Part shown: piece by piece, positions 1 to 64,000 of the stretch
Layout: each line of letters begins with the position of its first letter
Position numbering within the stretch: the stretch's first letter is position 1
NCBI GenBank assembly: GCA_030537735.1
Contig: JAUNVG010000004.1
Coordinates: 1 to 64,000, forward strand
DNA length: 64,000 nt
Direction of reading: 5' to 3'
From: Actinomycetaceae bacterium
GTDB taxonomy: Bacteria; Actinomycetota; Actinomycetes; Actinomycetales; Actinomycetaceae
Translations under genes and position numbers: made by a program
Notes under the pieces: model-generated
Databases searched by the model: none
What the model was told of the DNA's origin: nothing
Seen by the model: only the letters and a program-made list of their open reading frames with translations

Positions 1-55
1 GAGCAGTTGCCTTCTAAGCAATTGGTCGCAGGTTCGAATCCTGTCGGGGGTGCCA
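1..55 (+). tRNA. tRNA-Arg(UCU), 3' portion
   Basis: The window opens inside a tRNA. The anticodon arm pairs positions 6-10 with 18-22 around a seven-base loop (11-17), with anticodon TCT at 13-15, which reads Arg AGA. The T arm pairs 28-32 with 40-44 around the loop TTCGAAT. The 3' acceptor strand is at 45-51, the discriminator G at 52, and CCA is encoded at 53-55. The acceptor 5' strand and most of the D arm lie before the window. Confidence 0.85.
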
Positions 56-107
56 AAGACTCTCCTGCTATGCCACCTACTTCACCCCCTGTGAGAAGGA
101 GGATTCA

Positions 108-851
108 ATGACGAAAACAGCAGTGGTAACGGGGGCTTCCTCCGGCATCGGATGGGCCTGTGCAGCTGCCCTACAAGCCGCCGGCTGGCAGGTGGTGGCG
201 GTAGCGCGCAGAAAAGAACGCTTAGCTCAGTTAGCGGCGCAGACGGGCTGTGAATACGTGGCTGCGGATTTAACTAAGGACGCCGGTATCGACACTGTCA
301 CTGAGTATCTTGACGGGCGCGCAGTGCAAGTGTTGGTAAATAACGCCGGGGGCGCCTTCGGAGTTGATTCGATTGCCGAGGCCGTGGTGGAGCGTTGGCA
401 GCACATGTTCGAAATCAATGTGCTCGCTACCGTTAAGATCACCCGCGCCCTGCTCCCGGCGATGCGGCGCGAAGGTGGCACGATTGTTTTCATTACCTCC
501 ACCGCCGCCCACGACACCTATCCGGGAGGTGGCGGCTACGTGGCTGCTAAACACGCTGAGCGCGTTATCCCCCTGACTATGCGCCAAGAGCTGGCGGGTG
601 AGCCGGTACGGATAGTTGAGATAGCCCCAGGTATGGTGCACACCGAAGAGTTTTCTTTAAATCGTTTGGGATCGCAGGAAAAAGCTGACGCGGTCTACGC
701 CGGTGTGCAAAGCCCGTTGCAAGCGGCTGATGTTGCTGAAGCTGTTCGCTGGTGTGTGCAGCTACCGGCCCACGTCAATATTGATTCGATGATTATTCGC
801 CCGGTGGAGCAAGCCACCAACACCCTCACCAAACGCCTGCGTAAGCCTTAG
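108..851 (+). CDS. Short-chain dehydrogenase/reductase (SDR, YdfG-like)
   Basis: A 247-residue classical SDR oxidoreductase, probably cytoplasmic and NADP-dependent. The Rossmann glycine motif TGASSGIG is at residues 8-15, NNAG at 78-81, the catalytic Asn in FEIN near 104, Ser near 131, and YVAAK (Tyr144, Lys148). All four catalytic residues are therefore present. The arginine pair just after the second beta strand (VARRKER) suggests NADP rather than NAD. Overall it resembles the YdfG group of 3-hydroxy acid dehydrogenases, but the substrate cannot be told from sequence. A strong ribosome binding site (AAGGAGG) precedes the ATG. The gene stands alone between a tRNA and a bidirectional terminator. 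Confidence 0.88.
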   Translation: MTKTAVVTGASSGIGWACAAALQAAGWQVVAVARRKERLAQLAAQTGCEYVAADLTKDAGIDTVTEYLDGRAVQVLVNNAGGAFGVDSIAEAVVERWQHMFEINVLATVKITRALLPAMRREGGTIVFITSTAAHDTYPGGGGYVAAKHAERVIPLTMRQELAGEPVRIVEIAPGMVHTEEFSLNRLGSQEKADAVYAGVQSPLQAADVAEAVRWCVQLPAHVNIDSMIIRPVEQATNTLTKRLRKP

Positions 852-932
852 TTTCGCGCTCGCGCCCCTACCCCGAGGGCGGTTGCATACCAGTTCGCAA
901 AGCAGACGCAATTAAAAGGCAGACACAATTAA

Positions 933-964
933 GCGGTGGGGAGGAACTAAATCCTCCCCACCGC
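933..964. terminator. Bidirectional intrinsic terminator between the SDR gene and rpmF
   Basis: A perfect 13-bp stem, 933-945 with 952-964 (GCGGTGGGGAGGA and its complement), has a six-base loop. T-rich sequence follows on the plus strand (TTTGCGTTTT), and the minus strand exits into TTAATTG. It lies between converging genes and can stop both. Confidence 0.85.
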
Positions 965-983
965 TTTGCGTTTTGTGTAAGCG

Positions 984-1154
984 TTAGTCGTCGAGCTCAA
1001 TAGCTCCAGTCTTGTACGCTTTCACCAGGCGACGCGGCACCCGAATGTCACGGCCCTGGACGCGGATGGAGACCAACTCGGTGACCTCTGCCTTCCACGT
1101 CGAGCGACGCGTGCGGGTGTTCGACCGGGACATTTTACGCTTAGGTACAGCCAT
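984..1154 (-). CDS. rpmF: 50S ribosomal protein L32, cysteine-free form
   Basis: A 56-residue protein beginning [18 protein letters not shown], the standard start of bacterial L32, and ending IELDD. It contains no cysteine, so the zinc ribbon found in cysteine-bearing L32 is absent; it matches the zinc-independent form that actinobacteria carry. It is the last gene of the leftward cluster rpmB-rpsN-rpmE-rpmF, about 150 bases after rpmE, with a perfect hairpin between. A strong terminator follows. The start is the ATG at 1154. Confidence 0.93.
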
Positions 1155-1202
1155 TGTCCTTGCCGCTCCTTCACTGTCGAGAAAATATTACTGAACACAC
1201 TC

Positions 1203-1227
1203 AACTTTGCCATGCCGAGGCAAAGTT
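1203..1227. other. Perfect 9-bp inverted repeat between rpmE and rpmF
   Basis: AACTTTGCC (1203-1211) and GGCAAAGTT (1219-1227) flank a seven-base loop. In the minus-strand transcript the hairpin lies between the rpmE stop and the rpmF start. No long T tract follows in that direction, so it may be a weak attenuator, an RNA processing or stability element, or an operator. Confidence 0.45.
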
Positions 1228-1305
1228 TTGCCACTTCTGACGGTACTGCACGAATGTGATATTCGACGCGCAAGCGTCTTCACACCCGGTGCGACTAAGT
1301 TTTCC

Positions 1306-1554
1306 TTAGCGACGCTTCCCGTAGCGAGCGTAGAACTTCTCGACGCGGCCTTCGGTGTCCAGGACGCGGCCCTTGCCGGTCCAGAACGGGTGCGAGGCGG
1401 AGGAGACTTCCACGTCAATCACCGGGTAGGTGTTGCCATCTTCCCACTCAATGGTGGTGTCAGAGGTGCGAGTGGACCGAGTTAGGAACGCAAAATCGCC
1501 GGCTTTGTCTCGGAATACGACCGGTGCGTAGGTGGGGTGAATCCCGTCTTTCAC
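1306..1554 (-). CDS. rpmE2: 50S ribosomal protein L31 type B (zinc-independent)
   Basis: An 82-residue L31 with the opening MKDGIHPTY and the type B block [12 protein letters not shown]. No cysteine is present, so the CxxC zinc site of type A L31 is missing. The start is GTG at 1554, with GAAAGGA eight bases upstream as ribosome binding site. It lies 22 bases after rpsN and forms one transcription unit with it. Type B L31 is typically made under zinc limitation, allowing zinc-carrying L31 to be replaced. No second rpmE is seen at the rho-prfA position where actinobacteria usually keep the zinc form. Confidence 0.93.
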
Positions 1555-1576
1555 AGTATTGATCCTTTCGGGAGTG

Positions 1577-1882
1577 TTACCAAGAAGACTTGGTCACGCC
1601 GGGCAGCTCGCCGCGCAGCGCCATTTCGCGGAACTGAACACGCGAAAGACCAAATTTTCCAACATATCCACGCGGGCGCCCATCGTTCACACCGCGGTTA
1701 CGGACGCGGGTGGGAGAGGCATCACGCGGTAGGGCGTGCAGCTTCGCCATGGCTTCGGCGCGCTCTTCCTCGCTCAGGTGCGGGTTGACGCTGTCAGCCT
1801 TGTACTTGGCGCGACGCTCAGCGTAACGCTCCACAATGGCTTGGCGCTTCTTGTTAGCGGCAATCTTGGATTTCTTGGCCAC
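1577..1882 (-). CDS. rpsN: 30S ribosomal protein S14, long zinc-independent form
   Basis: A 101-residue S14 that starts [14 protein letters not shown] and ends with the conserved block [19 protein letters not shown]. The length (about 100 instead of 61) and the absence of CxxC pairs identify the cysteine-less form, which needs no zinc. The start is GTG at 1882; its first base overlaps the last base of the rpmB stop codon, so the two are likely translationally coupled. Confidence 0.94.
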
Positions 1883-2118
1883 TAGAACTTCTCCCCTCGC
1901 TGCTTCATCTTGGCGACGGCAGCATCGATTCCGATCTTGTCAATGACCTTGATTCCACGGGCACTGACGTTGATCGTGATGTTCCGCCCCAAGGAGGGAA
2001 CATAGTACTTCTTGCGCTGGACGTTAACATCCCAGCGACGGTTGGTTCGCTTGTGAGAGTGTGACACGCTCTTCCCGAATCCGGGGCGCGCGCCAGTGAC
2101 TTGGCAGTATCGACTCAT
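1882..2118 (-). CDS. rpmB: 50S ribosomal protein L28, form without a CxxC pair
   Basis: A 78-residue L28: [15 protein letters not shown] then [13 protein letters not shown], with C-terminal [16 protein letters not shown]. Only one cysteine (C5) remains where zinc-binding L28 has CxxC, so it probably does not bind zinc. It is the first gene of the four-gene ribosomal cluster. The upstream region (2119-2249) is shared with the divergent yigZ; it holds GGGAC-N7-GTCCC around 2158-2175 but no convincing AT-rich Zur palindrome was seen. rpmG, which often sits between rpmB and rpsN in such clusters, is absent. Confidence 0.93.
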
Positions 2119-2249
2119 GGTGGCAATTATCGAGAAAGGTTATCGGCATTTCAAGCTGGGACAGGGTAAGTCCCACCACACTTTGGGCACAGTGCGACTT
2201 TCATCGCGCCTTCGGTGGGTGTGAGACAATCGATCTTGGAGGTCAACTT

Positions 2250-2900
2250 ATGCGCAGTCTGCGAGCCAAAACCCGCGTTCGCCACGAAATCGTCATCCAA
2301 CGTTCACGATTTATCGCATCGCTTGGGCACACTCCCTCTGAGCATGCCGCCCGTCAGTTTATCACGTCTGTGCGTGAAGAGTTTCCTGACGCCACCCACA
2401 ACTGCTCAGCTTTCGTGGTTAAACCCGAAGATTCTAATGAGATTGGTCACTCTAACGACGATGGAGAGCCCTCAGGCACAGCTGGCATGCCGATGCTGGA
2501 GGTTTTACGGCGAAATAATATGGTCAATGTCACGGCCGTAGTGACACGCTATTTCGGGGGCACACTACTTGGAGCCGGCGGCTTGGTACGGGCATACTCC
2601 ACCTCGGTTTCGGAAACTCTCCAACGCGCCTCGACTGTGAAACTCGAACACTGGGAACAATGGGACGTGCAACTGCCCCACAGCGCCGCCGGTAAGTTCC
2701 ACGCCCAAGTCCACCAACAAGGCGGCGAAGTAGTGGACACCACCTACACCGAAGTGGTGCAGGTGAGCTACATTTGTCCGCCCGCGGTAAGTAGCCAGCT
2801 ACTCACCCAAGTGGCGGAGTTAACCTCCGGGCAAAGTCAACCACTTTTTGTTTCCCAAAAGCTGGTTGAAATCGACGAAGCCAGCGGTCGCCCTATATGA
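2250..2900 (+). CDS. YigZ/IMPACT family protein (UPF0029)
   Basis: A 216-residue member of the YigZ/IMPACT family. It has the signature DDGEPSGTAGMPML (residues 70-83) and the block VTRYFGGTLLGAGGL (about 98-112), followed by a C-terminal ferredoxin-like region. Family members are associated with translation control in eukaryotes (IMPACT); the bacterial role is not firmly known. The start is ATG with GGAGG seven bases before it. A -10-like GACAAT (2225-2230) suggests transcription starts about ten bases before that site, so this gene has a short leader. It is divergent from the ribosomal cluster. Confidence 0.88.
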   Translation: MRSLRAKTRVRHEIVIQRSRFIASLGHTPSEHAARQFITSVREEFPDATHNCSAFVVKPEDSNEIGHSNDDGEPSGTAGMPMLEVLRRNNMVNVTAVVTRYFGGTLLGAGGLVRAYSTSVSETLQRASTVKLEHWEQWDVQLPHSAAGKFHAQVHQQGGEVVDTTYTEVVQVSYICPPAVSSQLLTQVAELTSGQSQPLFVSQKLVEIDEASGRPI

Positions 2901-3011
2901 TCGTAAACGTGATTTCTACTGTCTTGCTTCCAGCCGCCGGCACACCTGGATCTGCCGCGTTCCTTCGGCTGCAAGTTAGGCTGCGCGACATCTGCGGTAC
3001 CAAGGCTGACC

Positions 3012-3151
3012 ACCGGTGTATTTAGGGGTATAGCGTTTAGTTCCCTAGCGTGCTATCCCCCGTTACATCCTTCATTTAGCGATTCAAAAAATACCCCTAG
3101 TCAACCGGTAAGCGGCGCCTCTAAGCCCAACTTAACGCCGCGTCTTAAGGC
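3012..3151 (+). promoter_or_regulatory. Structured leader upstream of cysK with mutually exclusive pairings
   Basis: The 270-base gap before cysK holds several nested complementarities. A long-range pairing joins ACCGGT (3012-3017) plus TAGGGGTAT (3023-3031) with ATACCCCTA (3091-3099) plus ACCGGT (3104-3109), giving 6+9 bp separated by a small internal loop. A competing local hairpin joins GGGGTATAGC (3025-3034) with GCTATCCCC (3052-3060), with one bulge. A further hairpin GCGGCG/CGCCGC (3112-3117 with 3136-3141) lies just before the weak ribosome binding site. The pattern resembles a switching leader such as an attenuator or riboswitch. No known class was recognised. Confidence 0.4.
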
Positions 3152-3170
3152 AGAAAGAAAACTTCAAACT

Positions 3171-4100
3171 ATGTCCTTCTATCCAGACATCACCAAAACT
3201 ATCGGCCACACTCCCCTGGTGCAGCTATCGCGGTTGTTCCCCGGCTCCACGCGGGTACTGGCCAAGATCGAATCCTTTAACCCCGGTGGCTCGGTGAAAG
3301 ACCGCGTCGCCCTCGCCATTGTGGAAGCCGCTGAAGCCAGCGGCGCCCTCCCCCCGGGTGGCACCTTGGTGGAAGCCACCTCCGGCAATACCGGTGTAGG
3401 ACTGGCGATGGTGGGCGCTGCGCGCGGCTATCGCGTGGTTATCGCCATGCCTGCGTCCATGAGCCGCGAACGCCGCCTGTTGATGCGAGCCTACGGCGCA
3501 GAAGTGATCCTAACCGACCCGCAAAGTGGGATGGCAGGAGCGGTAGAGGCCGCGGAGCGCATCGTCGCCCAGCGGCCCGGCGCAGTCCTCGCATCCCAGT
3601 TCAACAACCCCGCCAACCCTCACGCTCACTACCTGCGTACCGGCGCGGAGATTTGGGAACAAACCGGAGGCGAGGTTGACGTGGTGGTCGCCGGAGTCGG
3701 CACCGGGGGCACCATTTCAGGTGTGGGTAAAGCCCTGCGTGAACGAGGCAGCGCGACCCAGCTAGTGGCAGTGGAGCCCGCCGAGTCCGCGTTGATCACT
3801 ACCGGTGAGGCCGGTCCGCACGGGATTCAAGGCATCGGAGCTAACTTCATCCCTGACAACTACGATGCTTCGGTAGTTGATCAGGTACTTGCCGTAACCA
3901 CCGCTGAAGCTATGGAATACGCTCGTAAAGTTGCCGCCACAGAAGGGATCCTAGTGGGGATTTCCTCAGGAGCAGCACTGGCGGCAGTCGCGCAGCTACT
4001 TCGCGACCACCAACTAGAGGGTAAAACTGTGGTAGTGGTGCTACCCGACACCGGTGAGCGCTATCTATCCACCGCGCTTTGGTCGGATCTAGATGCTTAG
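3171..4100 (+). CDS. cysK: Cysteine synthase (O-acetylserine sulfhydrylase)
   Basis: A 309-residue PLP enzyme that makes cysteine from O-acetylserine and sulfide in the cytoplasm. The PLP lysine is K43 in NPGGSVKDR; the substrate loop is EATSGNTG (68-75), and the phosphate-binding loop is GTGGTISG near residue 180. Length and motifs are typical of the CysK/CysM fold. The adjacent serine acetyltransferase, 17 bases downstream, makes its substrate, so cysK-cysE form an operon and the CysK assignment is favoured over cystathionine beta-synthase. The ribosome binding site is weak (AGAAAGAAAA), and the gene follows an unusually structured leader. Confidence 0.95.
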   Translation: MSFYPDITKTIGHTPLVQLSRLFPGSTRVLAKIESFNPGGSVKDRVALAIVEAAEASGALPPGGTLVEATSGNTGVGLAMVGAARGYRVVIAMPASMSRERRLLMRAYGAEVILTDPQSGMAGAVEAAERIVAQRPGAVLASQFNNPANPHAHYLRTGAEIWEQTGGEVDVVVAGVGTGGTISGVGKALRERGSATQLVAVEPAESALITTGEAGPHGIQGIGANFIPDNYDASVVDQVLAVTTAEAMEYARKVAATEGILVGISSGAALAAVAQLLRDHQLEGKTVVVVLPDTGERYLSTALWSDLDA

Positions 4101-4117
4101 TGGCAAGGAGTTAAACG

Positions 4118-4702
4118 GTGCATAACAGTGAAATCAGCCTGTTTTCTCTGATTCGCGAGGACGTGGCCAACGCCCGCCAACGCGACCCGGCGGCGCGCTC
4201 TTGGTTAGAGATCGTCCTCGCCTACCCGGGGGTCCACGCAGTCTGGGCCCATCGCTTCGCCCACCGCCTGTGGCATCGCGGCATGCGCACCCTAGCGCGC
4301 ACTATATCCTCCCACGCGCGCGTGATAACGGGGATAGATATCCACCCGGCAGCGGTTATCTCCCGGCGCGTCTTCATAGATCACGGCACCGGTGTGGTGA
4401 TCGGAGAAACCGCGCAGGTGGGCGAGGACGTGGTGATCTTCCACGGAGTCACCCTCGGGGGCGTCGCGATGGTGCAAGGAAAGCGCCACCCCACCGTCGG
4501 TTCACACGTGATGATAGGGGCGGGAGCGAAAGTACTTGGCCCCATCACCGTCGGTGACGGGGCCAAGATTGGAGCCAATGCGGTGGTGGTTAAGGATGTG
4601 CCAGCCGAACATGTGGCGATTGGGATTCCGGCGAAGACTCAACCGATTTGTAAAGAATCACGCCAAGCCGACCTGATTGTTGACCCCACGCTATACATTT
4701 GA
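4118..4702 (+). CDS. cysE: Serine O-acetyltransferase
   Basis: A 194-residue serine acetyltransferase that acetylates L-serine with acetyl-CoA, the first step of cysteine synthesis. The short N-terminal helical region ([16 protein letters not shown]) is followed by left-handed beta-helix hexapeptide repeats, with the family blocks [21 protein letters not shown] and FHGVTLGG that carry the catalytic His/Asp. It is of the short form common in Gram-positive bacteria. It is cotranscribed with cysK; AAGGAG precedes the GTG start. Confidence 0.95.
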
Positions 4703-4715
4703 GCATTGACCTCAC

Positions 4716-6038
4716 CTAAGCCCCCAGCGCCTGGCGTTGCCACCAGCGGCTCCCCTCCCCGGCTAAAAGCACTAGCGCTACACCGAGTACCAGTATCCCC
4801 AGGGCGGCGAAGATGGAGCTTAACCGCAGCACCTGCATGGAAAGTGGCAAGCTAAAGACCAACCCGAGGATGAAGGCGGTTCCCACCGTTATCAGCATCG
4901 GGAAGGAAACTTCCCAGCGGCGGGCGCGGTCTAGGAAAGCTGGGGATGCTCCCAGGTGTATGAGCGCACGCAGTTGCGCAGCTGAATCCAAGGCGCGCGC
5001 GCTTTGGTTGCTGAGTGTGGAGATCGCTGCCAAAAGGAACGTGAAGCTAAAGACAATCAGCATTCCCAAGATCAGGTCGTGGGAAATCACCAAATCGTAA
5101 TCGGTTTCTTGATAGGAACTTATCGCTGAGATGGTGGGTACCGTGGTGGCGACGATGAACGCCACCAGCGCTAGCGCCCCGAAGGAACGCCACTGGGTGC
5201 GGGGGTTGTCGATGATTCTGCGGGCGGCCACCAAAGCCGCCGGGCTAGCCGAAAACGCTGCCATGAGGCGCCCACCCAAAGCGATGGTCACCACCCCGAT
5301 GAAGTGGATCATGAGCAGCACCAAAGCCAGTATCGCCACTCCCACGCCGATGCCCAGTGCGACTGATAGACGCAGCATCATCTGCGCTGGCCAAAACCAG
5401 ATGAGTAGTATGCCCACCAGCACCAGCAGGCTCTTTTTCGACACTTTCGCAGCTTCTGAACGCCGCAAAACCCCAAGCACCCCGATGTCAAGAGGACGCA
5501 GTGCCAGCCACGCAGAAACCGTTACGATCACCGTGGTGAGCGCTAGGCAAAGTAACGCAAGCTCCACCCCCAGCCACATTTCCTGCCAGGAGATGTAGGT
5601 GTCTTGAAACTTAGCGAACTGCCAAAGTGGCATGGTCAGCAGGTAAAGCGCGAAACCCGCTGCCAGTCCCACGCCGGCAACTAGGAGGGTATCTACTAAG
5701 CTCGCCTGTTTCACTTGGCGCGGACTCAGCCCCAGCAGTCGCATTACCCCTAAGTGCTGGGTGCGACGCAAAAGGCCAAGTCGGGCGGCAGTGGCGCTGG
5801 CCGAGAATATCGGGATTATCGTCAGTGTCACCGCTACTGCGGCGCAGAAAAGATAGAAGCGTTCGGACATGAAGTCGTTACGCGGGTGGTAGTAGCGGTT
5901 AACAAACATATTGGCCCCGCCCACCACGGTTAGTAACAGTGCGAAAGGCAACGCCAAAGATATCGTCATGAGGACGGTGGTGGCGCGGTCACGACCTCGC
6001 CGCAGGTAGTGGGCGCACACGCGCACGGGCGTATTCAC
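4716..6038 (-). CDS. ABC transporter permease, FtsX/MacB-like
   Basis: A 440-residue membrane protein with about ten predicted hydrophobic segments, starting near residue 22 and ending near 430. It shows the MacB/FtsX-type arrangement and an N-terminal basic stretch (YLRRGRDRATTV). The start codon overlaps the stop of the ATPase gene by four bases (ATGA), so the two subunits are coupled. Such pairs export peptides or antibiotics, or move lipoproteins; no substrate can be inferred. It is convergent with cysE, 13 bases away. Confidence 0.8.
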   Translation of the reverse strand: MNTPVRVCAHYLRRGRDRATTVLMTISLALPFALLLTVVGGANMFVNRYYHPRNDFMSERFYLFCAAVAVTLTIIPIFSASATAARLGLLRRTQHLGVMRLLGLSPRQVKQASLVDTLLVAGVGLAAGFALYLLTMPLWQFAKFQDTYISWQEMWLGVELALLCLALTTVIVTVSAWLALRPLDIGVLGVLRRSEAAKVSKKSLLVLVGILLIWFWPAQMMLRLSVALGIGVGVAILALVLLMIHFIGVVTIALGGRLMAAFSASPAALVAARRIIDNPRTQWRSFGALALVAFIVATTVPTISAISSYQETDYDLVISHDLILGMLIVFSFTFLLAAISTLSNQSARALDSAAQLRALIHLGASPAFLDRARRWEVSFPMLITVGTAFILGLVFSLPLSMQVLRLSSIFAALGILVLGVALVLLAGEGSRWWQRQALGA

Positions 6039-6775
6039 AGTTCCCCCTCCAGCGATTTAATCTGCCCATCTTCCATCCGGATGATCCACTGCAAAGCGGC
6101 CGCCACGCCCTCGTCGTGGGTCACTACCACCAGGGTGGAACCGCTCGCCTTACAAGCTGCAGTCAGGGCCGCCATCACTTCCCTACTGGTTCCCTGGTCC
6201 AAAGCGCCAGTGGGTTCATCAGCAAATACCACCGCCGGGCGGGTAGCGATAGCCCGCGCAATCGCCACCCTCTGTGCCTGCCCGCCAGAAAGCTGACCGG
6301 GGCGGAACCGGCCTAGTTCACCCAGCCCCAGGCTCGCAAGTGCCGAGCGCGCAGCTTCCTTGGCGGCTGCCTTCGGCACCCCATTCAGCATCAGTGGCAG
6401 CGCCACGTTCTCTTCATTACTGAGCTCCGGCAGTAGCTGGCCGTCTTGGAACACGAAGCCGAACCTCTCCAAACGAAGTCGAGAAGTGTGCTTCTCACTC
6501 AAGGTATTCAGCTGCGTGTCATCCACCCACACTTGCCCGCCGGTGGGTGTCAAGATCCCGGCAAGCACGTGCAAAAGGGTGGATTTACCACTTCCCGACG
6601 GCCCCATAATGGCAAGTTGACATCCGGCAGGAATATCCAGGTCAATCCCGCGCAAGGCAGGTACCTGTACCTGGTCACGGTAGAAAGTATGTATCAGGGA
6701 GCGCGCACGCAGGTGACCCCCGCTAACGGGCGCAGCGCAGTTCCCCCCTCCGGGGGCAGGTGTTGCAGTCATCAT
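6035..6775 (-). CDS. ABC transporter ATP-binding protein (LolD/MacB-type)
   Basis: A 246-residue ATPase. Walker A is GPSGSGKS (58-65), the Q loop is FVFQDGQLLPELS, the signature is LSGGQ (162-166), Walker B is AVVFADE (181-187), and the switch His is in VVVTHDE. The sequence groups with the LolD/MacB/FtsE class that pairs with FtsX-like permeases, matching its partner. The open frame extends upstream to 6904, but the alignment-like part begins after the two ATGs at 6775/6772, so the start is placed there. No clear ribosome binding site is present, and TAAGAC lies eight bases upstream, so the transcript may be leaderless. Confidence 0.85.
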   Translation of the reverse strand: MMTATPAPGGGNCAAPVSGGHLRARSLIHTFYRDQVQVPALRGIDLDIPAGCQLAIMGPSGSGKSTLLHVLAGILTPTGGQVWVDDTQLNTLSEKHTSRLRLERFGFVFQDGQLLPELSNEENVALPLMLNGVPKAAAKEAARSALASLGLGELGRFRPGQLSGGQAQRVAIARAIATRPAVVFADEPTGALDQGTSREVMAALTAACKASGSTLVVVTHDEGVAAALQWIIRMEDGQIKSLEGEL

Positions 6776-6931
6776 GCTTTTAAGTCTTACCCGCGCCCCC
6801 TTGCCACCACTATTGGGAGAGCGCCCGATTTGTCCCTGGTTTTTAGGCGTTGCACTCAGGGGGTTCACCGAGGGGAAAAATAGTAATCCGACTGCAATCG
6901 TCAAATGCCCGCTTATCGTGCCATCACCACG

Positions 6932-6937
6932 TAGGCT
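6932..6937 (+). promoter_or_regulatory. -10 box of the leaderless GNAT gene
   Basis: TAGGCT ends six bases before the ATG at 6944 and no ribosome binding site is visible, as expected for leaderless transcription. Confidence 0.45.
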
Positions 6938-6943
6938 TAAGGT

Positions 6944-7441
6944 ATGTCACAGCTCACATTACACGCGCACCTAGATGCGCTCGCCGGGATCGACCGCCCG
7001 GCGGGGATTGAGTTGGCGACGCTCACCCGCTACGACATCCCCGCCCTCGCCGCCCTCTACCTGGTGGCCTACGACTCCCCAGAAATCGCCGAAAACCTCT
7101 TCGAAGCCATCGACGAGATGCGAATGTCTTTCGATGGCGCCTTCGGTCAGGTACTAGACGATTCTTTCGTCGGAGCCTGGCTGGAGGGGGAACTAGTCGG
7201 AGCCATCCTAGTCACCGTAGATCCACCTTGGGACGACGTTGAAGGCCCCTTCATCATTGACCTAATGGTGGCTCCCGAACACCGCGGACGCGGAATCGCC
7301 ACCGCCCTCATTGGAGAGGCCGCCGAACGCATCGGTAACGCAGGTTATCAAAGCGTGGGGCTGCGCGTCGACCTCAAACAGGCTCAAGCCGCTGCCCGCC
7401 TCTACGACTACCTAGGATTCGAACAGGTCAACTCACGCTAG
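6944..7441 (+). CDS. GNAT family N-acetyltransferase
   Basis: A 165-residue acetyltransferase of the GNAT fold. The acetyl-CoA pyrophosphate loop is in the block VAPEHRGRGIATALI (about residues 108-122), followed by the C-terminal motif LRVDLKQAQAAARLYDYLGFE. The N-terminal region (TLTRYDIPALAALYLVAYDSPE) is usual for acceptor binding. The acceptor, whether protein or small molecule, is unknown. It is divergent from the ABC transporter and convergent with the Nei gene. Confidence 0.82.
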   Translation: MSQLTLHAHLDALAGIDRPAGIELATLTRYDIPALAALYLVAYDSPEIAENLFEAIDEMRMSFDGAFGQVLDDSFVGAWLEGELVGAILVTVDPPWDDVEGPFIIDLMVAPEHRGRGIATALIGEAAERIGNAGYQSVGLRVDLKQAQAAARLYDYLGFEQVNSR

Positions 7442-7450
7442 TAGCAAACG

Positions 7451-8338
7451 CTAGCGCTGGCAGCGCGGACACCAAAACAATCTGCGCCCCGCCATCAGTT
7501 GCTCACCGATGCGCCCGCCGCAAAGCAAACACGCGCGCCCACCGCGGTGGTAAACGTAAAAGCGCTGCGCCTCCTCGTCCATGTCGGCGCTCGGATCCGG
7601 ACGATCAGCGTCATCAATGGTGACGATAATCCCTTCCCGTCGCCCCCGCTCCAAGTTCGCCATCAGATCATCCCACAGCGCGCCCAGGCGTTTAGCGGAC
7701 ACGCGAGACCCCGCCCTAAAAGGGTTAATCTCCGTGCGGAATAAACACTCAGCGCGGTAGATATTGCCCGGCCCCGCCACCACCGACTGATCCATCACTA
7801 ACTCCCCCACTGCGCGAGAGCGGCTGCGTACGCTGCAGATGAAACGCTCCCTATCGCCCGGCTGGGGATCTAACGGATCGGGACCGAGCCGGTCAATGAT
7901 CGCTTGTGACTGCGTGGGGTTAAGGATTTCGCAGCGGTTCGGCCCTGAAAGGTCAGCCACCACCGACTCCCCCACCAGGCGCAAACGCACCTGACCGCGC
8001 GGACTTGGCACCTGCTCTTGGTACTGATGCCAACGCCATTTGCCATACAGCCCCAAGTGAATGTGCACCCACAGGGCTGCTTCTTCCCAGAAGGACTCCC
8101 CCGGTGAAGCAGCGTCAGCGGCTGCCACCTGCGATTGGGTAGATGCATTAGATTCAGGTGGCGCAAACCCTAAGAACAAGTGCTTACCGTGAGCTCTGGT
8201 CATAGTTAGAGCTAACCCGTCTAAAAGGTCGGCACCTTCGTTGAACCTGCCCTGCGGGGAGGAAACTTCTAAACTCTGACCGGCAAAAGCTTCACCCAAC
8301 TGAGCTGCCTGTCGGTGGATAACATGTCCTTCTGGCAC
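7451..8338 (-). CDS. nei: Fpg/Nei family DNA glycosylase (endonuclease VIII-like)
   Basis: A 295-residue bifunctional DNA glycosylase/AP lyase for oxidised bases. The mature N-terminus PEGHVIHR gives the catalytic Pro2 and Glu3; PEGH is typical of the Nei branch rather than Fpg (PELPE). The conserved lysine is in HGKHLFL (K52). The helix-two-turn-helix region holds MDQSVVAGPGNIYRAE, and the C-terminal zinc finger carries CLLC...CPRC. The catalytic proline must be residue 2, which fixes the start at GTG 8338 although the open frame continues to 8500. A -10-like TTGAAT lies six bases before that GTG, so the mRNA is probably leaderless. Confidence 0.92.
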   Translation of the reverse strand: MPEGHVIHRQAAQLGEAFAGQSLEVSSPQGRFNEGADLLDGLALTMTRAHGKHLFLGFAPPESNASTQSQVAAADAASPGESFWEEAALWVHIHLGLYGKWRWHQYQEQVPSPRGQVRLRLVGESVVADLSGPNRCEILNPTQSQAIIDRLGPDPLDPQPGDRERFICSVRSRSRAVGELVMDQSVVAGPGNIYRAECLFRTEINPFRAGSRVSAKRLGALWDDLMANLERGRREGIIVTIDDADRPDPSADMDEEAQRFYVYHRGGRACLLCGGRIGEQLMAGRRLFWCPRCQR

Positions 8339-8344
8339 GATCCC

Positions 8345-8350
8345 ATTCAA
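8345..8350 (-). promoter_or_regulatory. -10 box of leaderless nei
   Basis: On the minus strand TTGAAT is followed by six bases and the GTG start. No ribosome binding site is seen. Confidence 0.4.
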
Positions 8351-8380
8351 CCAAGCCCACCACGGCAGCGCCAATTTAGG

Positions 8381-8386
8381 CACAAT
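8381..8386 (+). promoter_or_regulatory. -10 box of the GH13 gene
   Basis: CACAAT is followed by six bases and the ATG at 8393. The AGGAG in the spacer is too close to the ATG to be a normal ribosome binding site, so leaderless initiation is favoured. It is back to back with the nei promoter, within 54 bases between the two start codons. Confidence 0.45.
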
Positions 8387-8392
8387 AGGAGT

Positions 8393-9691
8393 ATGAGTAA
8401 AAACGAAAATAAAATTTCCATGTGGCATATCTACCCGCTGGGAGCCCTCGATGATGATCGCACCCTGGCGGACCTGGTGCCCTGGTTGGACTACGCCCAA
8501 GAACTAGGGTGCAATGCCATCGCTTTGGGACCGATATTCTTATCTTCCACCCACGGTTACGACACCCTAGACCACTACCAGATCGACCCGCGGCTGGGAA
8601 CTAGGGACGACTTCGATAGATTTCTTCAAGCGGCGCACTCACGCGATATGAAAGTTATCCTCGATGGGGTTTTCAACCACGTAGGAAGAAACCACCCGGC
8701 AGTAGTGCAAGCACGTAAGGAGGGGGCGGACTCGTCCTCGCCGTGGAAAATGAAAGCCGACTATTCGCCGTTAAAACGCGGGGAAGAACCCTACTGGTAC
8801 TACTTCGAAGGTCATGACACGCTCATCACTTTGGATCACACTGACCACGGCACTCGCAACGCCATAACCCAGGTCATGAACTACTGGTTGGAAGCAGGTA
8901 TTGACGGGTGGCGACTGGACGCGGCCTACGCCCTCGAACCTGAACACTGGGCGCAGATACTTCAACCTGTGCGCCAGCGTTTCCCCCACGCATGGATTGT
9001 GGCTGAAGTAATACACGGCGAATACGCGCAGATGGCGAAGCTGGCAGGGTGGGATTCGCTCACTCAATACGAACTGTGGAAAGCCATTTGGTCCAGTTTG
9101 AATGACGCCAACTTCTTCGAACTCGATTGGACTTTGAAGCGCCACGGTGAACTCTGCCAAGACCTATTGCCAATGACGTTTATCTCTAACCACGACGTCA
9201 CCCGCATCGCCAGTAAACTCGACTGTGAAGACCACGTGGGGTTGGCGGTGGCGCTACTAGCCACTTTGCCGGGACAGGTAAGTGTCTACTACGGGGACGA
9301 AGTCGGTTTTAGCGGCGTGAAAGAAGACCGCCCCGGTGGTGACGACGCGGTGCGCCAAGCGTTACCTGCCACGCCCGAGCAGATGCGCACCAATGACCGC
9401 GCCCAGCGGTACTGGCACTGGTATGCCTCCTTGCTCTACTTGCGCCGCACCCACCCATGGCTGCAAAGTGCTTCCATCAGCGTGGAACATTTGGACCACA
9501 CCATTTTGCGCTACCGCTGCAGCGGTGAGAATGACTCTTTAGTGGTGGTTCTAAATGCCGGCAACGACCCGTTCAGTCGTAGCGAGTCCTTCCTCTGTGA
9601 CATCGGTGAAGTACTCGCGGGCCAGTTCGATGCCAGCGAGGACGGTGAGGTGCTGCGCGCCAACGCCTACCTCATCGGGCGCACTGCCTAA
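8393..9691 (+). CDS. Intracellular GH13 alpha-amylase family glucosidase
   Basis: A 432-residue glycoside hydrolase family 13 enzyme without signal peptide. The four conserved regions are visible: DGVFNHVG (91-98), GWRLDAA (nucleophile D176), VAEV (acid E205) and ISNHD (D268). Residue count and the absence of an N-terminal starch-binding domain suggest a compact cytoplasmic maltodextrin or trehalose/sucrose-type hydrolase such as a neopullulanase-like enzyme; the precise specificity is open. The start is placed at ATG 8393, the point where family similarity begins (the frame opens at 8315). The gene converges with an aldose-1-epimerase-like gene six bases away, which is consistent with sugar metabolism. 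Confidence 0.85.
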   Translation: MSKNENKISMWHIYPLGALDDDRTLADLVPWLDYAQELGCNAIALGPIFLSSTHGYDTLDHYQIDPRLGTRDDFDRFLQAAHSRDMKVILDGVFNHVGRNHPAVVQARKEGADSSSPWKMKADYSPLKRGEEPYWYYFEGHDTLITLDHTDHGTRNAITQVMNYWLEAGIDGWRLDAAYALEPEHWAQILQPVRQRFPHAWIVAEVIHGEYAQMAKLAGWDSLTQYELWKAIWSSLNDANFFELDWTLKRHGELCQDLLPMTFISNHDVTRIASKLDCEDHVGLAVALLATLPGQVSVYYGDEVGFSGVKEDRPGGDDAVRQALPATPEQMRTNDRAQRYWHWYASLLYLRRTHPWLQSASISVEHLDHTILRYRCSGENDSLVVVLNAGNDPFSRSESFLCDIGEVLAGQFDASEDGEVLRANAYLIGRTA

Positions 9692-9697
9692 GTGAAA

Positions 9698-10696
9698 CTA
9701 GGCTGGCGTCGGGGTGTGGCGAATCGTCACCGTCAGGTCGCGACTAGAGCCGGGTTTAAGGGCCAGTACCTGCCCGCACTCGGGCCGGTTGTAGGCATCG
9801 GTCATGCACTGGCAATACTCCACTGCCACTGACTGCCCCGGTCGATCGTGTAAACATTCGCCGGTGAAAATGTGGAAAATGCCCACTCCGGTGGAAAGCG
9901 GGTTACCACTTAAAGCGGTTACTTCCGTAACCGCACCGCTAGCGTGATGCAAAGTGGCGGTAGTTTGGGCTCGCTGCCCCGGGCGCATAGTCAGGTCCGT
10001 GAACGCGGTGTCGAGCGCCTGGGTCAGATCTACCCGCGCATACCCCGAATCGGAGTCGAAACCGCCGTAGGGTTCGAAAGCGGCTTCGCCCGGTAGCGGT
10101 ATCAGGGCTTCGTCGGTTACCACCTGGGTGCGCGCCGGCAAACTGACATACGCCCCTTCCCTGCCTCCATCTAGTTTGATGTAAGGATGCCACCCCAACG
10201 CCACCGGAGCCACGCCGGTACCGTCATTGCTGCAGTTCATGCGCATGTGTAGCTGCCACGAATGCAGGTCTTGTTCTAAGCGGTATTCCACCGTCACTGT
10301 CAGTGGCTGCGGGTAGGCTTCGCTTTCCACGCGCGCACTCAGCACCACCGTGTCGCCCTCGCAGCGCACCAGGGTGAATTCTTCTTTCGCCACCAGGCCG
10401 TGGAGTGCTTGACGCACCCCGTCTTCATCTGGGCCACAATCGTAGGTGCGTCCCTCGTGAGTGTACGTGGCTTGGCGAATACGGTTCGACCAGGGAGCCA
10501 GTAGCGCCCCGCGGTAGCCATCGAAAGCTTCTAACTCAGCCTGCGATTGATACCCGTCGAGGACGTCCACCGCACCGGCGTGGTTACCGCTGGCATCCTC
10601 GGTGGGTACCGTCCATTTCGTCACCACCGCACCGCGTGAGGCGATGGTGGCTTTGGAGCCGTTGGCTTCAATCGTGAAGTATTCGAACCCGCTCAT
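9698..10696 (-). CDS. Aldose 1-epimerase-like protein
   Basis: A 332-residue member of the galactose mutarotase superfamily (beta-sandwich fold). It begins with SKATIASRGAVVTKWTV, and has the substrate-arginine motif LLAPWSNRIRQATY, the segment LHGLVAKEEF that aligns with the first catalytic His, and LGWHPYIKL with the second. These enzymes interconvert alpha and beta anomers of hexoses. AGGAAGG precedes the ATG. It is convergent with the GH13 gene and lies just downstream of leuS's 3' end region, reading the same way as leuS but starting after it. Confidence 0.85.
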   Translation of the reverse strand: MSGFEYFTIEANGSKATIASRGAVVTKWTVPTEDASGNHAGAVDVLDGYQSQAELEAFDGYRGALLAPWSNRIRQATYTHEGRTYDCGPDEDGVRQALHGLVAKEEFTLVRCEGDTVVLSARVESEAYPQPLTVTVEYRLEQDLHSWQLHMRMNCSNDGTGVAPVALGWHPYIKLDGGREGAYVSLPARTQVVTDEALIPLPGEAAFEPYGGFDSDSGYARVDLTQALDTAFTDLTMRPGQRAQTTATLHHASGAVTEVTALSGNPLSTGVGIFHIFTGECLHDRPGQSVAVEYCQCMTDAYNRPECGQVLALKPGSSRDLTVTIRHTPTPA

Positions 10697-10768
10697 ACCC
10701 GAGCCTTCCTACCTTGACCCGTTTACTTGACCTTCAACTGCCCCGGGCGGCGAAGGTTTGGCACTAAT

Positions 10769-13657
10769 TTAGCGCGGTACCACGATGGATACTAGTTTTG
10801 GAGCTCGCACGATAACCTTCAAAGGCTCACGCCCGCCCAAGGCTTTCTGCGCTGCTTCGGTGTTCAAGGCCAAGGCAGCCAGCTCGTCCTCGTCAATGGA
10901 AGGAGCCACTTCCAGGCGAGCACGCACTTTACCTTGGATCTGCACCACGCAAGTAACTGCGTCTTCTTCCAGGAGCGAGTCATCTTCCACTACCGGGAAC
11001 GGGTGGCGTTGCAAGGATTCCTCGTGTCCTAAACGCTGCCACAGTTCCTCACAAATATGTGGAGCCATCGGAGCTAGCATCAGCACCATCGGTTCGATCG
11101 CTTCACGCGGCACCCGATCCAGACCGGTTAGGTGGTTGTTGAGAACGATCAACCTTGCGGCTGCGGTATTCATACGCAAGTGAGTGTATTCTTCGGTTAC
11201 CTCGGCGATGGTGCGGGCAACCAGCTTACGGGTCTGCAGGTCTGCAGGCTCATCCGTAACGGTGAGCTCCCCCGTTACCTCATCTACTGCGTTGCGCCAC
11301 AGGCGCTGCAGGAACCGGAAGGAACCGGAAATGGTACGGGTCTCCCACGGGCGGGATACTTCCAGCGGTCCCATTGACATTTCGAATAGGCGGAAGGTGT
11401 CAGCCCCGTAGGAATCGCACATTTCGTCGGGGGTGACGGAGTTCTTCAGGGACTTACCCATCTTGCCGTATTCCTGGGTGACGGGCTGGCCTTGGTAGGT
11501 GAAGCCCTCTTCTGGGGATCCTTCAACTTCGTCTGCGGGCACGTACTGGCCGCGTGAATCCATGTAGGCGTAGGCCTGAATGTAGCCTTGGTTATAGAGC
11601 TTGTGGAAGGGCTCGGAGGAGGACAGGTACCCCAGGTCGTGCAGGACCTTGTGCCAAAAACGCGCGTACAGCAGGTGCAGGACGGTGTGTTCCATTCCGC
11701 CCACGTACAGGTCGGTGCCTCCGGACTGCCCGGGTTGGCGCGGGCCCATCCAGTACTCTTCGTTGACCGGATCCACCATGCACTGGCTTTCGCCCGGGTC
11801 AATGTAGCGGATTTCGTACCAGCACGACCCCGCCCAGTTAGGCATGGTGTTGGTATCGCGATAGTAGGTTTTAACTCCATCTCCCAGGTCGAGTTCTACC
11901 TTCGTCCAGTAGTCAGCCCGTCCCAGTGCAGCCTCCGGTTTAGAGTTCGCGTCGTCGGCTTCGAAGGTGCGCGGCCGGAAGTCATCTACCTCAGGCAAGG
12001 TAAGGGGCAGCATCGATTCGGGGATGGCGTGGACGCGGCCGTCCTCGTCGTAAACCACGGGGAAAGGCTCCCCCCAGTAGCGTTGACGGGAGAACAGCCA
12101 GTCACGCAGTCGGTAGGTGGTGCGAGCCGTGCCGATGCCGCGCTCTTCCAGCCAAGCGGTGATGGCAGCAATGGCTTCGCCCTTATTCATCCCATTTAAG
12201 TCAATGGAATCATTGGCGGAGTTCATGATCACCCCGTCCCCGGTCCACGCTCCATCTTCGTGGGTTTCATCGGGAGTAATGGTGGTGATGATGTCAATGT
12301 TGAAAGCTTTCGCGAAGTCCCAGTCGCGTTCGTCGTGTGCCGGTACCGCCATAATGGCTCCGGTACCGTACCCCATGAGGACGTAGTCAGCGATGAAAAC
12401 GGGCACGCGCGCACCATTTACGGGGTTGGTTCCGAAGATCCCGGTGAACACCCCGGTCTTCTCCGTTCCTTCCGCCAGGCGTTCCATCTCAGTGCGTTTA
12501 CCCGCCCACTTTCGGTAGGCATCCACTGCCTCGGTGGGAGTGTCGTACCCGCCGGTCCACTCCTTTCGAGTGCCTTCTGGCCACTGTGCTGGCACCGTTA
12601 GGGTACCTGCTTGCCCGTCTCCCACCAGTGGGTGTTCCGGGGCGACCACCATGAATGTTGCTCCGAAGAGGGTGTCGGGGCGGGTGGTGAACACCTGGAG
12701 TTCTTCCAGTTCAGTGCCCTGCCCGTTTTCCACTTCAAAACGCACCTGCGCACCCTGGGATCGGCCGATCCAGTTGCGCTGCTGGGAGATAACTTTCTCC
12801 GGCCAATCAAGGATGTCAAGGTCATCAACCAGGCGTTTACCGTAGGCAGTGATACGCATCATCCACTGACGCAGCCGGGTTTTAAACACCGGGTAGTTGC
12901 CACGTTCTGATCGCCCTTCGTTGGTGACCTCTTCATCGGCAAGTACGGTTCCCAACCCGGGACACCAGTTAACGGGCGCTTCCGCCAGGTACGCCAAGCG
13001 GTAGGAATCCACCAGGTCGGCGCGTTCGTCCTCGTTCATTTCCGCCCACGGTTTTTCCCCAGTCGGTCGCGTTCCGTCCTCGAACTGCGCAATCAACTGG
13101 CTAATGGGACGAGCTGCGCCGCGCCCACCATCGGGACGCTGCGCATCCTCATCGTAGTAGGAGTTGAAGATCTGTAGGAAGATCCACTGGGTCCACTTCA
13201 CGTACTCTTCGTCCGTGGTCGCCAGGTGGCGGCGCTCATCGTGTGACAGGCCAATGCGCTTTAACTGTTTAGAGATATTTGCAATATTGTTTTCCGTGGT
13301 AATGCGCGGATGCTGCCCGGTTTGAATGGCGTACTGCTCTGCGGGCAGACCGAAGGCATCAAACCCAATGGTGTAAAGCACGTTCTTTCCCTGCATACGC
13401 TGGTAGCGAGCCACCACGTCGGTGGCAATGTAGCCCAGCGGGTGCCCCACGTGCAGGCCCGAACCCGACGGGTAGGGGAACATGTCGAGCAGGAAGTACG
13501 GAGGCAGCTCACTGCGCGGGCCACTGAGTTCCCCAGCGGGGTTGTGCGCGTGATAGATCCCGGTTTCTTTCCAGGTTTTTTGCCAGCGACTTTCGATTTC
13601 ACCGGCCAGGGCCGCATCGTAGCGATACGGGGTTTCGCGGCTGGTGTCATTGCTCAT
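10769..13657 (-). CDS. leuS: Leucyl-tRNA synthetase
   Basis: A 962-residue class I synthetase that charges tRNA-Leu. The HIGH motif appears as GLHVGHPLGY near residue 70, and KMSKS as KMGKSLKN near residue 650. The large editing (CP1) domain with the T-rich segment VFTTRPDTLFGATF is present, as are the zinc/LeuRS insert region around CWYEIRYIDP and the C-terminal anticodon-binding domain. The length matches the long actinobacterial form. AAGGA sits eight bases before the ATG. The 228 bases upstream hold a strong hairpin described separately. Confidence 0.97.
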   Translation of the reverse strand: MSNDTSRETPYRYDAALAGEIESRWQKTWKETGIYHAHNPAGELSGPRSELPPYFLLDMFPYPSGSGLHVGHPLGYIATDVVARYQRMQGKNVLYTIGFDAFGLPAEQYAIQTGQHPRITTENNIANISKQLKRIGLSHDERRHLATTDEEYVKWTQWIFLQIFNSYYDEDAQRPDGGRGAARPISQLIAQFEDGTRPTGEKPWAEMNEDERADLVDSYRLAYLAEAPVNWCPGLGTVLADEEVTNEGRSERGNYPVFKTRLRQWMMRITAYGKRLVDDLDILDWPEKVISQQRNWIGRSQGAQVRFEVENGQGTELEELQVFTTRPDTLFGATFMVVAPEHPLVGDGQAGTLTVPAQWPEGTRKEWTGGYDTPTEAVDAYRKWAGKRTEMERLAEGTEKTGVFTGIFGTNPVNGARVPVFIADYVLMGYGTGAIMAVPAHDERDWDFAKAFNIDIITTITPDETHEDGAWTGDGVIMNSANDSIDLNGMNKGEAIAAITAWLEERGIGTARTTYRLRDWLFSRQRYWGEPFPVVYDEDGRVHAIPESMLPLTLPEVDDFRPRTFEADDANSKPEAALGRADYWTKVELDLGDGVKTYYRDTNTMPNWAGSCWYEIRYIDPGESQCMVDPVNEEYWMGPRQPGQSGGTDLYVGGMEHTVLHLLYARFWHKVLHDLGYLSSSEPFHKLYNQGYIQAYAYMDSRGQYVPADEVEGSPEEGFTYQGQPVTQEYGKMGKSLKNSVTPDEMCDSYGADTFRLFEMSMGPLEVSRPWETRTISGSFRFLQRLWRNAVDEVTGELTVTDEPADLQTRKLVARTIAEVTEEYTHLRMNTAAARLIVLNNHLTGLDRVPREAIEPMVLMLAPMAPHICEELWQRLGHEESLQRHPFPVVEDDSLLEEDAVTCVVQIQGKVRARLEVAPSIDEDELAALALNTEAAQKALGGREPLKVIVRAPKLVSIVVPR

Positions 13658-13741
13658 TTTTGCGTCCTTACTGCAGGCAGTTAGTGGCTTAAATACACCG
13701 CCTCCAGCAAGTCGCGCTGGGGCGGAGTTTTCACCCTGCCA

Positions 13742-13774
13742 GATTACCTCATGCTCACCTGCGTGTAGGTAATC
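13742..13774 (-). promoter_or_regulatory. Hairpin in the leuS upstream region
   Basis: GATTACCT-CATGC pairs with GCGTG-T-AGGTAATC, 13 bp with one bulge and a six-base loop, 85 bases before leuS. It may act in the leader RNA or as an operator. A second small repeat CTAGGG/CCCTAG lies at 13792-13809. No T-box signature is present, so the mechanism is unknown. Confidence 0.35.
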
Positions 13775-13840
13775 GTCCAGGGAACGGAAACCTAGGGTTT
13801 TCCCCCTAGTTCAGATTCTTCCTTGCGGTAGGTAAAACAA

Positions 13841-13870
13841 GTGGCCGGCAGCGTAAATGCTGCCGGCCAC
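13841..13870 (-). terminator. Intrinsic terminator of dps
   Basis: A perfect 12-bp stem, GTGGCCGGCAGC (13841-13852) with 13859-13870, has a six-base loop and is followed on the minus strand by TTGTTTTACC. It lies 15 bases after the dps stop. Confidence 0.85.
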
Positions 13871-13885
13871 CGGAAAGTGCTGGGA

Positions 13886-14332
13886 TTACTGCGTGGCTGC
13901 GCGCAGGAACCAGGCCTGCTGTTCCAGTCCACCAATAATGCCGATTAGCAGGTCACCGCTGACGGGGTCTGCGTCATCAACATCAGGCAGGGCCTGGCGC
14001 ATCTTGTCGCAAACCACCTGGATCTTTTCAGCCATCTGCAGGTAGGTCTTATCTACCGGCAGGTCGCCACCGTCGATGTCATCAATGGACTTGGTGCGAG
14101 CCACCGTTGCGGCGCGCCCGTCGGGGTTTCCTCCCAAGGTAGCCAGACGTTCAGCTACCTCATCCAGGTCGGTGCGAACCAGGGCCACTACTTCATCCAG
14201 GGCCAGGTGCAGCGAACGGAAGCGGTCTCCCTTAATGTTCCAGTGCGCCTGCTTGCACTGCAGTTCCAGTGCGATTAGGTCAACTAGCGCCTGCTGCAGA
14301 GCATCTCCAACAGCGCCTTCAGCCTTCACCAT
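13886..14332 (-). CDS. dps: Dps family ferritin-like DNA-binding/iron storage protein
   Basis: A 148-residue Dps protein that stores iron using hydrogen peroxide and protects DNA as a dodecamer. The inter-subunit ferroxidase ligands are visible: H30 in QAHWNIKG, H42 in RSLHLALDE, and D57 and E61 in DLDEVAER. The start at ATG 14332 is chosen because AAGGAG lies six bases before it; the frame opens much further upstream (14692), into sequence overlapping the divergent HIT gene. It stands alone with its own terminator. Confidence 0.93.
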   Translation of the reverse strand: MVKAEGAVGDALQQALVDLIALELQCKQAHWNIKGDRFRSLHLALDEVVALVRTDLDEVAERLATLGGNPDGRAATVARTKSIDDIDGGDLPVDKTYLQMAEKIQVVCDKMRQALPDVDDADPVSGDLLIGIIGGLEQQAWFLRAATQ

Positions 14333-14501
14333 ATGCATCTCCTTACATTTGTTCTCGGAACCACTCGCTGCCCATCTTTCATTCCCGTTTGGGGCGATAG
14401 GCACCGGTGTTTGTTTACCCTGCCAGCTTATCTCAGACCGCGGACAACTGCCTGTTGACCAGGCGTCGTGCGATAACCCACCTCTTAGTGTGAATGTGGG
14501 G

Positions 14502-14507
14502 CACAAT
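14502..14507 (+). promoter_or_regulatory. -10 box of the leaderless HIT gene
   Basis: CACAAT is followed by six bases and the ATG at 14514, without a ribosome binding site. Confidence 0.45.
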
Positions 14508-14513
14508 GGTTCT

Positions 14514-14957
14514 ATGACCGTATTTTCACGCATAATCGAAGGTTCCATTCCCGGCCGCTTCGTGTGGGCTGATGACGTTTGTGTCGTCTTCGCCACCATC
14601 GAACCGGTTCGCCCCGGCCACGTCCTCGTCGTTCCCCGCCAAGAAGTTCCCGCCTGGACCGGTCTTTCCAGTGAAGTAGCCGCCCACCTCATGGCAGTGG
14701 CGCAGATCGTGGGGCGCGCTCAACTGGAAGTTTTCGAATGCGAACGCATCGGACTAACCATTGCTGGGTTCGAAGTTCCCCACACTCACCTGCATGTAAT
14801 CCCGCTACGTTCGGAAGCTGACCTGAGTTTATCCAACGCCCAGTCTGTGTCCGAACACATTTTAGAATCAACCATGTCAGCGTTGCGTTCGCAGTTAGAC
14901 AAGGACGGTCACGGCGACAACGTGCCGGTAACCATCGATTCTCCCGACTTGGATTAA
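14514..14957 (+). CDS. HIT family nucleotide hydrolase
   Basis: A 147-residue histidine-triad protein with H90-x-H92-x-H94 in the block VPHTHLHVIPL and the N-terminal helix start SRIIEGSIPGRFVW. HIT proteins hydrolyse nucleoside phosphoramidates or dinucleotides. The frame is open from 14076, but that part runs antisense to dps; the start at 14514 fits both the family's N-terminus and the upstream -10 box. Confidence 0.9.
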   Translation: MTVFSRIIEGSIPGRFVWADDVCVVFATIEPVRPGHVLVVPRQEVPAWTGLSSEVAAHLMAVAQIVGRAQLEVFECERIGLTIAGFEVPHTHLHVIPLRSEADLSLSNAQSVSEHILESTMSALRSQLDKDGHGDNVPVTIDSPDLD

Positions 14958-15007
14958 CCGCGAGTGCCAGTCGCGCCCACTATTCGCGGCTGCTTCCACC
15001 GTTTCAC

Positions 15008-15028
15008 GCCGGGCACTTGCTGCCCGGC
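15008..15028. terminator. Stem-loop between the HIT and DtxR genes
   Basis: GCCGGGCA (15008-15015) pairs perfectly with TGCCCGGC (15021-15028) around a five-base loop. It sits between converging genes, so it probably ends transcription, although neither side has a strong T tract. Confidence 0.5.
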
Positions 15029-15030
15029 GA

Positions 15031-15708
15031 CTACTTATCGCGGCTGACCACGCGCACTGAGGCTGCTAGGTGCTCTGCCAGGTCCAGTTGTTTGCCGTCT
15101 ACTTCCACCGTCACAATGCCGGTGTCGGCGATCCTTTCAACCACCGTCACCCATGCCGATGGAACCAGTCCGCGCGATTCGAAGTACCGCAAGACCGCCG
15201 GTTCGGCGTCGCGTATGCGGGCTATCTGGTAGCGAGTGCCCACTTCGACTTCTTCCAGGCTCACCGGCTTTGGTTCCAGCAGGGAGCCGTCTGCGGCCGG
15301 TATGGGATCCCCGTGCGGGTCGAGCGCCGGGTACCCCAGGGCTTTGTCAATGCGGTCAATGAACCTATCTGATACCGCGTGTTCTAGTTCTTCTGCTTCT
15401 TCGTGGATTTCATCCCAGGAAAAACCCAAGTACCTGTACAGGAAGGTTTCTAGGATGCGGTGGCGGCGCACCATGCGGACAGCTTCGGCTCGTCCTTCTT
15501 CCGTTAGCCGCACCCGTTGGTAGGGTTGGTGGTCAACCAGCCCAGCTTCACGCAGCCGGCGAACGTTTTCCGAAGCGGTGGAGGGAACCACTCCCATGAG
15601 GTGGGCTAGGTCGCTTACCCCGATCCCGTCCTCGTCCCATTCAGCTGCGGAGTAGATGGCGCGTAGGTAGTCTTCGCCGACTATGGTGAGGTCTTTTCTG
15701 GCTTTCAC
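15031..15708 (-). CDS. DtxR/MntR family metal-dependent transcriptional repressor
   Basis: A 225-residue repressor with the DtxR layout: winged helix (about 5-75, recognition helix around STASENVRRLREAG), dimerisation and metal-binding helices (76-145), and a C-terminal SH3-like domain. Metal-site residues differ from iron sensors. The position of DtxR Met10 is Asp (D13 in GEDYLRAIY) and that of Cys102 is Glu (E106 in HEEAEELEH), while E109 and H110 are kept. Asp/Glu at these places is typical of manganese-sensing MntR, so Mn is inferred as co-repressor. The GTG start at 15708 overlaps the VKOR stop as GTGA, with GGAG seven bases upstream. Confidence 0.87.
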   Translation of the reverse strand: MKARKDLTIVGEDYLRAIYSAAEWDEDGIGVSDLAHLMGVVPSTASENVRRLREAGLVDHQPYQRVRLTEEGRAEAVRMVRRHRILETFLYRYLGFSWDEIHEEAEELEHAVSDRFIDRIDKALGYPALDPHGDPIPAADGSLLEPKPVSLEEVEVGTRYQIARIRDAEPAVLRYFESRGLVPSAWVTVVERIADTGIVTVEVDGKQLDLAEHLAASVRVVSRDK

Positions 15709-16322
15709 AAGCTGGCTCCGATCTGCTCTTGCATGCTGAGGATTACTACGATTGCTACCGCCAGGTGAAGAACCAATGCGTATGCCCAGGTGTGTTTCAT
15801 TAGTAGTTCTGCGGTGGGTGGTTGTTTCCATGCTACCCAGGCGGCGGGGATGAGGACGGATGCGGCGAAGAAGGTAGCGGACCATACTAGTAGGCAGTAT
15901 GGGCATAAGGTTCCGAAGGTGACAACGGAGTGGTAGAGGAACCAGATTACGAAGATGATTCCCCCCAGTGATGCGATTCCCCCTAGGATCCACAGCGGGC
16001 GCGGCAGAGCTCGCAACATGGCGACTGTGGCGAAGACCATCAGCGCGGCAAAGGCCACTATCCCAAGGATGGAGTTGGGGATTCCCAGGAAATGGGCTTG
16101 TTTACTCATAAGCGAGGCACCGCAGCCGATGAGGGCGTTCACGTCGCATTCGAGGGCGGCACTGGGGTCCACCACGTGTGCTCGTTCCGTGAGTAGTAGC
16201 TTGATGGAGGCTCCCGCCCCGAGTATCGCTGCCAACCACAAGATGAAGGCATTTATCTTCCCCACAGCCATTTGCTTGTCGAGCTGGAGTCGCCGATTTC
16301 CCGGCTTACCTGTAGCTGACAT
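15705..16322 (-). CDS. Vitamin K epoxide reductase (VKOR) family membrane protein
   Basis: A 205-residue VKOR homologue that would pass electrons from a periplasm-side thiol oxidase to quinone, sustaining disulfide formation in exported proteins. It has the loop cysteine pair C59 and C67 (ALECDVNALIGC) and the active-site CPYC (140-143), with about five hydrophobic segments. The start ATG at 16322 is chosen for AAAGGA eight bases upstream; the frame opens at 16397. The usual partner, a DsbA-like protein, is not next to it. It is translationally coupled to the DtxR-type repressor. Confidence 0.88.
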   Translation of the reverse strand: MSATGKPGNRRLQLDKQMAVGKINAFILWLAAILGAGASIKLLLTERAHVVDPSAALECDVNALIGCGASLMSKQAHFLGIPNSILGIVAFAALMVFATVAMLRALPRPLWILGGIASLGGIIFVIWFLYHSVVTFGTLCPYCLLVWSATFFAASVLIPAAWVAWKQPPTAELLMKHTWAYALVLHLAVAIVVILSMQEQIGASL

Positions 16323-16523
16323 GGGGAGGTTCCTTTCTGCTGACGCTGCTTCATGCTTCGTCACTGACTTCTTCCCTATCATATCGGTCAGTCTCATGAA
16401 TAGAAATAGCCGGCACTTGGCGTTTGCGGGGGCTGATTCTCCCTTGGTTACCCACGATGTGTTCTATTGCGCACAAGCTGAATTTGGCAGCGGCGGTAGC
16501 GAGCGCGTAAAGTTATCTAACGC

Positions 16524-16599
16524 GCGCCGTTAGCTCAATTGGCAGAGCAGCTGGCTCTTAACCAGCGGGTTGGGGGTTCGATTCCCTCACGGCGCACCA
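16524..16599 (+). tRNA. tRNA-Lys(CUU), copy 1
   Basis: The acceptor GCGCCGT pairs with ACGGCGC (16589-16595), with discriminator A at 16596 and an encoded CCA at 16597-16599. The anticodon loop CTCTTAA has anticodon CTT. The D and T arms are canonical. A near-palindrome (CACTTCCCGC/GCGGGTAGTG) follows before copy 2. Confidence 0.95.
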
Positions 16600-16623
16600 C
16601 TTCCCGCATGCGGGTAGTGCTCC

Positions 16624-16696
16624 GCGCCGTTAGCTCAATTGGCAGAGCAGCTGGCTCTTAACCAGCGGGTTGGGGGTTCGATTCCCTCACGGCGCA
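16624..16696 (+). tRNA. tRNA-Lys(CUU), copy 2
   Basis: The sequence is identical to copy 1 over all 73 bases and starts exactly 100 bases later. Unlike copy 1 it does not encode CCA; CTT follows the discriminator A. Confidence 0.95.
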
Positions 16697-16772
16697 CTTT
16701 ATTAATGTCTAGGCATATTATTTCGCACTGGAGCAGCTGCCAGACCTTGCAGCCTACCGTCAGGAGTTAACC

Positions 16773-17273
16773 TTGCGTTCGCTAGCGGCCGATGAAGAAG
16801 AACTCATCGCGGCGTTGCGAAAAACTCTGGCCAGTCGTCCTCACCAGCCGATTACCGAAGATCAAAGCCTGGAAATATGCCGTTTGGTGGCTGCGATAAC
16901 TAGGCAAGAACCTGATTCGTTTCACTCGCTAGGGCCGCTGTGCACCACGGCCGATGTGGTCGATCATCTGGGTGTGTCTCGCCAAGCGGTGAACAAAGCC
17001 GTTAAAGAAGCTCGGATTCTGGCGGTGCGCCACAAGCGTGGCGACTGGCGTTACCCCACCTGGCAGCTGGTGGAGGAAGGCCGGATCGTGCCTGGGCTGG
17101 GAACGGTCTTAGCCAGGTTGCATGATTTCCTTGACCCCACCCAAAGTGCCGCTTGGTTTTTACAACCTTGTAAAGCGATTGACAATCTCACTCCGGCGCA
17201 GTGGCTACTTGAGCGCCGCCCCATAAATTCCCTGGTGGCAGCCGCAGAGGAACGCTCCCGCCGCGCTAAGTAG
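16773..17273 (+). CDS. Rv2175c-like DNA-binding protein with a DUF2384-like C-terminus
   Basis: A 166-residue protein. The middle part, LCTTADVVDHLGVSRQAVNK, is a helix-turn-helix as in the Rv2175c family, which in mycobacteria is a substrate of kinase PknL. The C-terminal 55 residues (SAAWFLQPCKAIDNLTPAQW then PINSLVAAA) have the spacing of the toxin-binding domain of Xre/MbcA/ParS antitoxins (DUF2384); this second likeness is my inference. No RES or other toxin gene is adjacent. The start is TTG at 16773 with AGGAG six bases before it. Confidence 0.7.
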   Translation: MRSLAADEEELIAALRKTLASRPHQPITEDQSLEICRLVAAITRQEPDSFHSLGPLCTTADVVDHLGVSRQAVNKAVKEARILAVRHKRGDWRYPTWQLVEEGRIVPGLGTVLARLHDFLDPTQSAAWFLQPCKAIDNLTPAQWLLERRPINSLVAAAEERSRRAK

Positions 17274-17334
17274 TTAACTGCCGACGGGAACGCTAACGCC
17301 TAGTTAGTGGCGCCCCTGTACTTTATCCGGTGCC

Positions 17335-17808
17335 CTATTCGCACTCTAAGTCGCGTCTTATGCGCTGTACGTGTCCTTTGGCCCGCACGTTGTACCAGGC
17401 GTGAGCAATCTTGCCGTCTTTGCCCACCACGAAGGTGGAACGGATAACCCCTTTTATGAGTTTGCCGTAGTTCTTCTTCTCCCCGAACGCTCCCCACTGG
17501 GTGAGCACTTCCTTTTCCGGGTCTGCGGCCAGCGGGAAAGGCAGGGAGTACTTTTCTTGGAATCCGTTAAGTTTGTCTACCTTGTCTGGCGATATCCCCA
17601 CTACCGAGTATCCGCAGCCGATTAAAGAGGCCATGGAGTCGCGAAAGTCGCAAGCTTCAGTGGTACATCCGGGGGTGTTGGCTCGCGGATAGAAGTAGAC
17701 GATAATACCTTTTTCGCAATCAGCGAGGCGTTGGTGAAGTTGGTATTCGCCGTCGGTGCTGGCAAGGGTGAAGTTCGGGGCTGGTTGGCCGATTTCAAGT
17801 TTCGTCAT
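17335..17808 (-). CDS. bcp: Thioredoxin-dependent peroxiredoxin (Bcp/PrxQ)
   Basis: A 157-residue atypical 2-Cys peroxiredoxin that reduces hydrogen peroxide and alkyl hydroperoxides in the cytoplasm. The peroxidatic Cys is C48 in NTPGCTTEA and the resolving Cys is C53, five residues later, the pattern of the PrxQ/Bcp subfamily. The remaining motifs (VVGISPD, FPLAADPE, RSTFVVGKDGKI) fit. The stop overlaps nothing; it converges with the Rv2175c-like gene. Confidence 0.94.
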   Translation of the reverse strand: MTKLEIGQPAPNFTLASTDGEYQLHQRLADCEKGIIVYFYPRANTPGCTTEACDFRDSMASLIGCGYSVVGISPDKVDKLNGFQEKYSLPFPLAADPEKEVLTQWGAFGEKKNYGKLIKGVIRSTFVVGKDGKIAHAWYNVRAKGHVQRIRRDLECE

Positions 17809-17836
17809 GCCACCATTGTTGCAAATGTCTTATCTG

Positions 17837-17918
17837 TGCGCGAGGGGGGACTTGAACCCCCACGCCCGAAGGCACCAGAACCTAAATCTGGCGCGTCTGC
17901 CAATTCCGCCACTCGCGC
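17837..17918 (-). tRNA. tRNA-Leu(UAG)
   Basis: An 82-base class II tRNA. The acceptor GCGCGAG pairs with CTCGCGC, the anticodon loop TTTAGGT gives anticodon TAG, and a variable arm (TGCCTTCGGGC) and T loop TTCAAGT are present. CCA is not encoded. Confidence 0.94.
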
Positions 17919-17963
17919 GCAGCGTCTATATTACCTCACCCCTACCCCGGTCTCCTATTCGGA

Positions 17964-19094
17964 TTACCGGGTGGTGCCAGTGCCAATGATCACAGCGTGC
18001 GCCAGCACCCTCGTTCCGCGGTAGAGCACCAGTGATTGCCCAGCGGCGATACCGCGCACCATTTGCGCCAACTGCACGCGCATTTGCCCGTCTTGTGTGC
18101 GCTCCACTCCAGCTACCGGGATGGGCTGTCCGTGCGCTCGCATCTGCACGTAGAGACATTCATCACCTTCGCTACCTAGCGGTTTAGGCTCAAGGGTGCG
18201 CACCTGGGCTTGGTCATCACTTGCCAGCCAGGTGACTTCACTGGTGTCGATCTGATTCACACTGAGTAGTTCGGCTGCCCCCACCACCACGGTATTGGTG
18301 TGCGGTTTCGTTTCGAGGACGTACCGCGGCCGCCCGTCGGCAGCTGGCCGGGTAAGGTTGAGGCCCTTGCGCTGGCCCACGGTGTATTCGAAATACCCAC
18401 GGTGGGTGCCAAGCACGTTCCCGTCACTATCTACGATCTTTCCTTCTTGGTCTCCCAGATGGCGCCGCAAAAACCCTTGGGTATCGCCGTCGGGGATGAA
18501 ACAAATGTCGTAGGAATCAGGCTTATTCGACACTCCCAGTCCGCGCTCTTCAGCTTCGGCGCGCACCGCAGTTTTGGAAGTTACCTCCCCCAGGGGGAAC
18601 ACCACGCGTTGCAGTTCGTCCTCCCCCATGACCGCCAGCACGTAGGATTGGTCTTTTTCTATGTCTTTGGCGCGGTGTAGTTCTTTCCCTGCCGGCCCGT
18701 CAACCACGCGCGCGTAGTGCCCGGTGCAAACCGCGTCGAACCCGAGGGCGCGAGCGCGGTTAGCTAGTTCTTGGAACTTCACGAACTCATTGCACCGCAC
18801 GCACGGGTTGGGAGTACGACCCAGTCGGTATTGTTCAATGAAGTCGGTGATGACGGTTTCTTCGAACTGTTCTGCCAGGTCCCACACGTAGTAGGGAATG
18901 TCTAAGGTCGCTGCCGCTTGGGCAGCGTCTACGGAGTCTTCTAGGGAGCAGCATCCGCGCGCTCCCACTCGGCATGATTGTGGGGAGGACGATAGTGCCA
19001 TGTGTACGCCGGTTACGTCGTGTCCGGCTGCGACTGCGCGAGCGGCGGCCACGGCGGAGTCCACTCCTCCCGATAGCGCTGCTAGGACTCGCAT
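17964..19094 (-). CDS. mnmA: tRNA-specific 2-thiouridylase
   Basis: A 376-residue enzyme that thiolates U34 of tRNA-Lys, -Glu and -Gln. The PP-loop ATP motif SGGVDSA is at residues 8-14; the catalytic cysteines lie in NPCVRCNEFVKF (near 99) and SYDICFIPDGD (near 200). The C-terminal beta-barrel domains are present. The sulfur donor gene, a cysteine desulfurase, is directly upstream (54-base gap), so the two act in one pathway. A GAGGGGAGAG ribosome binding site is five bases before ATG. Confidence 0.95.
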   Translation of the reverse strand: MRVLAALSGGVDSAVAAARAVAAGHDVTGVHMALSSSPQSCRVGARGCCSLEDSVDAAQAAATLDIPYYVWDLAEQFEETVITDFIEQYRLGRTPNPCVRCNEFVKFQELANRARALGFDAVCTGHYARVVDGPAGKELHRAKDIEKDQSYVLAVMGEDELQRVVFPLGEVTSKTAVRAEAEERGLGVSNKPDSYDICFIPDGDTQGFLRRHLGDQEGKIVDSDGNVLGTHRGYFEYTVGQRKGLNLTRPAADGRPRYVLETKPHTNTVVVGAAELLSVNQIDTSEVTWLASDDQAQVRTLEPKPLGSEGDECLYVQMRAHGQPIPVAGVERTQDGQMRVQLAQMVRGIAAGQSLVLYRGTRVLAHAVIIGTGTTR

Positions 19095-19148
19095 AGGTTC
19101 TCTCCCCTCTTTAGTTTCGCCACCTTGATTGTATTATCGCTGCGGATT

Positions 19149-20309
19149 TCACCCCAGGGCGTCCAGTGCTTTGCCGGCTTCCACCGCGGTTGGGAGGGCG
19201 TGTAGGAAGCGGTTAATGTCGTCTGCGCTGGTGGTGCGGTGGATGGAGATCCGCAGCACTCCCAGGGCTTGTTCTTGGGTTCTTCCCATCGCCAGCACTA
19301 CCCGCGAGGGGCGGGTGACGCCGGCGTGGCATGCCGACCCTGCTGAGGCCCATATTCCGGCGCTGTCAAGGCGCATCAATACGGCTTCAGGGTGTGCGGT
19401 GGGAAGTGATAGGTGAATTATATTGGGTGCACTCAACTGCGGTTTCACGGTGGCGTGACATCCGGGCGGCAGCTGGCTGAGCAGTTGGCTGCGAAGCTTC
19501 TTGGTATGCGCGATTAGGTCTTCTCGCTCCTGCACGCATATTTCTAACGCGGTCGCCAGGGCGGTTGCTCCAGCGACGTCAACGGTTCCGGAGCGGCGTT
19601 TGCTTTCCTGGTCGCCTCCGGGGCGGTCGGTGTGAAGTTTCACCCCGCGTCGCACCACTAGCGCTCCGATCCCAACGGGGGCGCCTATTTTATGCCCGGC
19701 GAGGGTAAGTGCCCCCACTTGAAGTTGCGCCAAGTCGATGTGCTGGGTGTGTATTGCCTGGGTGGCGTCCACGTGTAAAACCGTGTCTTCACCCAGGGCT
19801 GCGGCTATCGCCGGCAGGGGTTGTATTACCCCTATTTCGGAGCTGACTGCCGCCACTGACACCACGGTTGCCTGCGGGTCTATGTATTCGACTTGCATCT
19901 GCCCGTTGGCGTCGATGGGAACCTGGTTAAAGATGCCGCCTTCGCGCTGTATGGTTTGTGCCTGTTGGAACGAGGACGGGTGGTCGGCGGCGCACACTTG
20001 CACCGGCCCGCCGGGCGATCGTGGGTGTGCGCGCCAGCATCCCACGATTCCCAGGGCGTTAGCTTCGGTGGCGCCGGAGGTGAAAATCACTTCCGCGCGG
20101 CTCACCCCAAGCAGCCCGGCGACCTTTTCGCGGGCATCTTCTAGTAGGTGCTTGGCGTGGCGTCCTCCGCCGTGCAGCGCCGCGGGGTTGCCGGGGGTGG
20201 CTTGCAGGGTGCGCACGGTTTCTTCCCAGGCTTGAAGCGCAGCTTCTCGCATGGGCATGGTGGCGGCGTAGTCCAGGTACACCCCGGTTTTTGCCTGAGG
20301 CGTTCCCAC
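19149..20309 (-). CDS. Cysteine desulfurase (NifS/IscS family)
   Basis: A 386-residue class V PLP aminotransferase-fold enzyme that releases sulfur from cysteine. It begins YLDYAATMPMREA, has the PLP lysine in LAGHKIGAPVGIGALVV and the persulfide cysteine in GSACHAGVTRPSRV. Substrate-side motif SGATEANALGIVG is intact. The start is GTG, two bases after the etfA stop. Position next to mnmA suggests it feeds tRNA thiolation; a wider role in Fe-S assembly is possible. Confidence 0.93.
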   Translation of the reverse strand: MGTPQAKTGVYLDYAATMPMREAALQAWEETVRTLQATPGNPAALHGGGRHAKHLLEDAREKVAGLLGVSRAEVIFTSGATEANALGIVGCWRAHPRSPGGPVQVCAADHPSSFQQAQTIQREGGIFNQVPIDANGQMQVEYIDPQATVVSVAAVSSEIGVIQPLPAIAAALGEDTVLHVDATQAIHTQHIDLAQLQVGALTLAGHKIGAPVGIGALVVRRGVKLHTDRPGGDQESKRRSGTVDVAGATALATALEICVQEREDLIAHTKKLRSQLLSQLPPGCHATVKPQLSAPNIIHLSLPTAHPEAVLMRLDSAGIWASAGSACHAGVTRPSRVVLAMGRTQEQALGVLRISIHRTTSADDINRFLHALPTAVEAGKALDALG

Positions 20310-20311
20310 TG

Positions 20312-21295
20312 TTAGTTTTCGTCCAGTATTTCCAAGGCGGCGGGGATTACTTCTTCTAGGTCTCCCACGATCGCAAGGTCAGCTAGTTCCATAATGGGGG
20401 CATCGGGGTCATCGCAGATGGCGACGATATGTTCAGAGGCTTGGATTCCACAGGCGTGGTGTACCGCTCCGGACACTCCCACTCCGATGTATAGGCGAGG
20501 CGCAATCGACACTCCGGTTTGCCCGATTTGGGCGGAGCGTTCCATCCAGCCTTCGTCGCACACCACCCGGGTGGCCCCCACGGCGGCTCCGAGCTTGTCG
20601 GCGAGTTTTTCCACTAGCGTCAAGTCTCCTTCTACCCCGCGCCCGGCGCACACCACGATGGGGGCTTCAGGCAGGGGCATGCGTCCGGAGTCTGGTTGCG
20701 GTTGGGAGGAGATTATCTCCACCGCACGCGCAGGCGCACAGAACTCGACTTCCAGTGCTTCTATTTTTGCCGCCGCGGGCTCGGGTGCGGGTTCGGCTTC
20801 GATACTGGAGGGACGCAGTGCCACTACCGGGGTGCCTTTGCGGACTTGGAAAGTGGTGGTCCACGATCCGGCGAGGACGGATTTAACCGCTTCGATTCGC
20901 CCGTCGTTTACGTGGCAGTCGGTTACGTCGACTGCGGCTCCCGATCCCAGTCGCACTCCCAAGGTGCCGGCAACTTCTTTTCCGCGGTAGTTCGACACGT
21001 TCACTATGGCGGCGTAGTCGGGGTTGGATTTTGCGGCGGCTTGGGCGCAGTCAGCTACCACTGCCGGGGTGCGTGGGGATAGTCCTTGTAGGTCTGGCAC
21101 CAGCACCCGGTCTGCGCCGTATTCCGCTAACGCTTCTTGGTCCGGTGCCGGGTTCAGTGCGATTGCATCTATGCGGCCACTGGTTAGCGATCGCGCTAGG
21201 GTTAGTAGCTGTTTGGAGGGGGCTGTAAGGGTGTAGCCTGCTTCCAGGGAGCCGACGTGGTCTGTTATTACCAGGATTGGTTGGTCTATGCGCAT
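20312..21295 (-). CDS. etfA: Electron transfer flavoprotein alpha subunit
   Basis: A 327-residue subunit holding FAD. The C-terminal FAD-binding block reads IGVGVSGAVHHACGIQASEH, followed by DPDAPIMELADLAIVGDLEEVIPA, as in EtfA. The N-terminal half is more divergent and contains the linker with EAEPAPEPAAAKIEAL. It forms a heterodimer with EtfB, encoded three bases upstream, and moves electrons from flavin dehydrogenases. The etfBA-nifS-mnmA order is common in actinobacteria. Confidence 0.94.
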   Translation of the reverse strand: MRIDQPILVITDHVGSLEAGYTLTAPSKQLLTLARSLTSGRIDAIALNPAPDQEALAEYGADRVLVPDLQGLSPRTPAVVADCAQAAAKSNPDYAAIVNVSNYRGKEVAGTLGVRLGSGAAVDVTDCHVNDGRIEAVKSVLAGSWTTTFQVRKGTPVVALRPSSIEAEPAPEPAAAKIEALEVEFCAPARAVEIISSQPQPDSGRMPLPEAPIVVCAGRGVEGDLTLVEKLADKLGAAVGATRVVCDEGWMERSAQIGQTGVSIAPRLYIGVGVSGAVHHACGIQASEHIVAICDDPDAPIMELADLAIVGDLEEVIPAALEILDEN

Positions 21296-21298
21296 GTG

Positions 21299-22087
21299 TT
21301 ACTTCACCACTTCCCGAATGTAGTTTGCTAGTTCTTCGCCGCCGTTTCCAGCGTCGTTAACTATGCGTCCGGCTCGCTGTCCGCTGTCTGCACTGGCACT
21401 GAGGATTTGGGTGCCTGCGCCTTCTTCTCCCACTGCCCAGCGCTGAAGGTCGGCGTCGGTGAGGTCATCTAGGCTCCAGATGTCAAGGGGCTTGGAGCGG
21501 GCTGCTTTCATGGCTTTGAAGTTGGGGTAGCGCGGCTCGTTGAGCTGGTCGGTGACAGATACCACTGCGGGCAGCGGGGCGGCTAAACGGTCGTTGAAGC
21601 CATCAGCGGAACGGGCGATCTCTACCCTTTGTGGGCTCACTTCGATTTCGTGTACTACTCCCAGTACCGGCCAGTTCAGGCTGGCTCCGAGGGCGGCTGG
21701 CAGCATGGATGTCATACCGTCGACGCTGGCCATGGCGGTGAGCACCAGGTCGATGGGTCCTTCTGTGGCAAGTTGGTTGATTACTCCCGCTAGCACGTGC
21801 GCAGTTCCGACTGCGTCAGATCCTGCCAGCCTGTCGTCGGTTACCACTACCGCCCGGTCGGCGCCTTTTTGTAGTGCCAGCATGGCGGAGTCTTCGGCCC
21901 CTTCTGGCCCCATGGTGATGGCGATTACTTCGCCGCCGTGGTCTTCTACTACCTGCACGGCTGCTTCGACAGCGTTTTCGTCAAGTTCGTTCAAGGTATC
22001 GTCTTCGCCGCGCACTAAACGCCCGTTCTCAATACGGCGCTCCGATAGTACGTCGGGGACGTGTTTTATACAGACAACTACTCTCAT
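21299..22087 (-). CDS. etfB: Electron transfer flavoprotein beta subunit
   Basis: A 262-residue AMP-binding subunit beginning MRVVVCIKHVPD and with the conserved LNELDENAVEAAVQVVEDHGG, ALQKGADRAVVVTDD and the family signature around AVVSVTDQLNEPRYPNFKAMKAA. It is the first gene of the leftward etfB-etfA-nifS-mnmA string. No clear ribosome binding site is visible before the ATG; CACTGT lies seven bases upstream, so a leaderless start is possible. Confidence 0.94.
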   Translation of the reverse strand: MRVVVCIKHVPDVLSERRIENGRLVRGEDDTLNELDENAVEAAVQVVEDHGGEVIAITMGPEGAEDSAMLALQKGADRAVVVTDDRLAGSDAVGTAHVLAGVINQLATEGPIDLVLTAMASVDGMTSMLPAALGASLNWPVLGVVHEIEVSPQRVEIARSADGFNDRLAAPLPAVVSVTDQLNEPRYPNFKAMKAARSKPLDIWSLDDLTDADLQRWAVGEEGAGTQILSASADSGQRAGRIVNDAGNGGEELANYIREVVK

Positions 22088-22430
22088 ATTCTCTACAGTG
22101 CCACAATTTTGGTGATAACGCCGTATCCATATTAGATGTGTGACCGATAGTGCTCACCTTCACGTGTTCGCTCTCACTTCCCCAGGTGCCACAGGTCTTA
22201 AGGCTTTGCTCCGGTATCTGCTTTTGTGTCCTTTACGTGCATTATTCCAAGGACCGTCGTGCACCCTCCTGCAGAGCGCTTGCACGTAAGGGTCATAAAC
22301 ACACCTGTTGATGGTTCGGTAGTATGCTGGCGATGGTCTTTCCCCCACCGGGATTGAACCTTCGTGCAATACTTTGTATTAACAATCTCGTACTCTAGGG
22401 GCGCTCTCGCCAACAGTGAACGGCTAAGAA
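22088..22430. other. 343-base intergenic region between divergent etfB and glgX
   Basis: This is the largest gap in the window. It carries the divergent promoters. An AACAAT hexamer at about 22380-22385 is a candidate -10 for glgX, with TTTGTATT before it. I see no RNA gene, no long palindrome and no convincing small reading frame. Confidence 0.5.
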
Positions 22431-24710
<2,280 letters not shown>

Positions 24711-24783
24711 CTCACCTTCCTTTCTGCTTAGCCTCCCCTACTTGCCGTGGGGTTCGCTTTGTGGACGCAGATGGGGTGTGGGT

Positions 24784-24789
24784 TAGAAT
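24784..24789 (+). promoter_or_regulatory. -10 box of leaderless trpS
   Basis: TAGAAT matches the actinobacterial -10 (TANNNT) and lies seven bases before the GTG at 24797, which would make that GTG the transcript's first codon. Confidence 0.5.
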
Positions 24790-24796
24790 GACGCTT

Positions 24797-25903
24797 GTGA
24801 GTAATGATGCACAGCGTTTAGCTTCCAGTACCGATTCTGCTTCCCTGGCGCGCTCGCAGCAGCGTAGCGCGGAGTTGGAGTTAGAGATTGACCGTGATCC
24901 GTCCCGTTTCCGGGTGCTAACCGGGGATCGCCCCACCGGGAACCTTCATATTGGCCACTATTTGGGCACCATTAAGAACCGGGTGGAGTTACAGCGTCGC
25001 GGGGTGGAAACTTGGCAGCTGATCGCCGACTACCAGGTGATTACCGACCGCGACGGGGTGGGCCCGATACGTGAGCGCGTGCTGTCTTTGTTGGCTGACT
25101 ACCTGGCTGCTGGTTTGGACCCGGAGAAGACGGTTATTTTCGCCCACTCGCAGGTTCCGGCTTTGAATCAGCTGATGTTGCCGTTCTTGGCTTTGGTGAC
25201 CGAGTCTGAACTGCATCGTAATCCGACGGTGAAAGCTGAGTTGGAAGCCACCGATGGTCGCGCCATGTCCGGTTTGATGCTCACCTACCCGGTGCATCAG
25301 GCGGCGGATATTTTGTTCTGCCAGGCGAACTTGGTTCCGGTTGGTCAAGATCAGCTTCCGCACTTGGAGCAGGCGCGGGTGGTTGCGAATCGTTTCGATA
25401 AGCGTTTTGGCCGCGCGGTACCTGAGCGCCCGGTGTTCCGCCGCCCGGAGGCACTGTTGTCCTCGGCCGCACTGGTTTTGGGGCTGGATGGGCAGAAGAT
25501 GTCGAAGTCGCGTGGTAACACGATTGAACTTTGTATGAGTGCGGATGAAACCGCCAAACGGATTCGCAAGGCTAAGACTGATGCTGATCGGGTTATCACT
25601 TACGATCCGATTAATCGTCCGGAGGTTTCCAACCTGCTGTTGATTGCCTCCGAAGCTAGTGGTGACTCCCCCCAGCAGATCGCTGAATCGATCGGCGACG
25701 GCGGCGGAGGCATGTTGAAGGCTCGGGTAACTGAGGCACTTAATGACATGCTCGCTCCCCTAAGGGCGCGCCGGGCTGAGCTGGAAGCTGATCCCGGTTA
25801 CCTGTGGTCGGTGCTGGATCGCGGTAATGAACGTGCTAATGAGGTGGCGGATGCCACGCTATCGGAGGTTAAGCAAGCCATGGGGATGCTTTACGGCGAT
25901 TAG
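24797..25903 (+). CDS. trpS: Tryptophanyl-tRNA synthetase
   Basis: A 368-residue class I synthetase that charges tRNA-Trp. The HIGH motif is in GNLHIGHYLG and KMSKS in GQKMSKSRGN, with the Trp-pocket segment MLTYPVHQAADILF and the loop VGQDQLPHLEQAR. The frame opens at 24761 and has an ATG at 24788; GTG 24797 is preferred because a -10 box sits seven bases upstream and no ribosome binding site exists. The N-terminus has about 35 residues of nonconserved sequence, longer than usual. Confidence 0.93.
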   Translation: MSNDAQRLASSTDSASLARSQQRSAELELEIDRDPSRFRVLTGDRPTGNLHIGHYLGTIKNRVELQRRGVETWQLIADYQVITDRDGVGPIRERVLSLLADYLAAGLDPEKTVIFAHSQVPALNQLMLPFLALVTESELHRNPTVKAELEATDGRAMSGLMLTYPVHQAADILFCQANLVPVGQDQLPHLEQARVVANRFDKRFGRAVPERPVFRRPEALLSSAALVLGLDGQKMSKSRGNTIELCMSADETAKRIRKAKTDADRVITYDPINRPEVSNLLLIASEASGDSPQQIAESIGDGGGGMLKARVTEALNDMLAPLRARRAELEADPGYLWSVLDRGNERANEVADATLSEVKQAMGMLYGD

Positions 25904-25930
25904 ATTCATTCTTAGCCATAATCATTCATA

Positions 25931-25982
25931 AGCTGGTATATATGTGTTTAAACCACGATTAGTTTCGTGTCATATACCAGCT
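25931..25982. promoter_or_regulatory. Nested inverted repeats before the DUF2207 gene
   Basis: AGCTGGTATAT (25931-25941) is perfectly complementary to ATATACCAGCT (25972-25982). Inside, CACGA (25954-25958) pairs with TCGTG (25965-25969). The 3' arm abuts the ribosome binding site (CTAAAGG). It could be an operator, a hairpin that controls access to the ribosome binding site, or part of the trpS terminator, though no T tract follows. Confidence 0.45.
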
Positions 25983-25994
25983 AAAGGCAATACT

Positions 25995-27947
25995 ATGGGT
26001 GAATCCAGTTGGTTTAACAAACTCAAAGACCATCCGCGGGTTCAGGCTGCTTTCACTGCGCTCTTAGTCACTGCCATTGTTGGTTTGGTGATCTTCGCTT
26101 ACCTGCCTGAAAAAGACCCCTACAGCATTGATAGCGTCGATATCCTCGCCCAAGTGGAGCCGAATGGTGATTTATCCGTTACGGAGTCAAGGACGTTTTC
26201 TTTCCACTCCCCCCATTCGGTGACCTGGATCGATTTCGGGATTCTCCAATCGTATTCCCATGTTGAGGTATCCGGCGCCTCCACTTTCACTGGTGACGAT
26301 GCGCAGGATCTAACCGAGGTGGATTTCGACCCCCAGTGGCGCACCGAAGGCGGCCCGGGGGAGAATCATTTTTCTTTCGACGAGGACGAAAACACCGTTT
26401 ACGCTTTCTTCCCCCGTGGTCGTGGTTCCCGCGTAGTGACGTTCGAATACGTGATCCGCTCCCAGGTAGATAAGTACCAAGACGCGGCAGTTCTATACCA
26501 CCAGTTTGTTGCTAGCAATTGGCCGGTTGATTCCAATAATGTCTCCGTGCGGCTGCAACTGCCCCAAGGTGAGGGGCGAGCCGGTGAGGAGGGTATTTTA
26601 GTTTGGGGTCACGGCCCCTTAGATGGTGAAGTTGTCCGCGACCTCGGCACTGGCCAGGTATCTGCCCACGCCCAGCGCGTGCACTCCGGGCAGTACTTCG
26701 AACTGCGTGTCCTCTTCCCCCCGGCGTGGTTATCTGCGGTTGAAGCGGATTCGCCACAAGTGCATCCAAAACCTATTCGCGCTGCGATTGTTGATCGGGA
26801 AACCACTTGGGCTGAGGAAGCTAACGCGCAGCGCTTAAGGACTCGTGTGAGCCTGGCAGCAGCAGCTTTAGTTCCCCTCTTGTACTGGCTTTTAGGCAGT
26901 GCTTTGCAGGCTTGGGGCAGCCGGTATCCGCGGCCTATTTTCCGAGAAAAGTATTGGCGTGATCGCCCCGATGCGAACTTGCCGGCTTCTTTAGGGTTCT
27001 CCGGCCCGGTGCATCCGGTGGTGGTGGGACTGAATCACTACGGGACGCAAGAGCCGCACAGGCTCTTCAGCACTAACTTGGTGTGGTTGGTTCACCAGGG
27101 GTGGATTTCTTTGCGGCAGGCAGAAAAGAAGTCCTGGGTGTTGGTCTCTGAACGCCCGGGGCAAGAGCCGTCCGATCCGATTGACAAGGCAATGTTGGAT
27201 CTCATTTTCAAGGTAGTTGCAGATGGTGGCGACCAGGTGAAAATGGCTGATTTCAAGAATGCCAGATTACAACGCGCCAGCGCGTACTCCGATGGCTATC
27301 AGGCATGGTTAGATGCTTGCCAAGAAAGCTATTCCTCACAGTCCCTGGGTAGGCGGTGGGTAGAGCAGGTAGCGAATTTCGGTTTTAAGGGCCTGGGCTA
27401 CCTAATCATGCTGATAGCGGCGCTGCAGGGAATATTCTACTTTGACCAGTGGGGCCTGTGGGCCTTGGTCTTCGCCGTCCCGCTCCTCGTCACTGCGCTG
27501 GCAGTGATGTACTACGACGATCTGATGCGTAGATTCACTCGTAAGGGCGCGGAGTTGGAAGCGTATTTACGGGCTTTGGGAAACTGGCTGCGTGATTTCA
27601 CTGCTCTAGATGAACGTCCCCCTTCAGATGTGCAGGTGTGGGGCTATTTCATGGTCTACGCCAATCTTTTAGGAATTTCTGAACAGGTCCTCAATAACCT
27701 GGTCACGTACGCTCCTCAGGCTCTTGCCGATCCGCAGGTTTTGCATACTGCTAGCTTTATGGGCTACCGCCCTAGCGGCGACAATAACTACGCCGCTTCC
27801 CCCTTAGTTCAGCTTAAAACTCAACACGGCGCAGCGTTGATTAAGTCTGTCAGCCGTTCTTCTTCCAGCTCCTTTGGTGGGGGTGGAGGTTTCTCCTCCG
27901 GTGGTGGCGGTGGCTCCGGTAGGGGCGGTGGCGGGGGCGCCCGCTGA
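25995..27947 (+). CDS. DUF2207 family membrane protein with glycine-rich tail
   Basis: A 650-residue protein of the DUF2207 family, function unknown. A transmembrane segment lies near residues 17-37 (ALLVTAIVGLVIFAYL), followed by an extracellular beta-rich domain (about 40-270, with GDLSVTESRTFSF typical of the family), a second membrane segment near 285-305, a cytoplasmic region, and two more hydrophobic segments around 465-510. The tail is Ser/Gly-rich (SSSSFGGGGGF, ending GRGGGGGAR), a usual DUF2207 ending. The start ATG at 25995 has AAAGG seven bases upstream; the frame opens at 25944. Its neighbours give no function. Confidence 0.82.
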   Translation: MGESSWFNKLKDHPRVQAAFTALLVTAIVGLVIFAYLPEKDPYSIDSVDILAQVEPNGDLSVTESRTFSFHSPHSVTWIDFGILQSYSHVEVSGASTFTGDDAQDLTEVDFDPQWRTEGGPGENHFSFDEDENTVYAFFPRGRGSRVVTFEYVIRSQVDKYQDAAVLYHQFVASNWPVDSNNVSVRLQLPQGEGRAGEEGILVWGHGPLDGEVVRDLGTGQVSAHAQRVHSGQYFELRVLFPPAWLSAVEADSPQVHPKPIRAAIVDRETTWAEEANAQRLRTRVSLAAAALVPLLYWLLGSALQAWGSRYPRPIFREKYWRDRPDANLPASLGFSGPVHPVVVGLNHYGTQEPHRLFSTNLVWLVHQGWISLRQAEKKSWVLVSERPGQEPSDPIDKAMLDLIFKVVADGGDQVKMADFKNARLQRASAYSDGYQAWLDACQESYSSQSLGRRWVEQVANFGFKGLGYLIMLIAALQGIFYFDQWGLWALVFAVPLLVTALAVMYYDDLMRRFTRKGAELEAYLRALGNWLRDFTALDERPPSDVQVWGYFMVYANLLGISEQVLNNLVTYAPQALADPQVLHTASFMGYRPSGDNNYAASPLVQLKTQHGAALIKSVSRSSSSSFGGGGGFSSGGGGGSGRGGGGGAR

Positions 27948-28051
27948 GTGGTTCTGTCCAGCTGCTGGCGTTGGTTCTTTGCCCGCAGCCAAGATAATTC
28001 TCTAGGCTAGGGGTATAGAACTACTTCTTCGCGCCATCTAAGGAGCCCAAA

Positions 28052-30256
28052 ATGGCCACGTCCAAGCGTCGCCCCGCCAAGGTTAATACCAATGCTTCGG
28101 CACCGTGCAAGACCACTTCCGCTTCCAAAGGTAGCTCCAAGCCGGCGGCAAAGGCTCCCCAGCCACGTAAAGGCGCCAAGCCCGCCACTGATCTGCCGGT
28201 GCAACCTCACCTGGATGCCGACATCGTCATTCCCCGTATTCCTGCCACTGAGATCTACCCGCAGGTGGAAGGTGGCCGGTGGGCAGCCAAAGCCACTGAA
28301 GGTGAACCGTTCCCGGTGCGGGCCACCGTCTTTCGTGAGGGACACGATGCGTTAGCCGCCCAAGTGGTGCTGTTACGCCCCGATGGCAGTGAACACCAGC
28401 GTTCCACCATGGTCGATATCGCCCCCGGGCTTGACCGTTACGAAGCCTGGGTCGCCGCAGACACTCCCGGGAACTGGAGTTTTTGTATTGAGACTTGGTC
28501 CGACCCTTACGCCACGTGGAGTCACGACGCTTCGGTAAAGATCGCCGCCGACACGGACGTGGATCTGATGTTGGAAGAAGGCGCTCGCCTGATGGAGCGG
28601 GCAGCGGCGGGACAGGCGTTACCCACTGATTCACCTGCTGTTCCCCCTTCTGACGAGGACGCCCGCACCGTCCTCGTACAAGCAGCGGTTAACCTACGTG
28701 ACGATTCGGCTTCCCCGCAGCGACGGTTGTCCGCGGGCCTGTCCACCCAGGTGCGTCAGGTGATGCGCCGCTTCCCCCTGCGCGACCTAGCATCCCGCAC
28801 CCGCACCTATCCTTTGCAGGTGGACCGCAAACGCGCCCTCTACGGGTCTTGGTATGAGATTTTCCCCCGCTCCTACGGTGCCTACCGCGACGGGGAAGGC
28901 AACTGGGTTTCCGGCACGCTGCAAGAAGCGGCGAAACAGTTGCCGCGTATTTCGCAGATGGGTTTCGACGTCATCTACCTAACGCCCATTCACCCCATTG
29001 GCACCACGTTCCGCAAGGGTCGCAATAATACGTTGGAGGCCGGCCCCCAGGACCCGGGGTCCCCCTACGGTATTGGGGCTCCTACCGGTGGGCACGAAGC
29101 GATCCACCCGGACTTGGGTACTTTTGATGATTTCGATGATTTCGTGGCCCAGGCAAAGGAACTGGGAATGGAGGTCGCCCTCGACCTGGCTTTACAGTGC
29201 TCCCCCGACCACCCGTGGGTGAAAGAACACCCGCAGTGGTTCACCCAGCGAGCCGATGGTTCCATCGCCTACGCGGAGAACCCGCCAAAGAAGTACCAAG
29301 ATATCTACCCGCTGAACTTCGACAACGATCCCGAAGGCATCTACCGCGCCATTCGCGACGTGCTGGAAAAGTGGATTGCTCACGGGGTGACGATCTTCCG
29401 CGTCGATAATCCCCACACCAAACCCCTGCAGTTCTGGCAACGCCTCCTCACAGAGATGCGCCAGCGCCACCCGCAGGTTTTGTTCCTAGCTGAGGCTTTC
29501 ACTCGCCCCGCCATGATGCGCACCCTGGGTGCGGTTGGGTTCCACCAGTCCTACACCTACTTCGCTTGGCGCACCGAGAAGCAGGAAATCGAAGAGTACC
29601 TGCAGGAAGTAAGCCGCGAAACCTCCCACCTGATGCGACCGGCGTTTTGGCCCACTACCCACGACATTCTCACCCCGCAGATGACCACCGGGGGCAGCGC
29701 TATTTTCGCCATTCGCGCGATCTTAGCCGCCACCGGGGCGCCCACGTATGGGATTTATTCGGGCTATGAGTTCATTGAAAACGTCCAACGCCCCGGTTTC
29801 GAAGAGCAGATCGATAACGAGAAGTACGAGTATCGTCCTCGCAACTGGGACAACGTCGATGTCCACGGCATCTCTGCCCTACTGACGCTACTGAATGCTG
29901 CTCGGCGCGCCCACCCGGCACTGCAGCAGTTGCATCGCATTAATATTCACCGCACTTCCGATGACCGTTTGCTGTGTTTCTCCCGGCATATCGATGCCAA
30001 GTACTCCCCCACCGGGGAAGATGACACGGTGATTGTGGTGATCAACCTCGATCCTCACAACGAGGTGGTCGGCAGTGTCGATCTGGATCTGAGTCAGTTG
30101 GGTGCGCGCGTATCGTACGGCACTGCTGGCCCGCTGTTGCAGGTGGTGGATGAACTCGATGGCCGCCGCTATCAGTGGGGGGAGCATAACTTCGTGCGTT
30201 TGAATCCCGCTGAACGCACCGCGCACGTGATGGCGGTGGTTAACGCCGGGTCCTAG
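28052..30256 (+). CDS. glgE: Alpha-1,4-glucan:maltose-1-phosphate maltosyltransferase
   Basis: A 734-residue GH13_3 enzyme that adds maltose from maltose-1-phosphate to alpha-glucan. Family blocks: YGSWYEIFPRSYG, YLTPIHPIGTTFRKG, IFRVDNPHTKPLQFW (nucleophile Asp), FLAEAFTRP (acid Glu) and FWPTTHDILTPQ. It is longer than usual because of an N-terminal tail of about 45 residues rich in Lys, Ala, Ser and Pro before the conserved region (IPATEIYPQVEGGRW). AAGGAG precedes the ATG. It heads the treS-pep2-glgB group and needs the maltose-1-phosphate made by Pep2. Confidence 0.95.
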   Translation: MATSKRRPAKVNTNASAPCKTTSASKGSSKPAAKAPQPRKGAKPATDLPVQPHLDADIVIPRIPATEIYPQVEGGRWAAKATEGEPFPVRATVFREGHDALAAQVVLLRPDGSEHQRSTMVDIAPGLDRYEAWVAADTPGNWSFCIETWSDPYATWSHDASVKIAADTDVDLMLEEGARLMERAAAGQALPTDSPAVPPSDEDARTVLVQAAVNLRDDSASPQRRLSAGLSTQVRQVMRRFPLRDLASRTRTYPLQVDRKRALYGSWYEIFPRSYGAYRDGEGNWVSGTLQEAAKQLPRISQMGFDVIYLTPIHPIGTTFRKGRNNTLEAGPQDPGSPYGIGAPTGGHEAIHPDLGTFDDFDDFVAQAKELGMEVALDLALQCSPDHPWVKEHPQWFTQRADGSIAYAENPPKKYQDIYPLNFDNDPEGIYRAIRDVLEKWIAHGVTIFRVDNPHTKPLQFWQRLLTEMRQRHPQVLFLAEAFTRPAMMRTLGAVGFHQSYTYFAWRTEKQEIEEYLQEVSRETSHLMRPAFWPTTHDILTPQMTTGGSAIFAIRAILAATGAPTYGIYSGYEFIENVQRPGFEEQIDNEKYEYRPRNWDNVDVHGISALLTLLNAARRAHPALQQLHRINIHRTSDDRLLCFSRHIDAKYSPTGEDDTVIVVINLDPHNEVVGSVDLDLSQLGARVSYGTAGPLLQVVDELDGRRYQWGEHNFVRLNPAERTAHVMAVVNAGS

Positions 30257-30363
30257 TGGCCTTGGCTTTAGTCCACTATGGGGCTGGGACGGCGCGCGGG
30301 AAGGCTGGCTTGTAGGCTAGGTGTTAGTAGGAGTTAGCTACCCCGGTTTAAGGAAGGTTATTG

Positions 30364-32139
30364 ATGCCTCAAACTTCGCCTAATCCCCCCACCGCCGCGG
30401 TCCCCATGATTCCGGGAACCACCAGTACCTCCACCCATGAGGTGCCGCAGCCAACCGCGTTGGAACCTGCGGCGCAAAACCCGCACTGGTATCGCACCGC
30501 GGTCTTTTACGAGGTCCTAACCCACTCCTTCCTAGATTCCAACGGTGACGGCGTGGGGGACTTCGAGGGGTTGCGCCAAAGCCTGGACTACTTGGCTTGG
30601 CTGGGGGTGGATGCTTTGTGGATTCCCCCGTTCTACCCTTCCCCCATGGCTGATGGTGGCTACGACATTTCGGATTACACCGGGGTGGATGAACGCTACG
30701 GCACGATGGAGGACTTCCACGCCCTGGTCCAAGATGCCCACGATCGCGGTATCCGCGTGGTCATTGACATGGTCATGAACCACACTTCCGACCAGCACCC
30801 GTGGTTCCAGGCCTCCCGCACCGACCCCACCGGCCCGTACGGGGACTTTTACGTGTGGCGCAAACGCCCCACCGAATACCTCGATGCCCGCATCATTTTC
30901 GTAGACACGGAAAGTTCGAACTGGACTTGGGACGAAGTGCGCGGGGAGTTCTACTGGCACCGTTTCTTCTCTCACCAGCCGGATCTTAACTACGAAAACC
31001 CGGCGGTGCGTGAAGCCATTAAAGATGTGGTGCGCTACTGGTGTTCCACCGGGGTAGATGGGTTCCGCCTCGACGCCATCCCCTACCTGTATGAAGAAGA
31101 TGGCACCAACTGTGAAAACCTTCCCGAAACCCACGGTTTCATCGCCCAGCTGCGCCAAATGGTGGATGAAGAGTTCCCCGGCACGGTGATGATTGCCGAA
31201 GCTAATCAGCCTCCCCACGAGGTGGTTGCCTATTTCGGCACCGATGCTTCCCCCGAATGCCATATCTGTTTCCACTTCCCCATCATGCCGAAGATTTTCG
31301 CGGCCCTTCGGGAGGAAACTTCTGCGGGTTTGCGCGATGTTTTCGCCAAGACTCCCCCGCTTCCCCAGGGCGGCCAGTGGGGTACGTTCTTACGTAACCA
31401 CGATGAGTTGACGCTGGAGATGGTCACTGACGAAGAACGCGAAGCCATGTGGGGTTGGTACGCTCCGGAGCCGCGTATGCGTGCCAATATTGGTATTCGT
31501 CGCCGGCTAATGCCGCTGCTGCGCGGGTCTCGTCGCGAGGTGGAACTGGCCCACGCGCTACTGCTTTCCTTCCCCGGTTCCCCCTTCCTTTACTACGGTG
31601 ACGAAATCGGTATGGGCGACAATATTTGGCTCAAGGACCGTGACGGGGTGCGCACCCCCATGCAGTGGGATGATTCCCCGGGGGCGGGCTTTTCCGCGGC
31701 GGACCCGTCCTCGTTTTACCTGCCTTTGATTGAAAACGGGGTCTATTCCCCCACCGCGGTGAACGTGGCTGAGCATCGCACCCGTCCCACTTCCATGTTG
31801 AACTGGCTGCGACAAATGCTGGCGGTGCGCCGCCGCTACCCGGTTTTCGGCATTGGGTCTTTAACTTTGCTGGCAACTTCCGACGACGCGGTGTTAGCTT
31901 TTTTGCGCCGCGACGAACACCAAAGCGTTTTGTGCATCAATAACCTTTCCACTACTTCTCGTTCCGCACGCATCCAGCTTCCCGGTATGGCCGGTTGGCA
32001 TTTGCGTGATGCCGCTTCCGGTAACCATTTCCCGGATGTGCGCGAGGACGAAACGATTGATATTACGCTGGGTCGCCACGGCTTCTACTGGTTGGAGGCG
32101 TCCTTCCTGGATGAAGAGAAAGACACCGATACCCCATGA
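30364..32139 (+). CDS. treS: Trehalose synthase (maltose alpha-D-glucosyltransferase)
   Basis: A 591-residue GH13_16 isomerase interconverting trehalose and maltose. It has the N-terminal ALWIPPFYPSPMADGGYDIS, GVDGFRLDAIPYLYEEDGT (nucleophile), MIAEANQPP (acid) and FLRNHDELTLEM. The maltokinase domain that is fused to TreS in some species is here a separate downstream gene. ATG at 30364 is chosen over TTG 30361 because AGGAAGG lies six bases before it. The stop overlaps the next start as ATGA, so TreS and Pep2 are coupled. Confidence 0.95.
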   Translation: MPQTSPNPPTAAVPMIPGTTSTSTHEVPQPTALEPAAQNPHWYRTAVFYEVLTHSFLDSNGDGVGDFEGLRQSLDYLAWLGVDALWIPPFYPSPMADGGYDISDYTGVDERYGTMEDFHALVQDAHDRGIRVVIDMVMNHTSDQHPWFQASRTDPTGPYGDFYVWRKRPTEYLDARIIFVDTESSNWTWDEVRGEFYWHRFFSHQPDLNYENPAVREAIKDVVRYWCSTGVDGFRLDAIPYLYEEDGTNCENLPETHGFIAQLRQMVDEEFPGTVMIAEANQPPHEVVAYFGTDASPECHICFHFPIMPKIFAALREETSAGLRDVFAKTPPLPQGGQWGTFLRNHDELTLEMVTDEEREAMWGWYAPEPRMRANIGIRRRLMPLLRGSRREVELAHALLLSFPGSPFLYYGDEIGMGDNIWLKDRDGVRTPMQWDDSPGAGFSAADPSSFYLPLIENGVYSPTAVNVAEHRTRPTSMLNWLRQMLAVRRRYPVFGIGSLTLLATSDDAVLAFLRRDEHQSVLCINNLSTTSRSARIQLPGMAGWHLRDAASGNHFPDVREDETIDITLGRHGFYWLEASFLDEEKDTDTP

Positions 32140-33572
32140 GTATTTCCTGGCCTACCAATGTTGACCTTCTAGATGTAATCGGACCGTGGTTGTACCAGCA
32201 GCGCTGGTTCCCCGGCAGCGAGGGCGACGCGGTGCGTCTGGTTGCGAACCTGGATTTAACCGCGTTTTCGGTTCCCCCGCGCTCGGCTTCAGCCCCTGCC
32301 CAGGCCCCTGCCCACCGCGTATCGGCAGAGAGCGAGTTTTCTCCTTCCCCGTCTGACCCCGCGAGCGAGTCAGGGGCTGAACACCCCCATATGGAGCCGG
32401 TTTGGATTTCGTTCGTGGAAGTCGGTGACACCCTGTTGCAGCTTCCTCTCGCCTACCGCGAGTTCGCTCCCGAAACTGGGGTGATTGCCCAGGTTGAGGA
32501 CGGTTGGCTAGTTGACGGCCCTAACGATGAGTTGTTCTTGCGTACCTGGCTGCGCTACGCGCTATCTCAGGGAGCTATCAGCCCGCTACAGCCCGAGGCA
32601 GCTACCGGGTTGGCCCAGCGTTTGGACCGGCAAATCAGTGATGCCCACAGTTTGGGGGCGGAGCAGTCGAACACTTCGGTACTGCTACCGGGTAAGCAAC
32701 CCTGCGTGGTGAAGTTCATTCGCGTTCTGCATCCGGGTACCCACCCGGAGGTGGAGATGGCGGTGGCTTTAGGTGAGCAGGGCTGGCCGCATGTCCCCAC
32801 GCCGTTGGTGGCGCTGGAAACTACTTTGCCTGACAGTGGTTGGGGCAATACTCCTGTTGCCCTGTCGGTGGCTAGTGAGTTCATTTCTAACGCTCGCGAT
32901 GGTTTCGAACTGTGCGTTGAGCGGGCGCGCCAGGGGGATGACTTTTGCCATCAGGCTTCCAGTTTGGGTGGCACGATCCGCAGTCTGCATGAGACTTTAG
33001 GGAAGGCTTTTGCCCCGGCGGTAAGCGATACCGAGGTTTCACAGCGGGCGCAGGCACTGGCTGCTCGCATCCACGCGAATTTTGCTGCCGCCGCCGCGGA
33101 AGTTCCCCAGCTACGCGATTTCGAAGGTAGCGAAACCCTTGAAGCCACCATCGACCAGGTCGCTTCCCTGCCGGTTTTACCCCAGGCTATTCGCATCCAT
33201 GGGGACTTGCATTTAGGCCAGACGTTAGAGCGCGATGACCACTGGTGGGTGTTGGATTTCGAGGGCGAGCCCCTGCGTCCGCTTTCGCAGCGCCGTGAGC
33301 CTGATTTGGCTTTGCGAGACGTAGCTGGCATGTTGCGTTCTTTTGATTATGCGGCAGCTAAAGCCGGCATGGATGAGTCGTGGCTGCACCGCGTGCGCGA
33401 GGCCTTCCTTTCCGGCTACTGCCTGGGTCAGGAGTTATCAGCTGAGCAACGGGTGTTGTTGCGCGCTTTGGAGATTGAAAAGGCTGCCTATGAGGCGGTT
33501 TACGAACACCGTCTACGTCCGCAGTGGGTTTCTATTCCGCTGCGCGCCCTAAGTAAGTTAGCAGGTCAGTAA
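32136..33572 (+). CDS. pep2: Maltokinase
   Basis: A 478-residue kinase phosphorylating maltose to maltose-1-phosphate with ATP, the link between TreS and GlgE. The aminoglycoside-phosphotransferase-like core has IHGDLHLGQTL (catalytic loop) and WVLDFEGEP (metal-binding Asp) near residues 350-375, and the substrate region NTSVLLPGKQPCVVKFIR. A low-complexity insertion rich in Ser, Ala and Pro (about residues 47-85) interrupts the N-terminal cap. Overlaps treS by four bases. Confidence 0.92.
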   Translation: MSISWPTNVDLLDVIGPWLYQQRWFPGSEGDAVRLVANLDLTAFSVPPRSASAPAQAPAHRVSAESEFSPSPSDPASESGAEHPHMEPVWISFVEVGDTLLQLPLAYREFAPETGVIAQVEDGWLVDGPNDELFLRTWLRYALSQGAISPLQPEAATGLAQRLDRQISDAHSLGAEQSNTSVLLPGKQPCVVKFIRVLHPGTHPEVEMAVALGEQGWPHVPTPLVALETTLPDSGWGNTPVALSVASEFISNARDGFELCVERARQGDDFCHQASSLGGTIRSLHETLGKAFAPAVSDTEVSQRAQALAARIHANFAAAAAEVPQLRDFEGSETLEATIDQVASLPVLPQAIRIHGDLHLGQTLERDDHWWVLDFEGEPLRPLSQRREPDLALRDVAGMLRSFDYAAAKAGMDESWLHRVREAFLSGYCLGQELSAEQRVLLRALEIEKAAYEAVYEHRLRPQWVSIPLRALSKLAGQ

Positions 33573-33614
33573 GGTCTGGTTTTTCATTCCAGCCCGCCAC
33601 CGCCTCGTACATGG

Positions 33615-33620
33615 AACAAT
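33615..33620 (+). promoter_or_regulatory. -10 box of glgB
   Basis: AACAAT is followed by six bases and the ATG at 33627; there is no ribosome binding site. glgB may thus have its own leaderless promoter in addition to read-through from pep2, 54 bases away. Confidence 0.45.
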
Positions 33621-33626
33621 TGCAAC

Positions 33627-35810
33627 ATGAGCCCTAAACCTTTACCTGTAGATTCATCCACTCTGGCCCAAGTCGCTGGAGCCCGTTATCACTCTCCCCA
33701 CTCAGTGTTGGGCGCGCATCCTTACGAGGGCGCGGTCACCGTCCGCACGGTGCGTCACCTGGCTGACCGGGTGGAAGTCGTCACCGCTGCGGGGGTGACG
33801 CAAGCCGAACACGAACAAGATGGCGTGTGGGTGGCGGTTTTAGACACGGAAGAGATTCCTGACTACCGTTTGCGCGTTACCTACGGCGATCAGACCACTG
33901 AGGTTGACGACCCTTACCGTTTCCTCCCGACTTTGGGGGATATGGACATTTACTTGATTTCTGAGGGTCGGCATGAGACTTTGTGGACTGCGCTGGGCGC
34001 GCATCGTCGTAGTTATGACGGTGACCTCGGCAAGGTCGAGGGCGTGTCCTTCGCCGTGTGGGCTCCCAACGCTCAGGCGGTGCGGGTAGTTGGCGACTTT
34101 AACTTCTGGGACGGTACCGGTAGCGCCATGCGTTCCCTGGGTGGTTCGGGAGTTTGGGAGTTGTTCATTCCCGGAGTGGAAGTGGGTGCTCGTTATAAGT
34201 ACGAGATCTGCGGCCCGGATGGTAACTGGATGCAAAAGGCGGATCCGATGGCGCGAGCCACGGAGATTCCACCCGCGACGGCTTCCGTGGTTACCGATCG
34301 TTTCCACGAGTGGAATGATGCGGAGTGGATGGAAGCACGCCAGCATAAGAATCCGCATGAGCTGCCCATGTCGGTGTATGAGCTTCACGTTGGTTCCTGG
34401 AAGCAGGGACTGGGTTACCGCGGTTTAGCGGATGAGCTTATCCCCTACTTGACGAAGATGGGTTTCACTCACGTTGAGCTCATGCCGGTAGCGGAGCATC
34501 CTTTCGGCGGGTCTTGGGGCTACCAGGTAACTTCCTACTATGCGCCGACTTCTCGTTTCGGCACTCCCGATGATTTCCGCTACTTGGTTGACCGCTTGCA
34601 CCAGGCGGGCATCGGAGTGATTTTGGATTGGGTTCCTGCCCACTTCCCGAAGGATTCTTGGGCGCTGGCGCGTTTCGATGGCACTTGCCTGTATGAGGAT
34701 CCTGATCCGCTGCGCGGTGAGCACCCGGACTGGGGCACTTTAGTGTTCAACTTTGGCCGGCGCGAAGTTCGCAACTTCCTGGTTGCCAACGCCCTGTATT
34801 GGTTGGAGGAGTTCCACATTGACGGGCTGCGCGTGGACGCGGTTGCTTCGATGCTGTACTTGGATTATTCCCGCCAAGATGGCCAGTGGCGTCCCAACCA
34901 GTACGGTGGCCGGGAGAATCTGGAGGCGATCCAGTTCCTGCAGGAAGCCAACGCCACCGCTTACCGCCGCAATCCCGGTATCGTCATGATTGCGGAAGAA
35001 TCCACCGCTTGGCCCGGGGTTACCGCTCCCACTTCCGGCGGCGGTCTGGGCTTTGGCTTTAAGTGGAACATGGGCTGGATGAATGACACTTTGCGTTATT
35101 TCCAGGAGGACCCGGTAAACCGCCGCTGGCACCATGGGGAGCTTACCTTCTCCCTGGTGTATGCCTTCAGTGAAAACTTCGTGCTGCCTCTGTCTCACGA
35201 TGAAGTGGTCCACGGTAAGGGTTCTTTAATCTCGAAGATGCCTGGCGATAAGTGGCGCAGGCTCGCGGGACTGCGTTCTTTGCTTGCCTACCAGTGGTCA
35301 CATCCGGGTAAGCAGCTGTTGTTCATGGGGCAGGAGTTCGGCCAGGAATCGGAATGGTCCGAAGCCTATTCCCTTGACTGGTGGCTGCTCGATGACCAGG
35401 GCCATGCTGGTGTCAACCGCTTGGTGTCGCACCTAAATGAGATCTACACGTCTTCACCCGCAATGTGGGATGATGCCCACACTGGTTATGAGTGGATTGA
35501 GGCGGGAGATTCTGACCACAACGTGATTTCTTACCTGCGTAAGGGTCGCGGCCACGATGGGCAAACGGAACTGATGGTTTGCATCTGTAACTTTGCCGGT
35601 AACCCCCATGAGGGCTACCGCGTTGGTCTGCCTTTCGCTGGTAAGTGGGAAGAAGTCCTCAACACCGATGCGGAAGAATACGGTGGCTCCGGGGTGGGCA
35701 ACATGGGCGTGGTTTATGCCGAAGAGATGGGGTGGAATGGCCGGCCAGCTTCCGCTGAGTTGCGTCTGCCTCCCCTGGGTTGCATTTGGTTGCGCCCTGC
35801 ACGCAGCTAG
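33627..35810 (+). CDS. glgB: 1,4-alpha-glucan branching enzyme
   Basis: A 727-residue GH13 branching enzyme introducing alpha-1,6 links. Two N-terminal beta domains (about 15-110 and 115-225, the second a CBM48 with [20 protein letters not shown]) precede the barrel. Catalytic blocks: [17 protein letters not shown] (nucleophile), [11 protein letters not shown] (acid) and [13 protein letters not shown]. The N1-domain form of about 730 residues is the usual actinobacterial one. It ends the glgE-treS-pep2-glgB group and is followed by a strong bidirectional terminator. Confidence 0.96.
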
Positions 35811-35892
35811 CGTCCTCGGGTAGGGTTTCTTGCCGGCAGCTACCTATGGGTGAGTGCTAGCCCGATTCCCTCCAGCGGCGCAAAAGCCGATT

Positions 35893-35933
35893 AAAGGGGC
35901 TGAACCCACATTCTTGTGTGGTTCAGCCCCTTT
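35893..35933. terminator. Bidirectional terminator between glgB and the thioredoxin-TPR gene
   Basis: AAAGGGGCTGAAC (35893-35905) pairs with 35921-35933, extended by CACA/TGTG with one bulge. The stem is flanked by A and T runs, so it works for both converging genes. Confidence 0.88.
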
Positions 35934-35947
35934 AGTTATTCGTTTGC

Positions 35948-36850
35948 TTAGAAAACCAGCGTCGATAGTTTGGCGCGTGCGGCCTTTACTTCCGGGTCGC
36001 CGGCGCCGACGAGGGTGAATAGTTCAAGCAGGTGCTGTCTAACTTCGTCTGCTTCTTCACTGCCACGTACTCGCACGAACTCATCCAGCAGCACGGTGAA
36101 GGCTTGCGCGTGATCGCCGGCAGCGAATAGCTTATCGGCTGTAGCTAACGGTCCAGCTTCAGTGTCTTCGGATTCGTTTTCCGATTCCCGCTGGCTCAGT
36201 CGCAGTTGAAACTGGGCTCGCGCTAAGCCTTCCTTGGCGGCGGTGTCGCGAGGGCGTTTGTTCAGCACGTTTTGCCACGCTGCCACGGCTTCTTCCCAGT
36301 TTTCTTCATCTTCTGCTTCCAACGCGGGCACGTGGAGGGGGTCGATGGTTTCTTCCGGGCTGTCATCGCTAATCATCCGACCGTTGATGCCTGCGTTTTG
36401 TGCTACTTGTAAAAGCTCGGTAATGATGGCTTCTACTTGTTTGCGGGGTTGGACTCCTTGGAATAGCGGCAGCGGTCGCCCTCCAATAATGGCCACCACG
36501 GTTGGCACTGAGCTGGCTTGCAGGGCCTGGGCTATTTGGGGATTGGCATCCACATCCACCTTCGCTAAGATAACCCGCCCTTCTTGGGCACGTATGGTTT
36601 CTTCAAGGATGGGAGTTAACTGTTTGCACGGCTGGCACCACTGCGCCCACAGGTCAACCACGACAGGTAGCTGGAATGACAGTTCCACAATGTCGTTTAG
36701 TTCGGCTTGCGATACGTCCCTGATTAGTGGGCCTTTTAATGCTGGGGTTTGTGGCTGCCCACCATTTGGCGCAGGCTGAGTGCTGTTGGTGGCGCCTAGT
36801 TCTATTGCTCCTCGAGCATCTACTGAAGTCTTCGGCTCATTAGCTTCCAT
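35948..36850 (-). CDS. Thioredoxin-domain protein with TPR-like C-terminus (CnoX/YbbN-like)
   Basis: A 300-residue cytoplasmic protein. After a variable N-terminal stretch of 40 residues comes a thioredoxin fold (about 45-150) with the active-site block WAQWCQPCKQL (C72 and C75). The C-terminal part (about 180-300) is helical, with TPR-like EEAVAAWQNVLNKRPRDTAAKEGLARAQ split over repeats. This layout is that of CnoX/YbbN, a chaperone holdase that protects clients from oxidation. Both cysteines are present, so it may be redox-active. It is likely cotranscribed with nothing, since it lies 71 bases from the next gene upstream of it on the map. Confidence 0.85.
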   Translation of the reverse strand: MEANEPKTSVDARGAIELGATNSTQPAPNGGQPQTPALKGPLIRDVSQAELNDIVELSFQLPVVVDLWAQWCQPCKQLTPILEETIRAQEGRVILAKVDVDANPQIAQALQASSVPTVVAIIGGRPLPLFQGVQPRKQVEAIITELLQVAQNAGINGRMISDDSPEETIDPLHVPALEAEDEENWEEAVAAWQNVLNKRPRDTAAKEGLARAQFQLRLSQRESENESEDTEAGPLATADKLFAAGDHAQAFTVLLDEFVRVRGSEEADEVRQHLLELFTLVGAGDPEVKAARAKLSTLVF

Positions 36851-36921
36851 TGCTCTTCTCTTTCTTTACTCCTCAGCTTTAGCCAGATCAGTTGCGGTCT
36901 GCAGCTAACAGTTTGCCCCTA

Positions 36922-37908
36922 TTAGTTTTCCACTCGCGTCACCGAAGTGAAGGAGCGTTCAGCTCCCAATGCGCTAATTTTTCCTTCTGTTCCAAGTTCT
37001 GGCAGTGACAGCATTACCGTACACATATAGGTAATTTGTATCGGCTCATCGTGAACTTGCGGATCTTCTAAGAACTTCGCCGCGGTCCCCCCTACTTTTA
37101 AGGTGGCGCGCTCCTGGGTTTTTTCGTAGGTGACGGCGTTAGTGAAGGATCCTGCCACTATGGCGGTTCCGTCTGCGAGTTTTATCCCCGTTATGGGCCC
37201 GTCGTTAACGGTTGCTTGGAAGGTGACTTTCCCCGCGGCTTCGGCTCCTTCATTCAGGCGTTTGGCTTCTGCTTGGTAGAAGGTGGTGAAGTCGTCTTCT
37301 CCAAGTAGGTCCGCGTGGTCTTCACCGCCATCGAGGCGACCTACCCAAGCTGTTAGGGCTTGTGTTGGGCTCAGTACATAGTCAGCGGAGTCTGCCTCAA
37401 CTACGGGTGAGCCTTCTGATGCGGCGATGGTAGCTACCGATCTGCCGGGGAACAATCGCGCCCAGGTTTCTAGCTTGTACGGGGCGTGGGCGTCCTCTTG
37501 GGTTACCACCATCACCGCTGGGAGCTGTTCCGGTTCGCTCTTGGTAACAGCCACTATGGCTCTTGGCCAAGTGTCTCTTTCGGTGACGGTTACAGAGTTC
37601 GGGTCTATCTGCAGCGGGACGATTGCGCTGTCGGTTTTCGCAGAGACGTTATACATCGCGCTTCGCATATTTAATGCGGGCTGTTTGACGCGTTCGCTTA
37701 GTATTTGCGCGTCTTTGGCTTCGTCTGCAGCTTGCAGGGTTTGTGTCAGCTGGTCGAGGACGGCGCTTACTTGTTCAGAATCAAGGTTGGGTTCAGCGGT
37801 GGCTGGGGCGGTTGGTTGGAGTTCGGGTAGTTCTTCCTGGCAGGCGGTGAGGGCGGTTGTCCCCGTCCCCAACAGTGCCATTAGTGAGAGGGCTTGACGT
37901 CGATTCAC
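36922..37908 (-). CDS. Putative lipoprotein of unknown function
   Basis: A 328-residue exported protein I do not recognise. A signal peptide (RR followed by LSLMALLGTGTTALTAC) ends in a lipobox LTAC with lipid-bearing C23. A proline-rich linker follows, then a mixed alpha/beta region (about 45-328) without known catalytic motif; only one other cysteine (in ITYMCTV) is seen. It starts at GTG 37908, five bases after the membrane protein gene upstream, with GGGAGG inside that gene's end. The two probably form a membrane-associated pair. Confidence 0.7.
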   Translation of the reverse strand: MNRRQALSLMALLGTGTTALTACQEELPELQPTAPATAEPNLDSEQVSAVLDQLTQTLQAADEAKDAQILSERVKQPALNMRSAMYNVSAKTDSAIVPLQIDPNSVTVTERDTWPRAIVAVTKSEPEQLPAVMVVTQEDAHAPYKLETWARLFPGRSVATIAASEGSPVVEADSADYVLSPTQALTAWVGRLDGGEDHADLLGEDDFTTFYQAEAKRLNEGAEAAGKVTFQATVNDGPITGIKLADGTAIVAGSFTNAVTYEKTQERATLKVGGTAAKFLEDPQVHDEPIQITYMCTVMLSLPELGTEGKISALGAERSFTSVTRVEN

Positions 37909-37913
37909 TTGTT

Positions 37914-38843
37914 CTATTCGCCTCCCATTTGTTCGATCTTGGACTCGTTTGTGTTTTCGTCTTCGGCCGCTGTTTGCTCTTCGTTGCGCAGTTCGGGTTC
38001 TTCAACGTCGCGCACTTTTTCCACCACCGGTATCAGTCCGGTGTCGAACTTTCTTCCCCCCACTGTGACGGAGGCTTCTCCTCGTTCGCGTGCTTCGCGC
38101 ATAGCTCGCCGGGAGGGAAGTTGAATGGTGGTCTGCCCCACTTGGGTGGAGATGACCTCTGGTTCTGCTTGGCGTCGTCTCTCGCGTTGGCGGGCTAGTG
38201 CTTGTTTGCGGTTATTAGCTTTGCGTGAACGCGACTGAAGCTGGTACCAAAGTGTTAAACCAATGATGATAAGCAGCAGTCCTACTGCCCCTAGAACTAG
38301 CGCCCAAGCAAGTGATACTTCTCGTTGCCAGGTTAGTTCCAGTTTCGGAGCCGCAGCGGTGCCATCGGTGGCGGCGATTACAGATAGTGGTGCTAGGTCT
38401 TTGTCTTTACCAAGTTCAAGGGTGACACTTCCGGTGCCCACTTTTTTCTCCAGCCACATGTCGGAGTCCTGTAGGGGTTCCCTTTGCTGTGCTTCCTCAG
38501 GAGCCGGATGGTTACTGGTCTTTAGCTCGCTCCAGGTCTTTAGACCGTTGATTTCGCGGTAGGCACTTCCCTCCAGCCAGGCACTGACGTCGTTGGCTTT
38601 GCCTACTACTAGTGACACTTCTTCACCCGCGTCGGATCTGGCTGTCACTTTTACGGGGGGATCGAGCAGCGTGAGCACTCCCACGTGGGTACTCACGTAG
38701 GGTTCGCTACCGCCCTCATCGATTGCCGTGATGTGGTTGCCGGGGCGCATCACTGTAGTGGCTAAAATGCTTACTACCGTGAGTACTACACCTACTACCG
38801 TGAACAAAAGCGGCACTGCGATGGTTTTCACGAGTCGAGCCAC
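37914..38843 (-). CDS. Membrane protein of unknown function with two transmembrane segments
   Basis: A 309-residue protein with transmembrane helices at about residues 8-30 and 178-200. The intervening 145 residues lie outside the cell and are beta-rich. The cytoplasmic tail is strongly charged (KANNRKQALARQRERRRQ) and then acidic at the end (EDENTNESKIEQM). The start is GTG with GGGAGG upstream. It is five bases upstream of the lipoprotein gene and likely acts with it. No family assigned. Confidence 0.7.
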   Translation of the reverse strand: MARLVKTIAVPLLFTVVGVVLTVVSILATTVMRPGNHITAIDEGGSEPYVSTHVGVLTLLDPPVKVTARSDAGEEVSLVVGKANDVSAWLEGSAYREINGLKTWSELKTSNHPAPEEAQQREPLQDSDMWLEKKVGTGSVTLELGKDKDLAPLSVIAATDGTAAAPKLELTWQREVSLAWALVLGAVGLLLIIIGLTLWYQLQSRSRKANNRKQALARQRERRRQAEPEVISTQVGQTTIQLPSRRAMREARERGEASVTVGGRKFDTGLIPVVEKVRDVEEPELRNEEQTAAEDENTNESKIEQMGGE

Positions 38844-38950
38844 TCGTAGCCTCCCTTTTCCATATATAAGTATCCACTGTCAAGATTAGGGCTTAGTGAC
38901 CTCTTTGTTCTACTCGGAGCGCGCGGTTAGCGAGCTATCCCACCTTTTAC

Positions 38951-38968
38951 TATCCATTTTTATCCACT
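38951..38968. other. Tandem DnaA-box-like sequences upstream of the DivIVA-like gene
   Basis: TATCCATT (38951-38958) and TATCCACT (38961-38968) lie ten bases apart, with another TATCCACT at 38871-38878. They resemble the DnaA box TTATCCACA with one or two mismatches. This may be coincidence in a T-rich stretch. Confidence 0.2.
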
Positions 38969-39035
38969 TTTTCACGCTAAAGCTTTTGGTTGTCTAAACT
39001 GGGAGCAGTGCGCATTAGACCAGGAGGATCAACCG

Positions 39036-40382
39036 GTGACTGAAGAGCATTCCAATTTCGATATCGTGATGCGTGGTTACGACCGCGTTCAAGTCGATGA
39101 ACAGCTGCAAACTATGATGACAGCGCTTGCGGAGGCCCGTAGGCGCGCTGAGGTAGCTGAAGAGAATTCACGGACAGCGACTGCAGATCTTGAAACCTTG
39201 AAGGCTCGACTTGATGAACAAGAGCGAGCTTCATTTGCCGGTATCGGAGCACGTGTGGAACAGCTCCTGCGCTCTGCTGAAGAGCAAGCTACGGCGGTCA
39301 CCACTAAGGCACGAGCGGAAGCTGATGCCCTTTTGGAGCGCACGCGCAATAATACTTCACGCCTCACGCAAAGAGCCGAAGCGGAGGCTTCGGCGTTGTT
39401 AGCGGAGGCACGCCGCGAAGCTGAGGAAAGAACCCTGCGGGCGCAAAGTGAAGCTGAGACTGTCTTGACTAATGCCCAGCACCGGGCCGATGAGCTGGTG
39501 GCTTCGGCTGAACGTGAAGCGCAGGCTTCCCGGGCGGAGACTAACACTTACGTTAACGATGCTCGAGCTAGTGTGGACCGTGAAGTGGAGTTACAGCGTG
39601 CTCGCACGCAAAAGGAATGCGTTGAGCTCAGGGTCCAGGCTGAGCAAGAATCTACCCAGCTTAGGGCTGATGCTAACGCTGATGCGCAAAGTGTCAGGGA
39701 ATCGGCGAACGCTGATGCGAAGACCGTGATAGAGCATGCTCGTTCGGCGGCGGAAAAGTCACTGGCGCAGGCCCGGGCAGAAGCTGAGAACATGGTTCGC
39801 GAAGCCAGGGCGCAATCCGATGCGGCCCGCGAACGTAGCGTTCAAGACCGGCAAAAAGCAGAGCAGGAAATCGCCGACATGCGTGCCCAAGCGCGTGAGG
39901 AAGATTCCCGCGCACATGAGCAGGCCCGGGAAGAGACCAATGCCATGGTCGCGGCAGCTAAAGCGCAAGTAACTGAAGCGGAGAAGCATCTTTCCGACAC
40001 CCTTCAAAGGGCGGAGCGGCTGCTCACCGACACTGATGCGGTAGTGCGCCGCAGGCAAGAAGATGCTCGGCGCAACGCCGAAGCCATCATTGCCGCTGCG
40101 GAAGCCGAAGCCGAACAGCTGCGCGATACGGCCCGTCAAGAGGCTTTGCATGAGCGTGCGGCGGCCCAGCGTACGGTTGAGAAGCTGGAGCGCCAACGCG
40201 AATCTATTGCGACCTACCTAGATGAGATGCGTGGCTTGCTGGGTTCTTCTTCAGTCCTGTCGATCCAGGGGATTGAAAGCGACCAGCCGGCTTCGCCTGT
40301 GCTGACCGCGGGGAATTCACCCACTGGTGGTGACACTGAAGCTGCGGCAGAGGACGAGGCTGGGTCCTTGTTTAACAGCTGA
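39036..40382 (+). CDS. DivIVA-domain coiled-coil protein (polarity/cell-division scaffold type)
   Basis: A 448-residue protein. Residues 8-24 (FDIVMRGYDRVQVDEQL) match the DivIVA N-terminal membrane-targeting motif. Residues 25-400 are nearly continuous heptad coiled coil, very rich in Ala, Glu, Arg and Gln, with repeats such as AEAEASALLAEARREAEER. The tail of about 45 residues is acidic and unstructured. This plan resembles Wag31/DivIVA relatives and the longer Scy/FilP cytoskeletal scaffolds of actinobacteria; it is not the canonical Wag31, which is shorter and sits near ftsZ. The start GTG has AGGAGG seven bases upstream. The last 11 bases overlap the converging hydrolase-like gene. Confidence 0.75.
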   Translation: MTEEHSNFDIVMRGYDRVQVDEQLQTMMTALAEARRRAEVAEENSRTATADLETLKARLDEQERASFAGIGARVEQLLRSAEEQATAVTTKARAEADALLERTRNNTSRLTQRAEAEASALLAEARREAEERTLRAQSEAETVLTNAQHRADELVASAEREAQASRAETNTYVNDARASVDREVELQRARTQKECVELRVQAEQESTQLRADANADAQSVRESANADAKTVIEHARSAAEKSLAQARAEAENMVREARAQSDAARERSVQDRQKAEQEIADMRAQAREEDSRAHEQAREETNAMVAAAKAQVTEAEKHLSDTLQRAERLLTDTDAVVRRRQEDARRNAEAIIAAAEAEAEQLRDTARQEALHERAAAQRTVEKLERQRESIATYLDEMRGLLGSSSVLSIQGIESDQPASPVLTAGNSPTGGDTEAAAEDEAGSLFNS

Positions 40383-41343
40383 TTCCTCCCGCTACGAACG
40401 GCGCTAGCTGCCTTATTGCTTGCGCCAGTCGTTCGGGGGCATCTACCTGCATTAGTGTTGCTGCACGGGGTACCGTGTGGGTGCTGGTGCAAAGTGCCTG
40501 AGCTAGTTTCTGGCTGGCTTGGGGGCTAAAGCTCCCATCATGACTACCTTGTAAAAGCGCCACTGGGATTTCTACTCTCGAGGCTACTTCCAACAGGTCG
40601 GGGTGTCTGCTTCGCAGGTGTAGCCAGGTACTGGCGGCCGCGGGATCAGTTTCTGCTACCCACTTGTCGAACAGTTCTTTACGCTGCCATTGCAACGCGC
40701 TGGCGGTGGGTGGTTCTGTCTGCCCCGGTGTTGCTACTTCTACGCCAGTTCGCGCTTCACTGGCGTTTGCTTCGGTCCCACCGGCGGGCACTGGCGTTGC
40801 ACTGACTGCCGCCCGTACCTCGCCCAAGGTCAGGGAGCCTTCAGCCAGGTATCTTTCTATCACTAAGGCACGACTGGCACTGTCAGCAGACAGCAGGTGA
40901 ATGGCGTCAGTGAACAGCTGCGCTCTTTCGGCCAGTGTCGGTGAGTCAAGACTGGGGCCAGCTAGGATGAGCGCTCCCACACGGGAGGTGTCGTCGAACT
41001 TCGTCTGCCCTCGAAGTTCGGCAGGCAGGTTGCCTCTGTCGGGCTTTGCTGTAGCTTCTACCGCCGCCAGCGCCAAAGACATGCCTGCACCGGTGCCTAC
41101 CCCCATGAGGATTACTTTATTTAGCCCCAGTGAAGACAGCGTATGGTCCACTGCGTACAGGTAGTTGGCTATAGTGATCTCACCATTATCTCGCCGCGGG
41201 GCGCCAAGCACGTATATAGGGTGTTCGGGACAATGCCGAAGACACCCTTCCCAGGTGGTGGGAGGTGTCGTGCCTTCAGCAAGCACCACCACTGGAACTC
41301 TGGTGCGCTCACGGTTCCCAGCCCACACAGGTAGCCTCAGCAT
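40372..41343 (-). CDS. Alpha/beta-hydrolase-fold-like protein lacking catalytic residues
   Basis: A 323-residue protein. The block KVILMGVGTGAGMSLALAA has the place of the nucleophile elbow (GxSxG) but reads G-V-G-T-G, so the catalytic Ser is Gly. Near the C-terminus ALLQGSHDGSFSP keeps the usual Asp position, while the region where the catalytic His would be (TLMQVDAPERLAQAI) has none. It thus looks like a non-enzymatic member. A linker rich in Thr, Ala and Pro is found at 190-215. It overlaps the DivIVA-like gene tail to tail and lies three bases from the upstream small gene's start, forming an operon with it. Confidence 0.65.
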   Translation of the reverse strand: MLRLPVWAGNRERTRVPVVVLAEGTTPPTTWEGCLRHCPEHPIYVLGAPRRDNGEITIANYLYAVDHTLSSLGLNKVILMGVGTGAGMSLALAAVEATAKPDRGNLPAELRGQTKFDDTSRVGALILAGPSLDSPTLAERAQLFTDAIHLLSADSASRALVIERYLAEGSLTLGEVRAAVSATPVPAGGTEANASEARTGVEVATPGQTEPPTASALQWQRKELFDKWVAETDPAAASTWLHLRSRHPDLLEVASRVEIPVALLQGSHDGSFSPQASQKLAQALCTSTHTVPRAATLMQVDAPERLAQAIRQLAPFVAGGISC

Positions 41344-41345
41344 GG

Positions 41346-41633
41346 TTATCTACTCCGGCTATGCCAACAGTTACGATGCCAATGGCGGCGTGATTCAACA
41401 CCTGTATCAAGACCGAAGGGCCCGTCTTGGCGCCATACAACGACATGCGCAGTCCCCACCGCTATGGTGCTGTTACATCCGGGGCAGATGTATGTCTTCT
41501 TACCACGCGATATGTGTTGCACACTGAAACTCTCCTCGCCTCTTTCCTCAAAACGCGGAAGAGACGCTAAGCGTTCCATTCGCAGTGGTTGGTGTGGCTC
41601 GTTCCAGCGGCGTTTCTTACTTCGACGTGGCAT
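41346..41633 (-). CDS. Small actinobacterial zinc-ribbon-like protein
   Basis: A 95-residue basic protein beginning MPRRSKKRRW. It has a likely metal site made of CPGC (in YICPGCNSTI), then HVVVW and a C-terminal HWHRNCW. Similar small proteins are widespread in actinobacteria and are often labelled ATP/GTP-binding without evidence; the role is unknown. It sits between nagA (three bases upstream) and the hydrolase-like gene (two bases downstream), so these three are one transcription unit. Confidence 0.72.
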   Translation of the reverse strand: MPRRSKKRRWNEPHQPLRMERLASLPRFEERGEESFSVQHISRGKKTYICPGCNSTIAVGTAHVVVWRQDGPFGLDTGVESRRHWHRNCWHSRSR

Positions 41634-41636
41634 TCC

Positions 41637-42845
41637 CTAGTTGGTTTCCACTATTTCGCCGGCCCTGAACACTTCGATCGGTTTAAGCTCAAGGTCGGTA
41701 ACCAAGATATCGGCTTTGTTGCCTTCAGCTAGGCTACCGATATCGCTGCGTCCCAGGATTTTGGCTCCTTGCACCGATGCCATGTACACCGCATCGACTA
41801 TGCCTACCCGTTCTTCCGTAACTAGGCCCCGCACTTGGTCTAGAAGGTGTGAGGTACCGCCGGCTATAGAATTACCATGAGTTAGGCGCGCTACCCCACC
41901 AGATACGGTGACCGCCTGCGGTCCTAGCTGGTAACTACCATCAGGCATCCCGGCAGCTGCCATGGCATCGGTTACGAATACGATCCGATCCCTACCTAGT
42001 GCTTCATAGACTGCTCTTACCATGTCGGTGGAAACGTGCACGCCGTCAGCTATTAGCTCCACTACCACGCCATCATTTGCCGCGTCCGCTAAGAACTCTG
42101 GAACCGGACCCGGATCGCGGTGGTGGATGGTGCGCATACCGTTAAACAGGTGGGTTGCTGTCACGTGGGAAGAGCGCGGGTTGGCACACGAAGCTAGCTT
42201 CTGTCGGGAATAAGCCAACGCTTCCCGGACAGGTTCTGGCCCGGAGTCGGTGTGCCCCCATGACGGTAAGGCGTTACCTTCGATTAGTACCTCAGCTACC
42301 GATCCTTCCCCGTAGGCGCGGGGTTTTTCGGGAGCCACCGTCATGGTAAGACAGTAGCCTTGGCACATCTCAATGAGTTCCCGCGTAAGTTCAGGGTCAG
42401 GATCAACAATGTAGGTCGGGTCCTGCGCGCCGCAACGCTCATGTGAGACGAAGGGACCTTCGAAGTGGATTCCCGCCAGTTCACCTGCTTTACATAGTTG
42501 CGTAAGCAGTTCCGCCCGGCTGCGTAGGTCTTCAGCGGAGGCGGTAACTGCCGATGCCACTAAGGTGGTAGTACCGTGCCGCCGGTGCTCATTGATTGCG
42601 ACTTGTGCCGCTTCCTGCGTCTGCGCGTTGGGGAATGATTCTCCCCCTCCTCCGTGGCAATGGACGTCCACCAAGCCTGGGAGTATGTATCGATCTGTCG
42701 GGGGATGGTCGGCTAGCTGCTCTGCACTGAGGACTTCACTAGCCTGTCCCACTGCGATAATTTGATCTGAAAAAACTACAGCGCCATCATCGATCACTTG
42801 ATCTGTGGTCACTATGTGCCCGCGAACAATTCTGTAGCTACTCAT
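41637..42845 (-). CDS. nagA: N-acetylglucosamine-6-phosphate deacetylase
   Basis: A 402-residue amidohydrolase removing acetate from GlcNAc-6-phosphate during amino sugar recycling. The metal motif DVHCHGGGG, the metal Glu in HFEGPF, the phosphate-binding THLFNGM and the catalytic Asp in VTDAMAAAGMPDG are all present. ATG 42845 is preferred over the frame's first start (42863) because GACAAT lies six bases upstream and family similarity begins at SYRIVRGHIV. It leads a three-gene unit. Confidence 0.93.
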   Translation of the reverse strand: MSSYRIVRGHIVTTDQVIDDGAVVFSDQIIAVGQASEVLSAEQLADHPPTDRYILPGLVDVHCHGGGGESFPNAQTQEAAQVAINEHRRHGTTTLVASAVTASAEDLRSRAELLTQLCKAGELAGIHFEGPFVSHERCGAQDPTYIVDPDPELTRELIEMCQGYCLTMTVAPEKPRAYGEGSVAEVLIEGNALPSWGHTDSGPEPVREALAYSRQKLASCANPRSSHVTATHLFNGMRTIHHRDPGPVPEFLADAANDGVVVELIADGVHVSTDMVRAVYEALGRDRIVFVTDAMAAAGMPDGSYQLGPQAVTVSGGVARLTHGNSIAGGTSHLLDQVRGLVTEERVGIVDAVYMASVQGAKILGRSDIGSLAEGNKADILVTDLELKPIEVFRAGEIVETN

Positions 42846-42851
42846 AGTCCT

Positions 42852-42857
42852 ATTGTC
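42852..42857 (-). promoter_or_regulatory. -10 box of leaderless nagA
   Basis: On the minus strand GACAAT is followed by six bases and the ATG at 42845; there is no ribosome binding site. Confidence 0.5.
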
Positions 42858-42982
42858 TCTCACTTGGGAAATTATTGTGGGCTCCTAGGAATAGAATTTA
42901 GTTTCATATTGCTTTGTTAGGCTTTTCCCCGAGCGGTCCCACCGTAACTGGGTAAAGCAAGCATGATCTGGAGTCATCGCTA

Positions 42983-43678
42983 TCAGAACAATCGCTGTTC
43001 GATATCATCCATCCCACGCATCGCATCGTAATCTAGCACTACACAACGAATCCCCCTGTCGGTGGCTAAAGTGCGTGCCTGGCGGGTTATCTCTTGGGCT
43101 GCGAATATACCTGTTAGCCCCTCAAGCAGGGGGTCACGCCCAAGCAGTTCTAGATACCGGGTTAGCTGCTCTACCCCGTCGACGCCTCCACGCCGCTTGA
43201 TTTCTACCGCTACCGGCAGACCGTCTTGGTCACGGGCCAGTAGATCCACAGGTCCAATGGCGGTTGGATACTCACGTCGAATTAGCCGCCACCCTTGCCC
43301 AAGTATTTCTATGTTGTCAGCCAGCAAACTTTGCAGATGGGCTTCAACACCGTCTTTTATCAGCCCGGGATCTACACCTAAGGATTGTTCATGGTCAAGG
43401 TAGACTTCCCCCACCCGTATGACCAGTTTATCCGCGCCTTTAGATGCCTCAACTACCCATTTTTCTTGGAAACCAGCTTGGCGATCGTCCTCATCGGGAG
43501 CTTGGACGCTTAGGTGACAAGGTGCGCTCATCCAGTTGAGTGGCTTGTACGATCCCCCGTCTGAGTGAACCAGTACTGACCCGTCGCCTTTAACCATGAG
43601 TACACGTTTAGCTCGTGGCAGGTGGGCATCTAGGCGCCCGGAATAATCGACGCTGCAATCAGCTATAACAAGTCGCAC
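42983..43678 (-). CDS. nucS: Mismatch-specific endonuclease NucS/EndoMS
   Basis: A 231-residue nuclease providing mismatch repair in actinobacteria without MutS/MutL. The N-terminal DNA-binding part ([20 protein letters not shown]) and the C-terminal RecB-like nuclease core with GPVDLLARD and [10 protein letters not shown] (Asp, Glu, Lys) are intact, followed by [12 protein letters not shown]. The C-terminal end EQRLF fits the beta-clamp-binding tail. The GTG start has TAGGGT seven bases upstream and no ribosome binding site, suggesting leaderless transcription. It lies in its usual place downstream of the ATP synthase genes. Confidence 0.93.
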
Positions 43679-43685
43679 GCCCTAT

Positions 43686-43691
43686 ACCCTA
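43686..43691 (-). promoter_or_regulatory. -10 box of leaderless nucS
   Basis: On the minus strand TAGGGT is followed by seven bases and the GTG at 43678. Confidence 0.4.
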
Positions 43692-43852
43692 CCAAACTGG
43701 CACCGACACTCGTTGTGGCGTGCCGCTACCATGTTTAACCGCCGGGGCTTGAAGTGTAAGGACACGCCCGGTAAGAGGACTGGAGGCTACCTCTAGTAGA
43801 GCTGCCCACGGGGCGCTGGTAGTGGCTACGTTTGCGGGCAGGGCTTTGCTAA

Positions 43853-44293
43853 CTATTGATCATCCGTATTTGGATCATCGCGGAAAACTATATTGGCAAG
43901 CGGAGCACCAGATTCGAGCCAAGCGACTAATCCGTTGTACCACTGCGGTTTCAATGCCAGGTAGATACGTTGGTCACCTGAACTTAGTACTACTTCCACG
44001 ACCTCACCGGTATTCCGGCTTAGGGGAGCGGACACGGTTGATGTCCGCCGGGGAAAACGGTACTGGGGTCCGTAGGCTAATCCCACCAGTCGGAACCATT
44101 GGAACTCTTCTTTTCCAAAGCGCGCCATGCCGGAGACCCACCCGGAAGAAGTATCCGGGCGGGTCCAACATTCAAACGTGCCAACAATACGCCCAATCAT
44201 TCGCACTCTAACTAGTAGAGCCACGATGACGAGGACGGCAGCAATCAGGGCAATCAGTACGAGCGTAGTCACAAGTACTACAATCCCATTCAT
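43853..44293 (-). CDS. DUF2550 family membrane protein
   Basis: A 146-residue protein with one N-terminal transmembrane segment (about 3-28, VVLVTTLVLIALIAAVLVIVA) and a soluble beta-rich domain containing FECWTRPDTSSGWVSGMARFG and FPRRTSTVSAPLSRNTGEVVE. It matches the DUF2550 proteins that lie between atpC and nucS in many actinobacteria; their function is unknown. GGAGGGG precedes the ATG. It lies 25 bases after atpC and is probably in the atp transcript. Confidence 0.85.
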   Translation of the reverse strand: MNGIVVLVTTLVLIALIAAVLVIVALLVRVRMIGRIVGTFECWTRPDTSSGWVSGMARFGKEEFQWFRLVGLAYGPQYRFPRRTSTVSAPLSRNTGEVVEVVLSSGDQRIYLALKPQWYNGLVAWLESGAPLANIVFRDDPNTDDQ

Positions 44294-44318
44294 TTTGCCC
44301 CTCCCCTACCTTTGGTTC

Positions 44319-44588
44319 CTAGGCTGTCATCTCGCCAGATTCGACTACGATGGTCACGAAGTTCGAGTCCACGGATACGAACCCTCCTGACACCTGGAAC
44401 TGGTGTCGTTCCGATCCGGTATCTACGGTGGCGTTACCGGACTTCAGCACCGCTAGAATCGGCGCGCGATTGTAGAGTATGCCGAGGTCTCCGTTAACAG
44501 CAGGCACCACTACGGATGAGGCTAGGCCATGCCACAGCTTCTCCGTCCTGGTAACTACCTCCACTTGGAGCATGCCTTTATCTGCCAT
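44319..44588 (-). CDS. atpC: ATP synthase epsilon subunit, short form
   Basis: An 89-residue F1 epsilon subunit. It covers the N-terminal beta-sandwich domain only (LQVEVVTRTEKLWHGLASSV, GDLGILYNRAPILAVLKSG, GGFVSVDSNFVTIVVESGE). The C-terminal helical hairpin, which inhibits ATP hydrolysis in other bacteria and brings the usual length to 120-140, is missing. The stop codon is followed within 25 bases by the next gene, so no frameshifted remainder exists. It lies three bases after atpD. Confidence 0.92.
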   Translation of the reverse strand: MADKGMLQVEVVTRTEKLWHGLASSVVVPAVNGDLGILYNRAPILAVLKSGNATVDTGSERHQFQVSGGFVSVDSNFVTIVVESGEMTA

Positions 44589-44591
44589 TAC

Positions 44592-46064
<1,473 letters not shown>

Positions 46065-46994
46065 TCAGCTGTTGGATAAAGCGTCAGCACCGGATACGAT
46101 CTCGGTGATTTCCTGGGTAATCTCCGCCTGGCGAGCGGAGTTCGCCAGACGCGTGTAGTTAGTAATGAGTTCTTCCGCGTTTTCGGTGGCAGTGTGCATC
46201 GCCCGCTGACGTGAAGCCAGCTCCGAGGCAGCGGCTTGAAGCAGCGCATTGCGAATGCGGTTTTCCACATAAAGCGGTAACAGCGCGTCCAACACTGCGG
46301 CCTCATCCGGTTCGAACTCGTATTCGGGGAAAGCCAGCTCCGGATGGTCTTCAAACCCAAGTTCGCGTTCGCGTTCTTCATCCGACTGCGGCATATCCAC
46401 AACCGTTAAAGGCATCATTTGGCGCACTTCTGGAACCTGGGTAACCATGTTCTTGAAGCGAGTGAAAACCAGATACACCTCGCTGATGCCCGCTTGCGGA
46501 TCGGGGTCAAGGAAGGCATCGAGTAATGCTTTGGCTATCGCCATAACATTTTCTTCAGAAGGTGCATCGGAGTCACCTTCCCAAGCCTGCTCGATCTGCC
46601 GACCGCGGAAGCGGAAGTATGCGCTAGCGCGTCTTCCGGAGGTGAAAAGAACCGGTTCTTTCCCTTCCTCCCGCAAACGCTCAAGTAGTTTTTCAGTCTC
46701 GCGCAAAATCGTCGCCGAATAGGCTCCAGCCATACCACGATCGGAGGTAACGGTAAGCACCCCAACTCGTTTGGTGTCCTCACGCTTGCGGGTCAGCGGA
46801 TGATCCATGTCCCCGTGAATCGCAACCGCTGCCACTGCCTGCGACAGCGCCTTTTCGTATGGCCCTGCTTCGGTGGCAGCCTTGCGCGCCTTCCCGATGC
46901 GGGAGGCAGCGATCAGCTCCATCGCCCTGAAAACCTTCTTCAGGGTTTGGGTAGAGCGAATTCGCTGCTTATAGATACGCTGTTTTCCGCCCAT
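46065..46994 (-). CDS. atpG: ATP synthase gamma subunit
   Basis: A 309-residue rotor stalk subunit. It begins KQRIYKQRIRSTQTLKKVFR and ends with RNALLQAAASELASRQRAMHTA plus the C-terminal coiled helix ITQEITEIVSGADAL, the parts that go through the alpha3beta3 ring. It lies two bases after atpA. Confidence 0.97.
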   Translation of the reverse strand: MGGKQRIYKQRIRSTQTLKKVFRAMELIAASRIGKARKAATEAGPYEKALSQAVAAVAIHGDMDHPLTRKREDTKRVGVLTVTSDRGMAGAYSATILRETEKLLERLREEGKEPVLFTSGRRASAYFRFRGRQIEQAWEGDSDAPSEENVMAIAKALLDAFLDPDPQAGISEVYLVFTRFKNMVTQVPEVRQMMPLTVVDMPQSDEERERELGFEDHPELAFPEYEFEPDEAAVLDALLPLYVENRIRNALLQAAASELASRQRAMHTATENAEELITNYTRLANSARQAEITQEITEIVSGADALSNS

Positions 46995-46996
46995 TA

Positions 46997-48628
46997 TCAG
47001 GCCTTCTTACCGCGCACGATTTGCTCTTGAGTGTGTTCAGCTTCGGGCTCGCCGTCGGCGTCACCTGCGACGGTGATCCCTTCGGCGGAGAGGAACGACT
47101 TCAGGTACTCTTCCACGCCAGCTTTGAGTCCAGCTTCGGTCTCCTCATCTAGCAGACCGGTTTGAGCGATTGTCTTCAGCACCTCGGTGCGACCGTTGAG
47201 GTAATCAAGCATGCCACGCTCAAAGCGCGCCACGTCCTCTACCGGCACATCATCTAGGTACCCGTGGGTACCAGCCCAGATAGAGGCCACCTGATCGGGA
47301 ACCGAATAGGGGGTAGCCTGCGGCTGCTTGAGCAGTTCCATCAAACGCTCACCGCGGGTTAGCTGCTGTTTAGTGGCAGAATCCAGGTCGGAGGCGAACA
47401 TGGCGAAGGCAGCCATGGAGCGGTACTGCGCCAAGGTGATCTTCAACGTACCGGAGACCTTCTTCATGGCTTTGACCTGCGCGTCGCCGCCCACACGCGA
47501 AACCGAAATACCCACGTCAACCGCGGGACGCTGGTCAGCGTTGAACAGGTCGGACTGCAAGAAGATCTGCCCATCGGTAATCGAAATTACGTTGGTGGGG
47601 ATGTAGGCGGATACGTCGTTAGCTTTCGTCTCGATAATCGGCAGACCGGTCATTGACCCGCCACCGAGCTCATCTGACAGTTTCGCGCAACGCTCAAGCA
47701 GGCGCGAGTGCAGGTAGAACACGTCGCCGGGGTAGGCTTCACGGCCCGGAGGACGACGCAGCAGCAACGACACTGCACGGTAAGCTTCGGCTTGTTTCGA
47801 CAGGTCGTCGAACACGATCAGCACGTGCTTACCTTGGTACATCCAGTGCTGCCCAATGGCAGAGCCGGTGTAGGGCGCTAGGTACTTGTAGCCAGCCGGA
47901 TCCGATGCCGGTGAAGCCACGATGGTGGTGTATTCCATGGCACCAGCGGCTTCCAACGCGCCTTTAACGGCGGCGATGGTGGAACCTTTTTGCCCGATTG
48001 CTACGTAGATGCAGCGCACTTGCTTCTTCGGGTCACCCGACAGCCAGTTCTCCCTCTGGTTCATAATCGCGTCGAGGGCGATCGCTGTTTTACCTGTCTG
48101 TCGGTCGCCGATAATCAGCTGGCGTTGACCGCGCCCAATGGGAATCATCGAGTCGATTGCCTTCAGGCCAGTCTGCAGCGGTTCATGCACCGACTTACGC
48201 ATCATTACCCCGGGTGCCTGCAGTTCCAGTGCACGATGGTTGTCGATGTCGGTGATATCTCCCAAGCCGTCAATCGGCTTGCCCATCGGGTCGACTACGC
48301 GCCCCAGGTACCCTTCCCCAACGGGCACCGATAGTACTTCCCCGGTGCGGCGAACCTGCTGACCTTCCTCGATGTGAGTGTAGTCTCCCAGGACGATAAC
48401 GCCGATGTCGCGAATGTCGAGGTTCGATGCCAGCCCCAACGTGCCGTCCTCAAAACGCAGGAGCTCATTCGCCATGACTCCAGGCAGACCTTCCACGTGA
48501 GCGATGCCGTCGGCAGCTTGAGTCACGTGACCGATCTCTTCGACGGGTGTCTCCGAGGGTTGGTATGATTCGACGAAGCTGTCTAGAGCCGCCCGAATCT
48601 GATCGGGCCGGATAGAAAGTTCAGCCAT
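46997..48628 (-). CDS. atpA: ATP synthase alpha subunit
   Basis: A 543-residue non-catalytic F1 subunit with Walker [14 protein letters not shown] and the arginine-finger region [20 protein letters not shown] 48628 is chosen ([10 protein letters not shown]) because AAGGAAAAG lies upstream and the family begins there; the frame opens at 48664. A C-terminal extension of about 30 residues ([17 protein letters not shown]) is typical of actinobacteria. Confidence 0.97.
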
Positions 48629-48666
48629 TGAGCTTTTCCTTACCGTGTGTTTTGAAAACGACAATG

Positions 48667-49488
48667 TTATGTGTTTGCCAACTCGCGCTTGACTTTCGCA
48701 AGCTGAGAGCTGACGGTGGCGTTAATGGCATCTTGGCCTACCTCGATATTCATACCGCCCAGTACCGAAGGGTCGATGACGGTGTTGATCGAGATACCCT
48801 GCGCATAACGCTTTTCGAGGATGGTCCGCAGTCGCTGCAGTTGCTGCTCACTAAGAGCAGATGCGGTGGTGACTGTCGCTACCATTTGGTTGCGGCGGTG
48901 CGCTGCGGAAGCGATGAGTTCGCGCAATCTGGAAGTAAGCCTTCCATGCTTGGAAAGCCGCACCGTGCGACGTAGAAGCCGTGAAGCGTACGGGTTCAGG
49001 GCTTCGTTGAAGAGGCGAGCTGCGAAGTGAGCTCGGTCGTGAGCGCTACCAACGCCCAAATCAGTCAAAGCGATGCGTAGCTGCCTTTGTTCCCCTAAGA
49101 ACTCATTAACAGCGAAAAGCTGAGATTCAACTTCTTCAAGCTTTTCAACCTTTTGAGCAGCTAGGAAAACCGCCTCATTTCCAAGTTCTTCACATGCTAC
49201 GGCCACGTCGTCAGGATGTGACCAATGTCCGCGAGCAAGTTCAGCTAACACGCTTTCTGCTTGCGCAGTGACTGCCTCAGCTAGCAACTGCGAAACGAAA
49301 GCGACCTTATCTTCTGCGCTGCGACCGGGGTCGGTCAGCGCCATACGCACCCGCGGGGTGCGACGCAGAAGATCAGATATCCCGAACAGATTTTCTGCTA
49401 CTTCCATCGGGTCAACTGCGGCGGTCTGCAAGCTGTTTCGTAAAACAGTCTCAGCCGCACGTAAACTATTCTCACTCGCAGCGCGCAT
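48667..49488 (-). CDS. atpH: ATP synthase delta subunit
   Basis: A 273-residue F1 delta subunit, the long actinobacterial form. The C-terminal part carries the family motif block [20 protein letters not shown]. The N-terminal half is helical. It joins the b-subunit stalk to F1. AGGAGG inside the end of atpF serves as ribosome binding site, and the two genes abut directly. Confidence 0.95.
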
Positions 49489-50037
49489 CTAGGCCTCCTG
49501 CGGCTGGGATTGTGATTCGAGATCGGCAAGGAAGCGATCCACTACGCGAGCAGTAAGATCGGTGTTTTGCAGATGCTCTCCAACAATTTTTTCAGCAAGT
49601 TCTGAAGCCAGTAAGCCAACTTCGGACTGCAAAGAAATCTGCGCGGACTGGCGCTCAGCTGCGATTTGGCGCTGTGCAAGTTCCAGTATCCGGTTGGCTT
49701 CTGCTTCTGCTTCCTTACGAGCCTTGGCGAAAATCGCTTTGGCGTCCTCGCTGGCTGCGGCTCTGATTGAGCCTGCTTCCGCGTTGGCTGCTGCGACTGT
49801 TTCCTCCGCCCGGCGCACCGCTAGCGCTTCAGCTTCTTGAGCCCGTTCGCTGGCACGTAGCCCTTCTTCGATGGTGCGACTGCGCTCATCGAGGACGGCG
49901 TTCAGCTTCGGCAAACCGTACACCAAGAAGACGACGAAGATTGGTACCAGGACAACTATGGACCAAACTAAGTCGTAGGTGGGTGGCAGGAATAGATCTG
50001 CTCCCGAGGGCGTGGGGTCGGATACGGGTAAAATCAT
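49489..50037 (-). CDS. atpF: ATP synthase b subunit
   Basis: A 182-residue stator subunit with one N-terminal transmembrane segment (about 24-44, LVWSIVVLVPIFVVFLVYGL) and a long Ala/Glu/Arg-rich coiled coil (45-165). It anchors the delta subunit. Located two bases after atpE. Confidence 0.96.
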   Translation of the reverse strand: MILPVSDPTPSGADLFLPPTYDLVWSIVVLVPIFVVFLVYGLPKLNAVLDERSRTIEEGLRASERAQEAEALAVRRAEETVAAANAEAGSIRAAASEDAKAIFAKARKEAEAEANRILELAQRQIAAERQSAQISLQSEVGLLASELAEKIVGEHLQNTDLTARVVDRFLADLESQSQPQEA

Positions 50038-50039
50038 GA

Positions 50040-50258
<219 letters not shown>

Positions 50259-50321
50259 CTAGTTGTTCTTATCCTTCAGGATAAGCGGTATGTGGTGCTG
50301 GATTATATCCAGCAGGGTTTT

Positions 50322-51119
50322 CTAGTGGGTTTCAATGGACATCTTGATGTACACGGCCGTGAGGATGGAGAAAATGAAGGCCTGCAGACCTGCTACGAAG
50401 ATCTCAAAGAGGGTGAAGGCCAAGGCTCCAGCCAGCGTCACTACACTCAAAGCTTTGAGTGCGGCAGCGGCTTCGAAGAACAGGTAGTGGGTTCCGAAGA
50501 AGCACATTGCTAGCAGTAGGTGCCCAACCAGCATGTTCACTAGTAAACGGATGGTGAGGGTAGCTGGCCGAATCACGAAGGTTGAGAATGCTTCGATCGG
50601 GGTGAGAATGAGGTAAAGAGGCCAAGGCACCCCGGCGGGGAACAACTGGGATTTGAAGAACCCTCCCGCACCCTGGGCGCGGATACCTGCGGCGATGAAA
50701 ACGAAGTAGGAGATGACCGCGAATATCAGGGGAATGGCCACCACCGAGGAAGCAGCGATGTTGAGTCCGGGGATGATACCGGTAATGTTCATGAACAGTA
50801 CTGCGAAGAAGATGGTGGTGAGGATCGGGGCGTAGCGCCTCCCGTTTACCTCCCCCAGGGTCTCTATAGCCACCTGGTCGCGTACGAAGGTAACCATGAG
50901 TTCTAGGACTGATTGTCCGCGACCGGGCACCAGCTGGGCGCGGCGCGCACCGATCCACATGACTGCCAATAGCGCAATCGCCGCGACGATTCGCACTAGA
51001 ACCAGTCGGTTCATTTCGAAAAGGGTACCTTCGAACGCGAATGGAGCTGGGAAGAAGTCCCCGATTCCAGGTTTGCCTGGAACAATGGCACCGGCGACGC
51101 TGCTGGCGAGCGACGTCAT
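50322..51119 (-). CDS. atpB: ATP synthase a subunit
   Basis: A 265-residue multi-pass Fo subunit. The essential Arg is in RPATLTIRLLVNMLVGHLLL, and FPAPFAFEGTLFEMNR lies near the N-terminus. It provides the ion channel next to the c ring. A 78-base gap to atpE is present. No clear ribosome binding site is seen before the ATG. Confidence 0.95.
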   Translation of the reverse strand: MTSLASSVAGAIVPGKPGIGDFFPAPFAFEGTLFEMNRLVLVRIVAAIALLAVMWIGARRAQLVPGRGQSVLELMVTFVRDQVAIETLGEVNGRRYAPILTTIFFAVLFMNITGIIPGLNIAASSVVAIPLIFAVISYFVFIAAGIRAQGAGGFFKSQLFPAGVPWPLYLILTPIEAFSTFVIRPATLTIRLLVNMLVGHLLLAMCFFGTHYLFFEAAAALKALSVVTLAGALAFTLFEIFVAGLQAFIFSILTAVYIKMSIETH

Positions 51120-51277
51120 TGCTGCGCTAAACAGGATGCACCCCCTGGGTTAGGTTTGGTGTTTGTGGTCCTACGGTGTCAGTAGCACTATCCGAACTGT
51201 ATACGATCGAGCCTCAATGCCACGGTGAAACCAATCATAATGCTATCAGCATCACTACTGTAGACATAACCTTTGAC

Positions 51278-51760
51278 CTATTGATTATCTTTTTTTGTCA
51301 GCTCGATAGTTTGGATTTTCGCCCGCATGAGGATCCAGGTTTGTGTCATGACCTGGGCCAATATGGTTACAAGCAGTCCGTAGCCGGCAGCTTTGGGGTC
51401 GATGGAGCTGAATTTCCCTACCACTAAGATGGTGACCACCATGACCGCGACCTTAACCAGATAGTCACCGGCCATGATGGCAGTGAGCATCTGGGTATTG
51501 CGAACCACGATATGCACCCCGGCGAAGGTCACGACAGCTAGGGCTATGCCGATCGCGGCAGCCAACAACGACCCCTTCAGCACTTGCCCACCGCTTAAGG
51601 CTCCAACTGCCGCAATCGCGCATCCCACCACAACTGCCACAACCAGAACGTACTTACTCATGGTTTTCAGACTGCTGGCCAAAGCCTCACTGGCGGGGCT
51701 ATCCCCGGTTTGGGCAGTTTGCGAGTGCTCGTTTTTTCCTGCAGGTTCTCTTTCCACCAT
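51278..51760 (-). CDS. Putative ATP synthase protein I (AtpI-like) membrane protein
   Basis: A 160-residue protein with a polar N-terminal segment of about 30 residues and four hydrophobic segments (about 36-56, 62-82, 95-115, 122-142). Position directly before atpB and topology fit the AtpI-type assembly factor of the c ring or an associated membrane protein. Sequence similarity to known AtpI is too weak to be certain. GGAGAAAGAAA precedes the ATG. Confidence 0.7.
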   Translation of the reverse strand: MVEREPAGKNEHSQTAQTGDSPASEALASSLKTMSKYVLVVAVVVGCAIAAVGALSGGQVLKGSLLAAAIGIALAVVTFAGVHIVVRNTQMLTAIMAGDYLVKVAVMVVTILVVGKFSSIDPKAAGYGLLVTILAQVMTQTWILMRAKIQTIELTKKDNQ

Positions 51761-51786
51761 TTTCTTTCTCCAACGGTATCGGCACG

Positions 51787-52950
51787 TTAGGCATCTAGCT
51801 TGTCTTCTTCACCAACGGGCGAAGCAGGTCGATCAGGTCTCTTTCCTATGCACGCAAGGCCTATGCGCCCCAGTCCGGGCAGTAGGTTGACGGTAAGGAA
51901 TAGAGTGAAGATGAAGGCCGGAGCGGTTGCTAGCAGCACCCACTTAGGTGGGTAAACCAAAAGCGCAACCGTGGGGAAAGTGACTAATGCTGTCCACAAG
52001 TAGAGTAAGAGCACTACCCCGGTGTGCGAGTGCCCGATGTCCAGTAGCCGGTGGTGGATGTGCTTACGGTCGGCGTGGAAGGGAGACTTACCGGCACGCA
52101 GGCGACGAATCACCGCTAACGTCATGTCGGTAATCGGGATCGCCAGAATAATGATTGGCAGCACAATCGGCAGTAGCGAGGTAAGCAGCTGCGGCTCCCC
52201 CAACACCAGCGGATCCAGCTGACCGGTGACGATAATAGTGGCACAAGCCGTTATCGTCCCCAAGCTAAGCGCCCCTGAATCACCCATGAATATGGTGCCC
52301 GGGTGGAAGTTATGCGGTAAAAACCCAAGGCAAATCCCCAAAAGCACCGCGATGATTAAAGATGCGGTACTGGCGTAGGTCAAAGCTCCACTGGTCCTAG
52401 TGAGCATGTAGGAGTAGATGAAAAAAGCTGTTGCTCCGATCGCTACCACACCGGTTGCAAGACCATCCAAGCCGTCAACAAAGTTCACGGCGTTCATCAT
52501 TGCCACGAACACGAAGATCGTGACTCCTAAGGAAAGCGTCGAAGAACCTATAGTTATGCCAAATATTGGAAAGGTAACTAGCTGCACTCCCTGGTAGGCC
52601 AAAAAGACAGCTACCAATACTTGCCCGGCTAGTTTTGCAGTCCAGTCCAAATCCCACACGTCATCGACTAGCCCTAACGCGGTAATAGCCAGCACACCGA
52701 TTAACACCATCCATGGGGTGCGTGTGGAATAGACGGGCTCAAAATAAGGCAGTTGCGATGCCACGACGAGCGCTACGGCAAAGCCCAGTGACATTGCTAC
52801 GCCCCCCAGCCGGGGCACCGGAGTTGAATGCACGTCGCGCTCACGCACGGGCGTTAATACGTGCCATTCGAGCGAAAGCCTACGCATAACCGAAGTGAGC
52901 ATAAAAGTCACAGCAGCTGCTACGAGCATAACCAACAAGTAAAGTCGCAT
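51787..52950 (-). CDS. wecA: Undecaprenyl-phosphate sugar-1-phosphate transferase (WecA/TagO/MraY-like)
   Basis: A 387-residue polytopic enzyme of about eleven transmembrane segments that attaches GlcNAc-1-phosphate to undecaprenyl phosphate. Motifs: VLTPVRERDVHSTPVPRLGG, ALGLVDDVWDLDW (Asp-Asp), NAVNFVDGLDGLATGV, FLPHNFHPGTIFMGDSG and ADRKHIHHRLLDIG. The MGDSG and KHIHHRL signatures point to WecA/TagO rather than MraY. It begins two bases after the yrdC stop and belongs to the prfA-prmC-yrdC-wecA-atp run typical of actinobacteria. Confidence 0.92.
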   Translation of the reverse strand: MRLYLLVMLVAAAVTFMLTSVMRRLSLEWHVLTPVRERDVHSTPVPRLGGVAMSLGFAVALVVASQLPYFEPVYSTRTPWMVLIGVLAITALGLVDDVWDLDWTAKLAGQVLVAVFLAYQGVQLVTFPIFGITIGSSTLSLGVTIFVFVAMMNAVNFVDGLDGLATGVVAIGATAFFIYSYMLTRTSGALTYASTASLIIAVLLGICLGFLPHNFHPGTIFMGDSGALSLGTITACATIIVTGQLDPLVLGEPQLLTSLLPIVLPIIILAIPITDMTLAVIRRLRAGKSPFHADRKHIHHRLLDIGHSHTGVVLLLYLWTALVTFPTVALLVYPPKWVLLATAPAFIFTLFLTVNLLPGLGRIGLACIGKRPDRPASPVGEEDKLDA

Positions 52951-52952
52951 CG

Positions 52953-53588
52953 CTACCGCTTCTCATCGTCCGCTATTAGGAGCTTAATTGTCCTCTCATC
53001 TATGTTACCTGCCCGCAGTATCACAGGGGTTTGAGTGGTTGCATCCACAATGGTCGATGGGGTCGGCCCACTGGTGGGGCCCCCATCGCAATAGACAGAC
53101 ACTGCCGACCCAAAATAGTTTCTAGCCATTTGACAACTCGTGGCTGGAGGGTTGCCTGTGGAGTTAGCTGAGCTTACAGCTAACGGGCCAGTTACCGACA
53201 AAACCTCCAAAGCATTTTGGTGGTCCGGCATACGTACGGCAATAGTGTCGGTCGTTTCCCCCAAGTCGAAGTCTGCGGCAAGCTGGCTGCGTTTAAAAAT
53301 AAGGGTAAGAGCCCCTGGCCAGAAGGCTTGTACTAGTTTGTTCACCCAAGGTGGCAGCTGCTGCCCCATTGCCAAGCCAACCTCAATGCTTGGAACCAAA
53401 ACTGGAGAAGGCATGTTTCGGCCTCGCCCTTTAGCGTTCAGCATTTTATTTACTGCCGTACTCGAGTGAGGATTAGCGCCAATACCGTAAACCGTATCCG
53501 TGGGGATGACAAGCAGCTCATCAGAGGTCACCGCAGCAGAAATTAGCTGGGCATCACTTGTGGAAAAGGGCAGCTCAATCCAGTGCAT
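52953..53588 (-). CDS. tsaC: Threonylcarbamoyl-AMP synthase (Sua5/YrdC/TsaC)
   Basis: A 211-residue YrdC-fold enzyme making threonylcarbamoyl-AMP for t6A37 of ANN-decoding tRNAs. It has LLVIPTDTVYGIGANP, KGRGRNMPSPVLVPS, PGALTLIFK and SANSTGNPPATSC, all family blocks. The C-terminal Sua5 domain is absent, so this is the single-domain form. ATG 53588 lies four bases after prmC, with no ribosome binding site and a GACAAT six bases upstream. Confidence 0.93.
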   Translation of the reverse strand: MHWIELPFSTSDAQLISAAVTSDELLVIPTDTVYGIGANPHSSTAVNKMLNAKGRGRNMPSPVLVPSIEVGLAMGQQLPPWVNKLVQAFWPGALTLIFKRSQLAADFDLGETTDTIAVRMPDHQNALEVLSVTGPLAVSSANSTGNPPATSCQMARNYFGSAVSVYCDGGPTSGPTPSTIVDATTQTPVILRAGNIDERTIKLLIADDEKR

Positions 53589-53592
53589 GTCG

Positions 53593-54522
53593 CTATTGTC
53601 TCACGCTTGGCAATACAGCTGACAGGTAACGCTCCCGGGCAGCTAAATCACGATGTGTGCGTACTTGTGTAAAGCCCAGGTTATCAGCGTGCTCACGCAG
53701 GGCTCGGCCCTGGGTGTCGTCGTGTTCTACAACCAGCAGGCCCGCGGGCTTTAAGCACTCACGCGCGGTCTGCACAATACTCTTGGGGATCATCAGCCCG
53801 TCTTCTCCCCCACCCCACAACGCTATCGCCGGGTCTGCCAGTGCTTCGGGAGCTAAAGCACGCTGCGGTACGTAAGGGGGGTTAGAAACTACGACGTCGA
53901 ATTTCTCTGTTTCCTCCACCGTGAAGTTGGTGGCATCGGCGTTGTCAAACTGTACTTCCACCCCGTGGTTCTTCGCGTTTTGGCGCGCTACTGCCAGGGC
54001 TTTGTTGTCTATCTCAACTCCCTGGACGAAAGCTTGCGGCAGGTACTTGGCTAATGCGATTGCCATCGCTCCCGATCCGGTACACAAGTCCAGTATCCGC
54101 ACTCGCCCTTGCCTATGGCGATATTCGCCTGAGGACGTCTGCTGGGGATCTTGGTCAAAGGAAGGTGATCCTTCAGCGCGTTGATCGAAAGCGTTTAGAA
54201 CGTACTCGACAAGTAGTTCAGTTTCGGGGCGTACGCAAAACACTTCCGGTGATGCGATTAGCTCAAGGCCATAAAAATACTGCTTGCCAAGCAGGTGCTG
54301 CAGGGGCTGGCGAAGGGAACGTTTTTCGACGTAGTCGCAGATGGCACTCACTTGCCCAGGGGCTAGATCGTTGAGTAGGTATAGCGGCACTGCAGTGACG
54401 TGCTCCACTATCGCTTGCAAGTCTGCGCTCGGTGAGGCTACACCACCGTCCGTAAGCTGCTGAATCCACCTAGGCCAATACTGCTGGCGAAGCGGCAGCG
54501 AGGACGTACCTTCCACATTCAC
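53593..54522 (-). CDS. prmC: Peptide chain release factor N5-glutamine methyltransferase
   Basis: A 309-residue SAM methyltransferase that modifies the GGQ glutamine of release factors. The SAM motif is [17 protein letters not shown] and the catalytic NPPY is in [10 protein letters not shown]. The N-terminal helical domain recognises the release factor. GTG 54522 overlaps the prfA stop as GTGA, and family similarity starts near there; the frame opens at 54573. It modifies the product of the gene directly upstream. Confidence 0.93.
53595..53600 (-). promoter_or_regulatory. -10-like box of yrdC inside the prmC end
   Basis: On the minus strand GACAAT is followed by six bases and the yrdC ATG. 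The hexamer lies in the last prmC codons (Arg-Gln-stop), so chance cannot be excluded. Confidence 0.3.
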
Positions 54523-55622
54523 TGATCTTGCCCGGCAGCGTCCATTCGAGCTTGTTCGTCCATCGCTATGCAAGACTCGATCACTGCTTCAAGGTCGCCT
54601 TCCAACACCGTGGAGAGGTTATAAGCCTTGTACCCGGTGCGGTGATCTGCAATCCGGTTTTCTGGGAAGTTGTAGGTACGGATCCGTTCGGAACGATCCA
54701 CCGTGCGCACTTGGGAAGCTCTAACGGCGGCCGCCTCGGCCTCGCGTTCTTCGCGTGCCTGCTGCACTAGGCGTGCGCGCAGCACCCGCATTGCGGCTTC
54801 TTTATTCTGCAACTGGGACTTCTCATTTTGCATGGAAACAACTATTCCCGTGGGCAGGTGAGTTATCCGCACAGCTGAGTCAGTGGTGTTAACTGACTGT
54901 CCACCTGGGCCCGATGAGCGGAAGACGTCGATACGCAGATCGTTTTGATCTATGGTTATCTCTTCGCAGTCATCATCTACTTCCGGTACCACCAAAACCC
55001 CGGCCGCGGAAGTGTGCACCCGTCCCTGGGACTCGGTCACCGGTACTCGCTGTACCCGGTGGACTCCACCTTCGAATTTCAGGTGCGCCCACACGCCCTC
55101 TTCGGGAGGTACGTTTCCTTTGGAAGCTACCGACAGCGAGATTTCTTTTAGTCCTCCCAGCCCGGTGGGGGTGGAGGAAAGTTCCTTGACTTTCCACCCC
55201 TTCGACTCAGCGTAACGGGTGTACATGCGCGCTAAATCAGCGGCGAAAAGCGCTGACTCTTCGCCTCCTTCTCCGGCCTTGATCTCCAAGATCACGTCAT
55301 CGGCGTCAGCTGGATCTCGCGGGATAAGAATCCGCACCAACTTTTCGTGGCTAGATTCCATAGCGGTTTTCAGCTCTGGTAGTTCATCGGCAAAGGAAGG
55401 ATCCTCATCCGCCATCTCTTCCGCAGCCTGGTAGTCTTCTAAGGCTTGGGTAAAAACATCAACGGCGGATTTAATGGCGCCCAGCTCAGAAAAACGCTTC
55501 GCCAGGCGTCTGGAGGCAGCTCTATCAGCAAGAATTTCCGGGTCAGCGAGTTTGCTTTCTACCTGTGCGTACTCTTCTAACATCGGTTTGACTGCATTGA
55601 GTTCGTGACTGTAATCGCTCAC
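54519..55622 (-). CDS. prfA: Peptide chain release factor 1
   Basis: A 367-residue RF1 that ends translation at UAG and UAA. GGQ is in [19 protein letters not shown], and a codon-recognition segment is in the middle domain. GTG 55622 (family start [15 protein letters not shown]) is chosen; the frame opens at 55748 but the first 42 residues do not look like RF1. GAGAGG lies upstream at a rather long distance of ten bases. Confidence 0.94.
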
Positions 55623-55765
55623 AGGTATTTTGCCTCTCGCCCCTGGTACTTTCTTTTGGTTCTCTACAAACCATCCGCTTACATTCTGCCAGAGCTTGCT
55701 AACAGGCTCCAACGTGGTTTCTGCGCAAAAGGCATATTGGGTAGGCAAGATCTGCGTCTTTACCC

Positions 55766-55771
55766 TACAGT
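55766..55771 (+). promoter_or_regulatory. -10 box of leaderless DUF1684 gene
   Basis: TACAGT is followed by six bases and the ATG at 55778, without a ribosome binding site. Confidence 0.45.
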
Positions 55772-55777
55772 GTGGCT

Positions 55778-56641
55778 ATGGACACTAACTTAAACGCTGC
55801 CGGCCGCACCAACGCCGATGCTAAGAAAAGTTGGAACAACTGGCGTAAAGAGGTTGACTCAGCCCTGTCTGAGCCCTTCGGGTGGCTCACTTTATCAGCA
55901 TTGACGTGGCTGACTAAGGACCCCTCCCCCATCGACGATTTCCCTGGTACATGGTCCTTCCAAGATGGAGTTGTTCACGTCCATTTCAGCGCCAGTGAGC
56001 CTCAGATCTACCGGGTGGACACTGGCTCCTCGCCCGCCGACGCTAGCCCCTTACCGCAAGGCCAGCGGCACACTTTCGATCCGCGTGAAAGTCCCACGCT
56101 CCAAGTAGCTGATAAGCAAGCAGAGATAGCGCTGCGAAACGGGCAAGTATGCGTCAGGATACGTAACAAAGACAGCGCTTTGAGAGCAGGTTTTACTGCC
56201 GTACCCGCTTGGCCGTGGCAGGCAAAATGGGTAATCCCCGTGCGTTACTTTCCATATCCCCAAGCGGTCACCAGGGACATCTTCACGGCTTGGCGCGGTC
56301 TGACTAATAAAATGGAGTTTTGCGGCGACGTGGTCTTTCGGTTGGGTGACAGCGAAGTCAGGTGGGCTGTATCTGGAAGTTCCATTGACGAAGGCCGGGT
56401 GATTTTCCGTGACGGGACTTCTCAAAGCCAGGCCGCCCCGTGGCGAACTGCCCCGGTAGTGGAAGTGGATGCCGATAGCGGCGATCCAAAATACGTAATC
56501 GACTTCAACTACGCCCAGAATTTCCCCGCTCATTACGGTCCGTGGGCGACTTGTCCGCGACCTGTTGCGGAGAACTACACCGAGGTGGAGATAACCGCCG
56601 GGCAGAAACGTCCTTTGATTACTCAATCTCAGTGGCTGTAG
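55778..56641 (+). CDS. DUF1684 domain protein
   Basis: A 287-residue protein of the DUF1684 family, function unknown. Its N-terminal block PFGWLTLSALTWL and the C-terminal block DFNYAQNFPAHYGP then ATCPRPVAENYTEVEITAG are family signatures. No signal peptide is visible. It runs opposite to the flanking rho and prfA genes, at the place where many actinobacteria carry rpmE. ATG 55778 rather than GTG 55772 is favoured by the -10 box. Confidence 0.82.
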   Translation: MDTNLNAAGRTNADAKKSWNNWRKEVDSALSEPFGWLTLSALTWLTKDPSPIDDFPGTWSFQDGVVHVHFSASEPQIYRVDTGSSPADASPLPQGQRHTFDPRESPTLQVADKQAEIALRNGQVCVRIRNKDSALRAGFTAVPAWPWQAKWVIPVRYFPYPQAVTRDIFTAWRGLTNKMEFCGDVVFRLGDSEVRWAVSGSSIDEGRVIFRDGTSQSQAAPWRTAPVVEVDADSGDPKYVIDFNYAQNFPAHYGPWATCPRPVAENYTEVEITAGQKRPLITQSQWL

Positions 56642-56692
56642 CTTGCAGGAAGCACCGAAATGCGCTCCAGCGCAACACGGTTTGTACTTCAA

Positions 56693-56748
56693 ATAGCTAA
56701 AGCTTCGGGACGCGGCGCATCGCGCACACGTCCCGAAGCTTTAGCTAT
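56693..56748. terminator. Long inverted repeat terminating rho and the DUF1684 gene
   Basis: A perfect 20-bp stem joins 56693-56712 and 56729-56748 (core AAAGCTTCGGGACG) around a 16-base loop. It lies between the converging DUF1684 and rho genes and would stop both. Confidence 0.85.
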
Positions 56749-56765
56749 CAGTTCCTAGCTACCGC

Positions 56766-58715
56766 CTACTCGCTATCTTTCGGGGTAGTTTTTGCCACGG
56801 TCATAAGGAATTCAGCGTTAGAACCGGTGTCTTTCAAGCGATCGAGCACCAGTTCCAGTGCTTGCTGCTGCTCCAAGTTCCCAAGCACACGACGCAGGCG
56901 CCACATGATGGCAAGTTCTTCCTTCTTGAAGAGCATCTCTTCCCTTCGGGTACCGGAAGCGTTGACGTCCACCGCGGGGAATATCCTGCGGTCTGCCAGC
57001 TGGCGAGACAGACGTAGCTCCATGTTCCCGGTTCCCTTGAACTCTTCGAAGATGACTTCATCCATCTTCGAACCGGTCTCCACCAAAGCCGAGGCGATAA
57101 TGGTCAAGGAGCCGCCATCTTCAATGTTGCGCGCTGCTCCGAAGAACTTCTTGGGAGGATACAACGCTGAAGCATCAACACCACCGGAAAGGATACGCCC
57201 GGAAGCCGGGGCGGCCAGGTTATATGCACGCCCCAAACGGGTGATCGAGTCCAGCAGCACTACCACGTCCTGGCCCAGTTCCACCAAGCGCTTAGCGCGC
57301 TCGATGGCGAGTTCGGCCACGGTAGTGTGGTCTGAAGCCGGCCGGTCGAACGTTGAAGCGATGACCTCCCCCTTCACCGTACGTTGCATATCGGTGACTT
57401 CCTCGGGGCGTTCATCCACTAGAACTACCATCAGGTGTACTTCTGGGTTGTTTTGCGAAATAGCATTCGCAATCTGCTGCATAATGATAGTTTTGCCCGC
57501 TTTAGGGGGTGAAACTATCAAACCGCGCTGCCCCTTACCGATAGGTGAAACCAGGTCGATAATGCGAGGCGTAATAGCTTTAGGAGTGGTTTCCAACCGT
57601 AGCTGCTCTGTCGGGTACAGAGGCGTCAGCTTTGAAAACTCCCGCCGCGCAAGAGCTTGTTCCGTGGTCAGGCCGTTTACGGAGTCTAGCCGTACCAGCG
57701 CGTTGTACTTTTGACGTGGCCTTTCACCTTCACGTGGCTGCCGTACCGCGCCCACCACGGCGTCGCCTGGACGCAGTCCCCAGCGACGTACATTTCCTAA
57801 AGTAACGTACACGTCATTGGGGCCTGGCAAGTATCCCGAAGTACGCACGAACGCGTGGTTTTCTTGGACTTCAAGAATGCCCCCAATCGGGATTAGGACA
57901 TCTTCTTCAGTCACCTCAGTGTCTCGTTCATCGCGGCCACCGCGGCGCTTATTGCGTTCCCGGCCGCGACGACGACGCCCTCCGCGATCGTCGCGATCGT
58001 CACGATCACGCTGGTTGCGACCATTACGACGCCTGGAGTTACGATCCTCGTCGTTATCGTCCGCAGCCGCAGCTGAGGGGAGCTTAATGTCATCTAGGGT
58101 TTCAGCTACTTTATGGGAGTCATTGTGGTCTTCGGTTTTACCCTCCGATACGCCCTTACCCAGTTCTGCTGCCACGTCCAAGGTCCGCTGCTCTGGAGTG
58201 CCCTGGCTTATCGACACCGCCCGGCGGCGGCGCTTGCGGGACTGTTCGGATGAAGATGAGCTACCTTCGTTTTCGCTTGCTCGTGGCGCCACAATGTCGG
58301 CAGTATCTGCCTTCGGGGCATCAGAGCGAGTCTGCGGATCGGATGCGCCCATGGTGGCAGCGCGCCGCGGGCGCTTCTTCTGGGAGGTATCTGCTACTTC
58401 CTTAGCAGCATCATTGGCTTTAGCGGAGTCTGCCTGCGAGGATTCTTTGTTGTCCCGCTGCTTTTCAGCTTTGTCCGCGGAGGCAGGTTCTGCCTGCTTG
58501 GTGTTTCTGTTCTTAGGTTGCGTCTTGGACTCTTCTTCGCGCTGCTTCGGCTCGGAGTTTTCTGCCCCATCGCGCGCTTGTCGGATTAGCGTTATAAGCT
58601 CTGCACGACGCTTCTTCGCGGTACCTTTCAGGCCCATTTCGTTGGCTAGCTCTTGTAGTTCTGCTAGGCGCAGCGTTGATAGTGGGCGCTTCTTCGGGGT
58701 AGTTGTTTCGCTCAA
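56766..58715 (-). CDS. rho: Transcription termination factor Rho
   Basis: A 649-residue Rho helicase of the actinobacterial type. The N-terminal Rho_N helix bundle (about 12-48, STLRLAELQELANEMGLKG) is followed by a low-complexity insertion of some 230 residues, rich in charged residues with Arg/Gly runs (RGGRRRRGRER), then the RNA-binding cold-shock domain (ILEVQENHAFVRTSGYLPG) and the ATPase core with Walker A SPPKAGKTIIMQQ and the Q/R-loop region. The start is TTG at 58715 with GAGGA seven bases upstream. The 246 bases before it show no gene. Confidence 0.96.
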   Translation of the reverse strand: MSETTTPKKRPLSTLRLAELQELANEMGLKGTAKKRRAELITLIRQARDGAENSEPKQREEESKTQPKNRNTKQAEPASADKAEKQRDNKESSQADSAKANDAAKEVADTSQKKRPRRAATMGASDPQTRSDAPKADTADIVAPRASENEGSSSSSEQSRKRRRRAVSISQGTPEQRTLDVAAELGKGVSEGKTEDHNDSHKVAETLDDIKLPSAAAADDNDEDRNSRRRNGRNQRDRDDRDDRGGRRRRGRERNKRRGGRDERDTEVTEEDVLIPIGGILEVQENHAFVRTSGYLPGPNDVYVTLGNVRRWGLRPGDAVVGAVRQPREGERPRQKYNALVRLDSVNGLTTEQALARREFSKLTPLYPTEQLRLETTPKAITPRIIDLVSPIGKGQRGLIVSPPKAGKTIIMQQIANAISQNNPEVHLMVVLVDERPEEVTDMQRTVKGEVIASTFDRPASDHTTVAELAIERAKRLVELGQDVVVLLDSITRLGRAYNLAAPASGRILSGGVDASALYPPKKFFGAARNIEDGGSLTIIASALVETGSKMDEVIFEEFKGTGNMELRLSRQLADRRIFPAVDVNASGTRREEMLFKKEELAIMWRLRRVLGNLEQQQALELVLDRLKDTGSNAEFLMTVAKTTPKDSE

Positions 58716-58961
58716 GGAGTTATCCTCACTCGGTAATACGCCATCGCGATCAATGGCAGATGATAACCGTACGCATATTAGGTACGGGGATGTTTTTCAT
58801 GGTTTCGATGCAATCGATAGGCACTGCCGATCCATAAAACTTGAATCGTTCGTGCTTTACCTGAAAACGTAGATACCAACCGGAGTTGGAGCGGGACTAA
58901 GCGTTCCCTCGCGAAGAGTATAGCATTACTTAACGGTCCAAAGGCAACTAAACTATCGCGG

Positions 58962-59885
58962 TCACAATCTGCGTGCTCGCAGCGTTGCGCCTTCTTTGTG
59001 CACGTCAAGCACCCGCACCTGCCATTGCGCACCCTGGGCTTGTTCGATAAGTTCTACCGACAACTGGTCCAAAACAAGTACCGAAGGACCTGCTCCAGAA
59101 ATAACTGCAGGCAAGCCCTGGTCGCGTAGATAATCTACTAACTCCATGGTCGCAGGCATCACCTGACGCCTATATTCTTGGTGCAGTTCGTCCTCGGTAG
59201 CATCCAGCAAATGCTCTAAGGGGGCAACGCCGGCCAGGATCAGGGAAAGAGCACTTGCCCTACCGACGTTGAAGGCTGCGTCCCAATGCGGAACCTGCAT
59301 TGGCAGCACTTTACGAGCTTGGGATGTCTGCACCCCCGTAGGTGGGGTCAGAACAGTGCATTTCAACTCTGTCGGAGGCGTCAGCGCTAGGGACTTAGCT
59401 TTGTTAGTTTCTTTTTCAAGCCAAGCTACTGTCGCTCCTCCGTAAACAGCTGGTGCGACGTTATCTGGATGGCCTTCAATCTGCGTGGCCAATTGCAGGA
59501 CTTCTTCACTGGATAAGCTATCTTCGCCAGCTAACCCGCGTGCCAACATTATTCCGCTAACAATCGCGGCCGCTGATGATCCCAACCCCGACCGGTGCGG
59601 AATCCGATTGCGACATTTGATATGCAGCCCCACTTGTGGGGCTCCCAGGTAGTCCAGCGCTTGGCGTGCGGCCTGGGCTACTAAGTTAGTGCTATCGGTG
59701 GGAACTTCGTTCTTACCAACGCCACTGACTTCAACGTACGTTTCGCCCGCAATCGCCCAAAGCTCGGCCCTATCCACCAGATCTAGCGCTATGCCAAGAG
59801 AGTCGTAGCCTGGACCTAAGTTCGCACTTGTCGCGGGTACCGTAACGACAACGTGATCATTGATTAGTCTCATACTAGAAATCAC
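58962..59885 (-). CDS. thrB: Homoserine kinase
   Basis: A 307-residue GHMP kinase phosphorylating L-homoserine for threonine synthesis. It has the motifs VPATSANLGPGYDSLG, PHRSGLGSSAAAIVSG (ATP loop) and VISGAGPSVLVL. The start at GTG 59885 overlaps the hom stop as GTGA; an ATG four codons in (59873) is an alternative, and neither has a strong ribosome binding site. thrC, which lies between hom and thrB in some relatives, is not here. Confidence 0.94.
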   Translation of the reverse strand: MISSMRLINDHVVVTVPATSANLGPGYDSLGIALDLVDRAELWAIAGETYVEVSGVGKNEVPTDSTNLVAQAARQALDYLGAPQVGLHIKCRNRIPHRSGLGSSAAAIVSGIMLARGLAGEDSLSSEEVLQLATQIEGHPDNVAPAVYGGATVAWLEKETNKAKSLALTPPTELKCTVLTPPTGVQTSQARKVLPMQVPHWDAAFNVGRASALSLILAGVAPLEHLLDATEDELHQEYRRQVMPATMELVDYLRDQGLPAVISGAGPSVLVLDQLSVELIEQAQGAQWQVRVLDVHKEGATLRARRL

Positions 59886-61165
59886 TCTTCGATTCGTAGT
59901 ATCGAATCAATCGATAGTACTTGTTCGGACTTCCTTAGTGCCTCCAGTGCGGCATTAATGTCCCCTTGCAAGGCTTCATGCGTTGTCACGCCAATGTGTA
60001 CCTCTTCGCGGTCCCCATGATCTTGTCGCACTGTTTCTAGAGAAATACCGTGATGGGAGAAGATTCCAGCAACTTCAGCTAATACTCCCGCAGTGTCTGG
60101 CACGCGTATGCGCAGATAGTATCGAACTGGTATCTGCTCGGGGCTAAGCACCGCTAGTGCCGCGTAGCAAAGTTCTCTGGGAGCGTGACCGCCATGGGCT
60201 CGGTGCGAAGCCGCAGCCACCAGGTCACTTAGCACCGCTGAAGCTGTGGGAGCGCCCCCGGCTCCAAGGCCGTAAAACATCAGTCTTCCGGCTGCTTCCC
60301 CTTCTAAGATTACTGCGTTATAGGCACCGTTTACTGCGGCTAAGGGATGCGTAAGTGGCAGTAGCGCTGGGAACACTTCCGCCCTTATCTTCCCCTGTAG
60401 CCTTTCAGCTACAGCTAATAATTTGATCACTTGACCGCTTTGCTTGGCATATTCGATATCCGCGGCAGAGACCGTAGTGATACCTTCTGTGCTCACTGCT
60501 TCTATCGATACCCGCGAGTGAAAAGCCAGCGACGCCATAATCGCGCATTTGGCTGCAGCGTCATGCCCTTCAACGTCTGCCGTGGGGTCTGCTTCGGCGA
60601 ATCCAGCGGCTTGTGCTTGGCTAAGGGCTTGAGAATACTCCGCACCGGTGGAGGCCATCTGGTCGAGGATGAAGTTGGTCGTTCCGTTTACGATTCCCAC
60701 TACCCGATTAATGTGGTCCCCGGTCAAGGACTCCCGTAGTCCGTAAACGATTGGCACGGCCCCAGCTACGGCAGCTTCGTAGTATAGGTCCGTGTTGTGT
60801 TCTTCTGCGAGTTCGTAAAGATGCGGTCCGTGTCTTGCCAGTAGTGCTTTGTTTCCGGTAATGACGGTGGAGCCTTGCTGCAAGGCCCGCTTCACCAGGG
60901 TGAAGGCTGGTTCTAGTCCGCCTATGAGTTCAATGACTACATCTGCCCCGTCTAAAGCTACTTCCGGATCGTCTATAAGTATGCCGGGATCTATATCTAC
61001 TGATCGAGGGGCGTTAAGGTTGCGCACCAACACCTTATTCAGCATGAGTTCCGCACCGGCTCGCGCTCCGAGTTCATCGCGCCGCTGCATCAAAATACGT
61101 ATGACTTCAGATCCGACGGTGCCGGCTCCCAACACGGATACCCGAACGATAGAGCTATTACTCAT
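59882..61165 (-). CDS. hom: Homoserine dehydrogenase
   Basis: A 427-residue NAD(P)-dependent enzyme reducing aspartate semialdehyde to homoserine. The Rossmann motif is VLGAGTVGSEV, the catalytic region has GIVNGTTNFIL and EGHDAAAKCAIMASLAF, and a C-terminal ACT domain (about 350-425, RYYLRIRVPDTAGVLAEVAG) gives threonine feedback in this family. GAGGAGAATGAG precedes the ATG. It is coupled with thrB. Confidence 0.96.
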   Translation of the reverse strand: MSNSSIVRVSVLGAGTVGSEVIRILMQRRDELGARAGAELMLNKVLVRNLNAPRSVDIDPGILIDDPEVALDGADVVIELIGGLEPAFTLVKRALQQGSTVITGNKALLARHGPHLYELAEEHNTDLYYEAAVAGAVPIVYGLRESLTGDHINRVVGIVNGTTNFILDQMASTGAEYSQALSQAQAAGFAEADPTADVEGHDAAAKCAIMASLAFHSRVSIEAVSTEGITTVSAADIEYAKQSGQVIKLLAVAERLQGKIRAEVFPALLPLTHPLAAVNGAYNAVILEGEAAGRLMFYGLGAGGAPTASAVLSDLVAAASHRAHGGHAPRELCYAALAVLSPEQIPVRYYLRIRVPDTAGVLAEVAGIFSHHGISLETVRQDHGDREEVHIGVTTHEALQGDINAALEALRKSEQVLSIDSILRIEE

Positions 61166-61235
61166 GACTCATTCTCCTCATTTTCTCAATCCCGATCCTA
61201 CATACGATTTAGGTTTCCTCGACGCTGTTGAAGGT

Positions 61236-62666
61236 TCAGGATTCCTTCGCCTCGGCTTCCTCTGATCTGTAGTAAGGGTCGCGGGAAAAAATATCTGCAC
61301 ATGTCTCAGGGCGGACAAGCCAGTGAGCTTCGTTGGCTTTGATTCCTAACGTACCGGGTCTGGGGAACATATTGTAGTTAGACGCCATCGAATGCCCGTA
61401 TGCTCCTGTGCAGGGCACTGCCAGTAGATCCCCTGCCTTCACGTCGGCAGGCAAAAGCACGTTGCGCACTATGATGTCCCCCGATTCACAGTGGCCCCCC
61501 ACTACGCGGGCGGGAACCAAGGGGGTTGAGCTAGTTCGATTGGCTAGGGTGGCGGTATAGTTCGCTTGGTAGAGGGCGGGGCGAATATTATCCGACATAC
61601 CGCCATTGACTGAGACGTAGAGTCGGTTTCTTCCCTCCCCTATAGGAACATCCTTGACCGTTCCAACTTCATAAAGGGTGATAGTGGTAGGGCCAACTAC
61701 GGATCGTCCCGGTTCTATCGACACCCGCGGTACCGGTATGTCAAGATTCTCACAAGTTGTGCGAACCGCTTCAGCTAACTTCGTGGTGACTTCCTGCTGC
61801 GAGGGCGCAAGCTTATCGTCACCGGTGTAGGCGATCGCGTAGCCTCCACCCAAATCTACTTCTTCAGTTTCAATTCCACTTTCCGCCAAATCTGCGACTA
61901 AACCTAAGAGTTTTTCCGCTGACCTTGCAAATGCTTCAAGATCGTAAATCTGGGAACCGATATGAGCGTGTAGCCCTATAAACTTTAAGTGGGAACGCTG
62001 CGAAATCTCTGTCACTGCGGCTTTCGCCGCTCCCGTGTGCAAAGACAGCCCAAACTTTTGATCTTCGTGCGCAGTGGCGATGAACTCGTGCCCACCCGCG
62101 TGCACTCCGGTGGTCACCCGCACCATCACTTTCGCGGATCTTCCCAGTTTGTTGGCGATCTTGTCTATCAGATCGATTTCCCCAAAGGAATCGACCACGA
62201 TACGACCGATTCCGCTTTCCCCCGCTTGTATGGCCTCAACTATTGCGCTTTCAGGTTTATTGTTGCCGTGAAGACCAATCAAGTTAGGGTCGACCCCCGC
62301 AGCCAACGCACACCTTAGTTCCCCCAGTGAAGCGGTATCTATTCCCATACCGCAGGAAGTAACTGTCTGCGCGATTTTTACACTCATCATCGCTTTAGCG
62401 GCGTAATAGGCGCTACCGCCGCTTAAACCGTAGCCAGGCCAAAAGTCTTCAGCCATTGCACTTGCCCAAACGGTTGCTCGACCTTCCAGATCGTCCATAT
62501 CCATTAGGTAAATGGGGGTGCCGTATTGCTTCGCTATATCGCTAACGCCGATGCCCCCTAGCATCAGTTCACCATCATCTTTACGGTGGGCTGACCAAGG
62601 CCACAGATCAGGTCGGTCGGTGGGCTCAGGACATTGGCTACTTTGCTCATCTAGCTGCGGATTCAC
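61236..62666 (-). CDS. lysA: Diaminopimelate decarboxylase
   Basis: A 476-residue PLP fold III decarboxylase making lysine from meso-diaminopimelate. The PLP lysine is in SAYYAAKAMMS, the phosphate loop in EVDLGGGYAIAY, SIEPGRSVVG follows and PCTGAYGHSMASNYN ends the active site. A 30-residue N-terminal stretch precedes the family region. The start is GTG with AGAGGA nearby. It has the usual place between argS and hom. Confidence 0.95.
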   Translation of the reverse strand: MNPQLDEQSSQCPEPTDRPDLWPWSAHRKDDGELMLGGIGVSDIAKQYGTPIYLMDMDDLEGRATVWASAMAEDFWPGYGLSGGSAYYAAKAMMSVKIAQTVTSCGMGIDTASLGELRCALAAGVDPNLIGLHGNNKPESAIVEAIQAGESGIGRIVVDSFGEIDLIDKIANKLGRSAKVMVRVTTGVHAGGHEFIATAHEDQKFGLSLHTGAAKAAVTEISQRSHLKFIGLHAHIGSQIYDLEAFARSAEKLLGLVADLAESGIETEEVDLGGGYAIAYTGDDKLAPSQQEVTTKLAEAVRTTCENLDIPVPRVSIEPGRSVVGPTTITLYEVGTVKDVPIGEGRNRLYVSVNGGMSDNIRPALYQANYTATLANRTSSTPLVPARVVGGHCESGDIIVRNVLLPADVKAGDLLAVPCTGAYGHSMASNYNMFPRPGTLGIKANEAHWLVRPETCADIFSRDPYYRSEEAEAKES

Positions 62667-62809
62667 AAGGGTCCTCTCGATTCTCTCCCCTTACCTTCTC
62701 ACTTTGAGGGCAAAGTTATTCCCCCTGCCCGCTATCCGGGACAAGCTTTTCTGCACTTCACGAATCGCTAGGAATAAGTGCCGAAATGGATAGGACAAGT
62801 CCGCTTCGG

Positions 62810-64000
62810 TTACATCCGCTCCGGAGCTTCAACCCCAAGTAGTCCAAGCCCGTTGCGCAACACCTGCCCGGTGGCTTCGTTTAGCCAAAGGCGAGCTACG
62901 TGACCGGCTTCCACCGGGTTGTCGGCACGCGGTGTCACCCGGCACTGCCCGTACCAGGTGTGGTAGGCAGCTGCCAGCGATTCCAAGTAGCGCGCCACGC
63001 GATGCGGCTCGCGTAGTTGCGCTGCCTGTGACACCACTGTCGGGTAGGTAGCAAGCACGCCCAGCAGCTGCGCATCTGCGGGGTGATCCAACGCCGCGGG
63101 CTCAAATCCGCTTTCCCTGGTGACTCCGTGTTGAGCAGCATTGCGACTGACGTTACAGGTACGTGCATGCGCATACTGCACGTAGTAGACCGGGTTTTCG
63201 TTACTGTTCGATGACAGCAGGTCGAGGTCAATATCGACCGACTGGTCCATGGAGGTACGCACCAACGAGTACCTGGCTGCGTCGACGCCGACTGCCTCCA
63301 CCAGGTCATCGAGAGTCACAATGGTGCCCGCCCGTTTGGACATGCGCACGGGCTCTCCCCCGCGCAGCAGGTTAACCAACTGGCCAATGATTATCTGCAA
63401 GTTGTCGCCCGGCTCATCACCAAAGGCTGCGCACATTGCCATCATTCTGCCGATGTATCCGTGGTGATCGGCTCCCAGCAGCAGTATCGACTGGTCTGCA
63501 CCACGTTCGCGTTTATTCAGGTAGTAAGCGATGTCGCCAGCGAAATAAGCGGTCTGCCCATCGGACTTGATTATTACCCTGTCCTTGTCGTCGCCAAAAT
63601 CTGTGGTGCGCAGCCAAGTCGCTCCGTCTGCTTCGAAGATTACGCCGCGTTCACGTAGCTTCTCAATGGCCTCATCCACCGCACCGGAGGTGTGTAGTGA
63701 GTCTTCGTGGAAGTAGACGTCGAACTCCACTCGAAAATCTGCAAGCTTGCGTTTGATTTCGGCGAACATAAGCTCCACGCCACGCGCTCGGAATACTTCC
63801 ACTGCGGCTTCTGTGTCAAGCTTTCTGGGGTCAGGTTCCCCCGCTTTCTCAGCGTTATTAATAACCTCAGTGGCGATGTCTTCAATGTACTGACCGCCGT
63901 ATCCATCTTCTGGCGCGGGTTCACCTAGCGCGCGAGCCAGAAGGGAACGGGCGAAACGATCGATCTGAGCTCCGTGGTCGTTGAAGTAGTATTCTCTAAC
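62810..64000 (-). CDS. argS: Arginyl-tRNA synthetase, C-terminal part (5' end outside window)
   Basis: The frame is open to the right edge, giving the last 396 residues of the protein. The visible part starts [20 protein letters not shown], a conserved ArgS segment after the HIGH motif, has a KMSKS-like [17 protein letters not shown], and the C-terminal DALR domain with the conserved end [13 protein letters not shown]. The apparent ATG at 63802 is internal and is not the start. The gene is followed by lysA at 144 bases, as usual in actinobacteria. Confidence 0.94.

Follow-up and report, generated by a model that had tools for sequence, protein, structure and literature searches.

A predicted cysteine attenuator ahead of cysK-cysE in Actinomycetaceae, with a hairpin rooted in the stop codon of a leader ORF

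Cysteine leader peptides are already known in Actinobacteria. Canestrari and colleagues reportedly tested them in mycobacteria in 2020, and in Mycobacterium smegmatis a polycysteine ORF is said to occur with a leader structure that sequesters the downstream ribosome site. In the portions available, three papers (PMC9031893, PMC9094748, PMC13236596) cite Canestrari et al. 2020 for cysteine-responsive attenuation. Cysteine leader peptides had been predicted in 2005 in Mycobacterium, Propionibacterium acnes and Bifidobacterium longum (PMC1262725); the accessible part of that paper reports that no conserved terminator hairpins were found at these leaders, suggests Rho and names cysK 0 times. In Rhodobacterales, the uORFC-8-2 motif is described as a cysteine uORF ahead of cysS (PMC8632094, accessible part).

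Here we analyse the window, a stretch of 64,000 nucleotides from an Actinomycetaceae genome, in which an earlier note had pointed to a structured leader ahead of cysK. From comparison of sequences we propose, with a probability of about 0.7, that this leader is a ribosome-mediated cysteine attenuator for cysK-cysE. The accessible parts of four papers (PMC8079986, PMC5784534, PMC11109978, PMC6429828) contain no cysK leader, and in our literature search, which lay mostly outside subscription journals, we recognised no cysK stop-codon hairpin for this group.

The leader ORF and the P1 hairpin in the window

The genes yigZ (2250-2900), cysK and cysE follow one another in a row; cysK, cysE and all features of the leader lie on the plus strand. 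The cysK gene (3171-4100; TIGR01139, 409.6 bits, cut-off 350.95) encodes cysteine synthase A, and cysE (4118-4702; TIGR01172, 243.7 bits, cut-off 210.65) encodes serine O-acetyltransferase. Since cysE begins 17 nt past cysK, the two genes probably belong to the same operon. The proposal that cysK is a plausible cysteine-responsive target stands, and it extends to cysE. Elsewhere in the window, on the minus strand at 1306-1882, a gene for type B ribosomal protein L31 adjoins the S14 gene, an adjacency also known from zinc-responsive ribosomal protein clusters.

Only one promoter-like site occurs in 2800-3300, against 0.2 expected. This predicted promoter (2872-2901) overlaps the end of yigZ and consists of TCGACG at 2872-2877, a spacer of 18 nt and TATGAT at 2896-2901. 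Exactly 7 nt behind the TATGAT box lies a GTG, the predicted leaderless start of an open frame of 38 codons (2909-3025; MISTVLLPAAGTPGSAAFLRLQVRLRDICGTKADHRCI) that closes with a UAG stop at 3023-3025. The transcript is predicted to start at about 2909, at the start codon of this leader ORF, and two relatives (L088 and L112) carry the same TATGAT box 7 nt ahead of a start codon. This predicted start lies upstream of 3110, so that, as far as a prediction goes, the objection of a start beyond 3110 raised in the earlier note does not apply.

The leader ORF ends in His-Arg-Cys-Ile followed by UAG. The presumed sensing codon is the penultimate one, UGU at 3017-3019, a position that is part of the motif by which loci were picked; cysteine enrichment is also seen when that motif is not used. 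A second cysteine codon, UGC, lies at 2993-2995, so that the window ORF has just two in 38 codons, isolated rather than contiguous, with one near the stop. The motif TGY-N3-TAG-RG turns up in 8 of 1,000 shuffles of the region. Because the ORF runs to the UAG at 3023-3025, its stop codon forms the first part of the inner arm TAGGGGTAT of the earlier note.

Directly at this stop codon lies a hairpin that we call P1. Its 5' arm (3025-3036) starts with the G of UAG, in the register of the family and with covariation in relatives, and its 3' arm spans 3050-3061 with a core at 3052-3061. The local hairpin of the earlier note is the P1 of the window: 3025-3034 pairs with 3052-3061 through nine Watson-Crick pairs and one U.C mismatch (3029/3057). 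It is equalled by 41 of 2,000 shuffles of its own downstream sequence. The fold of the leader as a whole (3000-3170) is unremarkable, with only a modest advantage over shuffles (z -1.72). A third hairpin had also been claimed ahead of the cysK start, and one is present in the minimum-energy fold, where 3112-3117 pairs with 3136-3141.

Leader ORFs and P1 in relatives

We detected cysK in 58 of 59 relatives; in the family as a whole, 203 of 213 genomes have it. Removing 3 duplicates from 166 loci left 163 distinct ones, 14 of which were unparsed, giving 149 parsed cysK loci; 122 family loci were parsed, from a fetched set that covered part of the 203 genomes in which the family has cysK. Some match to the motif was found at 76 of the 149, the length filters were passed by 71, and removal of one spurious locus (L101) left 70. 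A short ORF with a penultimate cysteine, followed by P1, thus precedes cysK at 70 of 149 parsed loci. The motif itself fixes the penultimate cysteine, and that position is therefore not independent evidence. When the motif is not used, at least three cysteine codons occur among the last eight before the stop at 38 of 122 family loci (1.3% of shuffles), and at least four at 21 of 122 (none of 2,440 shuffles).

The leader peptides of relatives vary widely but end in cysteine, as in MLFGIMSSACCCL (L093), MRFPVSSRCRVCR (L095) and MKIVFTRLSSTFMCTQCL (L089), and some, such as L093 and L261, contain contiguous runs of cysteine codons. In one genus the ORF at six loci (L118, L132, L149, L175, L176, L185) ends with Gly-Glu-UGA a few codons past the cysteines, and the UGA stop is again inside the P1 arm, GGGCGAATGAC. 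The candidate start lies 6-7 nt past a -10-like box in the window, in L086-L091 and in L112; in L083 and many other loci a stretch resembling a Shine-Dalgarno sequence takes the place of that box. Three of the 11 genomes of the genus (L084, L085, L092) have no such leader ahead of cysK, and there the preceding gene extends close to cysK, which indicates that the leader was lost or gained within the genus. Upstream of cysK in other families of the class (L234, L236, L243, L246) we observed a second kind of cysteine leader peptide, with a common core like TRRRVVDF...CxC and without the C-x-stop-RG motif.

In the common register of P1 the first paired base is the G of the stop codon. About 11 further pairs come after it, and nearly all loci have a loop of 12-46 nt. 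In most relatives the arms are GC-rich, and their duplex energies are mostly -18 to -25 kcal/mol. What is conserved is this simple hairpin together with the cysteine-coding ORF; the loop is variable.

Covariation supports the hairpin. Alignment A1 holds 62 of 67 fragments. Alignment A2 (MAFFT, unfitted, with the structure supplied) holds 27 sequences chosen for arms that lined up; 91.7% of its cells pair, and changes on both sides occur in 32 cells compared with 11.8 after shuffling. The model R1, built from A2, recovers leaders of relatives outside its training set. In alignment A3 (57 hits from 73 chosen sources), which was fitted to the structure, 93.9% of cells pair and both-side changes occur at 15 of 17 P1 pairs; the 161 cells with such changes, a count to be read with this fitting in mind, compare with 38.9 after shuffling, and no slid version exceeds 31.

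Arms were also swapped between loci. Over 64 loci the pair A:B has a mean z of -2.19; the other 22 segment pairs range from -0.42 to +0.30, and A:B is the only one of the 23 clearly better than swaps. Six loci (L102, L104, L094, L146, L192, L207) were left out of this control because their arms misfit the register, a selection that favours A:B. With all 71 motif loci, the arm pairing of a locus exceeds every swap in 7 and ranks among the best four in 32. When the downstream sequence of each locus is shuffled 200 times, P1 is matched in no more than 2 shuffles at only 27 of 68 loci; L102 and L104 were excluded from this test, from that of composition after P1 and from that of an inner hairpin in arm A. 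Support for the inner hairpin (positions 2-5 with 11-14) is weak, with 81.3% paired against 74.7% in shuffles and confounding by P1.

At E<=0.1 the model R2 has matches in about two thirds of the genomes in the family (142 of 213). At E<=0.01 it matches 31 of 198 genomes of the order, and cysK is present at 29 of the 30 order loci returned. Class-wide it matched 5 genomes out of 296, with E values of 0.0016-0.0066; these matches were dismissed as chance, with cysK at 0 of 5 loci.

How does the window fare against this family? R1 gives 4.6 bits (E 0.11 in 401 bases) and R2 7.8 bits, seventh among 19 matches in the 64 kb (E 2.3), and the genome-wide R2 searches did not recover the window leader; the search of its own genome returned one other place (L248, E 0.076), among unrelated genes. 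The R2 match in the window is nevertheless in the right place and register, with about 0.005 expected per 270-nt intergenic sense strand (scaled from E). Compared with eight near leader loci, P1 pairs +5, +7, +8 and +9 are changed on both sides in the window with pairing kept, and +6 is mismatched. We take the window as a divergent member of the P1 leader family, weak by covariance score alone, because P1 register, both-side changes, promoter, ORF, penultimate cysteine and gene order all agree.

The long-range stem and how the leader may act

The 15-bp long-range pairing claimed earlier does exist. All 15 pairs are Watson-Crick, joining 3012-3017 with 3104-3109 and 3023-3031 with 3091-3099, so that the 5' side (3012-3031) spans the last cysteine codon and the stop, opposite a 3' side at 3091-3109. 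None of 1,000 dinucleotide shuffles of 2901-3170 contains the two-part 9+6 stem (64 of 1,000 contain the 9-bp stem alone), and none of 300 shuffles reaches its strength of -25.4 kcal/mol (z -4.19 against swapped sequence). Conservation divides the two pairings: the local hairpin P1 is kept in relatives with covariation, and the 15-bp stem occurs in this genome alone among those tested. It is absent from the eight near leader loci, where 92 to 299 of 300 shuffles equal what is there, and where P1 lies 39-53 nt from cysK as against 108 nt in the window.

The two foldings are indeed mutually exclusive, as they share 3025-3031. The predicted probability of P1 is about 0.8 while the RNA ends at 3066-3090 and 0.14-0.24 once 3112 is reached; the long-range stem is predicted to take over once 3109 is made, with probability 0.71-0.95. 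Judged by sequence, the stem would be a species-specific addition or, less likely, chance. That it forms a second, species-specific switch, in which P1 forms first and is then replaced in a timed choice, would add to the attenuator rather than compete with it; its strength, its rarity in shuffles and the predicted succession speak for this, its absence from the near relatives against it, and we regard it as doubtful.

We propose the following course for a cysteine attenuator. Transcription would begin near 2909, at the GTG of a leaderless ORF with a penultimate cysteine codon, and P1 would form directly at its stop codon, the G of UAG being the first paired base. When charged tRNA-Cys is scarce, a ribosome would stall on the last cysteine codon and cover about 3001-3029, hindering P1 and blocking the long-range stem, and cysK-cysE would be expressed. 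When cysteine is plentiful, the ribosome would terminate and leave, P1 would form as the OFF structure and expression would fall. In this genome P1 appears weakened, and the stronger 15-bp stem could replace it. Given an upstream ORF that ends in cysteine, sensing by the ribosome is more likely than the binding of a small molecule to the RNA.

We also folded the leader with simulated ribosome occlusion, using an estimated footprint. With the ribosome on UAG, neither P1 nor the long-range stem is left; with one on UGU 3017 the long-range stem is lost, and P1 persists at 0.46 by way of its upper part; and with one on UGC 2993 the long-range stem remains. Counting against the attenuator are this persistence of P1, the low R1 and R2 scores of the window leader, its mismatched P1 and single cysteine codon near the stop, the lack of the leader in three genomes of the genus, and the negative result for conserved pairing to the cysK ribosome site. 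A terminating ribosome covers the same arm as a stalled one, and the signal would therefore be the dwell time of the ribosome at the end of the ORF, not a choice of position. Our tentative extension, which we hold with less than even confidence, is a widespread class of attenuators, present in Actinomycetaceae and also in several related families, whose OFF hairpin has the stop codon as its base and which read ribosome release, the 15-bp stem here being a third, later state.

P1 might reduce expression by Rho-dependent termination in the C-rich stretch that follows it. Between P1 and the cysK start, 3063-3150 is C-rich and G-poor, a possible Rho loading region. The skew (C-G)/(C+G) after P1 is 0.29 in the window, against a mean of -0.02 and a maximum of 0.27 in 18 intergenic controls from the window. 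It averages 0.30 at motif loci (positive in 61 of 65) and 0.07 at loci without the motif (positive in 47 of 79), a difference with a Mann-Whitney p of 2e-9, uncorrected for relatedness. The sequence features of a Rho attenuator are present (a C-rich, G-poor downstream stretch, no U-tract, and rho itself within the same window at 56793-58682), and we weakly favour this mode of action for P1, at no better than even odds.

Two other modes of action are unlikely. In translation attenuation, the cysK ribosome site would be sequestered by the leader RNA until a stalled ribosome freed it, as has reportedly been described for mycobacterial polycysteine ORFs. The accessible part of PMC13236596, from 2026, likewise reports translation attenuation of cysteine genes in M. 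smegmatis. Here, however, pairing with the cysK start region is no stronger for any of the leader segments tested (A, Aup, U2, L, B) than it is after swapping (mean z -0.05 to +0.15), and the 3' end of P1 lies 36 to 239 nt ahead of the cysK start codon across loci.

An intrinsic terminator, in which P1, alone or with an inner helix, would halt RNA polymerase unaided, we consider no more probable than that. In its favour, most relatives have a stable, GC-rich P1, and at one locus (L212) a T-run directly follows it, so that the hairpin there looks like an intrinsic terminator. Yet at least five T in the 8 nt after P1 occur at only 6 of 68 loci, on which ground a U-tract terminator was rejected, and a pattern scan for sense-strand terminators found none in the window leader.

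It is most improbable that the inverted repeats are DNA operators of a transcription factor or the ends of a small mobile element. ACCGGT is palindromic and 3012-3109 has near-perfect inverted ends, but the sequence is single-copy in its genome, on which ground a mobile or repeated element was rejected; the ten other genomes of the genus have matches of 16-22 nt only, and in relatives the arms are complementary, not identical.

Least probable of all is a riboswitch for cysteine, O-acetylserine, sulfide or SAM, despite a structured leader with two exclusive folds ahead of a cysteine gene: Rfam 15 gives no match at E<=10 in 2880-3200, in keeping with the earlier finding of no known riboswitch class, nor in the leaders of 15 relatives, and what relatives conserve is a cysteine-coding ORF plus a simple hairpin whose loop varies. 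Of the two options first put forward, attenuator or riboswitch, the attenuator-like leader is thus the one retained, on the evidence of a cysteine-ending ORF that had been overlooked. A leader common to relatives likewise points to a switch of a known type and not to a riboswitch.

Comparison with known systems

The leader had been proposed as possibly a new actinobacterial cysteine-synthesis leader. The stop-codon hairpin is the new part; the cysteine leader peptides as such are not, given the 2005 predictions (PMC1262725, as far as accessible) and the mycobacterial work of 2020. The hairpin gives the known cysteine-leader mechanism a testable part, its covariance model offers a means of annotating such leaders, and a simple design is suggested in which ribosome dwell time at a stop codon is read out.

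Among attenuators of amino-acid genes, those at ilvB in Corynebacterium and M. tuberculosis (PMC11109978, PMC13236596, accessible parts) are likewise actinobacterial and uORF-based, but they respond to other amino acids and use a classical antiterminator and a U-tract terminator. The uORFC-8-2 motif resembles our leaders in having a uORF with conserved cysteine codons and stems upstream of a cysteine-related gene; it differs, in the text available, in its intrinsic terminator with a U-run at the end, in the placement of its cysteine codons within the first stem and in its alphaproteobacterial hosts. The candidate leaders of PMC1262725, as its accessible part presents them, have runs of cysteine codons near the stop codon, no obvious terminator and a suggested role for Rho; they come without a conserved terminator hairpin, whereas leaders of the window type have a covarying one, at cysK.

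The mycobacterial polycysteine leaderless sORFs share with the present leader a short cysteine ORF, often leaderless there and predicted to be so here, genes of cysteine metabolism as targets and ribosome stalling as the presumed sensor. They reportedly have contiguous cysteine codons and ribosome-site sequestration; the window leader has no contiguous cysteine codons, and we found no conserved pairing with the cysK start region. Here, instead, a covarying hairpin rises from inside the stop codon, the cysteine codons may all be isolated ones, and the target is cysK-cysE.
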